Positions 1 to 64,000 of a stretch of DNA of 64,000 bases are shown one piece after another. Numbering within the stretch: the stretch's first letter is position 1; the number at the start of each line of letters is the position of its first letter. Location: contig BCKT01000009.1 in assembly GCA_003116875.1 (NCBI GenBank), positions 868,001-932,000 on the forward strand. The letters run 5' to 3'. The position numbers were made by a program, and so were the translations under genes. Source of the DNA: Takashimella koratensis. Taxonomy: Eukaryota > Basidiomycota > Tremellomycetes > Trichosporonales > Tetragoniomycetaceae. Below the pieces are notes generated by a model, which ran no database searches, was not told where the DNA came from, and saw nothing but the letters and a program-made list of their open reading frames with translations.

Positions 1-1623
1 CTGACTTGGCTTGCTCGGAGGTGGGAAGTTCATTTGAGTTCCGGAGAAAACCTTTGCTAGAGGGTTTGAAGTTGGCCGAGAGGGTATGTTCGGGCGACAA
101 CGTGAGAGTGAGAAGATCTTGTGGCGCTTTGGGTTCCTTCTTTTTCGTCACGAGTTTGTGTCGTTGAAAGTCCACTCCTAGTCCCTCGGCGGCATCCCAG
201 CGAAATCGCAGGATTGTTCTTCCAGTCCAGCTTTTTCGAACACTGTCTTCATGACGAGCACGCGCAAGCGACGCCTCTACCGGATTTGAAGACCAACAGC
301 TTCTCTTCAGTTGCGCAAACCTTAGGGAAAAAGTTGAGCATGCGAAGGAAAGACAGCGTCACATAGCTGAGCATTGACTCACCGTATCCATTGAGCCTCA
401 ACAGGAGCAATCTGCAGCTGTCGAGGAGGCTGTGAGGGCGCAGAATCGTTGGAGTTGATAAGTGACCTAGGTTTCTCCTCGATGAAATGACTGTCGTTAT
501 CGAGCTCATCGACTTCAACTCATGTATAGGAAGTGGGAGGGTTCTGAGCACGAGCATAGATCACCGACAGAAGCTGAGTCTACGTACCACCCCTTGCTGT
601 GGACATGCAACGTTGCGGAGTGGGTGAGGTAACACGCCAACCAGGTCTTCGTTCCAAACATCCCGGGGTCGATGTTTGTTTAACAGCCGTGCGATTCTCC
701 TTGGAGGGGCGAGATTGGGGGTACGGTACGGCCTATAAGACAACTTCAGCCAGCAAGACGACTACAGAAAGCTGGGACTCTCCGGTGGTGAAAGGAGAAA
801 ACGGTCGCTTAGTAGTGGGGTGGTGAGGAGCCTATGGCTGTAGGACTCACTTGTGAGACAGTCGAGAGGCTTTCAGGAGATGAAGGCCCTGATGGTGGCC
901 CAGAATCCTGCGAGTGTTGTCTCGGAGATACGTAGGTTTGCTGTCGATGTGGAAGTGGAGAATGGGGAGCGCAGCCGTGAGTCACGTGAACAGTGTGCCG
1001 CTTCGTCTGTCGCAAAGTTAGCCCCTCCATGATTGAGAAGGGGAGCAACTCCAAGTGGAATCAAAATGATTGTGAGAGAAATGTGAGAATTTTGTGAAAA
1101 GGTAAAGTGGAGATGCAATTTCGAAGTCGGCAAGATACTGTACTGGCGCTCCGTGCGGTGACCGCTTGGACCATATAGACCTGCCTTTGGGGCAAGAGGG
1201 GTATCAGGGAGTAGCACAATGCAGGTGTTTGTGACTGCTAGATTGAGACACGCAGGTACACTAGTACCTTGCATACTGTAGCCTCAATCAGCGACTCAAT
1301 AAACAGATGTAACAGCTTTCCACGAACAGTTTCGCCAGGGGTGGTCGCCGCAAATATCGAATTGGGCGCTGTTTATGATAATGTGGACTCGTTTGGAGAC
1401 CATACGTGTAGCCCTTATGAAGCTGATACGAGCCTCGGGCTTAACCCTGATGATGATACAGTATCAACTACAAATTGCCATGTTACCCTTTCCCAAATCA
1501 TAGATAATGATATTTTGACCGAGCGACCGAGTGTATCACTGAGCCTACTCAATATCTTACAGTTGCTCGCTCAGTTCGATGTCTTTACGAAGCTATTACA
1601 GTTGATGAGAATCTAAAATATCT
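1..1623. other. No supported gene (1.6 kb)
   Basis: Open frames here are short and overlap on both strands. The longest single plus frame (1269-1616, 115 codons) has no recognisable motif and no splice context that extends it. I see no tRNA, transposon end or tandem repeat. It could hold the promoter of a gene lying to the left of the window or exons of a poorly conserved gene. Confidence 0.4.
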
Positions 1624-3553
1624 TCACTTTGATCTCGTCTCTCCCAGCTGCTTGTACAGTTCCATTACCTTTGCCTCTGTCTTCGTGATCATCTCAGCAC
1701 AGAACGAGCGATGCTCGTCGGCATGCGTCCCAAGTCCCTGCCACATCTTGAGTCGGTCGATTTCAGCATTCAAGCTATCACGGATCTTGTCAGTCGGCGT
1801 GTGAATATCCGTAGTGTCGCTGTTTACCGCCTCGGGAATAATGTTGCTCGAGCCTGATCCGGTCCCGTTGAAGGCCTCCGATTGGAAGTCAATGCCAGTA
1901 GGAGTGAAGTCAGATCTCCAATTGCCTCCCTTCCTTCGCACTTTGGGCCGCGGGGATGAACGCGTGTCATCAACGTCAACGTCGGTGGTGTTGTCGGTGT
2001 AATTCCTCTCCTGAGTCTTCTGCGTGTCCGCGGAATCGCCAGTGGCAGTTCGGTGCTTCTTTGCTTCGCGTTGACGCCTCCAAGTGGCTCTCCAAATTTC
2101 TCGCTGCTCCTGCTGATCGTATAGATAGAGAAACGGGCCATTTTTCGCTGTCCAGATCTTGATGTTGAGTCGCTTTGTCGTCTCCTCGACACACGCATCG
2201 ATAAACCTTTGACATTCTGGAACAGCTTGGCATTGAGTCTTCGTCCGCAAGCTTTGCCACTTTTCAGGTACATCGTAACGGGCCACCCAGCCTCCCGGAG
2301 CTCGCTTGCGACGTTTCGAGCTTTCTTTGTTCGGGGCTGCTGTGTTGTCATCATGTTGGCTCCCCTGCTGGACGTTGAGCTGGTCGCCGAGGGTCTGTAC
2401 AGCTTTGGGGCGACGGTCTTGGAGCCGTGAGGAACGCCGCGAAGCTAATGTCGACTGCGAGTCTAGAGCATGCTCATCATCTTCGGCCGACTCCATCTCC
2501 TCTGGATCAAGTGCGTTCTCATCCGGGCGCATACGATGCTCAAAGTTGATGTCCTGTGCCGATCCTTAAGTGGGTGCTTGTCAGCGCATCTGAGCGGCTG
2601 TGGCCAAGAATCGGATCCATACGGAGCTGGTTGATATTGTCTCATCGTTCGGGGCCATACTTACCAATAGTGTCTTCGGCTATCACCAAAGCTTCTTGTG
2701 TAGGCCCTGTATCGGGCTGAGATTTCCGCTGACCTTCGACGTTAGAGTCGCGTGACCACTCGTAGCTTGAACTCGATTCGGGGATACTGTGTTGAAGCGG
2801 AGACTGGACCGGCGGTGTTGAACTCTTTCGAATTCTGTATGAGAGCCCATTGGCCTCAAAGCGGAACTGGAATGCCGTAAAGTCGCACCCTGCCATCACC
2901 GATATTGTAGCTGCCTCCTGCTTCGCCCTGGCTTGCGATGCAAGGTTTTGATCGTCGGACCAGCAGTCAGGTTCGAGGTGCGATTTGCTGCAAGTTCCAG
3001 CCACTTTTAGCTGCCTTTGTCATACATGAATTGCGCATGGTCACAGTGGTGTACGTACTCAATCCAGACACTGGTCACCTGTTCTCCAACTGTTTCTGAC
3101 ATATAGTCTGCCGATGGAGAGTGGAATGGGCGTGAGCTCGCGTCTGAGGTCGAGGTGATGAGTATTGGCAGTGTATAACGGGTCCCCCGTGGTACCTGGT
3201 ACCCCAACTGCCGTCAGCTGTTGCGATATACAGAGTGTGGAGATGAAAGTGTTGCACGGGATGCGTGACTCACCACCTTTGTTCACAGACAGGTGTGTCG
3301 CTTGATTGATGCCAGTGTTGTCCACATCTCCGCTGCTTGTCTGCTTCCTCATAGAAAAGACGGGAGGTGCTGTCAAAGAGTTCAACCTCCCCTCGGGTTG
3401 TTTCTCTCCTTGAGAAAGGGGATGCGGCCGCCTGCCACTCGCACCTGCGATCGGCTGCGGATGGTTCGAGGCCTGTGGAGACTGAGAGTGATGGGCAGTG
3501 TGGGAAAGAGGATCGGTGCCCGGCGACGTAGGAGAGTGTGAAGAGTGGCGCAT
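1624..3553 (-). CDS. Hypothetical multi-exon protein, unknown function
   Basis: Unrecognised. The two 3' exons are well supported. The last exon (2564-1624, about 313 codons) joins in frame to the exon ending at 2665 through a GT..AG intron at 2565-2664. The encoded protein is polar and charged. It has an acidic stretch near the start of the last exon, an SKRRKR basic cluster that could act in nuclear import, a W/Y-rich patch (NGPFLYLYDQQEQREIW) and a short helical, possibly coiled C-terminus. An upstream exon reading to TSVWIE ends at a gtacgt donor near 3049. A first exon from ATG 3553 to a gtgag donor at 3274 is Ser/Pro/His-rich. I could not join the 5' exons in one frame, so the start is uncertain. 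Fungal regulatory or chromatin proteins often look like this, but I claim no function. Confidence 0.45.
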
Positions 3554-3644
3554 CGTGTGAAATTGTTGCCCACCCAGGGGAAGGAGTGGAGACGTGGTTG
3601 GCTCTGGAGAGTACTGGGGGCTGCCGTCACTGGCCGTTTGGCGC

Positions 3645-3700
3645 GTCGTGGATGCTGGGTCGTGGATGCTGGGTCGTGAATGCTGGGTCGTGGATGCTGG
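3645..3700. repeat. 14-bp tandem repeat, four copies
   Basis: The unit GTCGTGGATGCTGG is repeated four times head to tail with one substitution (copy 3 has A for G). It lies 90-150 bp upstream of the minus-strand gene whose possible first ATG is at 3553, so it would sit in that gene's promoter. The rest of 3554-4344 shows no gene. Confidence 0.85.
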
Positions 3701-4344
3701 AGGAAGTGGTACAGATCGAGGAGGTGGAAAGTGAACGACGCGACAATGACGCCGACTGATGATCGCTCGTAGGATCAGGCATCCGCTCCTAGTGGTAACG
3801 ACGAGTGGCGCCAGTCACTCGGGATGTTCCGTAGTCACCTCTGCGCGTCGAGGCACCCAAAGCGTCGACAATGTCTTCACACTGGTGCGGTCTGCTTGGA
3901 TGAAGGGAGACTGAGGGAAGAAGGAAGATGAGGAGGTGGAAGGAGGTGGACACGCCGAAAGGAACCGTTTATACAGGAACACCTCCTTTGGCTCTTCCCA
4001 CTTTTCGAGAGGCTGGAAAATTGTGATCATCGTGCGTCGATGTCGAGCCATCTCCCTATTGATTTCTTCAAATCGCCTCGCAAAAAACATGCCCAAAGTC
4101 AAACACCGACGGCCCGGGGCCTACATCCAAGTCGTCAAGTCGGTATCATGCTATACATTGCCTAGGCGCGTAGAGGTATCGACATGGGTACGTAGTGAAA
4201 GAATATGCAGCGTGAGATATATGCAAAGTAGTAGGTATGATATGAGAAAATGAGTGAGTAGGTGGGGGGATAATTGTGAGCGACAGACAACAACAAAAGC
4301 GACATCTAGCCCCATAACCTCGGACACAAAAACAATCTCTCGTT

Positions 4345-7300
4345 TCAGATCAACCCCAGTCTCCGCTTCTCGTTCCGAATCTCATCCTTGAGCCTGAAAA
4401 TCTCCTTTTGGGTCTTATCCACTTGCCTCTGAACAAATTCCAATTCTCTCCCTTCCGCGCTCTCCAACATGTCGGTCCATGAATCAATCGTTTCGAGTTT
4501 ATTGCTCATTTGCTTGTTGAGTGTCTCGAGTCTTGATTCGGATGATGGATCTGGGGCAGGGGTCGGTGTCGTCGAGGATACAGAGGGGACCGGTGTAGGT
4601 GATGTGGAGGCGGCTGGTGGAGGTGGTGGTGGTGGTGGTGGGTTCATGGAACCTCCTGCCAATGTGGTCAAACCAACTGACAAAGACGTGGAAGGCGACG
4701 ACAACCGGAACGAGGAAGACGAATTGGGCGGGACAAACGAGGGATGAAACGTGGGCCGAAACGAAAATTCGGACCCGCTAGCAAGGGTGCTATCAGGCGA
4801 CACCGCAAACGATTGATGCGCGGCCGACGGTGAAGCTTGGACAGGGGTCGGGGTAACCAAAGGCGAATCAATGGACATCCGGTCGCTACCCGGGAGGTTG
4901 AGAAGTGCAGGCGGACCCATTTCGTTTGAATCAGCAGCGAGGCCGATAGAAACTGGTGGTCGTTTCTTGCTACTTTTGCTGCTGTTCGATTTGGCAGGGG
5001 ATGAAGATGGACTATTGCTTTGCTCTTCCTCCGCTTCCAACGCCTTGCGTTCTCGTCTCCTCGCGTTCTTCAAAGCGCCTTTGCTCTTTGTGGGTTCGGA
5101 TGAGCTTGTGATCTTGCTGCCCTCTGCTTTACTCGGCTTTGATTGGGCGGGCAAAGTCGATGAGACCTTTCGCTTTTTCGGGGTTGGCGGCTGAGAGAAG
5201 GAAGGATCCATTTTCCCAACATCGTCGACAAGCTCGTCAACGTCCTCCTCGGGCAGCTCCTCGCGGTCGGTCGCCTTTGACTTGCCCTTCCCTTTCGGGT
5301 CGGCCCGAACAGCTTGCCAAGTAGGGGTTGTTTCGGTAGGCGGAGGCGGCGGATTCGAAGATGCAGATGGTTGTTTTGACTTCTTCGTAGCAATCGACGT
5401 AGAAGTTGTCGAAAGATGATCGGCCCTTGACCTGGCGTTCATGATGGTGGTCGGTGTATTGATCCCCGAAGAGGTCGTCGCTCTAACCGCAACCGGCTGC
5501 GCCGCTGGGACGTACTCGATTCCGTCTTCCTCATCCTCCTCGACCTGCTTGCGCTTCCCCTTATCTTTCCTTCTTGGCGATTCGTTCTGGCCATCACCCC
5601 TCACCCCGTCAGTCGCCGGTGCACCTTTGGCTTTCCAATCCACTCCCAACCCATCGTCTCTCCAATAAAACCGCAGCAAGACCTTGCCCTCATTCGCGAG
5701 TCGGGTCCGGAGCTTGCGCTGGAACGCTTGACGCGCAGGTAACGTTTCGTTCTTGTCCCAACATGCGAGAGGCGTGTCATGCTTTCTAACCCAGAGTAAG
5801 GACGTGTCACGGATCGCGAGAAATGCGACTCACTTCAAGTAGAGGACTTGGGTTCTGTAAGGATCAAGAGCAGCTTCAGTCGCGTGAGGTGATTCGTTAG
5901 GAATGACCGGTTTCACGTCCTCGTTGATCTCGATATCCTGGTTGTATTCCTCGTTCCGAGGCTCGGCTTTGACAGTGGCTGCCGGGGTCTGAGACGGAGT
6001 TTGCTGGAGTTGCGTACGTTCGGATACCTTCGCACGTGCTGGTTCAGCTGAAACCCGTTGCTTTGAACGAGCGTATCCAATCGGCTCGAGATCCTCCCTA
6101 TTCTCAAACTCCTCAGATTGCCGGGCACCCCCGACCTCCTCCACCTCCTCGACTTCCTCAACTTCTTCAACCTCTTCCTCTTCTTCTTCCTCTTCCTCGG
6201 GCTCGTCCATACGCTCCAGCCTCGCCTCTGCGTCGCTCAGGTCCGGCGGTCCAAACGACGGAGGCGGCAAGTTGAATCTTGCAAAGTCCTTCGTCCATTT
6301 ATCTCGCCGTTGTCGTTCCGTGTTATCGCCCAGGGGACCTTGGGCTCGGACGGTGGGGTGAGGGAACCGGTGATTGGTGCTGGGCTTGGGGAAGGGGAAG
6401 GGGAACGGGCCTGGACCTCCGGCGGGGACGGGAACTGGGACTGGAGGCGGACGGGAAAGGATGCTGGCCGGTGGGCTCGTGTATGGCGGTGGGTCCTCGG
6501 ATGGGGGCCGTGTTGTCAGCTGATGTGACGGTCCTGGGGGAGGCGGCCTGCGAGGTGGATTAGACGGTTTGAACTGGGGCTTCTGGTACGGGGGTGGTAC
6601 GTCCTTGGCTGCTGTTGGCGCTGTAGCCAGAGGTATTGGCGCTGATGCTGCTGGTGGTGCTGATGCTGCGTCTGGACGACGAGGACCTGTGGGTATCGAG
6701 GTGTTGAAATGCTGTCGGCTAGGCCCTGAGTCCAAAGGTGCTCTTGAGCTCGAGCCCGATGCTTCGCTTCTGGCAGAGGCATCATAGCGTCAGCATGGGC
6801 TCATCAGAGTGTCAGGACACAGCCAGGATAAAGGTAGAAAGCAGTGACAGAGGCAAGTCTTCGAAGGGACAGCTGAGCAGAATGACGTTACAAGGTAAAA
6901 GAATCGAGACGGAATGTGATACGAGCGAATCAAAGGAACTCACTGTACCGATGGAGAGTGGTAAGAGCTCCAACCACCATCACCCTGTCTGTTTCCAATC
7001 CCAGTTTGACCACGCCCACTCGTCTGTCCTCCCCCGAGCGCTGCAGAGTTTGAAGATGTCGCAGCCGCATTAAACCCAATCCCACCTCTTGTCGTCGTCT
7101 TGTCCAGGGCATCTCGTAACTCTCGGTCCTCTCGATCTCGAGCAAAGTCGTGATCGTTTGGTGGTCGTGCGCCGTTCCTCAGTTCTCCTCGTTTACTGCC
7201 CACCACTCCTCGTGGGAGGTACTCGACGCTCCCGTTCGGTGGTCCACCTCTTGAACTTCCTCCTCCTCCTCCTCCTCCACCTCCACTTGCAGCCGGCTGT

Positions 7301-7602
7301 TGCAATTGTGATGTCTGCGCCCTGGGTGCTGATGGAGGCTGCCCTCCTCGACCACCTCTCCCCGCGATTCCTCCTCGGACCGGCATCCCCCTCCCACCTC
7401 GCATGAAGCCGCCTCGACCGCGTGGAGCTTGTGGTTTAGGCTGAACGGTCGCAAGCACCGTTGGAGGCCCCTGCATCGCGGTGGCTCGTATTCGGCCTCG
7501 AGGTATTGAAGACCCGTCTTCAGGCGCGGAGATGGCGGTGAACCTGTCTCCAGGCTTCCCACCGCCGCGCCCTCGACCGCGCGCACTGCCGCAGGCCGAC
7601 AT
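4345..7602 (-). CDS. RGG/proline-rich protein with C-terminal coiled coil
   Basis: Unrecognised large protein. Three exons join in frame (7602-6944, 6769-5834, 5785-4345; introns 174 and 48 nt), giving about 1011 residues. The N-terminal ~200 residues are rich in RGG/GRGRGG boxes, typical of RNA-binding or phase-separating proteins. The middle is proline-rich with PPPY and PPYT motifs, then an almost pure Glu/Val run (EEEEEEVEEVEEVEE). A short conserved-looking block follows at the start of exon 3 (CWDKNETLPARQ ... LLRFYWRDDGLGVDWK). After that come Ser/Lys-rich low-complexity sequence, a polyproline run and a predicted coiled coil over the last ~60 residues. The ATG at 7602 begins MSACGSARGRGRGGG. 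It lies just downstream of a G/C homopolymer holding an assembly gap, so upstream sequence is incomplete. A nuclear RNA-related role is inference from composition only. Confidence 0.65.
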
Positions 7603-7617
7603 GAGAAGAGTGACGAG

Positions 7618-7663
7618 GGGGGGGTGGGGGGGGGGGGGGGGGGGGGNNNNNNNNNNGGGGGGG
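7618..7663. repeat. Poly(G) tract with 10-N assembly gap
   Basis: A run of G, interrupted once by T, is broken by ten Ns at 7647-7656 and resumes as G. The true length is unknown. It lies just 5' of the start codon of the RGG-rich gene read on the minus strand, where it is a poly(C) tract in the 5' leader or promoter. Confidence 0.95.
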
Positions 7664-8724
7664 AGAGGATTGCTGAGTGTCTGTCGTGATGATGAGATGT
7701 CAAGGGATTCCAGCAACGGCCAGCTGGCTATCAAATAAAATTAGACCAACAACTCTCATACACAAACAGCAGTCACGTGAGAGCAGGAGGCTGAGTGTGT
7801 CGTGGAGTAATTCCTCTCACCGCCCCAGAATACGAACAGCAGTAAATGTCAGGATTTGCAAACCCAAGCTCTAGCAGCTCGCGCTCCGGCGGGGACCGTG
7901 CATGCCTAGGGTATGAGCAGCGCAACATCGCTTACCGCAAGACAGCTGTCAAGGTGATGCGAACGGGATAATATCGCCACCGTCATCTTCGGTTGGGAAC
8001 CGATCATGCGTGGGAGTGGAACTGTAAGGGATGCTTGGTAGGCCGGGACTCGGATTTGGGTTCAAAGGATGGATGGGTTGGTGACTGACCTGCAGGCGTG
8101 TGTTCCCCTCCCCACCTTTCCCACGCTGTGTCTGCGCGGTCACCGACCCGTATGTGCTTCTGCCCACGCACACTACCTGCCCAACTAGTTGCCAAGATCC
8201 ACCTTCCTTTTCCGCCTATTGATAGCTTGCGACGCAGATCAATTCCCCTCTCCGCTGATCCTCATTCTCGGCAGACGCCGCACCTACCTTCGCAGATCTC
8301 GCAGATCTCCCCGGCACCATGCTCTCTTCAATCGGGTCACTCAGTCCAGGGCTTGTCTGCCTGGCCCTGCGTGAACAATAGAAGCAATAAGATGCCAGGT
8401 CCAGCCTAGGGTGTGGGTCATGGCGGAACTCGTTGGCAACGGGTTGGCAACTAGTTGGAGAGCGACTGCCTCATGTCGTCAATGGCTCCCACTCCGCCGT
8501 CTAGCAGGGGACTGCTTGGGCCTTTGCCCGATAGCCAAGGGCCAAAGGTCATCTGCTGCGCACCCAACCATTTGGTCCTCGACATGTATAAACTCTCACA
8601 CTCGACACCCACAATCGCCCACCTCTTCCACTTTACCCACTCTCCCTCACTCCCACCCCCTTCTATTCACCCCACCTCGCCTCGCCTCCTTCCTCAAACC
8701 ATACCAAAGTCCTCACCGGCAACA
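7664..8724. promoter_or_regulatory. Divergent intergenic region; TATA box upstream of chitinase
   Basis: No gene is supported between the RGG-rich gene and the chitinase. A TATAAA motif at about 8587-8592 lies ~135 bp upstream of the chitinase ATG, followed by a pyrimidine-rich C/T leader typical of strongly expressed fungal promoters. Confidence 0.5.
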
Positions 8725-10392
8725 ATGGGCCCCAAGCTCTGCTCCCCTCTCCAAGCCGCCCTCACCTTCCTCACAACCACCATGACTCTCGTCACCCTGG
8801 GTGCAGTGGTCTCAGCGGCTGTGACTTTGCCCCGCCCTCTTCTTGTCACTTACTGGGGCCAGGACACTGAGCTCTCTCTGCAGTCGTACTGCAACGGCCC
8901 TTACAATGGTGAGTCGCTCCTCTGCTGTCTCGGGCACCCTTTCCCCTTTCCTTTCCTCGCGCTCCCCAGTCCCTGCTCATCGGACTCTCCTAATCACCCC
9001 CTGCTCGTTTCCTGCCTCCCGGCACTTGGCTGACCTCGATCCCTAGTCGTCGTCCTCGGCTTCATCGACCACTTTGGTAGCCAGCCTCTGACGCTGCAGA
9101 TGAACTCGGCTTCATGCTCAACATACGGCCCACAGTCCGGCTGCAGCACCGTCGCTTCCGACATCAAGTACTGTCAATGTAAGCCGTCCACACTCTTCAT
9201 TCTCTTCCTTACTCTGCTCTGCTTACTCGTCACACAATTGCCAGTTCCGCTGACCACCCACAGCCAAGGGCGTCAAGATCCTCATGTCCATGGGCGGCGC
9301 GACGGCTGCCGATTGCGCGCCGGCGTGCAATGGTACCTACTGGTTCGATAACGGTACCGAGGCCAATAACACCGCTACGGTCATTTGGCAGATGTTCCTT
9401 GGCGGAAGTTCTTCGAGTGTCTGGAGGCCGTTTGGCTCTGTTGTTCTTGACGGCATCGACCTGGACATCGGTGAATGGCTCTTCTCCTTTTACTCGTCCT
9501 TCCCCTCTGATCGCGCAACACTGATGATCTACAGAGGAGCCTAGCTCGGCCGATAACCAGAACCCGCAGTACTACTACGACCAGTTCATGTCCACCCTGC
9601 GCGGCTACGACTCCAACCTGATTATTTCTGGTGCTCCGGAGTGCAAACACGGGTGCCCTAACAACTGTACTCCATTGGAGCAGACATTCAGCCTGAGCAA
9701 GTACGACTACCTCTTGTGAGTCTATCTCTATACCATTGCCATCTCTTGTCCCTCATCTGGCTGACCGCTTTGTAGCGTTCAATTCTACAACGACGCTAGC
9801 TGTGGTCCGATCGGCTCGGCGTCGTTTGATACCGCAATGGGATACTGGACCAACCTCACATCGCCCACCAACGGGACCACGATTCTCATCGGTGCACCGG
9901 GTAGTAACAGATCCAATGACGCCAGCGCTGGCTACTATGTCAATGCAAGCACAGTATGTATCCCCATTGTCTTCCGCGGTGCCTCTTCCTTGACTGACAC
10001 CTCCAGCTTGTCCAGGCGTACCAGAAGTATTCTTCCAACCCTAACCTGGGCGGGATCGGGATCTGGCAAGCGAGCTCTGACCTGCCCAACTCGAGCTTCA
10101 TCGAGTCTCTCGGCTCGGCTCTTCAGCGTATGTCCAACCCAACTCAGCGAGCTTGCCTGACACTTCGTTAGCCACCCCGACCACCACGTCGGTCAGCATT
10201 CTGCCGTCTACTGCGTCGTTCGCCACGACGACCGCAGGTGCTTTCACTGTCTCGGGCGTACCTTCTTCGTCCAGCGCCGCGGCGTCTGCGTCAGCCTCCA
10301 AGTCTGCGGCGGGGTCGGTGGTCGCTCGCATCAGTACCACCTCCTACGCCGGCGTCGCGCTCGTCTCGTGCCTGACGTACTTTCTTGCCTAG
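8725..10392 (+). CDS. Secreted class III chitinase (GH18), probably GPI-anchored
   Basis: Endochitinase that hydrolyses beta-1,4-GlcNAc chains in the cell wall. Seven exons join in frame (8725-8908, 9047-9178, 9264-9470, 9535-9715, 9776-9953, 10007-10127, 10172-10392), giving about 407 residues. A hydrophobic signal peptide precedes the mature start near AAVTLPRPLL. GH18 landmarks follow: the first barrel strand with TYWGQ, an ILMSMGG strand, and the complete catalytic signature DGIDLDIE. The signature's acid Glu (about residue 175) is itself split by an intron. Cysteine pairs match class III (hevamine-like) enzymes. After the domain comes a Ser/Ala/Thr-rich linker and a C-terminal hydrophobic tail ending in CLTYFLA, as expected for a GPI signal. 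The ATG at 8725 has a good context (AACAATGG); a second in-frame Met would also leave a signal peptide. A TATA box lies ~135 bp upstream. Confidence 0.93.
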
Positions 10393-11387
10393 CTACTAGG
10401 GTAGGATAAATGTGAGCAGGGACTGCGGAGGCTGAACCAAAGGAATGAGAACGCGTTCGAAAAATACAAAAAGCCCTATCAGATGCATCAGAAGTACCTT
10501 GTGATTTTGATCAACCCATGGAGGACTGAGATGGATCCCATCAACTGTTAACAGGTACAGAAGAAACGCAGAAACACTGCTATGGCTCGGAATCGAAAGG
10601 ACGTGTTGTCATGGTGGGCCGTGTCGGACCCATACTTTCATCCATCCTTCTTTCCTTCCTGCCTTCCCCGGCGCCCAGTCGTCTCCGTTCCTGCACCCCC
10701 TGACGTACATTATCAACCCCGCTGATCTTCATAGTCCCCTACGAGCCGAACCTCGACACCCATTTGCCACACCCGCCCACACGATGTCTTTACCCAGTGT
10801 TTTTTCAAGCTTGAAGAACATTTCACATTCATCGATCCCTGAGGTACTGTAGGATCATCCAGGCACCCCACCCCCGAATGATTCGGACCACCGACAGACC
10901 CTTGTTTCTTTTCTGAGCATTACACAGCCCAATGAGAAAATAACGCACCCACGCACTGGCCCTTCATTTGTCTTTACCCATGGTCGGAAAGGGTTGGAGG
11001 ACGGTGCATGCGCGTATGGGAGAAGGGCGATGCGGCCGATGGAAGGTCCGGCCGGTTGACGCCTGGGTGGACAAAAGAACAAGAGGGGACAAGAGACGGT
11101 ACGTCAAGTCACGGCCGTACAACGTACAACGACGCAAGTGGCTGTCAGTCGACCGAGTCGAAACAGTACCTCCTCACCATTATCCCAAATTGTTACTTTT
11201 CCATCGTCATCGACCCGCATCCTCTTTCGTATTGATATAAAACTCATCTTGAGATGTCTACCTCAACGACTCAACCACCTTGAGGACTCTCAACCGTCTA
11301 CCCTCGCCACCGCCCGCAGTCTTACGGATTCCTTCGACTCATCGTTTAGCCCTTCTCCCTCGCCGTCCACCACATACCTAGGGCAGA
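10393..11387. other. Intergenic, no gene seen (1.0 kb)
   Basis: I see no open frame with coding character, RNA gene or repeat. A C/T-rich stretch at about 11260-11385 is probably the leader of the following membrane-protein gene. Confidence 0.5.
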
Positions 11388-12020
11388 ATGAGTGCTGGTC
11401 GGGGACCCTCTTTCTCTCCATCCACCTACTCGCTCCTCGCCCTGGTCGCCCTTGGATCGGTCGCCTCAGCCGCCGTGCTGCCCCAGCCTACCTCGAGCTT
11501 TGTCCAAGCTTTTGACGTTGTAAACGGTCAGTAAATTCTCATTTGCCGCCGGTCATCCACTCACGATTTCCTAGCCACCTCCATTGCCACCGTCGTTCCG
11601 ATGTCACCTACCTCTTCTACATCAACATCGTCAGCCACCTTTACTCCATCCGCTACTCCATCATTCACGACCGATGGCAACAGCAACCCTTTTAGCACGA
11701 CCAAAGGGAAGATCTTGACGTCAATCGTCATTGCCGTCATCTGCTTCATAGCGGGGGCCTTCATCTGGAGCAATCGAGACTTTATCTTGCCTTATTGGTT
11801 GTTGAATATGCCCGACGAATGGCGGAGACGACGACGACAACGACGACAACAGCCTTCCCCACCTACACCACCGGGGCCGTCGCTATCCCGGCTCCCCGAA
11901 GAAGAGGAAAGTGCTCCGAGTTATAGGAACGCTCCAAGTTATACAAGCTATAGCTTGGAACCTCAGCCTGACCCCAATCCGCCTCCTCCCTATCCCGGCA
12001 AGGATGACGAGGTGGTGTGA
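11388..12020 (+). CDS. Single-pass membrane protein with PPPY tail
   Basis: Unrecognised small type I membrane protein, about 194 residues, from two exons (11388-11526 and 11575-12020; 48-nt intron, phase 1). An N-terminal hydrophobic signal peptide ends near SVASAAVLP. A short Ser/Thr-rich outer segment follows, likely O-mannosylated. One strong membrane span (SIVIAVICFIAGAFIW) comes next. The cytoplasmic tail begins with an Arg cluster (WRRRRRQRRQQ, a stop-transfer signal) and ends in a Pro/Tyr-rich region with PPPYPG. A PPxY motif is the usual ligand of WW domains, including those of Rsp5/Nedd4 ubiquitin ligases, so the protein could be a cargo adaptor or a surface sensor. The layout resembles fungal Mid2/Wsc-type sensors, but there is no WSC domain. 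That comparison is inference. Confidence 0.7.
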
Positions 12021-12411
12021 AGAGGTCCAGAGGACGGGGGGAAGGGGGAAGGGGGAAGGCAGGGGGGGGGGTGTCTACATGTACTTTGTTATAGTAATGG
12101 TTTCCACATGTAGCTTTACCTTCTGATCGTCGTTAGCGCCAATCACTGTAGCACAAGCCCTAACTCTAGAAAGCATCAATGCAAGTTCTAGCATCTAAGG
12201 AGGTAGTTGTGGGCAGAACGGAAAGACAGTATATTGGCTACAGAACGATACCTAGCTCGGTTTGACCAACCCAGATAGACAAGGTGTTGTTTGTGTTTCA
12301 AAAATGGCGATTGTTTGCTAGAAACGAGGAGTCAAGTCATGGACACAGGGCACACATCTATTTCTTTTCCTTCAAGCAGTCGTGAGAAACCTTCAAGAAG
12401 TCATTGGCACT

Positions 12412-13910
12412 TTACAAACCCTTGACGAGCTCTTTTGGTGGCAACCCCCTGAAAGCAATGTTGAATACCCTCTCGAACAAAGGGTACGCGTGTACCCTCT
12501 TCCTCGCGACAAGGAATGCGTTGACTTCCTCCGCCGTCGCAGTGCCTTGCAGCTTTTGGCCATTGAGCAAGCGCTTCTCGATCTCTTCGAATGCTTGGCC
12601 GGATTTGACAAATTCTTCGGCGCATTTACGGTTACGACCACCGTAGCATGTCGTGATGAGGTCGGCGATACCGGCACTCTCGTTGGAGAAGCTGTAGCAG
12701 ATCAGCACATGTTATAAACCAACTCTTGCGGATTGGAGGGGGGAGATGCAGATTGAGATAGCGTCCTTGGTGACTTACGTAGCACGTTTGCTGCCTGGGA
12801 AGAATTCGAGGCAGAACTCGGTCATCTCCTTAAGCCCAATCCTCAAAATCGCAGCCTTTGTGTTGCCTCCAAGTCCGAGACCGTCGACAAAGCCTGCAGC
12901 GAGAGCGACGACGTTCTTGAGTGCCCCGCCGAGAGAGACACCGTACACGTCTTCCACGCAGGAAACACGGAAAGTCGGTGCGTCAAAGACAGCTTCCCAA
13001 AGCATCGAGTCGAGGGGAGTTGGGCAGCCGATGGTGGTTTCGCAGAATTGTCCCATGGCCACTGGTCAAGTCAGCATCCGCTCTCAGGGTACACTAGATT
13101 GGAGAGAGATTGGGGTGAAAAGAGACTTACCCTCCAAAGCGATGTTCGCACCGCTGAGAGCCGAGCAAGGAGTCTCGATCTTGTTCTCAATAAGCGACGC
13201 AAATGTACTGATATCCGTTCCGTTCACTTCGACACCTTTGATCGCCGAGATCGCACGAGCGCCCGGATGGATCGTCCCGGGGACTCGGGTGAACTCGTTG
13301 AGAACTGTGTGAAGGAACTGGTGTGGAACGACAAAGACGAGGAGGGTCGCGTCCTTGACGACGTCGGCGAGGCGGCCGACAGCGGTCAAGTTCTTGGGAA
13401 GGGGAATGTCAGGGAGGTAGCGTTGGTTCTGGTGTGTTCGGTTGATCGTTTCAGTCAACTTGCGACCGTTCACCTGGAACAGAAAGTCAGCAAGAGTTCT
13501 GTCCATACAATACCGAGAGACCAGCAGCTTTATCTAACGGCTTTTGAAACCAGAACTCACCTGCTTCTCGCGGACCCACATCCGGACCTCGGAGTGGAAC
13601 TCGTCTTTCCGTCGCCACACGTTCTCAGCAGCAATCTTGGCAAGCGCCGTGCCCCAAGATCCCGACCCAATGATGGCGACACGGTGGCGACCGCTAGGCA
13701 AGGGCGATGGGGGGAGCCTCTCCCTGATTGGTGACGAAGGGCGAGTTTGGGCTGCGAAGGTCAGTACGCGTACGGAAGGCTAGTACAAGACACAGGCTGG
13801 CGGTAACAAGGGCTGCAGCACTCACCTGGGGTAGTGACGGTCGAGGCGACAGACATGTCAGAGAACATCCTGTTGACCTCGGGCGACGAAGGGGCAGTGT
13901 AGTCGGACAT
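12412..13910 (-). CDS. GPD1: Glycerol-3-phosphate dehydrogenase (NAD+)
   Basis: Reduces dihydroxyacetone phosphate to glycerol-3-phosphate with NADH in the cytosol or peroxisome. This is the first step of glycerol synthesis and a redox and osmotic-stress valve. Five exons join in frame (13910-13826, 13751-13561, 13473-13131, 13061-12779, 12691-12412), giving 393 residues, close to yeast Gpd1 (391). The Rossmann motif GSGSWG lies near residues 57-62. Family blocks follow: [14 protein letters not shown] strand, [25 protein letters not shown] with the catalytic-region Lys, GNTKAAI and the C-terminal CYGGRNRK. The first ~50 residues are Ser/Pro-rich ([18 protein letters not shown]) and could carry phosphorylation sites, as the yeast enzyme's N-terminus does. 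It is divergent from the glycerol-3-phosphatase-like gene at 15373, the next enzyme in the pathway, with 1.46 kb between starts. Confidence 0.95.
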
Positions 13911-15372
13911 GGCGTTGATGTTGAGAAGAAGTTACAAGTGGCGAGTGTTTCGATGGGGAATGTTAAGAAGAGAGCGACTGTTGGAGATGGGTGTAACGAT
14001 GATGAAGAGTTGTAAGAAGCTAGAAGGCTTGACGTTGGTTCAATCGATAACAGTTGTCAAGACGTGGATGTGGAGAGATGAACAAACTTGGATCCTCTGC
14101 AATCGGTAACAAGGCGGGATAAAATTCTCACTCCAGAGGCCATACGTCGTCAGCACTTGCAGCTGTGACACGGATGTCCGAGTTGCTCCGCTTTGATCTG
14201 AATTGCATCTGACCTCTGACCTGACCTTCTGACCGGGCACACATGTCATAGCCCGCACGCCGCCGCTAAACACCCTTCCAGCCTCGGACCCCTTGGCCGT
14301 TCTGGTGTTCCACCCTCCCGCTCTCGCGTCGCGCGGTCCCCACAAGTGCGCGCACCAAGAAAAACCCACTTGACCAGGTTTCTAGGGTCGATGCACGGTT
14401 TCTGAGGTGACGTGAGCACCGACGTCGCGCCAAGGGGGGAATCACGAGGAGTGGAGACAGATGGAAAAGTTTTATTTCCGTGCGTGGGCCTGTTTCTGGG
14501 GTGGGGTCGGTGGGGCGGAGGAGGAGGAGAGGGGGAGGGGGGGAGAAGGAAGATGCCGCCGGGAAGCGACGGTGGCTGACCATCCACGTTTACGATTGAT
14601 CCGCCCCACTGGAGTCGGCAGTTGCATGACCCAGGCGGCAGAGCAGAGCACAATCTCCAGAGATCTGAAACGAGGTGCAGGTGATAATCCCGAGTCATGA
14701 CGTCAACCACCCCCACCATAGCACCGCTGTGCCAGGGTTTCATTTTTTTTTCCGTCCGCCCAGTTCTACGCTCGTTTCGGCGTCGGCTCTGCTCATCTAC
14801 CATTTCGAGGTCCACGTAAACACCTACCCAAAATTTTTAATCACAGGACATGATATTGGAGGCTCGTAATCTATTGCTCCGTGTAGCGGGGACGCGAGCG
14901 GGCTTTTGGGGGCGCGGGGGAGGGAAGGAGCGCGGGGGGCCGGGTGGGGTCGGGCAAAGCTGGGTCACCGGGATACTAGACTACCTGAGCGGGCGTCGAT
15001 TTAGTGGAGTCAAGTGCGTCACTTTTGGGGTCAGCAAAGCACCAGACCAGAGGAAAGTCATCGAGGGAGAATGCAACTCAGCGGGGCCAAACCAAGTCCA
15101 ATCTAATCCCCTTCCCCTCTCGGCTCGCTCGTTACCTGGCAATCGGTAGACGCGGACACCAGACTACCTGATCATCCTCGACGACGACGGCAAAAGTTGG
15201 ACCAAAAGTTTTCCGTCCATCCTTCTTGTTTCCTCATCATCTCCATTGTCAACACTTGCTCGTCACCGCATATTCCATCCCCCTACTCGGTCCTTGTTAC
15301 TGTCCATACTCTCATTCACACCACCACAACTCTTGTCTAAACTCTACATCTACCTGAATACCCCTCGCCACC
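13911..15372. promoter_or_regulatory. Shared divergent promoter of the glycerol-synthesis gene pair
   Basis: This 1.46-kb region separates the two start codons and holds no supported gene. It contains several copies of the stress-response element core (AGGGG/CCCCT): 14530-14534, 14536-14540, 15108-15112, 15114-15118, 15280-15284 and 15361-15365. In yeasts such sites bind Msn2/4-type factors. Binding here is inference, and the motif is short enough to occur by chance in G/C-rich DNA. Confidence 0.5.
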
Positions 15373-16905
15373 ATGTCCGTGTTCACCAAGGAGGCTTTCC
15401 AGATGTCGGCCATGCCGACTCCCGCTGCGTCTGCACCGGGATCTCGTGCGCCCTCTGCCCCCGTCTCGCGCCGCGGATCATTCGCTGCAGCCACATCGGG
15501 AATGATGACTCCCGCGCTCGACCCGCACATTGTCGAGATCAACGTCGAGTCGGTTCTCTTCGACATGGACGGGACCCTGATCAACTCGAGTCCTGCAGTC
15601 GTCAAGGCCTGGCAGCTTATGGCGGAGAAGTATCCGCTCGATCTCGAGGACATCTTGCACTGTGAGTCAAAATTGTATTGTCGCCTCGTTGTCCGATACG
15701 TAGAGATGCCTCCCTTGGCGATGGGCGTTTTCGGAGGGGTCGAGTGAAGATCGAAACGCTGACATAACCACAGCCGCTCACGGTATGCGAACGATCGACG
15801 CCTTGCGCAAATGGTGCAAGATCCCCGACCCCGAAGTTCTCGCCTCTGAGGTCTTGCGATTCGAGACTGCGATTCTCGAGAATGCCGAGGAGATTGGCCG
15901 TATCACTGGCAAGTCCGGTATCGAGGTCTTGCCAGGTGTCGAGAAGCTGCTCGACGACTTGTCCGCGGACAAGGAGATTCGTGGTGGAGAGGAGAAGTGG
16001 GCGATTTGCACTAGCTGTGAGTTGGCCTCTCTACGTGGGCGGAGATCTGGGACATTGTCCAGCCCTACCCTTTGATTTGCATTTCACGTTTAATCTCAAA
16101 GAGCACGCAGCTGACTATACCAGCAACATATTTCTACGCCGGCCGAGCTATCCCGATCGCAGGATTGACCACTCCCAAGGTCTTTGTCACCGCCGACTCG
16201 GTCACCCGAGGCAAGCCATTCCCGGACCCATACCTCCTCGGTGCCCAGGGCTGCAACGCCTCTCCATTCGAGTGTGAGTTTCTGTCGCTCTTTCACAGAC
16301 TCCATTCCACGGCTTGAGCCAGATTCATCTCCTTGTGGTTTCGCTGACTCTTCCTTTTAGCTCTCGTCGTTGAAGACGCGCCCACTGGTATCCGCGCTGG
16401 CAAGGCAGCTGGTTGCCGAGTCCTCGCTACCTGCACCTCCCACTCTGCCGCCGACCTCGAGAAGGAGCGACCCGACTTCCTCGTCGAGGACCTCTCCCAC
16501 GTAACCGCATCCTGGGATGAGTCTAGCAAAACCTTCAAACTCATCATCGAGCAACCTATCAACCGGGTTGAGCCTCGTGCCACCCCTGACGCGACTCCCA
16601 TCATGACCCCTGCCGGATCCCGCGCGAACAGTTTCTCGGGCGCAGGTGCAGACCGCGACCGTATCCGATTGGCGATGAAGGGTTCCGATGAGTTGACAGG
16701 GAACGATTCAGTCATTGGAACCCCGGCGTCGTCTAGGCCCGGATCACCAAAGCCTGACGCAGCAGCGCAGTTGCCAAGCGAAGGATTCCCCCAGCGACGG
16801 CCAAGTCAAGGTGGGGCGTCCGGCTTGACACTCGAGGCGTTCAAGCGCGCGTTCGCGGGTAACACCGCGAAGAAGGCGCAGAACGAGTTGGCAAGGGAGG
16901 AGTAG
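15373..16905 (+). CDS. HAD-family glycerol-3-phosphatase (Gpp1-like)
   Basis: Predicted to dephosphorylate glycerol-3-phosphate to glycerol, completing the pathway begun by the neighbouring dehydrogenase. Four exons join in frame (15373-15661, 15774-16016, 16124-16273, 16361-16905), giving about 408 residues. HAD motifs are clear. Motif I is FDMDGTLINS, with nucleophile and acid Asp. The SAHGMRTIDAL cap segment matches the yeast Gpp/Dog group. Motif II is WAICTS, motif III is the Lys in TRGKPFPDPYL, and motif IV is VVEDAPTGIRAGKAAG. The core is like yeast Gpp1 (250 residues). Here it carries a ~55-residue Ala/Ser/Pro N-terminal extension and a ~110-residue Ser/Pro/Arg-rich tail ending in a helical Ala/Lys segment, which are candidate regulatory regions. 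2-Deoxyglucose-6-phosphatase is the alternative within the family. The neighbouring GPD gene favours glycerol-3-phosphate as substrate. Confidence 0.85.
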
Positions 16906-17900
16906 ATGCTTTGGTCATTTCGAATCCAGCCCCCGCACTCCGCTTTCTCATCGAGACACTCTATAGACGTTGCAGCAACTCCCTTTATCATCTTCATCTC
17001 CATCCTCTCTACAAGCCATTTTTGTCTCATCTCCAACAACCAAGCTTCACATTATCTCCCGCTAGTTCAACTCGTCACCTCTGGCAGCATTTATTAGATT
17101 TGATTAGACACCAAAACGGAACTCCGCATGTATCCCTTAGAACATCGCCCCTCCCCTTTCTCCAGACTCCGACTGACTTGACAACAATGTCCTCTCATCC
17201 TTGGCCGACAAAGCCGAAACCCGTGCATGGACTCTGTCAAATCCGGTCTCGGACAACCTCGCTCAGGAGACCCTCTCACGTAGAACACTGCAGAACCCGT
17301 GAGAGCTCGTCCCGGTGGAGATGGACGCTCCATTTCTGGTAGCGCCAAGAAAAGAGTTATCCAGGGTGCGTGGCCTAGACCTCGAGATAAGCCAAATCGC
17401 GCTAACTCAGATCCTACTCCGAGATTTCGCCACTAACGCCGAGCTGACCGACTCCACAATCCTCCCAACCCGCCCTCTTCGACGCAACCCACGCCTGCCC
17501 TCCTCTGCTCTTACCCATGTGTTGCGGTTCACCAACCCGTGCCGTGCCGGGCGGATGGTAGTCGTCATGGCGCCAAGTCCCAAAGCTGATTCATCAGACC
17601 ACATCAATAGCCTTGATAGAATGGAATGAGACAGGATAACCACGCACCGCTGAGGTTTCCGCCCTCCCTCGCGAGCTCGTATCTCGTCCATCTGGGTCGG
17701 GTCGGTCTCCAAGAAGCTAGCTCCACGATAGCTTCGACCCGGCGCTCTCCGATATATTCGTCATCGCTAGCTCTGCACGTCACTACTTGTGACGACTCGC
17801 TCAGAGCAGCATATATAACCAAGCCCAATTGCCGCCCACTCTCGCTATCAACTGCGACACAAACCCACCAACTACTACTCACAAACAAATCATCGTAACA
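16906..17900. promoter_or_regulatory. Intergenic; TATA box of first small tandem gene
   Basis: No gene is supported. A TATATAA motif at 17812-17818 lies ~85 bp upstream of the ATG at 17901, suggesting an inducible TATA-type promoter. Confidence 0.5.
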
Positions 17901-18343
17901 ATGTCCGCTCCCGCGTCTGACATGCCCGCCGGCCCCAACAGCGGTGCCGCCACCACCAACTCCTCCCCTGAGGACGCTCTTGGTAAGCCTCTCATCCCCT
18001 TTCCCCCGTCTCCCCTCGCTCCGCCACGTTGCTGGCCCGCGCTGACGAGGTCAGACCGCGGTGTCGACCAGGTTATGCAGCACACCGGCCACCCCCAGAG
18101 CCGCAGCACCACCGAGAAGATCAGCGACGGTGTCAGGAAGATCTTCAAGAAGGTGAGTTGTGTCGTTCTCCCATGATGCCCGTTCCCCCCCCCCCCCCTC
18201 CGGGCTCTCTCTCACCGCCGAGTTTCTGTTCTCCCTTCTCCTTCCTCCCTCCTGCCTCCTCCAACACTGATCCGTCTACCTTTACATATGCTGACACCGC
18301 CCAGGCTACCGGCAAGGACGTCCCCATCGAGGACAAAAACTAA
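17901..18343 (+). CDS. Small conserved protein, tandem copy A
   Basis: About 72 residues from three exons (17901-17982, 18055-18152, 18305-18343). A variable Ala/Pro/Ser/Thr N-terminus (MSAPASDMPAG...) is followed by a core with GHPQSRSTTEKISDGVRKI and the tail ATGKDVPIEDKN. There is no signal peptide or membrane span. It is soluble, hydrophilic and rich in Lys/Asp at the end, and reminds me of small stress-induced fungal proteins without matching one I can name. The gene at 19354 is a paralogue: exon 2 (98 nt), exon 3 (39 nt) and both intron phases are identical, and the cores align. Intron 2 contains a C14 run. Confidence 0.8.
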
Positions 18344-19353
18344 GTGTTTATACTCTTGACACCCTTTTCGAGACAGCAAGATCAGAAGCAGTCAATATGC
18401 AATATAATTCGCCACCCTACAACATACTCGCGGACATCGCCTCTGCCCTCTACTCTCCCGGCTGATCTCTCTTCCATTCCCGTCCTGCCATTCAACAACT
18501 AAGACCATGCTGGAACGCACTAACCGCGAGTCAGCGCTTGAACAGTCATCGGCAAACTAGTTTTACTCCTGACTTCCTCCGCCGTCTCTGATACCCCGCT
18601 GCGGTGGATATCTGACTCGCTGCGGCTAGGTACCAATACCGTAGTCCCGTTTAATCCCACTCCGACCAATCTCGCCGCCGCTGATTTTGCCGTCCTCACT
18701 GCTCTCGCCCCACCCGTCACGAAACATCGCATCTCCTCACTTCCCGATCAAAGCCGACGGACCGGTATGTATGTATTTTGAGCCGACCCGTGCTGCTTCC
18801 CTTCTCGCTGCTGTCTTCTCACCTTTCTTCCACCTCAGGTTGCCCACAATCACCCGCCCATTCCGCACGGCTCCACAGCGATCGACCAATATTCTCACCC
18901 TTCTCCGTCCCCCGCACCGGTAGCCAGAGCCCTTGACTCATCCTTGTCTAATGCCTAATAAGCTCTGCTTCCAACTTCCCTGATCGGGTTAGTGGCGTTT
19001 CCTTCCATCCCTCTCTTCTTCCGCCTTTTATACTGTATATGAAGAGAGGAACGCCACTAACGTATCGTCTTCTGGCTCTGCTTCCGCCCCTTTGGGTCCG
19101 GCTGATTTATTTGTGCTTGGATTTAGATTGATTGATTTTGGATGAATGGCTTATCGTATAGCTCGACTGCTGGCTCTCTGTGCTCGTGCTCGAGTCGGGT
19201 CCGTGAGCGCTCGGATCTGGGACGGCGATGGCAATGCAGTGTATAAAAGGCGTGCTCAAAGGCGGTTCCTCCCCGGTCCTTCTTCTTCCCATCCTCCTTC
19301 TTCGCTCAGTTCTCTTCACTCGTACTCGCCCACCCACTTACTCACCGTTGATC
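18344..19353. promoter_or_regulatory. Intergenic; TATA box of second small tandem gene
   Basis: No gene is seen. TATAAAA at 19242-19248 lies ~106 bp upstream of the ATG at 19354 and is followed by a C/T-rich leader, the same arrangement as upstream of copy A. Confidence 0.5.
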
Positions 19354-19860
19354 ATGTCTGCCGCACCTGCTGTTGCCCCGGCCACTGAGTCTCACACCAC
19401 CGAGCCCGCCGCTCCTGCGATCACCTCCACCAACCCCGAGACTGGCGCGACCACCACTACTCAGGCTACCTCCGCTCCCGGCGTGACCACTTCCACCACC
19501 ACCACCAAGGGTGACAGCGCTATGGACCAGCTCGGTGAGTACTTGACATGCTACTCAGATTCGATACCTCCCACGCACGTTCCTTCACCATTCCTGCCGG
19601 CTGCAGATCCCTCTCAATGCCGCCAGCCATCTTTCATCGTCCAGAGGCAAGGGAAATACTGACCACACCATAGACCAGGGCATCGACACGATTCTCAAGA
19701 AGGTCGGGCACAGTCAGAACCGCCAGACCGTCGAGAAGATCAGTGATGGTGTCCGTGGCTTCTTTAAGAAGGTTAGTCCATACCCCATCCACTTTCCCAG
19801 TTGTATACTTACGCGCTGTAGGTCACCGGCAAGGACATCCCCATCGCGGACAAGAACTGA
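19354..19860 (+). CDS. Small conserved protein, tandem copy B
   Basis: About 105 residues from three exons (19354-19534, 19674-19771, 19822-19860). It is a paralogue of the gene at 17901. The Thr/Ala/Pro-rich N-terminus is longer and unrelated in detail (runs of Thr). The core (GHSQNRQTVEKISDGVRGFF) and tail (VTGKDIPIADKN) are closely similar, and exons 2 and 3 have exactly the same lengths and phases. No localisation signal is seen. The pattern of a fast-changing N-terminus and fixed C-terminus places the functional part in the last ~46 residues. The role is unknown. Confidence 0.8.
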
Positions 19861-20110
19861 GCCCGCCATCCTCGGCTTGTTTGGCCACCGTCGTTTCGGA
19901 GTCTTGGCACGCACGTGCTCGTGTTTCCCGCTTTTCCATGTTCCGTCCACCTTGGGTGTAGACTATGCAGTTTAATGCAGAGAGACTAAAATTGATACGA
20001 CTACCCAGCTCACGATCTACTCAACAAGCTGATTCCTGACTATGACTAATTCCAGCAGGCCAGAGAGCACGTCTAGGAGAGCGCTTCTGGCATGACAGAT
20101 TACACTTTCA

Positions 20111-23100
20111 CTATTGGGTGGGTCCAACTCGGACCGGGGCGGCGACCTGTTTCGGCATCTTGACGGCGCTCGCGGACCCCATGAGCTGGTCGATCTCGCT
20201 CTTCTGGAAGTAATGCGGCGCAACTGCGAGTGTGTTGTTAGCTTGCTATCCTAAAGATCGAACAGGTTCAGAGATTAGTCCACTCACGTTCGTAGAGCCA
20301 CGATCCCTCAATGGGCATACACTGGCGCATGTACTCCTTGGACGTCAAGACGAGCTCGTAGTAGAGGATAAACCTTGGCGGCGGTTGCATCCCGAGGAGG
20401 CATGACGAGGGGTGCACGTAGACGGTGTGATTGTTCTTCGTCGTTCGGTATCCGCCACCTTTATCAATCCTAGCCTGTAACCTTGTTAGCTCGAGCTCCA
20501 CTGCAGACAACGGGAAAAAGCTCACAGTGTTGTAAAAGTAACCTGCGGTGATTGCCTTCTGTACTGGTACGACCTCATTCGGCAAACTTTCCACGACGAC
20601 CTCGACACGCTCACAAAGCGCATGCAGTTGGTCTCGAATATCTCGAACTCGGCAGATCGATTTGAACTGGATAAAGTTCTCGTAGCAGAACTGCTGACTG
20701 TAGTTGGCCTCGGCCCATTGCTCAAAGATGTTGAGCAGGGTGAAGTGGTCGCCACCGGGTTTGATGAAGTTTTTATGAGCCTTGTCGGCGTGGACGCGTT
20801 TGTCTTTGGGTCGATACAGGAGTGAGCCGGATTCCTGCAGCATCGAGATGATTGTGAGAACCTGAATTGGGGGAAAGAGGATGTCAGCTCGGCTGTTCAC
20901 GACAATTGGGGTAGAATGTAAGGAATTGTACTCACCTCATGGGTACATTTGAAGGTCTCACTCCCAATGATAGCCTTCGACAGCATCGGGTCCACCGGGA
21001 ACTCTGCCATCCTCCTCCCCAACCGAGTCAGTTCCCCTTTATGATTCAGCGCACCAAGCGCGTAGAGCATCTCAAACGACCGGATAATCGTCTCTGCTGG
21101 CGGCTTGTCCAAGAAGTCAAAGTTCAAGACATCGTTGATGCCCAAACTCTTGAGCATCAAGACGACGTTACCAAGGTTTGTTCGCTGAATTTCGGGGATG
21201 GTATCCTCTGGCAACTCGTTCTTGAACGCCCACTTGGTGTACAGCCTAAACGCCTTGCCCGGTCCAACACGGCCTGCACGGCCTGCACGCTGTTGCGCGG
21301 ACGCACGTGAGATCGGTTCCACGACGAGTGACGACATGCCGGTTTTGGGATTGTAGTTGTTTTGCTTGACGAGCCCGGGGTCGATGACATACACTACACC
21401 GTCGATGGTAATGGATGTCTCGGCGATGTTGGTGGCAAGAACGACCTTGCGAGCGCCCTCGGGGGTCGGCTCGAAGATCTTGGACTGCAGCTCGCTCGGC
21501 AGGTTGGCGTAAATCGGCGCGATGATGAGTTCAGGAACCTTGTCGCCTAGTGTGTACATTGTTTCTTTCAGGTTCTCTTCGGTAGCCTCAATCTCGTCTT
21601 GACCAGTGAGGAAGAGGAGGATGTCACCCTTGGGTTGCACCGTGTGAATCTGGAGAATCGTGGTGACCGCAGCATGGATGTAATTGGCCTCGGGCTGTTG
21701 AGTGTAGTACATGTCGACGGGGAAACGTCGGCCGGGAACTGTAAATGGATCGTTAGCTACACTGTCGACTGGAAAAGAGGGCAGACAGCTTACTCACCAT
21801 CAAAAATTGGCGCATCGTCAAAGAATGCTGCAAACTTTTGAGCGTTCATCGTCGCACTCGAGATGAGGAGCCGCAACTCGGGTCGGAACCGCGCGATATC
21901 CTAAAACAGTGGTAAGCAATAAATTCAACGTAATTGCTCGCAATCACACTCACCTTGATCAAACCAAAGAGGATATCCGTGTTAAGTGTCCGCTCGTGCG
22001 CCTCGTCAATCACCAACGCCGAATACGTGGACAACTCCGGGTCGGTCAAGAACTCTCTCAACAACATTCCGTCGGTCATGTACTTGAGCACCGTCTTGTC
22101 GCTCGTCATATCCTCGAATCGAATTGAATATCCGACTTCCTGACCCAATCGAACGCCCATCTCCTCGGCGACACGCGCGGCGACTGACATGGCAGCAACA
22201 CGTCGAGGTTGGGTGCAGCCGACTTTCATCCCCTTGGCAGTGTAACCGGCCTCGTGGAGGTATTGAGGGATCTGAGTGGTCTTGCCGGACCCGGTCTCAG
22301 CGACGACAATGATGACTTGATGCTCGGCAATCGCCTCCAGGAGTTCGTCTCGGAAGTCGTAGATTGGCAACGACTGACGAGTCTGCTCGATCGTCATAGC
22401 TGCAGGCGACGTCGGATTAGCACTCTGTTCCACAAACGACTCATCCTTAACCAACCCACCTTTTTTCTTCGCCTCGTCGATCGACTCCATCAAGGCTTGC
22501 TCTTCCGCAGTCATCGTACTCGCCATCCCTCCATCGAGCGCAAACTTGATCTCGTTCGCTTCATCAAAGACATACTCGTACTCATCCTCCACAATCTCCT
22601 TGTCAAGCGCACCCGTCCGCAAATTCGTCTTATCCCTTTGACTCTCCTCCCACTGATCGACATCGGTGACAAACTGGCCCTCCACAGGCTTTGACTCCTC
22701 GTATCGCTGATACAACGCGTTCTTCTTCTTCTTCGAGTCGAGTCGTCCTTGCTCCGTGATGTAGTCGTCCGGGAGCATGTATCCATCCGTACCGTCGTCG
22801 ATCCGTTGTCGGGCCTCCATGATCCGCACCAACTCCTTTTTCCGCTCAAGCTCCTTCATCTCCCGCCGTGACATCTTCTGGTTCCGGAACAACAGCTCCT
22901 CATCCTGAATCTCGAGCTTGAGCAAGTCGAGCCGTTGAGCCTCACGTTTCGACAAGTACTCTTGTCGAGAATGCAAACGAAGATTGTCAACAATCGCTTG
23001 TCGAGCTTCTGGATCGTCTGCAATCGCCGCTCGTTTCTCAGCCTCCAAACCGCCTTCAAACTTTGACGAACGATCCGTGACAAGTTGCTTTGTCTTGTCG

Positions 23101-23843
23101 CGATCCCGCTCTTTCATCCGCTCGGCAAACGCATCTCGTTCTGCAAGATCCTCGAGGCGTTCGCGCTCCGCACGCTCCGCCTCCGTCTCCTCTGATGGTG
23201 GTGTTGCCGCTCGTGACGGCGAGTCCTCGAACCGAGCTCGTTTGCTCTCGTACGCCGGCTCAGGTGAGTATTCGGGCTCTGGCTCGTCATCCCAGTTGCC
23301 GTCTGTCTCTCTCTTCCTCGACGACCTCCCAGCTTTCACAGCGCCCGAATCCCTCCCATCCCTCTCTTTCCCTCTCTCCTTCTCCACAGGGCGCTCCTTC
23401 TCCTTGCTCTTCTTCTTCTCCTTCTTCACCCGTGACCCAGATCCGGACGCCTCTTCCTCGTCGAGCAACAAGGAGAACTTTTGCGAGTTCACACCGGGAG
23501 CGACAGATGGTTTCGCTGCCTTGGGTTTGGTTTTCCGTGGAACGAGAGCGTGCACTTGAGCGGCAAATGCTTGCGAGTCGGGCGAATCGGAAAGACCAGT
23601 GGCGAGGAGAGATGAGTACAAGTCGCCAGGTGTTTTGGAAGAGAGGGCTGCAGGATTTGTGAGCTCTCTTATCCATAATATGTCTAATGGGTATCTTAAC
23701 TCACCTATGGAGTGGACAAAGTCGACCGTCGCGCTGTCAGACGACCCAAGGATCTGCAGCCGAGATGTCAGCGGGAGGCGGGAAGAGGAAGACGGAAGAC
23801 TCACGCGAACGACATTGTCGCTGATATACTGCTTGAGGTCCAT
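20111..23843 (-). CDS. PRP2: DEAH-box pre-mRNA-splicing ATPase Prp2 (DHX16)
   Basis: RNA-dependent ATPase that remodels the activated spliceosome before the first splicing step. Eight exons join in frame (23843-23805, 23753-23705, 23647-21954, 21900-21798, 21738-20936, 20861-20526, 20474-20288, 20223-20111), giving about 1107 residues (human DHX16 has 1041). A charged Arg/Glu/Lys-rich N-terminal half is followed by the helicase core: GSGKTTQ at about 482, DEAHER at about 577, SAT at about 610, [10 protein letters not shown], and QRAGRAGR at about 778. Then come the winged-helix/ratchet region and the OB-fold block (VYVHPSS). The tail [10 protein letters not shown] and KMPK matches the DHX16/Prp2/Cdc28 group rather than Prp16, Prp22 or Prp43. 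I chose ATG 23843 (gccATGG); an in-frame start four codons upstream is possible. It is divergent from PRP19, 414 bp between starts. Confidence 0.95.
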
Positions 23844-24257
23844 GGCGAAGAGCACAGCGACGAGCAGTGTTCTTTGGCGAGTGTCGACCGCGCGAGTCTA
23901 CTCTTTTTCGGTCTTGGAGACTGTGAGAAGTGGTGGATAGGGCAAGAGATGGATGTCGAGGGGGGACCGAGGAGTGAAAAACAGGGCGACGGCGGCGGAC
24001 AAGGTGGTGAGTTGACAGATTTACACGTGTCATTTTCTTCCTGGGAACCAGGAGAAAAGTGATAAGCATGTGTTAGTAAAGTGAATGTTGAAATCCATCC
24101 TGTTTCTGCCTCCTCGCCATCTCTACCATCTTCAACCCTCAGATATCCCATCCATCCTACTCTCGCCTCCATTGACGGATAGTACGAGCGCAAGGTTGGC
24201 AACAAGCATCGCATTTCGAGGACCGGAACCCACTAGACACCGAAAAAAGAGCGAAAA
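23844..24257. promoter_or_regulatory. Shared 414-bp promoter of PRP2 and PRP19
   Basis: The two start codons face away from each other across this interval, which has no gene of its own and no obvious TATA box, as expected for housekeeping genes. It must contain both promoters. Confidence 0.6.
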
Positions 24258-26065
24258 ATGTTCATCTGTGCCAGTACGTTCTCCCTTGAGCCCCGCCCCA
24301 CCTATCCTCTCTACTCATCCTATGCTGACCGCATCCCCCGCCTTGCAGTCTCTGGCGCTCCGCCGACAGTGCCCGTCGTCTCCAAGGCTTCGGGAACCGT
24401 GTATGAGAAGGCTTTGATTGAGCGGTATATCGGTGAGTCGCTTTCATGGGGATGAAATTGGAGTTTTCGTTGACGAGAGTCGCAGAGGAGAACGGCACTG
24501 ACCCCATCTCTGGCGAGCCATTGACCAAGGACGACTTGATCGATGTCAAGGCCAGTGAGTTGATCACTTTCTGAAGATTGGATTGAGCTATGACCACGAT
24601 GTCTAACGCCGTTTCCAGAGCCATCCACCCTTCCTCCCCGGCCCGCGAATCAAACGTCCATCCCTGCTCTCCTCACCTCCCTCCAGTCCGAGTACGACGC
24701 GATCATGCTCGAGTCCCTCGAGATCAAGAAGGCTTTCCAAAGCTCGAGGCAGGAGCTTGCCAACGCACTTTACCGAGAGGATGCCGCGACGCGAGTGATT
24801 GCGAGGTTGATGAAAGAGCGGGACGAGGCTAGGGGGTGAGTTAGGCTGAAATTGAGATTCGAGGAGACGTTGCTGACAACTTTGCAGAGCGCTTTCTTCG
24901 ATCCAGGCTACGATCGGTGTAGCGCCCGCGGCTGTTGAGGAGGAGACTGCGGACGTTGAGATGGAGGAGGGAGCGTTGCCGAAGAACGTTGTGGATGTCA
25001 TCGACGAGACCAACCAGGCGTAAGTTGCCGAGATATCTCCCGGGTGACAGCTTACACCTTCGCAGCCTTTCTTCCGTGCGCAAGAAGCGCAAGGCCCCCG
25101 AGGGGTACGTCAACGCCGAGGGAATCGCGTCGTACACACAAATCTCGCACGTCCCCTCGATGCACGCGACCAAGCCGGCAGGTATTACCGCCCTCGACCT
25201 TGCATCGGACGGCAACACGGTCGTTACTGGTGGTGCGGACAAGGTTGTACAGGTGTTCGACCTCGAGAGCCAAAAAGTTCTCGGTACCCTCAAGGGCCAT
25301 ACCAAGCCCGTCACCCACATTGTCCTCCGTGAGAAAGAGGGCGAGGACTTGCTCGCTGTTTCGTCCAGCGCGGACAAAACTGTTCGTCTCTGGGGCGCCG
25401 ACTCCGAGGGCGCGTGGTCGGCTCGGGGCTCGATCACCGGGCACAAGGGCGACGTTACTGGTCTTACTCTTCACCCATCTGGTCAGTTCGCCGCGTCTGC
25501 TTCGACCGACTCGACTTGGGCACTCCACGACTTGTCGACCGCCAAGACGATTGCCTCGTACTCGGCGATTGAGGGCGTTGAGAGCTCTTTCAGCTACACT
25601 TCGTTCGGTGTCCACCCCGACGGTGTCCTCCACGCGGGTGGTACCAAGGAGGGTGGTGTTCTCGTCTGGGATGCTCGTCAGTCGTCGTCCCTCGCTGCCT
25701 CCCTCGAGTCCCACTCAACACCCGTCACGACCCTCGGCTTCAGCGAGAACGGCTACTACCTCGCCACTGGCTCGTCCACCGACCCTACCGTCAACATCAT
25801 CGACCTCCGTAAACTCGTCGTCCTTTCCAGCTGGACCCTCCCGGCTGAGAACGTCGTCAACGAGGTCAGATTCGACCCCTCTGCCCAGTTCCTCACCGTT
25901 GCCGGTACCGACTTGCGGGTGTACGCAAACAAGACATGGAAGGAGCTCGTCAAGTATGACGACAACGCTGGTCTCCTTACGGGTGCCCGCTTCGGCCCGC
26001 TTGGATCCAAGATTGTGCTCTCGGGTATGGACAGGACCCTCCGCATCCTCGGCGCGGCTGCTTAA
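24258..26065 (+). CDS. PRP19: Pre-mRNA-processing factor 19, U-box ubiquitin ligase
   Basis: Core subunit of the Prp19/NineTeen complex, which ubiquitylates spliceosome proteins and stabilises the activated spliceosome. Six exons join in frame (24258-24273, 24349-24432, 24486-24554, 24619-24835, 24888-25019, 25066-26065), giving 505 residues, against 504 in human PRP19. The first exon holds only five codons plus one base. The U-box is at residues 1-~60 (SGTVYEKALIERYI, EENGTDPISGEPL). Next comes the Prp19 coiled-coil tetramerisation region (SIPALLTSLQSEYDA, RQELANALYREDAA). A WD40 propeller fills the C-terminal ~300 residues, with blades such as GTLKGHTKPVTHIVL and SADKTVRLWGADS. The last blade ends at the stop codon. 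It is the head-to-head neighbour of PRP2. Confidence 0.96.
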
Positions 26066-26252
26066 AGTGTATAGTGGCAGGGGTGGGAGGTGTGGGTTGC
26101 GAAGGGAGAGATTAAAAAATAGGATGGGTTGAGCAGAATAGTCGTGTCATACCATCTTCATCTTAAGGCTAGATGCATGTGCATGGTTTGGGTATCCATG
26201 GTGCAACCGTTCTCTCTCATGGACCATATACTCGTTACTACAAAGCGCTGAT

Positions 26253-27476
26253 TTACAATTCCTTCAGATAGTTGGCCGGTACCAAGCCTTGTTGACCGTT
26301 GCCATCCTCACATGTCCACCCTGCGACAGTCAGCGCATCGCAAAGAGTGTCACTCACAGTCTGCCGAAGTCTTGGCGATGACATTTACGATTTGCCCCGT
26401 CTGGACAGGAAGGTCTCCTGAATCCTGGCGTTAAGAGTCAGCTTAGAACCAAACTCAAGCTCGTTAAGGTGCAGTCCGGTAAAGACACTCACTCCACCCT
26501 CGTAGTCGTACAAAGCCTGCGCCTGACCCTCTGCGCCCATATCCTCAGCTTCCGCCTCGGGCTCTGGTTCCGCAGCACGACGGCTAGGAGGCGGCAAGTT
26601 GGAACGCTGCTTTTGGAGAGCCGGCTGCTGATACGTGTTGGCGGAGGCAGGTTGGACTGTTTATCACGATGTTAGATGATTTCCAGAGACTTGTGGATCA
26701 GACACACCTTTCTGTGGATCACGAAACATGGTCGTGAATGCCGACATCTTAGAGCTAGTGTCGACGTGGCCGAAAGACTGACCAGAAGTTAGAGGGCGCG
26801 CTCGCAGCGTCTACTCACCTTGCTTTGAGTGAGCCCAGTGACGCCCCCGCCTTTCTTGCCAGGGGGAGGAGGAGGTGGTGACTTTGCCGAAACATCCTCC
26901 CTGCTAGAGCTTGTGGCACCACTTCCAAATCGATCACTGACTCCTTTGGTTATCGCGGCCGCTCCTACACGTCCCAACGCATCGTTGACGTGACTGTTAC
27001 TTGCGAGTTTGCCAAGTCCAGACCCGCCGTACTTGATGCCGGAAGTGACGAGACGGGTAGCCATGTCTGGTTTCTGGCCAGCCGCGGCGGATGGAGAGAC
27101 AGGAGGCGGGGAGAGAGGGGGAGAATTGACTGGTGCACGAGGAGGGAGTGTGCGCGAGCTGGGCGAAGGGACGGGGGGTGGGGAGCTGGATGCCGCAGAG
27201 TAAGCGACTTGCGCAGCGGAGGAGGAAGCCGCACCGCCAAAAAGGTGAGGGCGGGAGGCAAAGTACTCGTCCAGCAAGTTGAAGAACGCCTCCTGTACAA
27301 GTCACAGCGAGCAGTGGATTGGATGTCAGCAATTTGAGCTGCTGCATCGCTATTCGAGACGACTAATGGTCAACTTGCCTTATCTGTCAACAGAGAAGTG
27401 TCAGCGCATTCATTTTGTAACAGAAACGAAGCAACAAACAACGTGACTCACCCTCATAGGTCAGATTCGCGAACAT
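26253..27476 (-). CDS. SH3-domain adaptor protein
   Basis: Predicted adaptor that binds proline-rich partners, possibly of the cortical actin machinery as for yeast Lsb/Pin3 or fission yeast Csh3-type proteins (inference). Seven exons give about 290 residues: 27476-27452, a 5-nt exon 27383-27379, 27292-26819, 26777-26708, 26656-26493, 26424-26358, 26320-26253. The N-terminus MFANLTYEDKEAFFNLL and LDEYFASRP is a compact helical module. A Pro/Ser-rich middle contains PPPPPPGKKGGG. The C-terminal SH3 domain occupies about the last 55 residues: ALYDYEG (ALYDY motif), a DLPVQTGQ RT-loop region, the WW pair of the binding groove and the final GLVPANYLKEL. The 5-nt exon is required for frame and uses a GC donor (GCAAGT). 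The 41-nt intron at 26778-26818 is also short. Confidence 0.85.
27379..27383 (-). other. 5-nt microexon with GC-AG downstream intron
   Basis: The exon is ATAAG. Upstream intron: gtgag donor (27451) to a ttgacag acceptor. Downstream intron: GCAAGT donor to a tgtacag acceptor (27293). It supplies the rest of the Asp codon and a Lys (TYE-DK-EAFF). Skipping it shifts the frame at once. Confidence 0.7.
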
Positions 27477-27840
27477 GATGAATCCAGGCAGTGTTTGAGG
27501 AAGAGTAGGTTAGGATGCCTGATGTGGATGAAGCAGCAATCCCAAGTCGAGCCGACGTCGACTGAGATGGGATTGGGTATTCGGTCATCGGGTTGACGGT
27601 CGGCGCCGGCGCTGGGCGGGGCTCATCCTTTCAGGGTCAGTCAGGCACAGCGGTCATGAGTGTGGCACTTTGCAGAGGCAAACTTGGCAGTCTCAATCAC
27701 CCGAATAGCCGCCGGTCGGTCAAGAATCGGCGTAATCTACGGCACAACAACTAGCAGCCTCGTCGTGAAGAACCGGTATAAGGAAGGCCAGGATCATAAA
27801 TCTGTCTCTCCCTTCATCCTCACAACCACCGCAGCTTACC
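27477..27840. promoter_or_regulatory. Divergent promoter, SH3 gene / aldose 1-epimerase
   Basis: 364 bp between two opposing starts. TATAAG at about 27777-27782 is placed for the plus-strand gene, ~60 bp before its ATG. Confidence 0.45.
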
Positions 27841-29244
27841 ATGCTCATTCGCGTGGCCTTCGCATTGGCGCTCGCAGCATCCAGCCTCGCGGCTGTCCCC
27901 ACCGACCCCAACGGTTCAGCCTTCACCGAGTACACCATCTCGGCTACCGGGATCTCGGCGACGCTCATCCCCTTTGGGGCAACGCTGACTCGTCTCTCGG
28001 TTCTTGACGCCGGTGGGGTGATGAAGAATGTTGTGGTCGGGTATGACCAGCCTGGAAGGTATCTCGAGGATGTGCAGACGAACCACACCTACTTTGGTGC
28101 GGTAGTAGGGTGAGTGATAGTCAAGGCGCTGAAGCTGGACTTGGACCGACTTTCCGGCTGCGTTGATGTAATGCAGTGAGCTAACATGAACCCAGACGAT
28201 ATGCCAACCGTATCAAGAACGGTACCTTTGCTATCGACGGCCAGACGCACAAGATCCCACGAAACGAGTTTGACGGATTGAATGCTCTCCATGGCGGTCC
28301 GGACGGTTACGATCAGGTGCGCAGCAGCTTTGACCCATTCCCGTTTCTCCTCTGACATCAGTGCAGCAAGAATGGACCGTTGTCACCCACAATCGTACCA
28401 CCGTCACCTTCAGCTTCCTCGACCAGGGTTTAAACAACTTCCCGGGCTCCGTACTCACGTACGCGACCTATAACGTTGCGCCTGGCGGAGTCTTCACCTC
28501 TGTGATGACCTCCTTCGCGCTTGATGCGGCTACTCCGATCATGCTCGCCAACCACGTCTACTGGAACATCGGATCGGACCCATCAGTTGCTATCCTCGAT
28601 GACACGCTGCACCTCCCAAACGCCCGCCGGACCGTCGAGATTGACGGGATCCTCATCCCCACTGGCGGCCTCAAGTCTGTTGGTCACGTCGTGGATGAGG
28701 ACATGATGGAGCCTCTCAACTTTACCGCGCCCAAGACGATCAAAGAGGGTGCACTGTACGCCCAGGAGTGTGGCACTAGCTGCGTCGGGATTGACAACGC
28801 ATTCATCCTCGACCAGCCGGTCAACTCGCGAGGCGACGTGGACCTCGACAACGCCCAGCTGGTCTGGTCGAGCCCGAAGACGGGGATCCGGATGACGATG
28901 TACACCAACCAGCCGAGTGTCCAGCTTTTCGCCTGTGTCCACCAAGATGAATCGATCGTTTCCAACCTTGGACCCGTTGCCGCGTTTGGCTGCCTCGCCA
29001 TTGAACCCCAGCAATATGTAGCTCTAGGGCATCCCTAGTCCTCGTGATATCGCTAACTATTACTTAGATCGACGGAATCAACAACCCTCACTGGGACCAG
29101 ACCCATAAGCAAATTTTCTCGCCGAGCACACCCCCGGCGGTCAACTACGCGCGATACGTGTTCGACGTCGTCCCGTCCGCGAAGACAGGCGAGGCGTTGT
29201 TGAAATCTGCTCTAGCGTTGGGGAAGGGGCTTTTGTGGGAATGA
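27841..29244 (+). CDS. Secreted aldose 1-epimerase (galactose mutarotase)
   Basis: Interconverts alpha and beta anomers of galactose, glucose and related sugars. Four exons join in frame (27841-28109, 28196-28316, 28367-29017, 29068-29244), giving about 405 residues. A signal peptide (MLIRVAFALALAASSLAA) indicates an extracellular or vacuolar enzyme, unlike the cytosolic Gal10-type enzyme. Family motifs: GAVVGRYANRIKNGTF, the first His in NALHGGPDGYD, the catalytic His region ANHVYWNIG (usually NHxYFN), and the C-terminal catalytic Glu in GCLAIEPQQY followed by the DGIN block. The stop at 29244 follows a short hydrophobic tail. Many NxT/NxS sites suit secretion. It may help use polysaccharide breakdown products together with the secreted hydrolases in this window (inference). 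Confidence 0.92.
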
Positions 29245-29939
29245 AAGAAGCGAAGGGGGGCACATTTGTGAGCATAGCCTTGGCCATTGAGATAGAAGTC
29301 AAAATCATATGCACGATTGGCAGAACTGTTCCTACGGCATTTGCCAACGCGTCCCAATCTGCTTTGACACCAAATACCTGAGTCTATGGGCAACTAGGCC
29401 CGACAATCTGCCGCTTGCCACCGATCTCTTGCAAAGGAGCTCGCAAGCAGGGCTTAGACGTGGGGCTAGTAAGTCGCTCTTTATACGACCTTGGTCTCTT
29501 AGCATTTTGCGCGCTCCTAGGCTGTGTCATCTTTTATCATTGCCATGTCCTCTTTGCAGAGAGGCCATGCCCACCAAATGCCCAGCGGACTGCTTTTCCA
29601 GGCTGCCCGAGGTCGGACGACAGAGCCCAGGGTGAGGTCGTACCGAGATGATGGGGTACAGACCAGATCATCCTTACTCTTTCGCGGTGACCCGGCTATC
29701 GAACAAAGGATCGCTTCTTGTCACGTTTCAGATCTTTGTTTCAGATGAATCAGACATGTAAGCCTTCGCCTTCGCTGAAAGGAGTCGACGACAGAGCGTT
29801 GTCAAGAGCGACCGCCCAGTCTTAGGCAGGTGTTTATAAAAGCTCAAGGGGTGTTCTTTCTGTCTCTTTGTCTCTACTTATCTACCTTCGACACATCTGC
29901 TTACCCCAAGAGAAATTGACCCTAGACACTCGTCGCAAA
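29245..29939. promoter_or_regulatory. Left boundary of the tandem array; TATA box
   Basis: No gene is supported. TTTATAAAA at 29833-29841 lies ~100 bp upstream of the first array copy's ATG (29940). Confidence 0.45.
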
Positions 29940-30765
29940 ATGTCCCAACAGCCGCAAGCCTCTGAGCAGCGTGCGTCTTCAACTGAAGATGGTAACACAA
30001 CACAATTTATTTTGAGAATCGAGGGTACGTTATTTTTTGAACTCGACTTTGACGACAGCGATACCATACAGCTGGAAGCACTATCATGGACCCCTTCTGA
30101 TCCCGATAGTTCGATTCGGAAGCGCTCAATCAAGCGTTTGAAGCGGGATCGGAGTTCAGTTCTGATTTGACGGACTCGTTACACGACAGGTGTTCTCAAC
30201 AAGGCCTGCGTCTACAGTGAGAAGAATTGGAGACTGCAAGATGGAATTGAATACACCCGAGTCGGCAAGAATGGCTTTGGTACAAGGTGAAGCTGTGATT
30301 CGAGAGGATGGCAACGAAATTCACATGAACGACGACGATGATAGCTTGCCTCTGGAGAGATTGAAGGGCCTTCTCTGGGTTCCTCGCCGCGAAGTAGCCG
30401 AAGATGGAGGTGACAGTGCGTCATCGATCCAGTTATTCTTCGGAACAGATGATCCGACTGAGGGCGAGTCATTGTTGAACTGCTCTGAATTCGCTCGGGT
30501 CGATCGAGTCAGTTACCCAAACCAGGCGATACTTTCCTCTACCGATCCTTTCAAAGTCAAATGCTCAATTACCGCCACAATGGGGACGAAAAACCCTCGG
30601 ACTGTCGAATGTGACCTTGTTGTGGACCCGAGATGCTTTCATGATCAGCCCTTCGCCTTTATTAATTCCTTTGAAGAAGAATCTCTCACTGGATCCGCGT
30701 TCGTGCGTTTCCCTCAAGGGCCTCAAACTAACAGCCCTTATCTCTTCCTGCTCGAGAGAGACTAA
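29940..30765 (+). pseudogene. Array copy 1, frameshifted
   Basis: First member of the tandem family. ATG 29940 opens a frame with the family N-terminus (LFFELDFDD ... EALSWTP) that stops at 30168-30170. Family-like text continues in a second frame at about 30113-30180 (ALNQAFEAGSEF) and then in a third frame from about 30215 to the stop at 30765. This last part holds the family landmarks SLPLERLKGLLWVP, IQLFF, VECDLVVDPRCF and a C-terminal LLERD. No pair of normal splice sites of realistic intron length joins the three frames, so I read it as a decayed copy with two frameshifts. An unrecognised short intron could rescue part of it. TATA box and ATG context are intact. Confidence 0.6.
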
Positions 30766-31210
30766 GAGACTACTCAAGGAGATAAGATACGTCATTGCCC
30801 GTCCATAAGTTGGCGGACCATTCCAAGTCTGGTGGGGAGACAACGCTTTTTACATCCTCGTGGAACAATCTGGACAGATCCATGTGAACCATTTCGTCAT
30901 CACAACATGCATGCTCTTCACTCGATTAGTCAGCCCTTGGCCCGTCTGCCCCATGTGGCGAACGTCATTGGCCGAACCTTTCCTTTCAATCGCCTGAGAG
31001 AGGTGCTGTGCTTAGTACAAAAGAGCTGACCTGGAGAGGGAGACTTACTCGTCGCTTGGTGGAACACATAAGCCGTGGGGGTTCTGCCTGGTTCTTGTTT
31101 TTCGCCCCCCAACCATCCAATTTTTCGTCGTTCAGCGTGCGTTCGACAACAATCAACAATCAACGTCATCACCGTAATCACTTCAACCCAAGGCCATCGC
31201 CCATTTCATC

Positions 31211-32179
31211 ATGTCACAGCCTTCCTCGCAGTCTCAAATGCCGTGGCTTTTCGCAGCTCCCGACGAATCCTACGACAATCTCGATTGCGAGCTCGAGTTC
31301 GACCTCGTGTTTGATGAACTTGGGGAACCTCCTGAACACCCGCTACAGAGTCTCAAGTTGAGCAACCATCGGCTTTCCGTGAGGGTCCATGCGAACAACA
31401 ACCGATCCGGCTACCTCGAACAGAACCACCCTTTCCGCTGCACGACTTCCGCATTGTCTGACGCAAATGTGGGATTCGTGAGGGGCAAGGCAAGCGTCAA
31501 ACCCGGTTCCTCGAATGATTTTGAAGGGCTTCCGGAGGTGAAGGATCCCGAAGGGCTTCCGGGTGAGCCACCCCATCCGGGAAGCGGTTCGGACGCAGTC
31601 GACAAAGACGAAACCAGCAGCGTGGACATGCGAAAGCGGTGGGAGGAGGAAGAGCAGCGGATGGAGAGGCTTTGGTGGGAGGAAATGGAGCTGGAGGGGA
31701 AGCTCAAAGCCATTTGCTGGAGCTTTCTATCGCCTGACAAGGACGATCCTCTCTCCCACTCGGTCCAAGCGCAGCTGTTGCACGAACATGAAACCGACGG
31801 CAACATCGGAGAAGCTACCGAATCCGACGACAACAACGAATCGGCCGACGCCGCCAAAGCCCGCTTGTCCGCCTCCTGCCTCAGTTTCGCAGGGCGACTG
31901 AAAGTCAAAAATTCAGAGACGCTCGACATCCAAGGCATTCGAAAGAGAACCACACCGTACTACGCCAATTGCTCCGTGAACACCTACGACGGTGTCGCCT
32001 GGAAGACGAGCTTTGAGATCCTGGTCTTCCCCGACTGCTTTCAAGGGGACATCTCGATCCAAGACCACTCGAAACCCACCATCTTCGGCGGCAAGGGATA
32101 CGGTCGAGGCCCAGGCGATGGCGATCCCTCGAAGGTTACCCACTTCCTCGTTCCGGTCTCTTCCACCCCCACTCAGTGA
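31211..32179 (+). CDS. Array copy 2, longest, diverged member
   Basis: Single-exon gene of 322 residues from ATG 31211 (atcATGTCACAG). It belongs to the family by the order of landmarks: an acidic beta-rich N-terminus (ELEFDLVFDELG), LKAICWSFLSP, VQAQLLHEHE, YYANCSVNTYDGVAWKT and a strand-rich C-terminal quarter. It differs by an insertion of ~70 residues before the LKAICW block. The insertion contains a repeated EGLP motif and a highly charged helix (RKRWEEEEQRMERLWWEEM), likely coiled coil. It lacks the WWF/CDL motif in its usual form. Function unknown; cytosolic by lack of signals. Confidence 0.65.
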   Translation: MSQPSSQSQMPWLFAAPDESYDNLDCELEFDLVFDELGEPPEHPLQSLKLSNHRLSVRVHANNNRSGYLEQNHPFRCTTSALSDANVGFVRGKASVKPGSSNDFEGLPEVKDPEGLPGEPPHPGSGSDAVDKDETSSVDMRKRWEEEEQRMERLWWEEMELEGKLKAICWSFLSPDKDDPLSHSVQAQLLHEHETDGNIGEATESDDNNESADAAKARLSASCLSFAGRLKVKNSETLDIQGIRKRTTPYYANCSVNTYDGVAWKTSFEILVFPDCFQGDISIQDHSKPTIFGGKGYGRGPGDGDPSKVTHFLVPVSSTPTQ

Positions 32180-33548
32180 GGCGAGAGTCCCCTGTCGCCT
32201 ATTGGGTCTCTCCACCCAATCGTTCATGCCTCTTCATTTTTTGGCCAGTTTTACTCATAAGTGGCAGAAGAAGAGGTGGTTTCTCTTCATACTTGGTCTT
32301 TGGCGGCTCCACATGTGGTATTCTTTTTGGTCTCTGCTTCCCATTCCGTTCTTCCCCACTTTGGGTGGTGGTCGAATGACGGCACATCTCCCTCGACTTC
32401 TGGTACTCTCATTTCATGCAGCCTCATCTCTGGATTTCTTTCCTAATCGAGTGTTATTATAGAGAAACGGCAACTTTTTTTCGCTGATCGTAGCGAAAGA
32501 CGGCACTGAAACGCCGCTGTGCCAGATCCAAGGGCTCGTGGTGAATGATGTTGTTCATTTCTACCCCTCGGTGAACGATGGATCTCTTGCTCGCACCCTC
32601 ATGGGCTACTCCTGACGACTTGACCCTGAGCCATCTTCATTGTCATCTCAACTTTCCAGTGAAGATGTCCGGACATCATATTATCCGAACATCTAGCTCC
32701 GGCTACGATGCCTCCACTTTGTAGTACCGTGACCGGATTCCTGTTACAATTGACCATGAAGACTCTCGCGTCTCCTCACATTCCACAGCACTTGTGTGCC
32801 AAACCCTGCATCCGACCGAATACCTCGCCAACCAGGACGAAACCGGCAACCCATTCTCTGGTCATGGACTGTTCGGTCGACTTACTGATTTTGGAGATGG
32901 TAGAGGCCCCCATCAGCGAAGACGGATAGCGCATTTCCCCTTCAAGTCTTCAAGGTAGAGAGGCGTCAAGGTTTGCTTTTGAGGGGCGGAGAGGGTGTTG
33001 TGAACACAGCTGGCTCCAGTAGCGGTTGTAAAGTCGATTCGAAAGGAGTGTTGTTATTTTCTCACAGCTTGTAGACTATAGATCATATGTCTTACCTTTG
33101 TCCATGTAAACGCTCTCGGGAAACGATAAGCCGATTTCCATCCCACGTGTCACCCTTTCATCATTCCTGACCCATTCATAGTTCAAAGGAGAGATAGCTT
33201 GCTGTTGGTTTGCATCGGACTTTCACATGTGTACACCACAATGGTAAGTAAGCGCGTGGCGAGGTAGGCGCTTGAATAACCTTTATTGGCGGCGTTATTT
33301 TCGCAGCCTGAAGAAATCTCCATTTTTTAGGATCTGGCGTTTGTATTCACCATTGACGTCTGCCAGCTCCGAGCTACCTCTGGGCTTGGACGGTCTAGGA
33401 CAAGATAGCAAAGTCATCGGTCGGGGGGGAAAGTCCCATTGGGGAAAGATATAAATTGTTGCACACCCTTCCCCTCGTAGTTAACAACAGACCCACAACA
33501 TCCAAGGCACAAACCCTTGCCATCAAGTATACTGAACAGCGAGATACA
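32180..33548. other. Gap in array without clear copy (1.4 kb)
   Basis: Only short frames, none with the family landmarks, so any former copy here has decayed beyond recognition. TATAAA at 33450-33455 is ~95 bp upstream of the next copy's ATG. Confidence 0.45.
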
Positions 33549-34286
33549 ATGCCATTGATTTCAGACGAAGGATCAGAGCTTGATTTGTCATTCACGTTAA
33601 CTGAGCTACCCCCTCCTCAGCCGGCTACAGCCTTTTCCACTGCGTGCGGAGTGTCTCAGCGATACCCCGCTCCGACAACCGAAACGGTAACTGCTGCCTT
33701 CGTCCCGAAACCTGGCGGCAAGATCTCCGTCTTCAACGATGACGCGTGGGAGCCTTACGACGTAGAGCAGTTTATCCCGAACGCTACCATGACCTACACC
33801 TGGTCGGCGTACCCAGAGAAGTCCATGTTTCTCACCGATTCGAACCATGACGATTGGAAGGTGTTTGCAATCGACGATGCTGCGCGTGAGACGGAGGGAA
33901 TTACCTCTACTACAACATCTGTCGTCGATGATGCTAAGATCCACCTTCTTCTGCATCCCGCCACTCACAAATCGGCCAAACTTGATAACATCCACCTCGC
34001 TCTCGGGTTGGACTCGAAAGCTGTTGGCGTCAGGAATATTGGCCCCTGCACACAGTGGGGAGAGCTTACAACGCGGACCGTCTGCGCCAAAGGTACGGTA
34101 ACGATCACCAACCACGGTACCAGTGTCACAGCACCTATTTCTGCGTCTGTCGGACATTTCCCAGTCTGCTTCCCAGACAACACGAGTCCCTTCCGGGGTC
34201 AAGCTATTGTTAGTGCTCAACCCGCGGAGGAAGGAGCAGATACAAATTCATGGATCATGTACTTTCCCACTGAGGACTTGCCATAG
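33549..34286 (+). CDS. Array copy 3, most diverged member
   Basis: Single-exon gene of 245 residues from ATG 33549. Similarity to the other copies is weak and rests on order rather than identity: LDLSFTLTELP near the N-terminus, TMTYTWSAYPEKS where others have WxCxAxxLEP, DDWKVFAIDD where others have LKAIxW, AKIHLLLHP for VQLLF, and KGTVTITNHGTSVTAPIS for GSINVTI...TCDL. It lacks the CDL...WWF motif. Same orientation, same size and a TATA box at the same distance support membership. An unrelated gene caught in the array is possible. No localisation signal. Confidence 0.55.
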   Translation: MPLISDEGSELDLSFTLTELPPPQPATAFSTACGVSQRYPAPTTETVTAAFVPKPGGKISVFNDDAWEPYDVEQFIPNATMTYTWSAYPEKSMFLTDSNHDDWKVFAIDDAARETEGITSTTTSVVDDAKIHLLLHPATHKSAKLDNIHLALGLDSKAVGVRNIGPCTQWGELTTRTVCAKGTVTITNHGTSVTAPISASVGHFPVCFPDNTSPFRGQAIVSAQPAEEGADTNSWIMYFPTEDLP

Positions 34287-34982
34287 TAATGTACTTTTCG
34301 CTACGGTCGGGCCGGGGGAAAGGTATCTGCATGAAGATGAAGTTAGTGTTGCGTGGGATGACTGCACTCTGAGGTCGCGGGTGCGGTTGATAGGGTGGAG
34401 ACTGAAGATTGTCTTTTGACGAGAAGACATTTGTGTGTTTGGAATTTGAGTGGCAAGCAGTACCCAGTAGAGCGGGATGAGTAGGCCAATGTGCGACCGT
34501 ATCCGACATGTCTAAGACGTTTGCCCACCTGCTGTCTGTCTAGTCTGAAGAGAGGGGATTCTGCAAGCTGGCAGTACTCTCCCACGCTCCGAAAAGCTCC
34601 GTTACTACCTTTCACGGCTTGCCATATCTTGATCTACCTCCGAATGACTGTTGAATGGTGATATCTGAGCAACTGGCTTGTCCCCGCAGCTGCAGTGTTC
34701 TAACAGAAAGGAAGTCGGATGAAGGGAGGGCATTTTAACGATCTCGTTTGGACATCATCCGAAGTTGATCCCGAGTGGCATGAAAAGAAACCCACCTTTT
34801 GGTCTCTCCACCTCGCTTAGTCGACCATAAAGGAGTCGCGGGAGCAGATAAGTCTAGGCAATTTTGCTGACAGGTCAAAAGTCGAGCCCCATTCTGGCAC
34901 TCATCTTTTTCTCCCACTCCTCTCACCTTTACTTTTCCTGCCATAGGCGTGCTGATATACCGACAAGTTTCCAAATTTGAAC
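34287..34982. other. Array spacer 3-4
   Basis: No gene. It contains TCGACCATAAAGGAGT at about 34821, nearly identical to a segment at about 36296 upstream of copy 5, so the promoter was part of the duplicated unit. Confidence 0.5.
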
Positions 34983-35775
34983 ATGGCTGAAGAGATTGAA
35001 AAAGCCCCCTAGGACTTGTCTCGGTCTACCGCTCCAGGCAATGTCGGGGAACTACCAGTTGTCCGTATCTCTGCTGAGTTCAACCAAAGCACTCTTGTAA
35101 GTCTTCGTCATCTAGAGTGGACGCCAGAAGGCTCTTCCACATTCAATTTGAGCAACTTTGGCGCAGCTTTCGATTCCCGATCTCCTTTTCAGTCGGGAGT
35201 GAAGGGCAACCTTGAAGAAGTTTGGCGAGACAAAAAGCACATCCCTGGGCCTATCAAGCTGGAGTTGTGACGAGCTTCAGCCCACAACCGTGGCGATGGT
35301 AGACGGCTCCGCCCGTGTCATGAATGGAGATTCCGCAGCTATACCTCTTCACAAGCTTCAGAACATAGTATGGGTACCGCGATACACACATGGTCCCAAA
35401 GGTCTCACGAATCTCAGTGACATCTGGCTGGCATTCAACGTATCAGAGGGCCCCGATGATACCCAGCAACAGTCCTGTTCTCAACTTGCCACGATGACGG
35501 ATGTTAGCATTGAGGGGAAAGTTCCGCCTTCCAACAAGTCATACAAAGCCCGGGGCATCATAATTGCCAAAGTGAAGGGTCAGAGTCCCATGACTGTCGA
35601 ATGCGAACTGGACGTCGACCCTCTCTTTTTCTCAGCGGCTAACCTAAGCGTCACCCGCGACTCAGGAGCTCCCGTTGTTCATGGCCTGATGTGCGGTCGA
35701 ATCCTTGCCTCCGAGGACGATGAGCGCTATCTGCAATTCTTTCTCAGCGACGAGGAACAAGGACCTTCGAATTAA
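34983..35775 (+). pseudogene. Array copy 4, nonsense and frameshift
   Basis: The ATG at 34983 is followed by only eight more sense codons and then a TAG at 35010-35012. In the same frame the family N-terminus continues after the stop (VVRISAEFNQSTL ... LRHLEWTP) to about 35240. The family text then moves to another frame (SSWSCDELQPTTVAM) and runs intact to the stop at 35775, with IPLHKLQNIVW, VECELDVDPLFF and a C-terminal LQFFLSDEE. One nonsense codon and one frameshift are needed to explain it, so I call it a recent pseudogene. No normal intron removes either lesion. Confidence 0.7.
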
Positions 35776-36576
35776 ACTTACGATGGCTAGAAGGCTGCGG
35801 GTACATAGAGTGCAGAAAGAAATGAACGAATGCATTGCTTTCCCTTTGGCCCATAAAGAAGAGTTTTCATTGGTCATTGTCGTGTGTGTAGTCTGTGTCA
35901 GGATTAGTGGGTCAGTGAGTGTGTCGTCCGTGTCAGGATACGGCGATGTGCGAGATTACTAACGTGTGGCTTGAGTTCCTCAATGTCTTCCTGTTAAGCG
36001 CGTCAGAGATCCCAGTGAGGGGACAGGGATTGAAACTAGCTCGGCTTTTTGAGTCATCTGACCTTTCGGATGGCGCTCGCGACGGGAAACATGCTTTGAT
36101 GGTCGTTCAGTCTGTTAAGGGCATTTGTAGCATATAACTATCTTATTTGTGCGTTCTGTTGTTGTTGCGGAGCTGAAAGACTCCACTGCCTTTGAGTCGT
36201 ACCATAATCGCCTTGTTGCACGCCCACCTTGAGCTCACAGGCAATGAGGCGGCGGCGAGATCTCCGAGTATCGTCTGTATCTGGGGTGAACGGTGTCGAC
36301 CATAAAGGAGAGTCACTGGACAAGGCAGATCTGAAGCTCCCGATTGAAACTTCCGAAGATGAGGCCGATGGGCTTGAGAAAAGGAGGGTATGGGCTGCTT
36401 TGCGCAGGGTATTTTTCCCTCCGAGGACAGCGGCTTTTGCTACCGCACGCAGTCGGTGGCAAAAGGACTTGCGGGGGCTTGGGGAGACCTCAAATACAGG
36501 CTTTGCGTTACTTGTCCCATACAACTTTTCAACGTCCCACAATATACCAACAACTACCAGCATTCGACTCGCAAAC
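35776..36576. repeat. Array spacer 4-5 with duplicated promoter block
   Basis: The part from about 36270 to 36370 (ATCTGGGGTGAACGGTGTCG ... CTTCCGAAGATGAGGCCGAT) recurs with changes at about 40718-40800 upstream of copy 8, and in part at about 37745-37780. An open frame runs from 36229 into copy 5, but its first 116 codons have no family similarity and coincide with the repeated DNA. I therefore treat it as promoter, not coding. Confidence 0.6.
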
Positions 36577-37371
36577 ATGTCCTCTGAGTCCAGTGACAAT
36601 CATTTGCCCCCCGAGATTAAGATTGTCATCACATTTGAAGACAATTTGCTAGATGTGATGCGCGAGCTCACGCTTACATCTGGAGCACCCACGGGCTTTG
36701 ATACAGCTGAACTCACTCAGGAAAGTATCACACACACCGCAATCGGCACGATTGAAGAGACACTATTTGATCAGTCGAAGAGATCGCTTGGACGATGGGC
36801 TTGCACGGCCTCAAAGCTTGAGAAGACGTTTCTGGCGCAGGTCCAGAATGACGATACCAGTCGCCCCATACTCCACAGGTACAGGAGGAACGATGGTGGT
36901 AGAAATTCTACGTCTTTTCCTTTGGACCGTCTCTCAAAAATATCTTGGACGCCCAATTATCAGCAAACCGAGAAGGGAGAGATTAGAGACCTTTCGTTCG
37001 TTCAGCTGATTTTCAACAACGAGGAGATCATCGGTGTCCCACCTGAAGCAGCAAAGTACGTATGCTCGTCAATCGGAATACCATCCTTGAGTTACATAAA
37101 AAACCAGCCTTCGTCTTTCAGCGGTGAGTTTAAAGCCAAGGCCTCGATCGTTGTGACGGTAAACGGCGGAACAACTAGTGAGGTTGAATGCGATCTCATC
37201 GTGAATCCTTGGGCTTTCATTGCTCCCGTCTCTTTCAAAGGTTCGAACAATATCATTACTGAATGTGATTCGCATGGACTCAAGGTGGTCAACCAGGATG
37301 GGACACCTGCTCTCCGTTTTTTGACGGAATGTATAGACCCTGTATACACTGAGAGTGATTATATGCAGTAA
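36577..37371 (+). CDS. Array copy 5
   Basis: Single-exon gene of 264 residues from ATG 36577, where the family N-terminus begins (MSSESSDNHLPP, IKIVITFEDNLL). All landmarks are present: WACTASKLEK, SFPLDRLSKISW, VQLIFNNEE, a predicted strand pair around AKASIVVTVNGG, VECDLIVNPWAF and ALRFLTE near the end. The open frame reaches back to 36229, but the upstream part is duplicated promoter sequence. Unknown function; no signal peptide, membrane span or known domain. Confidence 0.7.
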   Translation: MSSESSDNHLPPEIKIVITFEDNLLDVMRELTLTSGAPTGFDTAELTQESITHTAIGTIEETLFDQSKRSLGRWACTASKLEKTFLAQVQNDDTSRPILHRYRRNDGGRNSTSFPLDRLSKISWTPNYQQTEKGEIRDLSFVQLIFNNEEIIGVPPEAAKYVCSSIGIPSLSYIKNQPSSFSGEFKAKASIVVTVNGGTTSEVECDLIVNPWAFIAPVSFKGSNNIITECDSHGLKVVNQDGTPALRFLTECIDPVYTESDYMQ

Positions 37372-38284
37372 GGGAATGTGCGCAGATACTTTACGAGCTG
37401 GTGTGAGTGAAATCTGAGTAAAGACTGGGTAAAGACGAATCGAAAAGAGCAGACGTGTCTTCCTTTGTGCGGCGCAGTAGTGACAAGAAGGCTGGGTCAG
37501 CAGATTGATGCTCGAGAGTCGGTAGTATTTGAAGTGAACGGTATCAACACAAAGAAGAAATACTGGAAGATGGGGTTTTGGGGCGTCCAACGTTCAGGGC
37601 TTTGTCTAGCACATTTGTTCCAGAAGTCGGACCGAGGCAAGAAAATGCACATGAGAGTGGGGTTAGTAGAACGGTCATCCAGTATCGGTGGCAATCAAGC
37701 TGAATGGTATAGAACACAAAGGATGACCGCTTGACCAGGTGTTTTGAAACTACCGAAGTTGATGCCGATGGGTGTGTCAGGTATGGCGCCTGAGGACGCC
37801 TGAGGTGGTCCGAGCGGTCCCGAAGTACCTGGGATGCCGAGAGGGGACCGAGCGAGGTGGCGTAGGCCGAGGCAACGGAGAACAATAAAGACCACTAGTA
37901 GGGGCGATGCAGCGCTGCGGCGCACGAGCCCGCAAGCGGCTGCGGCCGCGGAGAACGACGGGGATGCATGAACGACGCGCAAGCGGTCGAGGCCGATCGG
38001 GTGCATTTAAATAGCAGTCTGTAGCGTCGAGAGATGAATCCCCAACCCGTTGAAACTTAACAGGGTGGATGCAAAGGAATGCGATAACTTGGCCTTTGTG
38101 CGAGTTTTTGCCACCGAAGACCCTCGGAGACAATGTCGTCAAGTTGGGACTTTCGGTGTGCTCAAATACTGCTCCCCCCCCCCCCCCCCCTTTCCCCCTC
38201 TTTTCCCACTTTTGAACTACCAGCAGAGATATACCTTAATCACGACCAAGTCTTATCAACTTCGAGTCTGACATCATCATCATA
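37372..38284. other. Array spacer 5-6 with C17 tract
   Basis: Holds a block at about 37706-37790 (GAACACAAAGGATGACCGCT ... GTTGATGCCGATGG) that recurs at about 40830-40900. A promoter segment at about 38095-38170, including GCTCAAATACTG, recurs upstream of copy 7. A C17 run at 38174-38190 lies ~95 bp before the next ATG. Confidence 0.6.
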
Positions 38285-39043
38285 ATGTCAAGTAACAATG
38301 AACAGCCCCTCCAATTTGGACTCGAAGTCGATTTACCCGACTCCAATCTGCATTCGTCGTATTTTTCTGTCTTGCTACCCAATACTCAAGGGGCGCTGGA
38401 CTCAGCTGTGCTGACCGAGAATGGGTTTCATAGTGATCCCAGTGGCAGACTTGTAGAGCTGTGTCCTCCTTTCGTCCCGAAGGACCGGGGCACTTATTCC
38501 TGCAGTGCCACCGATTGTCGACGGACAGCACTGGGATCGGTGGAGAAAGGTACTTTACATAGTAACAGCTCCCGGGGGTCTATGGGCAGTACGTCGTCGT
38601 TGCCTCTGGACAGACTCAAAGCTATTGCCTGGAAGCTACCCCCTGAGACATTCACTTCTACAGTTGAGGAAACGCCCGTGCTGCCTGTCCAGCTGATTTT
38701 TGAAACCGATCAATCCTTGAACACCCCAATGAAAGGGCCAAGACATCAAATCTCCTCCATTGGGAACGCAAAGCTAAGTATTTCGAGCCTCGATTACACA
38801 CCTTTCTGGGAAGCTCTCCAGACCAAAACCTCAAAAATGCGATGCTTATTGAAGGTAGGATGCGAGGGAGAAAATCCCAGTGAGGTGGAGTGTGACCTGA
38901 CAACCGACCTCTGTTGGTTTGCCGAGGTCACATTCCACGGAAATAGGATCCATGACACATTCTATGGGCCAACCTATGTAGGCAGGCGGGATGCCGAAGA
39001 TGGGGTGACATCTATTCAATTTTTTACGGACCATGATATGTGA
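38285..39043 (+). CDS. Array copy 6
   Basis: Single-exon gene of 252 residues from ATG 38285 (cataATGTCAAG). Landmarks: LQFGLEVDLPDSNL, YSCSATDCRR, SLPLDRLKAIAWKL, VQLIFETDQ, a SSIGNAKLSISS strand, VECDLTTDLCWF and a C-terminal SIQFFTDHDM. It has more cysteines than its neighbours. Its closest relatives appear to be copies 7 and 8, with which it also shares promoter sequence. Function unknown. Confidence 0.72.
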   Translation: MSSNNEQPLQFGLEVDLPDSNLHSSYFSVLLPNTQGALDSAVLTENGFHSDPSGRLVELCPPFVPKDRGTYSCSATDCRRTALGSVEKGTLHSNSSRGSMGSTSSLPLDRLKAIAWKLPPETFTSTVEETPVLPVQLIFETDQSLNTPMKGPRHQISSIGNAKLSISSLDYTPFWEALQTKTSKMRCLLKVGCEGENPSEVECDLTTDLCWFAEVTFHGNRIHDTFYGPTYVGRRDAEDGVTSIQFFTDHDM

Positions 39044-39662
39044 TAGCGGTATGAATTGGGGAGTATATTGTTAGAATCAACGGGTTTGGAATCCGTCTCT
39101 CGATAGTACAGACTAGCTACTTCTATTTCTCAGCTTGGCCTCGACAGCTTTCGCGTCTTTCATGCATCCTCGTTGTCCTCCGCCGCAGCGCTAGCTATTG
39201 TTTCTATCGCTCCGCTAGCGGTCTCGGCGTGCGCCACCCGCTTGGACCGTTCTCGGCATCCCAGGTACTTCGGTACCGCACAGATCGCTTCCGCAGTCCT
39301 CGGCCGTTACACCTAACACACATCAGCCAGTTCGAGGAGAACCATCTGGCTTCGTGTTGTTCAACTGGACCCACAGAGCCGGTTTAAGCAGAAATGACTG
39401 TGCTCTCGGTGATTTTTTGGTGAAAGGTATGATCACTAGGGATAACTGGTTGACCAGATGGTTGTCGGATGCCTCCGAGCAAAGGAAAGACACCTTGCTG
39501 TACGCGCAATGTTTTGTCACCGAGGGTAGTCGGAGGCAAGTGGATCCGTGGGTATTTTCGGTATGTTCAAATACTGACTTTTCCTCCCTTGCCCACCTGT
39601 TGCCCAACTACTACCATAACTTTACCAAAGCCATATCAACACCGTACGTTACATTAGCTCAC
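39044..39662. other. Array spacer 6-7
   Basis: No gene. The segment at about 39510-39585 (TTTGTCACCGAGGGTAGTCG ... TGTTCAAATACTG) is a diverged copy of that at 38095-38170, placed at a similar distance from the next gene. Confidence 0.5.
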
Positions 39663-40486
39663 ATGTGGACCAGTACAGCCCCATCACAGGGTCGAGTGAA
39701 GATCAACAGCGCCCAACAGTTCAGTTTGACCTCGTCTTCCCGAAGAATACTTTGCACAAAACCCACAACCTCACCTTGCGGCCTCCTCCAGACGACCCGT
39801 ATGCGTTCAACTCGATCTGTCCGACCAAAGACGGGTTCACTGTCGACGTCAGTGGCAAGCTTGTAGATCAATCCAACACAAACTCCCAAAACGACCCGGG
39901 CGTTTGGATCTGCAAAGCCGAGACATTTGAGCCAATGATGATTCTGCGAGTGAACAAACCCGCGTTGACAAGTTATACTGCGAATGGTTCTATCGATAAC
40001 ACCGCTTCGCTGCCGTTACACAAGCTGGTGGCACTTGGGTGCAAATCTGATCATGCAAGCACGCCTGAAGGAGTCAGAGATACGTGGAGCGTCCAGCTTT
40101 TTTTCGACAATGATCTATTATCACGTCACGAGTCTGGAATGTCCCGATATGAACTCTCTTCAGTGGAACATGGTAATCTAAACATTTCGAGCACCGAAGA
40201 GCAATCATTCATTACAGCTTTTCAGAGCAAGTATCCGAGACTAAGAGGTTCGATCAACGTGGCAATCAAGGATGGAATATCTAGCAAGCTGACGTGTGAC
40301 CTCGTAGTGGCTTCTTGGTGGTATGGTGAGGTTCTGTTCTCTAAACCCTCCACCAATAAAACGTTGGTGGGCTCTACCTACGTAGTCAAGGAGGTCGAAA
40401 ATGACGGAACGTCAGTTTTTCGTTTCTTGATGGAACATGACAGCAAGGCGAGTGGGAATGTCCTGCTGTCCAAAGAAGTCAAATAG
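39663..40486 (+). CDS. Array copy 7, start codon out of frame
   Basis: The family frame is intact from about 39668 to the stop at 40486 (about 273 codons) with VQFDLVFPKNTL, WICKAETFEP, SLPLHKLVALGC, VQLFF, ELSSVEHGNLNIS, GSINVAI, LTCDLVVASWWY and FRFLMEHD. The only suitably placed ATG (39663) is two bases out of this frame (ATGTGGACC), as if a TG had been duplicated after the start. There is no in-frame ATG between the upstream stop (39617) and 39935, which would delete ~90 residues. Either the copy is freshly inactivated, it starts at a near-cognate codon (GTG 39665), or there is a sequence error. No usable intron explains it. Confidence 0.6.
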
Positions 40487-41107
40487 CCTCGTGGGTAGTT
40501 TATGTAGACGATTGAATGACTGATTACTTCATGGTCAAGCGACATAGTTATGAGCTGCATGATAGTGGACAATACGCACTCCTCAAGGTCTCACCTGTGA
40601 AAGCCTTTACATATCATACCTCATCCTCGCTTACGCCCTCACTCATACGTCCTGCCTTTCTGGACCCACACCGGCTCAAGGAGTTTGGGCGAGCCCAAGT
40701 GACAGCGAGTATCGGGGGTATCTGAGGTGAACGGTATCGATCACAAGGGAGGTCCTGTTATCCGAGTGGTGGTGAAATTTCCAAAGATGATGCCGAGGGA
40801 GTGAGAGCAAAGGAATGGAATGGACGTCATCGAGCACAACGGACGACCGCTTGACGAGGTGGGTGTGAAACGCCCGAAATAGATACCGACAGCTGTAACA
40901 AAGGAATGAGATGGCTGGGTCTCTGCGCGATAATCTGTCACCGAGACTCGTCGGGACCGAAAAGTGTGGTGAGGGATTATCAGTGCGCTCATATAATGCT
41001 CGTTCCCCACTCGTTCCCCCTTTCCTCTTTCAATCAACCACTATCATAGCTAAAGTACAGCTCAGTACTACCAAGCCAAATCAACAAACAACTCTGCATT
41101 TGCTCAA
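40487..41107. other. Array spacer 7-8 with duplicated promoter block
   Basis: Contains the second copies of the blocks also found at 36270-36370 and 37706-37790. TATAAT at about 40994 lies at the position where the two other promoters read AAATACT. Confidence 0.55.
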
Positions 41108-41863
41108 ATGCCCACAAGTTCATCTTTCCCCACATCGGTCGATGACGATGAACAGCCCGCCGCGCCACTCTTCACTATCGTCCTCCCGGACAGCGCTCTT
41201 CATCCTGCGCGTTCTCTCGCCTTGGATCCCACTGGTCAGACCCTCTTGCTCTCACCTGATCATACAAAGGAAGGTTTTAAAGCTTCCGCCTATGGCATCC
41301 TGAAAGAGTATTACCCTTCGACTTTCTGCGGAGTCTTAGGAAACTGGTCTTGCTATGCCAAAAAGCTTGAGCCAACGACCCTGCTGTGGGTGCAAGGTCC
41401 TGCTTTAACCAACTCGAATGGTAATACCACATCGCTCCCTTTAAACAAACTGAAGGCCATTGTATGGAAACCAGACCAGAGTCGGAAATCTCAAAGCAAT
41501 GTGGAAACTTCGCATGTCCAGCTGCTTTTTGAAAACGAACAAGATCCGGCTAGCGCCCCCGGATGGTCGAAATTCTTGTTGTCTTCCGTCGGATCGGGAA
41601 AGTTGAACCTTCCGAACAGCGAGGGAGATTCGTTCACGTCTGATTTTCAAAGCGCATTCTCTCAAGTTAAAGGTTCAATCAATGTGACAATTGAGGCTGA
41701 GACTTCCCGGGCGGTAACGTGTGATCTGAAGGCGGAGACTTGGTGGTTTGGTCGATTCTCTTTTTTTGAGACTTCCAGCGACCAGTACATCCTTGGACCA
41801 GCATTTGCGCACAAAGAGATCAACGAGCCAGGTATGGATTTCTTGACGAGCTATAACATGTGA
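41108..41863 (+). CDS. Array copy 8
   Basis: Single-exon gene of 251 residues from ATG 41108. It shows the consensus most clearly: FTIVLPDSALHPARSL, WSCYAKKLEPTTLLWV, SLPLNKLKAIVWKP, VQLLFENEQD, SSVGSGKLNLPN, GSINVTIEAETSRAVTCDL, TWWFGRFSFFE and FLTSYNM. No targeting signal or known domain. Alternating hydrophobic stretches suggest a beta-sandwich-like fold in two halves, an inference from pattern only. Confidence 0.72.
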   Translation: MPTSSSFPTSVDDDEQPAAPLFTIVLPDSALHPARSLALDPTGQTLLLSPDHTKEGFKASAYGILKEYYPSTFCGVLGNWSCYAKKLEPTTLLWVQGPALTNSNGNTTSLPLNKLKAIVWKPDQSRKSQSNVETSHVQLLFENEQDPASAPGWSKFLLSSVGSGKLNLPNSEGDSFTSDFQSAFSQVKGSINVTIEAETSRAVTCDLKAETWWFGRFSFFETSSDQYILGPAFAHKEINEPGMDFLTSYNM

Positions 41864-42045
41864 CAAGGCCATCGAGCAGCCAGCCAGCCCTCTTTAACTT
41901 TGTTGATGTTAGGTGGTGAATGCGATTGAGAGACGAGATGTACATTAGACATAAAGGCTTCTTTCTTGGGCTGACTCTTAAGACGGTTCTCATATTGTAC
42001 ATTCCAATTATACGAACTACTTCGCTCCACCGCAAGATCCATCCC

Positions 42046-45000
42046 TTACGCCTCCTCAAAGGCAAACGCACCTACTCCACCTAGCCCACCTTCCCTGCCC
42101 AACATCCCCTCGCCTTTCACGATCTCCATTTTCCTCGAATGCCAACCTACGTCGCTCCTGACTCTCCCACTTGCCTCCGCCAGAGATGCCAAGTACCGCC
42201 TTCTCTCACTATTCAGTGGGAGGTGTCTCACAAACGTCATCCCTACCCCTTCATCCTCCTGCTCCTCTTTACCCTCCCCGCTCTTCTCAAAGTCACCGAC
42301 GACCTCATCGACAGACCCGTACAGCTTGACTTGGTCGTTTTGGATCCAGCCTGCAGAGACGTCGACGTACCACCCTCTCGCACCTTTGCTCTTGACGACT
42401 TGCCACTCTGACCTCCCTCCTTGTCCGGGAGCGATGACGCGTCTGATCGCCGAGGAGAGCTCGATAACCCGCAGCCGGGTTGGGCCAGGGGACAAGTCGA
42501 TCCCAGGTTTGTTCCCGCCGGTACCTGCGAGGTCGAGTTTAGATAACGAGAAGGGAACGGTTGTTAACGGGTTGATGAGGATCCCGTGGAGGGCGAGCAT
42601 GATTTGAAGTGATGACGAGCCGGGTCGGAGGTCGGCTTCGGCTGCAGTGCCAGTGAGCGTCAAGACCTCTACATTCGGCGCGAGGCTGGCCAAGAAGGTA
42701 CCAATGGGTTTTAGAGCGAGGCTTGGGATGTGGCTGAGCCCGAGAGAGAGGAGAGACGGTTGCGGTGGGAATGCGTTGAGGTGGGTTGCGGTGATTTCGG
42801 AAGAGGAGAGGTCGAGGTAGGTGAGGTTGCCTGATTTGAAGCAAGGCGCCTCGTTGATGATTTGAGTAATCTCGTCGGCGCCTAGAGCGTTGCCCTGAGA
42901 CGGATTGACGAAAAGGTTGAGCTCGACAATGTCGGTGGTGGCGGAGGAATAGCAGAGGAAGTTGGCGATGACCGCGGGATCGATGCGCGGGCACCGGGCA
43001 AGGGAGAGAGATTGGAGTTTGAGCGTGGCCGGTGGGCGGCGTGTGAGGACGGAGAAGAGGGTGGAAGGGACGCGTGTCCCCGAGAGGTCGAGGTGGGTGA
43101 GGCACGGGAGGCAGAGGACGAGCGAATGGATGAAGGCAGGTGTGAGGGTCATACAGTTGCGAAGTGAGATTCGCTTCATCCCTGGAAACGCGGCGCGCCT
43201 GAGCCTACGGACGACACCGCTAGTACTGACCATGCTCCCGCGTCGGTGATAGTCGCCTGCGTCGCTCTCATCCTCCGTCGATGTGGCGCTCTCCACACTA
43301 GCTGCTACCGAGGTCGCCGCGACAGCGAGATGTCGTGACCTACTTCGCCCGCGCTCGCCCTCGACCGCGAGCCAAGTCTCACCAAATTCGTCGATCGCAG
43401 CGGCGAACGCATGGCTGACGCAGCCGGTGAGATCGAGAGCTTCGAGCGGGTGGAACACGGCGCGCCGTTCCCATTTCTGCTCCTCGTTCTCGTCCTCGTA
43501 GGGTACGTAGATAGGACGAGGCGGGTCGAGCTGATTGATCTCGGGTGACGGTGGAAGGTCGAATACAGGTTCAGCGTCATCTGGGGAGAATGAGGTCGAT
43601 CGGGGGTGTCGGGTGCGTGGGCGGGTGTAGCCGCGGAAGAAAAGTTCTTCGAGGACCGGGTAGGAGAGCGCCGAGTCGACGTACTCGGTCATGCATAGGG
43701 ACCGGAGGTTGGGTGCGTTCTGCTATCAGCGTTGACACGGACTCGACTCACCTTGATAACACCTTCGAATCTGCCTGCGGTCACGAACCGCCCTCGAACG
43801 GCTTCATCTTGGCTTCTTCCGGTACCGAGAGTGTGGAAGTGTGTAAAGTTGAGATGACGGATGAATGGGCCTGGGGTTGGGAGGAGATCTGGGTTGACAT
43901 TGGTAGCTCCAGTATTGCTCTGGACGACTCCCTGTGCGGTGAACGGTGGGCTGTTGAGGTGGTGTGGGTTACGATCCCATTCGACGCTCTCCTTTAACTC
44001 TTCGATCGCTCCGTCCCCATCGCGCTCGTCATCCCCTTCATCTTCATCATCTTGGAAACGTGAGTCAAGCGTTGCGGTGCGACTGACCGATAGGCTTGTC
44101 CTTCGCTTTAACGGAGGTTGGCTGAGGTCTCTCGCCGACCCAGAGGCACTTCTGCTGCGATCGAGAACCGCCTGGATCCCTTCCGTACCCAGCTCGAGCT
44201 CGAGTGCGCGGCGAGGACTACGTGAGCGGCCCCGGAGTCTAGCGGCGGAACGAGAGCGCGATTGGCGATCGGTCCCTTGGCCTGAAGGAGATGCGTTGCG
44301 CGATCCGGGAGGGGTGAAGAGCATTCCAAGGCGTGGTGGTTGCGGAGGGGATGTGCCAAATGTGATTGAGGGGTTATCACTCGCGCTCGAGCTCCCAAAG
44401 GCACCTCCTGGGTAGATTGAACCCGCTGCAGTAAGGGATGGGTTGAAGGAGACGTATCTGGCGAATCCGCCGGGGACGGTGTTGGGTGCAGTGTGTGCGT
44501 CGAGGGGGGGCGCAGGTGCATGGTCGGGAGGATCGGCGGCGTCGAAAGGGATAGGTTGGGAAGGAGAGGTTGTGTAGGTAGCGGAGATGGGCGTGGGTAG
44601 TGCCCCTGGTGCGACTCCACCGTTGCTAGCTTCCGAATCGCGTGAAACGATGCGTTCTAATCGAAAGCCGCTAGTGTCGGGTTCTGAACTGTCATCGACA
44701 ACCTCGGTCAAGGCATCAACGACGCTAAGCCACCCTCGGCCGGTCTTGATGTCCACGCTTTCCCATAACCATGGCCGGGCGCCGGAACAGGCTCGAGGGG
44801 AGACCTTGGTGAGTGCGTTGATGGTCTGTTGAGGGGGTGGGACGGGCAGGCGAGGGTCTAGCGCCGCGATGAGGTGGGCGGGTGGGGTCGTGAGTGAGGC
44901 GGCTAGCGGTGGGAGTGGAGGCGCGGAGGAAGGGTTTGGAGAGGGAGTAGGTGAAGGGAAGATGGACAGGTCGGAGGAGGAGGAGGAGTGAGGGAGGGGT

Positions 45001-45110
45001 GGGGGCTGTTCAGGGGTAGGCGGGTAGAATGGAGGGGAGAGGAGGGAGGCGACGATGGACAGGACCTCGACGGGGAGGTCATTGAATGTTGGCCACGCTG
45101 GGGGGTCCAT
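42046..45110 (-). CDS. F-box-like leucine-rich-repeat protein
   Basis: Two exons (45110-43752 and 43722-42046) give about 1011 residues. The N-terminus FNDLPVEVLSIVASLL is an F-box-like segment, which would dock to Skp1 in an SCF ubiquitin ligase. It is followed by a Pro/Ser-rich insertion and a WLWESVDI motif common after fungal F-boxes. A long low-complexity region follows, with an Arg/Ser patch (SRSRSAARLRGRSRSPRR). The second exon carries leucine-rich repeats (LPCLTHLDLSGTRVPS, LQSLSLARCPRID, LTYLDLSSSEITATHL, LLSLGLSHI). A substrate-recognition role is inferred from F-box plus LRR. The intron is only 29 or 32 nt because the acceptor is TAGCAG (NAGNAG); both choices keep the frame. Without splicing the first frame stops at 43689. 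Confidence 0.75.
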
Positions 45111-46026
45111 GGTGCGATGGGAAGAGATGCTGGGGAAGATGAGACGGGACAGGAATATATATATGGTAAAGGGGACACGGCGGCGAGCACAACGAGGCAG
45201 CGGGGCAGCTAGACGGATGGGCTAGAGTGACACTAGTAGGGACAAGTGCGATGGAGATGACAAAGGCGATGGTCCGAACGGCCTCGAAAGGAGATGAAGG
45301 ATCCGGCTAACGGCTAGGCGCGAGGGAAGACCCAAACCAGCGGTCAAAGGCAGGGAGACAGGGGAGGGCGCAATCAGCAAGGACGGTGGGGGGGCACGTG
45401 CACGCCGAGGACGTCGGAGCGAAGGAGTCAGAGGTGGAGATGGAGGTGGGGGGGACGTTGATGGCGGCGGGTGTGAAGATGAAGTCGGTGGCCACCCAGG
45501 CTGCCAAGTTGGAGGCCAGCCGGGTACACGTGAATCAACACGGTACCGAGATTTGATTCCGCCATACCCGACATTCCCCAATACCTCGCCGCCGTTCGAC
45601 CTCGGTCGGACCTGATCCCAATGTCTACGAGCAGGTCATCTCCTGCTATCGTACTGGAATTTGGCCACCAAGCTGCTCCTGTCCGTTAGAAAGCGCCAAA
45701 ATTGTCCCACAAGCTCAAACTTTTTGTGATCGCCGCCGCTCGCTGCTGCCCGGTCCAAAATGATTCCGCCACGGCATCATGGCGGGTTCCGGCGCGCATA
45801 TAACTGCAAACGGTCAAGCACCTTCTGGAGAACTGAAACTTGCTCTGCACACTCATGTCGGCTCCAATGAAGCGCCAAAGTTGTCCCAATCTCTGGATCT
45901 CCGTTTGATGCATGAAACTGACGGTTGCCGAATTTTGGCTGGAAGGGAATTATTACGTAAAGAGGAAGTTCTGGCTGGCTTACACATGATATTACGTAAA
46001 CAAATCCAAAAGACAAAAAGAAAGCC
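45111..46026. other. Intergenic with short direct repeat
   Basis: No gene supported. Two similar 20-bp segments (GAAAGCGCCAAAATTGTCCC at about 45689 and GAAGCGCCAAAGTTGTCCC at about 45869) and two ATTACGTAAA motifs at about 45953 and 45992 suggest a small old duplication. Oligo-T on the minus strand at about 46010-46022 is the Pol III terminator of the tRNA. Confidence 0.5.
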
Positions 46027-46140
46027 TGACTGCGGACAGGGTCGAACTGCCGACCTCATGCGCCTAGCGAATTCGCGGATATTGCACTTCAACCCCGGAA
46101 TTTGTTAAGCATGCGCTCTAACCAACTGAGCTACGCGGCC
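46027..46140 (-). tRNA. tRNA-Val (AAC) with ~40-nt intron
   Basis: Read on the minus strand: acceptor 5' arm GGCCGCG, TA, D-arm GCTCAGTTGGTTAGAGC, anticodon stem CATGC, loop TTAACA with anticodon AAC, a ~40-nt intron at the canonical position one base 3' of the anticodon, then GCATG closing the stem. The T-arm is GGCAGTTCGACCCTGTC and the 3' acceptor strand CGCAGTC plus discriminator A. One acceptor pair (C4-A69) is mismatched and one is G-U. The intron contains GTT, able to pair with the anticodon as in typical pre-tRNAs. A T-rich terminator follows. Confidence 0.75.
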
Positions 46141-46710
46141 TTACGAAAGGAGGGCCCCTTGACAAAATATAAAGCGCAAATTTCCGTCCTCCCTTATGCC
46201 GCACGTGACCTTCGCACACGTGACCCCTTCGGGACTTGTCGCTTTCTCTCTTCCCCAGCTGTCATCCCATCCTCGTCACTCTCACCTTCCTCACCTCCCA
46301 ACTCCCAATTCCCACCTCCCACCTCACCTCCCTCACTCCCCTCACTTTCATCCCATCCTTACAACTTCTCTGTGCACCGTGGCTACACTGCCCTCCCCCG
46401 CGTCCTCTCTCACCCTAGTCATTCGCTTGGCGCGCCCGCTTTCCCCTGCCCTCGGTCCACCCCACTATCACCTCTTCCCTACCCTACCTCTCCCTTCCGG
46501 ATTCTTCCCCTACTCCTCTCTGCTTCCTCTGGACAACGGAGGACATAGACGGGAGCAGTCACCCAGACAGGAACGTGAGCCAGAGGGAGATGGATAGAGA
46601 AGAGGGGGGAATGTGATAGGAAGTAAAGAGGATTGGAAAGAGGAACGAAGTGAAATGTAAAGAGATGATGAAATCAACGATGGCGACCAAGTGGAGGATG
46701 GTACAGGACC

Positions 46711-47223
46711 TCAGAACCGACGACGCTCTCGGTTGTCCTCGAACTCTCGGCGCGCCTCCTCGATACGCTCGGCGTCGGATTGCGGTCGAGGCCCCGCGCG
46801 CCTTTGGCACGTCTGCCTCACGGTCTCGGTTGCCTACGAATTAGCAAAGGTTGAAAATTGATCCACTCACCTGCTGCGAACGAACCATGTCTTCGCGGAA
46901 CTCTCTCTCTCTCCATCATCGGAGGGAGGTATGTGTTGGAGCCCCGGAAGTAATCCAGGACATTGGACATGTTTTGATCGCTCTTATAATTAGCTGCCAT
47001 AGGTAGTTAAGACCTCACTCACCTTTCTGATTGTACGCAGTTGGGACCTTGGCATCTTTGCATATACACGCGCCAATTTGTTCCCCTCGTCAAACCGACA
47101 TGCGTGGTTGATCCATTTGCATGGAATGCAAGGGGTAACCATCATTACCACGCATTTGTCATCATCAGCAAGGTCATCAGGGTTATCTGAATCCTTGATG
47201 ACCATTCGTCTAAAACCACCCAT
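46711..47223 (-). CDS. Unrecognised conserved-looking protein with possible frameshift
   Basis: Three exons are visible: 47223-47023 from ATG 47223 (MGGFRRMVIKDSDNP, four Cys, CIPCKW), 46982-46871 (MSNVLDYFRGSNTYLPP), and 46833-46711 ending with a charged tail (IEEARREFEDNRERRRF) and TGA. Exon 2 is 112 nt, two short of keeping the frame into exon 3. The best-looking text in exon 2 switches frame exactly across a GA dinucleotide run (46901-46912), after which it reads EDMVRSQQ into exon 3. One missing GA unit would explain this. The open frame extends seven codons upstream of ATG 47223 to a possible acceptor, so a 5' exon may exist. No family recognised. Confidence 0.4.
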
Positions 47224-49243
47224 CCTGGCATCGGTTACAGCGGGCTGACATGGTCAGCATTCACAGCTAACAATTCTAGTAGGGAGGAAGTACTTACTTC
47301 TAGCCAGACCCGGAATCACTCCCTCCGTTTGATAGACGTCTTTGAAGAGCTTTTCGAGAGTAGGAAGAATAGGTAGGGAGGTCACAGGATGAGGCGAGGA
47401 AGGGGTGAAGGAGAGGAGTGAGAAGATTGGAGGGGGACAGAGAGAGAAAGAGAGAAAGAGAAAGAGGCAGATCAGAGAATGGGCGACCGATGGATGTGAG
47501 TGGGCGGCGAGGAGGGAAGGTGAGGGGGAAATGGAAGGTGGACACCAGCATCATACGAGTGGGTGAGTCAGCTTGACAGGGGGAAAGTGGTAGGCTCAGC
47601 GTGGAAGATGGGATAGAAGGTGATCGCGACAGTGAAGACTGGGCGAGGGCTGCGGAAGACGCGGCCATACGAAAGAAAGGCCTATGTACGTTTGTTGGTG
47701 CCGCCCCTGCCCATGGCACACGTGACCCCCCCGCCGAGCGCCACCTGTCGGCGTTTTCTCCTCAACCCATGCGCCGAGGCCGGTCTCCATGCAATCGTTC
47801 GGGATGGCGATGACTGCGGCGGAAAGAGGGCGGAGCAAGCCAAGCATGGGAGGGATACACGGCCGAGTGCCCAGCACGCTAGCGACGGGGTCATGTGCAT
47901 ACAATTGTAACCTTGGCTCGAGGCGACCTCGGTTGACGGCGGTAACGGCCGCGCGCAGAGACGCGTATTATTCAATGTTGCTGACGAAATGAGCCAGAAG
48001 TCAGCGGAGATGATCGGAAGACCGAGGATGACCATCGGGGGTCGCCGGGCGGCAAACAAAAGCAGCAGGGCGGCAAGGATGAGCCAGCACCCGGTGGCGT
48101 CGATGTACCCTGGTGACCACGCCGCCCTCTGAAATTTTTCGCACAACGACGGCAACACCTGTTGTATTCAGAGGGATCCTCGCAGCGAGGCAAAGGTGTG
48201 ATATCGGGCTTGCGGCGAGCAGACATGATAAGCGGCAGGTGACAGACACAGTTGCAGAGGCCAAAGGTATGTATGCGCTATCTGAGATTACGACGGTGTC
48301 GGTGGCAAGAAAGTCGGCACGAAGCGGCAAGTGGGCCATGAGAGGAATTGGTGGGCTTGGGCTTTCATGCGCTTGGCGAACCGTTCGCGAGTGAAAGCCG
48401 TGGCAGGCTTGGTCCCTTGGCGAGTAGCCTTGAGATGGACGAATGACATCACCGGTTGGGGGGAAACGACGCGAAACCGACGCACTCTTTCCAAAAAAGT
48501 CAATTCCTGGGTTGCTTATAGTTTGCCACTTGGATCGTGACTATTGACCCAGCGTCCTCGGTCCTTGGCCTTGGCTAGTCGGTGAGGCCGACGTAGCCCT
48601 CAGTCCCTCAGGTACGATCCCAGAACCAAATAACGAAAATTTCGCGTAAATGGCAGAAATTATTCATCCACTCCTAGCGCGGCGGATCGGGTGTGGACGA
48701 AGGGACGAGGCCGAGGTATTCTGTGGGAGGACAGCAAGGGACAGAGGGATGGAGGGATACGGGAAGGAGACCGCGAGGCCGAAGGGCGTGGGTTGGGCCT
48801 CTCGGTCTCGAGCGGGGGATAGACTGCTTGGTCATGACTCAAGTCGAGTAGGATGGGGTTAGACGGGGTAGAGGCCGATCAATATAGACAGACGTGTGGG
48901 CGTGGGTATGATGCGAAACTATCACTCGTGTTGATTGTTTGTTGCCTTGTCCGTTCATCGCTCATTGTGACATCGCACTGGCCTGCCGCGTGCTCCCTGC
49001 CGATTACCGACCACGCTCCCGTCGTGACCTCGTGGTGCTCTCGGTCGCCGTCGTGATATCTGCCCCACGCACGCTGTCATCCTTTGATCCTCCTTGCACT
49101 CGGACGCTGCCCAGCTCATCCTACCTCCCTTCGACAATCGCAGCTACTTGCCTATATTCCCACACCTGTCTCCCACCACATCTCTCTTGACCCATCCTCA
49201 CACCTACACTTACCTGTCAACCACTCCTCTCCCAACCCCAACC
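47224..49243. other. Intergenic, no supported gene (2 kb)
   Basis: Short overlapping frames only. Part of the left edge (47300-47670 on the minus strand) could be a 5' exon of the preceding gene, but I could not join it in frame. C/T-rich sequence at 49150-49240 is the probable leader of the Ytp1-like gene. Confidence 0.4.
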
Positions 49244-49823
49244 ATGCGCGCTGGAATCCTCGGTCTCGTGGTCATGGCGACCCTCGCGCTGGCGTCCCCC
49301 GCCACCCGACGTCACGATGACGACGAGCCCATGGAGATGGACATGTCTCATGGTCACTCTGACTCCCCCGTCGATACTCTCGACAGCGTCCCCGTCCCAG
49401 CTACCTCCTCCTCTCACATGCACTCACACGACTCCGAGTCCGACCCCTCCTCTTCCACATCCAACTCCTCGATCACACCTCAACAACCTCCAGACCCACA
49501 CTCGCATCACTCCCACGCACCCGCCAAGACAGTTCTTGACGATGACGATATCCATAACTGGCATGACTTCCCCCCTACCTACCTCGCTGCTGACTTTCGA
49601 CTCGACAAGGACAGCACAATCTTTGGGGAGGTGTTCCCGGAGGATTGGGACAAGGATACCGTCCCAAGTCACCCGGGGTTGATGATTGTTCATGTTGGTT
49701 CAATGATCGCGGCGTACTTTGTCATTCTCCCAATCGGTGAGTCCAAGCTTTCCCCCCCCTCTCCTGCGCCGCGCCGGACGCCCTCCCCGCTCCTCCCACA
49801 CTCCCAGACCTCCCACCGCCACC

Positions 49824-49868
<45 letters not shown>

Positions 49869-51968
49869 GCTCTTCCCGGGCTCCTCTCCGCCCTCCCCTT
49901 GTCCTCGCTGCTTCACCCTTCCCCATGCATACCCATCTCACCTCGGCTCCCACCTCGGCATGTAATAAAAACCACCCTCCCGTGCCGCTTTACTTCTGGC
50001 CGCCGCTCGCCGCCTGGCCTGGCTTGACTGCGCAGAGATTACCTCGTGCCTTTTCCCTCCCTTCTTTTTCTTATCCATATCTCGGTCTTCCTTTTGCCTT
50101 TCCACCACTCTACACCCCTCTGGTGACCGTGCTGACGTGACCCACCAAACTCACTTTTACAGCTCTGGCTCTGCGTGCTGCCGGTCACCCAAGTCATTAT
50201 CTCGTCAATGCCGTGTTCCTCGGTGTCGCTATCCTCGGATGGCTCGCCGGGGTCACGTACAAGGCTGCGATGCCAGATATGTGAGTGGCACAGGCTCAAC
50301 CTTGTAGTGATCCCGCCCGATGGTATCATCCCGGCCCCACTGACACACCTCAGGTACGAGCACTCCAAGCACGGCGGGATGGGCAACCTTCTTCTCCTTC
50401 TCTCCATCTCCCTCGCCACCCTCGACTCCCTCGGCCTGATCAAGCGCACCGTGGCATTCTACCGTGCGGGGAACCGCGATTGGCGCAGTTTCTTCTCCGA
50501 GGCCCTGGCCGACGTGCAGATTGGCAAGACGGGAACGTACGAGATGGTTGGCTTGCGCGATGGCGAGAACACTGTCTTTGCTCTTGGCGATGACGATGAC
50601 GAGGATGACGAGCACTCGCATGACCACGGCGTTGACCCACTCGATACCCGGGGACAGCCGTCGCAGCCCCGCGTCGTCGCACCGCATCCCGTCCGACCAG
50701 GCATGTCACGCCACTACTCCCCCACAGCGAGCTCGCGCCACTCCACTGGATCCGAGGGCACCCTCCAGGAATCCCCGACCAACACACACGCGTTCAAACA
50801 GTCAGGTTCGGGTGAATATGATGAGGATGAAGTACCCGTTTGGAATACGCCAAAAGTCTCGGGGTGGAAACAGGTTGTAGAGGTCGCGCTGGTTTGCACT
50901 CGACGTGCCCAGGTCGTCTTTGCCTACGTCATGATTCTCACCGGTTTCCCCATCTACGTTGTGAGTGGCTACCATGACTTGCGTGGTTGTCTGTGCGTAT
51001 GACGAAGGTGTGCTTACTCTCCCAGGGGATGTGCCGCGGTGGGTATGTCAACTCTTGCGCTGCACACTTCATCAAAGGCTCCATTTTCTTCGGGTACGGA
51101 GTCCTCACTTTCTCCCGCTACCTCGGTGCCTTTGCCGATTTCGGGTGGGCCTGGAACCGCCGTCCTACCGGTTCGCGCGCGGTTAGTGCCGAGATGGTCG
51201 AATGTTTCGTCATCTTTCTCTACGGGGCATCCAATACCTGGATGGAACGGTTCGGGTCCGCACCGGGTGATCCTTATACGGTCAAACAGGTGCAGCATAT
51301 CTCCATCGCGGTGATGTTTTGGTTCGCGGGGTTGGCAGGGATGTTGTTAGAGTCACCAACGGTTAGGAGGATGTTGGGTGCGGTGTTGTATACAAAGGCG
51401 AGAGCAAGGGATCCGCCTTCGTATATGTTTAGCTTCAACCCCCTGCCTGCGTTGACCATTGCCGTCGTGAGTGGGGTTCTCCTTCTCTCCTACCTTCCAT
51501 CCTTCCCTCCCCTCCATGTTCCACTCCTCACATCTCACTCCACATCCCTAGCGCACGCACTGACCTGGGCAGACGGGGCTCGCCATGGCCGCGCACCACC
51601 AAGAATACCTCTTCGAAGTTGACATCCACTGGCTTTGGGGTGTCCTTCTCGCTGGCGGCTCTGCTTGTCGTTTCCTCACCTACTTCTTCCTTTTCCTTCG
51701 TCCACCTACCGAATCCATGCTCCCTTCCCGTCCACCGACCGAGGTCCTCACTTCTTTCGGATGGGCAGCAGGTGGGATCGTCTTCATGCTCTCTGATGAA
51801 GAATTCTCATTCGCAGCAATGAGGTCAGGGTTTGACGATATGATGGCGTTCCTTAATGTTACAGTAGCCTTGACTTGTCTCGTCTTTTGTTGGGTAGTAG
51901 TGGTGTTGGCGATAAAAGGGATGGCGGTGTTGAGGATCGCAAAGAGGTCGGATATCGAACAGCACTAG
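49244..51968 (+). CDS. Ytp1-like multipass membrane protein
   Basis: Member of the fungal Ytp1 family (DUF2427 plus Ytp1 domain), function poorly known. Five exons join in frame (49244-49736, 50163-50280, 50354-50960, 51026-51466, 51573-51968), giving about 684 residues. A signal peptide (MRAGILGLVVMATLALAS) leads into a His/Asp/Ser-rich luminal or extracellular segment with many HSH repeats, which could bind metal ions (inference). Then come several membrane spans (SMIAAYFVILPI, VAILGWLAGVTY, LLLLLSISLATLDSLGLI). A second His/acidic loop (GDDDDEDDEHSHDHG) follows, then the C-terminal Ytp1 domain with FIKGSIFFGYGVLTFSRY, HHQEYLFEVD and further spans. It ends in a short basic cytosolic tail. 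Intron 1 (426 nt) is by far the longest here and holds a C42 tract. Confidence 0.88.
49825..49866 (+). repeat. C42 homopolymer within intron 1 of Ytp1-like gene
   Basis: Forty-two consecutive C in the transcribed strand, followed by GGGCTCTTCCCGGGC. It is the longest of several G/C homopolymers in the window: C14 at 18185-18198, C17 at 38174-38190, C19 at 54639-54657, and the gapped G tract at 7618-7663. Confidence 0.95.
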
Positions 51969-54788
51969 GCGATTCGGCGAGGCGCAGTCCATCTCCGCGA
52001 CCTAGACGAGCTCGACGCGATACGCACTGGTTCCGTCGCTGGAAGAAGCAAACACGAAGCGGACAAAGTATCGAAAGAATAATAGGTTCTCTTTATATAT
52101 CTCTCTTTTAAAGGCCTTTATCATCCAACCGTCTCTCATCCCTCTTTCTGACAACAAGAGTTCTCTATACCTCCTCTTCTCCTCACCCTTCTTCATGTCA
52201 TCAATCCAGTCCCCTGCTTCTTTCCTGTCTTTTCAATAATTCATACACAGGGGTGTTTCGTTCTTGCTTCTTCTTCTCTTTCCTCTCTTTCTCATTCGCG
52301 CCATCCGCGAAATGGTACGATCATTCTCTTTTACAGTACAGCTACATTCGTCTCTTCCCCTTACGTACTTTATATTACAAGGAAGTCAGTCGCGTTTTTC
52401 ACATTTTATGCTAATAACGAAGATGTCATTGTTTGTTGTGAACCGTCGTGTCCAATTCCATCTTTGGTACCATGAGGCTTCGTGGTTGAATGACTTTATC
52501 AGCAGTTGGAGAGAGGAGAGAGAATGACTGCATCATGAACAGGATGAGAGCAACAAGTCTGGTCAAGCGGGACGAGGGGTGACCAAGACGACATCAAATA
52601 TAAAAGACGACCTATAGACAAACACAAGTTGAACCGCATGGAAGACAAGTACAGTCCCCAAGAGTATCAAGAACACAAAGACTACTCCAATTACAGTAAC
52701 AAAGACACAACACCTAGCCAGACTTGTACACAGACCAACCAGCCAACCAACCAACTACGACGTGCTGACTGCCTGATTTACAAGAGCGATTCTTACGAGG
52801 CAAGTGGATCCCCACGACATATTCACAGTCTCTGATGGTGTGTCAGCTGGCTTCACCTCTCCTCCAGCTCACCATTATCGATTCAAGTGCCGAAAGACAA
52901 AGTGAATCATATTGGAGCCGAGTTCTCATCACGTCCTTTTCCCCTCGGCGCCTTGTTCACTCCGAGCCAGACAAATTCGCGGCCAAGACCTCTCGTCTCG
53001 CTTCCATCGTATTCCCAACAACTCGTCCGATTTCCCTTCCGGCCGTTCCGTTTCCCGTCTCGTCGCTGCCCATGGCGCCTTCCCACCGCCCGATCCCGTG
53101 ATCAGTCATGATATCGTTTTGGGTCGGTATCTCATCCTCATGGGCGGGCAGGGACTCGGAGACAGCGAGGACGGTAGCCACTCTGGATCGGAGAGTGGCG
53201 CTACGCTCGAGAATCCGTGTCGACGTCGAGGTGGACACAGAGTCGAGGGTTCGTTGTAAGATTGACGAAGGTGGGCGGAATGGTGGAGGAGGGTTAGACC
53301 AGGAGAAGGAGAAGGTCACACCAGCGGGCAAGACGAGTTCGGGAGTGGCGATGAGGTTTGGGCCAGGTTTGGGTCGATCAAGAGTGGTTGGTCTGGCGTT
53401 TGACTTGGTGTTCGCTCTCGTGGTTCTGGTGACTGTGTCAAATTCGGCGATGGGCTTGACCTTGGTGTAAGGTGGGGACTCGAGATCTGTCGTTCGAGCT
53501 CATTTCGACCGCTGCTGTTCTTCATGAATATGGGCTTGGGCAATAGGATGGGTGCGAGTCTGGGCCCGGGCGTGGTCGAGCCTTGGGACAGGCGGTTGAG
53601 TTCGAGAATTGGGGAGCTCCCGGGGTGTTTTAGGCGGTGGAGAGGGTGTACGAGGGCGGGCCCGGGCCTGAGTAGAGGAGTGCGGAAAGAGAGAGAAAGT
53701 CGGGAACGCAGAGGTCGAGATTGGACCGGGTCGACGGCGGGTTGGGAAGTGGGTGAAGTGGTTGAAGTGGGTGTTATGGGGGAGGTGGGACGGAGAGGGT
53801 GGGTGTCGGGTGGTCCGCCGGTGTCTGCGGGTGTCAGGAAGGAAGTCAGGTAGGTAGGTAGGAAGGAACGTAGGTAAGTATGAAGGAAGTTAAGCGAGTA
53901 GAGGAGTGAGGAAGGAAGGAAGATTGATATGGGACGTGGAGGGAAGGAAAAGAGGGAGGAGGAGGAGGAGGAGGAGGAGGAGGAGGAGGGTAGAGGTGGA
54001 CTGGGTCAGTGATGGTGAGAAAAGGGGTGAAGAAGAGATCCATGGTTTGGTGTTGGTGAACAAGTAATGATGGTTGACAAGAAAATGTAAAGAGATTGGG
54101 AACATACGTGATATAATTGACACCCGCGGGCATGGTGCCGGTACTGTCGGTATTGTCGGTGCAGGTATCGGCGGGGGGACGAGAGGATGGGGTGGAGGGA
54201 GGAGAGAGTGGAGGAGGGTGGGAGGGAGGATGGAGGTGGGACGGGATGAAATGAGTGAACAGGGAGAAGAAGGAGAAGTGTGAAGGTCGTAGGATGAAGA
54301 GTAAAGGTTGAAGATTGTCGAAGATGAACAGGGAAGAAGGAAGAAGGAAGAGGGCGCAGAGGTGCAACTTTCACCCTCATCATCATCGTCTTTCAATCCC
54401 ATACAAGACGGCCCCCACCTGCTCCACCTGCCCCGCCTGCCCCACCTAGACCGCTTTCGACATGTACATCAAGCACTTTGTCATAGTCACAGCTACCAAT
54501 CCACCAGCTACCGACTGCTATATCAATTCCACGCGCATCTAGTGTACATCGTCTCCACCGTCTTGATCACTTCTTGACCCGCAGCTTTGGATCCAATCAA
54601 ACTACTCTACATTTCTCCACGTCCGTCGTCCACCTATCCCCCCCCCCCCCCCCCCCCTCCTGGTCCTGTCCTGTCCTGTCCTGTCCTGTCCTGTCCTGTC
54701 CTGTCCTGTCCTGTCCTGTCCTGTCCTATCCTGTCATTCACCTCCAATCTCCGCCACCGCGGCCAGTCCTGCTCCTTCATATGCATTC
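51969..54788. other. 2.8-kb region; possible Pro/Ser-rich gene on minus strand
   Basis: No gene can be modelled firmly. On the minus strand two long open stretches look partly coding. One (about 53830-53316) is Pro/Ser/Thr/Arg-rich. One (about 53480-52957) begins TDLESPPYTKVKPIAEF and includes VTFSFSWSNPPPPFRPP. They overlap in different frames, and I found no convincing start or splice junction. A possible first exon (MPAGVNYIT) starts at about 54135. A GAG/GGA trinucleotide run at 53956-53990 and a C19 run at 54639-54657 are present. Treat as an unresolved hypothetical gene. Confidence 0.3.
54664..54735 (+). repeat. TCCTG pentanucleotide microsatellite, about 14 units
   Basis: Uninterrupted (TCCTG)n with one variant unit (TCCTA) near the right end, directly after a C19 run. 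It lies ~55 bp beyond the stop codon of the small membrane-protein gene on the minus strand. Confidence 0.95.
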
Positions 54789-55630
54789 CTACGCGAGCTT
54801 CTTGGTGCGCTTGAAGCCCTTCTTGTCGCTGTACCCGATGGTCAGCTATCATTCTCAGACCTCCGACATCCGACCTGATCTCCACCCAATATCTCCCCTA
54901 GCCCTTCCAGCACGTCACCTGCTCGCGCGCTTCGGGCACTCTGTCATCGAATACTCGATACTCACCTATCAACCGCCGAGCTCGTTCCCTCCTCTACTCC
55001 AGGAGTTACCGGTTCTGCGCTTCCTTCCCTACTCGGTCCAGTCCTAAACGCCTCTGGGTGTAGCCCGATCGTCTTGGCGCCCTTCTCGAACGCACGCTGA
55101 GTGTTCGCAATGTACTCGGACCGACTAGGCGCCGGGCGATCGGTACGGACAGAGAGCTTGCCGTCGGCGTAGGTGACTCCTCGAGAAGAAAGGGATTTAC
55201 GAGTAGTGGTTTGTTGAGTGGTTAAAGCGCGAGCAATGACGATACCGCCGTCTACAGGGGTCAGTCAGTGAGATGATAGAGGAATGGAGAGTGGACCGGT
55301 AGTGAGTGGTAGTGAATCGCGCGCGACGAAGTGTGGGTGAATGGAATGGGACGGGATGGGATGGAGAAGGTCGTGAAGACGAGGTGACTCACAGACGATA
55401 CCGAGGAAGATGAGAAGAACAGCAGAGGAGGAGATGATCTCCCACGCGGAACTGAAGGTAGGTATCAGCAAATGAGCAACCTCTTGATGGGTACGACCAA
55501 AGCAACAGCCTGACAACAGCACAATCAAGGCAGCCAAAGATAGGCATCCCCCAGCTATCGACTACCACGGGATCTCTTGGATTTTGTAGTCTCTGATTGA
55601 AAAGAGATAGAAACTCACGCCATCGCCATG
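54789..55630 (-). CDS. Small single-pass protein with C-terminal KKLA, probably ER
   Basis: Four exons join in frame (55630-55620, only 11 nt; 55451-55393; 55251-54966; 54828-54789), giving 131 residues. One membrane span lies near the N-terminus (AVLLIFLGIVYGGIVIA), split by intron 2. A basic, Thr/Gln/Ser-rich hydrophilic segment follows, then RSEYIANTQRAFEKGAK and an acidic stretch. The last four residues are KKLA, which fits the KKxx dilysine signal that returns membrane proteins from Golgi to ER when on the cytosolic side. No family recognised. Each intron has gtgag donors and an AG acceptor, and only this chain of phases gives an open frame. Confidence 0.65.
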
Positions 55631-56524
55631 GTGAGTATAGGACCTTGAGGAAAGAGCTGCGGAAAGGTTTCAACCAAAGACAAGGGGGGGACGCAGTACG
55701 TCGTGAGCCTTTTTTGGTTTGTGAGAAATAGATGGGCGCAAGCAAGATAAGTGGAGTACCCGGTACTCGTGTATCGTCGTATCGTTGAGGCGGACGCGAT
55801 AGGTGAATGCGAAGGACCTGGTGTAAGTCAGATAGGCGATACGGAGGTGGATGGATGTTGTGATAAAGTGACAACTAAACGGTTTCACCCTTTACTTCTA
55901 TGCTTTCCCACCTTTTAATTTTCGTCGCGCTCATTTGTATTTCCCCGCATTTAGGATTCAGGGTGGAGCAATGGACTCTCAGACTAAACAGCACCGCAAC
56001 CGATCGGTCACATGTTACCCCTCCCCCAGTAGCAGGCAGGCAGATTATTTGTAGATGCAGACAGGCGCAGACACCGTATGCACTGCGCACGATGCCAAGC
56101 AGACGTCACAAACACAAGCATGAGCATGGGCACGAACAGCTGGAGGATAACCTGAGCACGAGCACGGGCACGAGCACGAGCACGAGCACGAGGACTGGCC
56201 ATGACCCTGGGCAGCAGATTTACTTAGTAAAGCATACATGGTATTCCCGCCCCTCAGGTAACGAGGTACTCTGGAACCGTGGAACGATGGTATGCGCATG
56301 AAAGCGCAGGCGCCAGGGTTGAGGCTGGCAGATGGATAAATGTGGGTGGGTGGGAGCGACAGATATAGAACGAAGGAAGGAGCGAGCTTGAATGGGAAAC
56401 TAATGAAAATCTGATCTTTTTGTACACAACGCGACACGACGCGAGATTGAGCAGGAAATCTTTTATCTTAATCCTCTCTCCTCGGCACCTGTTCTTCTTG
56501 GACCACTACTTCGCCTTTGGTTTC
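55631..56524. other. Intergenic, with GAGCAC hexanucleotide repeat
   Basis: No gene. An imperfect (GAGCAC)n/(GGGCAC) repeat at about 56153-56193 reads as Arg-Ala repeats in one minus frame, but that frame has no other coding character. Confidence 0.5.
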
Positions 56525-58171
56525 TCAGATGCCATTTGTATAAGGAACCTCGTGGAAGAGGTACGACTAGAAGCAAGGAGACAAGTCAGCAAAAGTGTTC
56601 CATCCCCCATACCGCCCAACTCGCTGCGCTCGTCTGCTCGTGCGTTACTCACGACTGATTCTCCAAAGTGTGACCGCCTGATCGTCTCTGCCAGGACGGG
56701 GCTAACATCAACGACCTCGATCTTCTCACATTTCGCCACGTTCTCCCCCTGTGGGATTGTGTTTGTAATCACGAGTTTCTCCATCCCGCACTCTGCGATG
56801 ACTTTGAGTGCGGGGCCTGACAAGATTCCGTGAGTGACGAACGCGTATACTTTGGTAGCTCCAGCTTCGAGGAGGTTCTTAGCTGCCAAGCCAAGGGTAC
56901 CGCAGGTGTCCGCCATGTCGTCGACGAGAATGGCGACTTTACCGGTAACGGAACCGACAAGGACCATACGAGAGACTTCGTTGGCCTTCTTGCGCTCCTT
57001 GTGGAAGAGCGCAAAGTCGACATTGAGTCGGTCCGCGATGGACGTGGCCCTAGCAAGCAAGGGTTTAGCGGGAGTACTGATAAAGGTAAAATTCGGGCTC
57101 ACCGCTTGGCACCACCAGCATCAGGGGAGACAATCACGACGTTGGCAACGTCAATGTGGTCGCGGATGTACTGAACCATGGAGGGTTCGGCGTAGAGCTG
57201 GAGAAAGAGTCAGTCGCTACTCGCTAATATTTAAGTTTGCCATTGTGGTTGAGACAGTGATACCCACGCTGTAGTCGGTCAGCTTCAGCCTCTGCTCGTT
57301 TCCTGCTGCAATCTCAACTCACTTGTCAACCGGGACGTCGAAGAATCCCTGAATCTGCGACGCGTGCAAGTCCATCGTCTGTACAGAGTCAGCTTGATCC
57401 CTTCTATCTCTAGCTGTCCATCATCCTCCTCTTCTTCAGTCTGGCCCGCCTTGCCAAGCTTTCCGCTATCATATTACCAAACCCTAAACCCCTCACTCAC
57501 GATAACGTGGTCACACCCAGCCTCACGAAGCATGTTCGCAACCAACTTTGCCGTGATCGGTGCCCGACTCTTATCCTTCTTATCCTGCCTTGCGTAGAAG
57601 AAGTGCGGGATGATGGCGGTAACTCGACGCGCGGAGGCAATCTTGCATGCGTGGATCATGATGCAGAGTTCCATGAGAGAGGTGTTGACGGCTCCCGCGC
57701 CCTAAGCCCGTCAGCAATTGGAGCCTGAAATACACCAGGAGGAGAGGTCGGGGCCGAGGAAAAATATCTTGGTGGTGTGTGTAGTATGGGAAAGCAATGG
57801 GAGGAAGAAGCAAAGACGTACAGTGTTCAGGATGTAGACGTCATAGTCGCGAACACTCTCAATGATGGTGACTTTTGTCTCGCCAGATGGAGGTTGTTGC
57901 ACGTCGGCGCGAGCGAGAGGGATTCGTAGTCTGTCGCGGTGGTCAGCTGAAGGTTTACATTCTTGTCATGCCAGCTGTAGCCTACCTCTTGGCGATGAGC
58001 TGCGCGAGCTCCGGGTGAGACGACCCTGATTTGCGTCAGCAAGGGGGTTTTCAAGCATTGTTCGAGATGGAGGTGAGAAGCTGACATGGGGAGAGGGGAA
58101 GGAGTCAAGAGATAGTTGAGACCAGACTCACCGCTGAAGAGCTTGATAGAGGAGTAAGCTGCCGAGGCCAT
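56525..58171 (-). CDS. PRS: Ribose-phosphate pyrophosphokinase (PRPP synthetase)
   Basis: Makes PRPP from ribose-5-phosphate and ATP for nucleotide, histidine and tryptophan synthesis. Nine exons: 58171-58132, 58025-57986, 57930-57822, 57701-57501, 57378-57323, a single base at 57268, 57197-57103, 57049-56653, 56566-56525. Total 981 nt, 326 residues (human PRPS1 has 318). Motifs: [11 protein letters not shown], the flexible-loop region [16 protein letters not shown], the Mg-ATP site [18 protein letters not shown], and the PRPP-binding loop [13 protein letters not shown]. The C-terminus is GESVSYLF. Between PVD and LYAEP the Asn codon is split over three exons as AA, C and nothing. Without the single C exon the frame breaks and stops at 57136-57134. 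The paralogue number (yeasts have several PRS genes) is unknown. Confidence 0.93.
57268..57268 (-). other. Predicted one-nucleotide exon in PRPP synthetase
   Basis: The minus strand reads ...CTGACCGACTACAG-C-GTGGGTATCAC.... The upstream intron (57322-57269, 54 nt) has donor GTGAGT, a CTGAC branch site and acceptor TACAG. The downstream intron (57267-57198, 70 nt) has donor GTGGGT, a CTGAC branch site and acceptor CCAG. The single C completes AA to AAC (Asn), giving the family sequence VDNLYAEP. Confidence 0.75.
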
Positions 58172-61100
58172 GGTGGATGGGCTGTATCTGTCCCTTTGTG
58201 AGCGGTGAGAGGTTGGCTGGTGGGGTCGGAGAGTCGGGACAGAGTCAAGATGGGTAGGGAGTGGGGAGTGGGGAGTGGGGAGTGGGGAGTGGGACGCAGG
58301 AAGTCAGAGCTGGGTCTAGTGTATGCTACGGTGTGCTGCCCCTCGAGGCCTATGGGTACATGTCTTGGTCGAGGTGAGGTGAGGAGGAGGAGGTAGGGAC
58401 CGAGGTGAGGCAGGGAAGGGAGGATGTTGTACGGTGTAATGAAAAATTCGCCCCGCTCAAGTCCGGTAATAGAGTCGTACGGTGGAGAGTAATCTAAACC
58501 CACCCGTTGGCTGTGGCTCTCCCTCCAGGACCAGGCGGAGGGAATGGTTTGATAGCGTCTGTCGATTTAAATGACGTGTGCGAACACGGACAGTAGAGCA
58601 TCGTCATCTTGCCCGGTGGCCAAGGCGGTTTCTTGTTTCAGCGCAACGAGTAGTAGTGGGATGGACAAGAGCAACAATCGGGCGACGAGCAAGAGAGCAA
58701 GTGACGGGTCGACGAGTATGACGGGCAGAACGGCAGCGAAGGGCGACAGATACATTGTTCAGTCTATATACTTCAAACGCTGGGATTGCATTTTTTTCCT
58801 CATTCACACGACCATACACAACCACACTACCTCTGATTATTCCAGATACAGTAGACGTCGTGGCGCGAATGATCATCTATCCCTTTGACACCAAACTCGT
58901 TACATGAATCAGCAAGGTAGTTTAGGTGTCCAGAAATCTCGGACTGCGACTCGTCGAGCGAGGGTCAAGGACAAGAACGTGTGTGAGCGCGTTCAAAGTC
59001 CAAAGGAGGTCGTGAGGTAAGGAGGTGGAAGAGACGCGCGTAAGAGATGATGGTGGGAACGGGCGCGGGTCGGTCAAAGTGAGCCGTGGAAGGGCGGGGG
59101 AAACAGGGGGTGGAGGGGGGGAGGGGCGTGGAGTCAACGGGGCGAACGGGGCTGATGGGGAAGGAGGCGAGGGGATGAGAATAGATCGACCCGAAGTAAG
59201 GAGTCAGTCAACAGAGGTCAACGCCGTCAGCAATGTCGTGTCGTGTCGTGTGTCAGACGCAGTCCGGGACCCTCTTTTTCGCGTTTCTGATGATGACAAG
59301 GGCAGTTAAGCGAGTGTCAAAGGGGGTGGGGGTGGGGTGGGGTAAGGAGGAGACCAGGGATAGCGAGGTAGAGAGTGTCGGCGGTAGCCGGCGGTATAGG
59401 ACGTCGGGGAGTGACTAGAACCAATTGAAGAGGGAGAGGGGAGAGAGGGGGAAAGGAGAGAGAGGGAGAAGAGAGGGTAGTGGCAGCAGGTCGGGCGCGA
59501 AGGGAACGCTCGTCCGTTGCCCGTTTTCCCGAATATGGAGTCGAGTGATGGGAAGTTTTTAACAGGAATGGGAAGAAGATGACGAGCGAGGAGGACAGAA
59601 TGAGCGAGGTATGGGGTGGGCTGGAGCAGGTGGAGTGATGTGAAGAAGGCATAGGAGTGGAAGACATGTGTGAGGTTTGATGAGCGTGAGGACCGAAGAC
59701 AAGGGAGATGAGTGCGGACATGAGAGGTCGGACAGCGGTCCTGGTGGTGGTGGAGGTGGTGGTCCGCGTTTCAACACGGGCTCGTCATTGAGCCGAGCCG
59801 AATAAAACCAAGTTCCAGATCCGAACAGAACACTTTGGATTCCACGGACAAGCTCAGAATCGTCCCCTGGGCGTGCTGGGCGTGCTGAGCATTGGGCAAA
59901 TACAGTACATACAGTACAGTATGATGAAGGCACGACTTGAAACCAAGCCACATCTGGACTTTTCAACTCAAGGAACAAACTCTGAACGACGGTCCAAACG
60001 AATGGGTGGATTGAGGAGTGCTGTACAGTATTGGGTGTTTAGGTCGGCACCTGGGGTTTGGAGTACGATTGCTGCTCCCCAGCGCCAGAGGCCGGAAGCA
60101 ATTGCCCCTGCGTCGTTGAAAGTGTCAGCATCAACGACGACGACGAGGCCTCACGACGATGACAACGACGGTGGTGGCTGCCTTTTTGGGCTTGTTTACA
60201 TCCCGGATCTCCACCCATCCGACAGACCATCGTTATACCGCAAAGTAGAAACCCAATCTCCACTCTGTTTAATCCCTTTCACGGCACCCAAGTAAAAATG
60301 ACGTCTCATCGGATGGACCGGGTCGATATTTGTTTACGTTGTTTTTTTTTTTTCATTATGGGTTGGTACTGAAAAAGTGACCACCGGATCGTCATTCGAC
60401 AGTCACCGTGGATGAAGGGAGAGTAATTAGGGGCGTCTGGGGTAGAGAAGGAGAAGATGACGGTCGAGAAGAGCAGAAGATGAGAGTGAGGGACAAGGTC
60501 AGAGGGAAGTGAGAGGGAGAGCATGGCCTGTGCGGGGAAAGGGGGCAATCAATGACTCAGAGGGAGGTGCAATCGTTGATTGTTTGGTCCCTCTCCCTCT
60601 CCCTCGGTCGCTGTCCCGGTGCCTCCTCCGCCTTCCCCTGTCCATTTCCATTTTCAATATCCAACATGACTCTGTCTCTGACTCTGCTCCGTTCCTGCCC
60701 TTTGACCCGGAGGCACGCGCAGGTGGTAGGCCCAAGACCACTGGCCTCCTTCCCCCCCCCCGGCCAGGTCCCCCTGCGCCCCCCCTTCCCCGTGCCGAGA
60801 GTGATCAAGAGGTCCGAGCGAGTTTCAGTAATGTCAACATCGTACCAGCTGACCCACGACTGACTCTGAACCCCGTATCCCTCCCCCTCTACCCCCGACT
60901 CCATCCTCCCCTCCTCCCCTCCTCCCCTCCTCCCCTCCTCCCTCCTCCTTCCTCGCCATCGTCTCCATCTTCGTCCTCGTCTTGTTTGTCTTCATCCTTC
61001 TTTCTTATTCTCACTCTCATTCTCATTCTTTATACCCAATCACGCCGACTCCGACTCTCCAACTGTTGACGACACACACACTCATTTGATACCCCCGCCT

Positions 61101-61338
61101 CCTCCTTCTCGACATCCTCAACCCCCTCCATCCCGACCTTGGGCATTCGAGATCTCTTCGCAGCAGCTAAGATCAACCAACCCGACCCAATTGATCATAC
61201 ACATAGTCTAGTCCTCCGACCACACGACCGACCGCACAACGCCAGGCGCTCGCCTGGTCATATACCCATCTCCTATAATCCCCAGAACACCCGCTCATAA
61301 TCGCCCTTATCCCTACTTGTCGTTAATCGCTTTTCACG
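58172..61338. promoter_or_regulatory. 3.2-kb intergenic region, G-rich repeat near PRS start
   Basis: No gene is supported. At 58259-58292 the unit GTGGGGA is repeated about five times (GTGGGGAGTGGGGAGTGGGG...). This gives at least four GGGG runs able to form a G-quadruplex, 90-120 bp upstream of the PRS start. At about 60895-60950 a (CTCCC)n-like pyrimidine tract lies upstream of the GH71 gene. One minus frame at 58567-58755 is hydrophobic but lacks context and I do not call it. Confidence 0.5.
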
Positions 61339-63842
61339 ATGTTGGTCCTACCTCTTGTCCTTGGCGGGCTGGCTGTCCAGGCTGTCGGTGCGAGCTCACA
61401 CCGGTCCTCACGGCGTCACCGACACATCCACCCTGTCTCCAACTCTCGTTCCGAACCCAATTCCACCACCACCACCGACACTACCACCGACACTTTTCCC
61501 CAAACACACTTGTCCACCCGGAGCGTAGGCGAATGGTCATACCAAGGTTGTCGACTCGACAGCCTCACCCGAATCCTCTCATCCACCGTCGTCGAAAACT
61601 CCGCCATGCTCCCAGCTCGCTGCATCTCTTATTGCGGAGGACTCAACTATACCTACGCCGGAGTGGAGAATGGGACAAGTTGTTTTTGTGGCGCGAGTTT
61701 AGGGATCGGCGCTCAAGTGCTGGATGATGCACTGTGTGAGACACCTTGTGGTGGTGGAGGGCTAGGTTGCGGGTGAGTACTTGTTGGCATGAAGGTTAAA
61801 GGGGAGAGGATGGGGGAGAGAAGTGCTTGGTACTAGCGAGAAGTGCTGACGACTTTAACAGTGGTGCGTGGGCTCTGTCCCTGTGGTACCGATCCGCCCC
61901 ACTCCCTGTTCAGACGGCGACTTCCTCCATCATCTCTTCCTCTTCGGACTCTGGTTCCTCTTCCCAATCCTCCATCTCTTCCGCTCCTTCATCATCCATC
62001 ACCACCGCCTCGTCTTCCCTCTCCTCCACGCTCTCTTCATCCACCACCACCACCTCCGCCTCCTCTTCCTCCACTTCCTCCATCTCTTCCTCTGCATCCA
62101 ACTTCCCACCTATCGCCGGATCCGGATCGACCAAATACGTCTGGGCGCACCACATCGTCGGGAACACCTACAGCTACGATTACGGTGCTTGGCTCTCGGA
62201 TGTGTATACAGCCTACGAGGCAGGGATCGATGGGTTTGTGTTGAATGTAGGGACAGATTCGTGGCAGCCTAGTCAGGTGGCCAACGCCTACGCAGCGGCT
62301 GCAGCGAGTGGGACGGGGTTTAAGATGATGTTGAGCTTTGATATGAGCGTTTTCGGATGTTCAGATGTCTCTAGGTGAGTTGGGCTGCACTGGAGTCTGA
62401 CGTGGGAGTTTGCGAGGAGGGGAAGCGAGGAGCAGAAAGGAGAGGAAGGAGCATGATCATGTCTACCTAGATAGCTACTTACACTTTCACCGCAGTGTGT
62501 CCACACTCCAATCTTACCTCTCACTCTACCTCTACCACTCAGCCGCCGCAACCGTCAACTCTCAACCTGCCGTAACCACTTTCTCCGGCGGCGACTGCAC
62601 TTTTGGTACCTCTAGCGTCAACGCCGGCTGGGCCTCTGTCTTTGGGTCCAACGCAAACGCGATCTACTTTATGCCAGATTACAATACCGACCCTACGACA
62701 CTGAGCGGTCAATCGATCCAGGCAGAAGTTAATTGGGGGGCCGCTTGGCCCACTGGTGCGACCGATATCGATACCAGTACGGATACGTATTATATGGGAT
62801 TACTCGGGTCCAAGGGTTACGTGGCGACTATCTCGCCTTTATTTAATACGCATTTATCGTACAAGGTAAGCACAAGAGCGAAAAGCAAAGCGATTCGAGA
62901 GATGGTGACGGAGTAAAGGGAAAAAAGTGAAAGGTGGAAGATAGCAAAGGACATAGCTGATGTCAATGATTCAGAACTGGATTTATCGCAGCGACGACTT
63001 CCTCTTCAGTATGCGCTGGGAACAAGTCCTTTCCATGCGCGACAGAATTGACCAAGTAGAGGTAGTCGTAAGTACCGAGGGGTTCAGATGTGCAAAGTGG
63101 TCAAAATGAGTCGTGACTAATACCTTTATGTTATTGGGTTGGACAGTCGTGGAACGACTATGGAGAATCGCATTATATTGGACCGATCGAGGGGTCTCTA
63201 CCTTCTGGATCAGAGCAATACGTGGACAACTGTAAGCGGCGTCTCTTCCTTTCGACCTCGCGGGGTCACTGCCCCACTTCATCTGCCACTGTCTTCACGC
63301 TACACGCCTCTATTGTCCCCTGCTAACCCGACTCAGTCCCCCACAGCGATCTGCTCTCTCTCAACAACTTCTACGCCCAAGCGTGGAAGACCGGTTCTTA
63401 CCCTACCGTCACGGCCGACGCAGCATGGATCATGGCCCGACCTCACCCTGCGTCGGCGGTCGCTTCGGCTGACCCATATGGACTACCTAACAACGCCGCT
63501 TACACGACGGACAACTTTTACACCCAAGTCCATCTCACCTCTGCTGCCTCCGTGACGCTCTGCGCAGGGTCGTCATGTCAGACTTGGCAAGGCGTGACAG
63601 GTATCAATAGGTTCTCACTGCCTATGGTCGTAGGTCAAGGGATTGGGGTTTGGGTGAACAGGAATGGGAAGAATACGGTAAGCGTTGTACCTAATTTCAC
63701 ATTTAATGGAAGCCCGACGGAATATAATTTCAGTGAGTACATGGGCGTCGAGAAGAAGGGGTGAAGAAGTGGTCAGGAAAGGGATAAGAGGAAGTGGACA
63801 GTTGTTGACAAACTTGCAGACTACCTGATTCAGTCGTCTTAA
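61339..63842 (+). CDS. Secreted WSC-domain alpha-1,3-glucanase (GH71)
   Basis: Mutanase-type enzyme that hydrolyses alpha-1,3-glucan of fungal cell walls. Seven exons join in frame (61339-61772, 61862-62374, 62496-62865, 62975-63067, 63147-63231, 63337-63732, 63820-63842), giving 637 residues. A signal peptide (MLVLPLVLGGLAVQAVGA) precedes a Thr-rich stretch. A WSC carbohydrate-binding domain follows at about residues 65-150 (EWSYQGC, MLPARCISYCGGLNYTYAG, CFCG). A Ser/Thr-rich linker of ~75 residues is likely heavily O-glycosylated. The GH71 domain starts near KYVWAHHIVGNTYSYDYGAW and contains GIDGFVLNVG, MMLSFDMS, MPDYN and SWNDYGES. It ends with a strand-rich C-terminal part with a CAGSSCQTW loop. 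It could act in wall remodelling or in attacking other fungi (inference). The last exon has only seven codons. Confidence 0.92.
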
Positions 63843-64000
63843 AAAGGAAAGGTTGAGGCTTCTGCACGGTATGGAGGCAGAGCTCTGGTCCAAGCAATCA
63901 ATCAACTACTACTTTTTTTCATGGACATTCCATATCTCTCCCGGGCACACTTGTCTCTACCTCTATACCTCTCTCCTTTTGGACCTCTTGGTCTCTTTGG

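Follow-up and report, generated by a model that had tools for sequence, protein, structure and literature searches.

A predicted single-nucleotide exon in the PRPP synthetase gene of Takashimella koratensis, with a footprint in the protein models of related fungi

The analysed stretch of Takashimella koratensis DNA, a window of 64,000 nucleotides, carries on its minus strand a gene that extends from ATG to stop over positions 56525..58171 and is predicted to consist of nine exons, one of which is the single nucleotide C57268. Once this C is included, the exons join into a spliced coding sequence of 981 nt for 326 amino acids plus the stop. The predicted protein matches PF14572 above the cut-off, and the human PRPS1 and PRPS2 chains align to its residues 8-322 (PRPS1, E 3e-132). 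By this full-length family match and the match to solved structures, the predicted product is a PRPP synthetase. A 7-base tandem array (58257-58293; 5.3 copies, 100% matches) lies some 90 bases ahead of the start codon, and a 6-base array of GAGCAC (56154-56192; 6.5 copies, 93% matches) is found downstream of the stop codon.

All exon joints of the gene are ordinary except the one within the motif VDNLYAEP. Here, exon 5 (57323..57378) ends on the bases GTT GAC AA in phase 2 and is followed by intron 5 (57269..57322) of 54 nt, with a GTGAGT donor, a CTGAC motif and a CAG acceptor, the acceptor side reading CTGACCGACTACAG. Then comes the predicted exon C (57268..57268), which completes the Asn149 codon AAC as its third base and is supported by the frame, by the splice signals and by the way in which annotations of relatives fail. 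Intron 6 (57198..57267) of 70 nt has a GTGGGT donor, again a CTGAC motif and a CCAG acceptor with the acceptor side CTGACTCTTTCTCCAG, and the bases directly before exon 6 are CTTTCTCCAG. Exon 6 (57103..57197) opens in phase 0 with the codons CTC TAC GCC; all these features lie on the minus strand. Between exons 5 and 6 the sequence is therefore CTGACCGACTACAG/C/GTGGGT (TACAG/C/GTGGGT, slashes marking splice junctions). C57268 is bounded by the AG acceptor and the GT donor of two complete introns, and it is required for both the reading frame and the conserved VDNLYAEP. An earlier, sequence-only reading had placed the exons, the introns and the C correctly base for base. Its claim that omission of the C shifts the frame and brings a stop 21 codons on was confirmed from the spliced frame, in which exon 5 joined straight to exon 6 is one base short and the 21st codon is a stop.

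The splice signals around the C resemble those in the rest of the gene, which has eight introns of at least 53 nt each. The donors of the remaining six introns are GTGAGT, GTAGGC, GTACGT, GTGAGT, GTGAGC and GTGAGT, and five of these six contain CTGAC with its A 9-19 nt ahead of the acceptor end. In the two introns flanking C57268 this A lies 10 and 12 nt ahead of the acceptor end.

The residue restored by the C is conserved. Human PRPS1 and PRPS2 read FFDIPVDNLYAEP at the site, the Asn being residue 144 in the numbering of the matched chain, and the human chains show no variation in VDN. V142L, which alters the same triplet, is listed as disease-associated for human PRS1 (PMC4363470). A second PRPP synthetase-like gene in the same genome (contig C9, about 307801-309103, minus strand), with approximately 50-72% identity exon by exon, is free of introns at the VDN/LF site and encodes FFNIPVDNLFSE in one uninterrupted open stretch. 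The proposal that a single C restores Asn in VDNLYAEP is borne out by the frame, the splice signals and the human chains.

Three protein searches, of which the best 120 hits each were kept, listed 212 distinct proteins. Annotated records (ncbi, nr, uniref) account for 119 of these, while 93 occur solely under the codes lgn and jgi, which were taken to denote assemblies of public read sets and of JGI data. For 70 of the 93 contig-only entries, even the longest contig is no more than 400 nt longer than the coding sequence, which leaves too little room for eight introns of at least 53 nt, so that these entries resemble cDNA. In the other 23 the excess is above 400 nt, and introns are possible in principle. 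A codon is present at the site in all 93 contig-only homologues listed: 92 read VDN and one reads VDS (P0057). The four listed annotated records that have an lgn copy all read VDN as well, whereas among the 115 listed annotations without such a copy VDN is found in only 14, one of them from a mosquito (P0048), and the other 101 depart from it, which points to a systematic annotation error (Fisher 1.7e-42 against the contig-only entries, the rows not being independent). In the 14 annotations with VDN, either the exon was modelled or one of the two introns is absent in that species. Six further PRPP synthetase relatives on viral contigs (37-53% identity) were set aside, being too divergent for orthologues in closely related fungi.

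The departures are confined to one place. The Asn149 column deviates in 81% of the 115 annotations compared to 1% of the 93 contig-only entries, and an insertion immediately after Asn149 is found in 37% and in none, respectively, annotated records being interdependent through shared pipelines and related species. V147 and D148 deviate in 27% of the annotations, while the worst near-invariant column outside VDN shows 7.8% deviation and the median over 155 columns is 0. By these alignments, the annotation failure is specific to the VDN/LYAEP joint. Furthermore, seven annotated proteins are the same as a contig-backed VDN sequence everywhere except at this site: P0014/P0004, P0019/P0003 and P0021/P0005 in Cryptococcus, P0121/P0062 in Leucocoprinus, P0146/P0149 in Pleurotus ostreatus, P0167/P0061 in Suillus and P0171/P0177 in Postia placenta.

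The DNA structure of the relatives was read back from their protein models. If the relatives carry GACAA/intron/C/intron/CTN, a gene finder that misses the C has to restore the frame in some other way, and each way leaves its own mark. The plainest mark is the direct join, as in VDNCTPSR of Cryptotrichosporon argae (P0037) and VDNCMLSRP of Naganishia albida (P0045), where one and the same DNA string can code for the tail and, in the next frame, for LYAEP or LYAEPS. P0037 has the top identity to the predicted protein among 33 aligned homologues (92%); split at the damaged stretch, its identity is 96% ahead of it and 92% behind it, the top values among the nine compared. In 25 of the 115 annotations VDN is lost altogether, which fits a Val codon GTN taken as donor. 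One-residue insertions after Lys are without exception Trp (13), Tyr (10) or Cys (4) in the 27 cases, as expected if the second GT of GTRNGT is used as donor, which adds GTRN, the other codons being stops. Among the 17 longer insertions, ten end in Ser before LYAEP (binomial 8.6e-7 at 6/61, the species not being independent), as expected if the exon is begun further upstream with the donor kept behind the C, so that the insertion ends in AGC; one of those counted here, P0096, could equally be a downstream extension from the C. Four of the 17 end in Gln or Lys (xAG), which fits an exon 6 extended upstream, and VDNVSD in Lyophyllum and Tricholomella is the coding of C/GTNAGTGAY, that is, a downstream extension from the C.

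VDK is found in 29 of the 115 annotations. A real Lys codon or a G exon was considered and rejected: none of the 93 contig-only entries has VDK, and P0146 and P0171 are otherwise the same as contig-backed VDN sequences. We infer that an aligner unable to place a one-nucleotide exon put the extra mRNA base on the first G of the intron. Two models, P0014 of Cryptococcus neoformans (VDKHCC-LYAEP) and P0178 of Rhodonia placenta (VDKCYAEP), fit none of these error types. The deviating annotations would thus mostly be explained by a hidden AG/C/GT in the genes of the relatives.

Taken together, the sequence and the proteins of relatives strongly support the view, first put forward in the sequence-only reading, that C57268 is a one-nucleotide exon. 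It is highly probable that the C is normally included in the mRNA, that its two introns are spliced one after the other and that the arrangement is common to many Tremellomycetes and Agaricomycetes. In other words, the exon is very probably real and present in the transcript, with two sequential splicing steps, in both classes; judged from the protein models, many members of these classes would carry GACAA/intron/C/intron/CTN TAY. Donor, branch site and acceptor are all present in each of the short flanking introns, which would make each recognizable by intron definition. As the acceptor and the donor are one base apart, simultaneous splicing of both introns is hardly feasible. Removal of the first intron would leave the C attached either to exon 5 (AAC/GTGGGT) or to exon 6 (CAG/CCTC), after which the second would leave as an ordinary intron to give GAC AAC CTC TAC (Asp-Asn-Leu-Tyr). 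The short introns flanking C57268 would agree with intron definition and consecutive removal, the mode proposed for the one-nucleotide exon of Arabidopsis APC11, where the authors call simultaneous splicing around a single base very unlikely (PMC4674806).

The possibility that a regulated fraction of the transcripts lacks the C, its inclusion acting as an on-off switch through the premature stop and decay, is compatible with the favoured reading rather than exclusive of it. We regard it as improbable. Skipping would bring the stop 21 codons on, and a plant exon of 9 nt, when artificially shortened to 1 nt, was left out of 33% of the transcripts (PMC4674806). However, such a switch finds no support in the contig-only homologues listed, every one of which has a codon at the site, although a skipped product of 169 amino acids (0.52 of the query) lies below the 0.55 length limit of the protein search, so that its absence from the listed entries says nothing about skipping.

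It is very unlikely that a sequencing or assembly error dropped one exon base and that the 125 nt between exons 5 and 6 form one ordinary intron. Length does not speak against it: single introns of 106, 120 and 122 nt are present in the same gene, beside which 125 nt is not unusual, and intron length was therefore dropped as an argument for two introns. However, the same one-base deficit is seen in the models of two other species (P0037 and P0045), many more models deviate exactly here, and an error would not create AG/C/GTGGGT with a branch site inside an intron. In 100,000 dinucleotide shuffles that left the donor hexamer and the final 20 nt unchanged, and with both introns required to be at least 45 nt, AG/Y/GT alone arose in 6,108, AG/Y/GTRNGT without a branch-motif requirement in 104, and AG/Y/GTRNGT together with a CTRAY branch motif in 10.

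Alternative splice paths were enumerated with an inserted exon of at most 40 nt, introns of at least 40 nt and, for single introns near the joint, GT or GC donors. Two two-intron paths were obtained, the one through C57268 and one with a 13-nt exon and the donor GTCTCA, which would put a VGIT insertion into the conserved motif. Four single-intron paths are in frame and were rejected, each deleting conserved residues of FFDVPVDNLYAEP (VDN, VPVDN or more). The sole enumerated path that preserves VDNLYAEP is the one with C57268 as a one-nucleotide exon. Splicing of one intron from the weak GTTGAC donor at 57330, giving an enzyme without VDN, is in frame and yields the product seen in the 25 VDN-less annotations. 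Such a product is found in none of the 93 contig-only entries, the VDN-less P0021 and P0167 are otherwise the same as contig-backed VDN sequences, and the triplet does not vary in the human chains, so that this path is most unlikely. Least probable, at a negligible level, is a spliceosomal twin intron (stwintron), where a splice signal of one intron is split by a second intron and the mRNA retains no base between them: two consecutive short introns do lie at one fungal site and would need consecutive splicing too, but both have intact signals and one base must remain in the mRNA for the frame.

The stwintrons of filamentous fungi are still a related system, as they likewise consist of two short U2 introns removed from one place in consecutive reactions; they differ in that the internal intron interrupts a splice signal (PMC5639578), whereas the two PRPP synthetase introns each have a full set of signals and leave one exonic base in the predicted mRNA. 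The closest parallels to the predicted C exon are the one-nucleotide exons of plant APC11 and VPS55, which also lie between two introns, are needed for the frame and were missed by annotations (PMC4674806; PMC8831610). These are described as conserved over diverse land plants and absent from reference annotations (PMC8831610). In these genes, which are different ones from another kingdom, inclusion was demonstrated by RNA and constructs, whereas that of C57268 is predicted; in some plants the VPS55 exon also undergoes alternative splicing. In Fusarium, a one-nucleotide exon in CYP621A, called by its authors the first for a fungal gene, similarly restores a conserved motif in a fungal nuclear gene and was found via frame logic and orthologues (PMC12940212). 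That case, as reported, concerns a P450 without a known function from a single ascomycete genus, with a G exon (AGGGT) and 18 RNA reads (PMC12940212), compared to a basidiomycete housekeeping enzyme with a C exon (AGCGT) and indirect support over two classes. Xlr2 of Trichoderma virens has a fungal microexon as well, but the gene there is a regulatory one, and inclusion of the microexon is described as a regulated switch (PMC11121469). The statement in the sequence-only reading that one-base exons are extremely rare is fair, although the class is already documented in plants and Fusarium.

No one-nucleotide exon in a basidiomycete or in a PRPP synthetase appeared among the matches listed in the open-licence literature. 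The exon of placozoan cox1 is mitochondrial and hence not spliceosomal; it consists of a single base (PMC5436844). The PRPP synthetase C exon would be a further one-nucleotide exon beside plant APC11 and VPS55 and Fusarium CYP621A, with unusually wide indirect support. The exon likely predates the split of Tremellomycetes and Agaricomycetes and has since been retained, in a gene for an essential enzyme, by most mushrooms and basidiomycete yeasts. If true, no single-nucleotide exon known outside plants would be more widespread, and the majority of public Agaricomycotina models of PRPP synthetase would be wrong at the Asn residue.

One-nucleotide exons probe how the spliceosome copes with splice sites separated by a single base. 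A case common to many culturable fungi, some of which have genetic tools, makes the order of intron removal, a block on skipping and the retention of both introns testable. In addition, the error kinds described above are a usable signature for other hidden one-nucleotide exons in protein databases, and the comparison of annotated with cDNA-like sequences could be extended to all conserved fungal proteins. A one-residue contrast between annotated proteins and cDNA-like open reading frames flags a hidden tiny exon.
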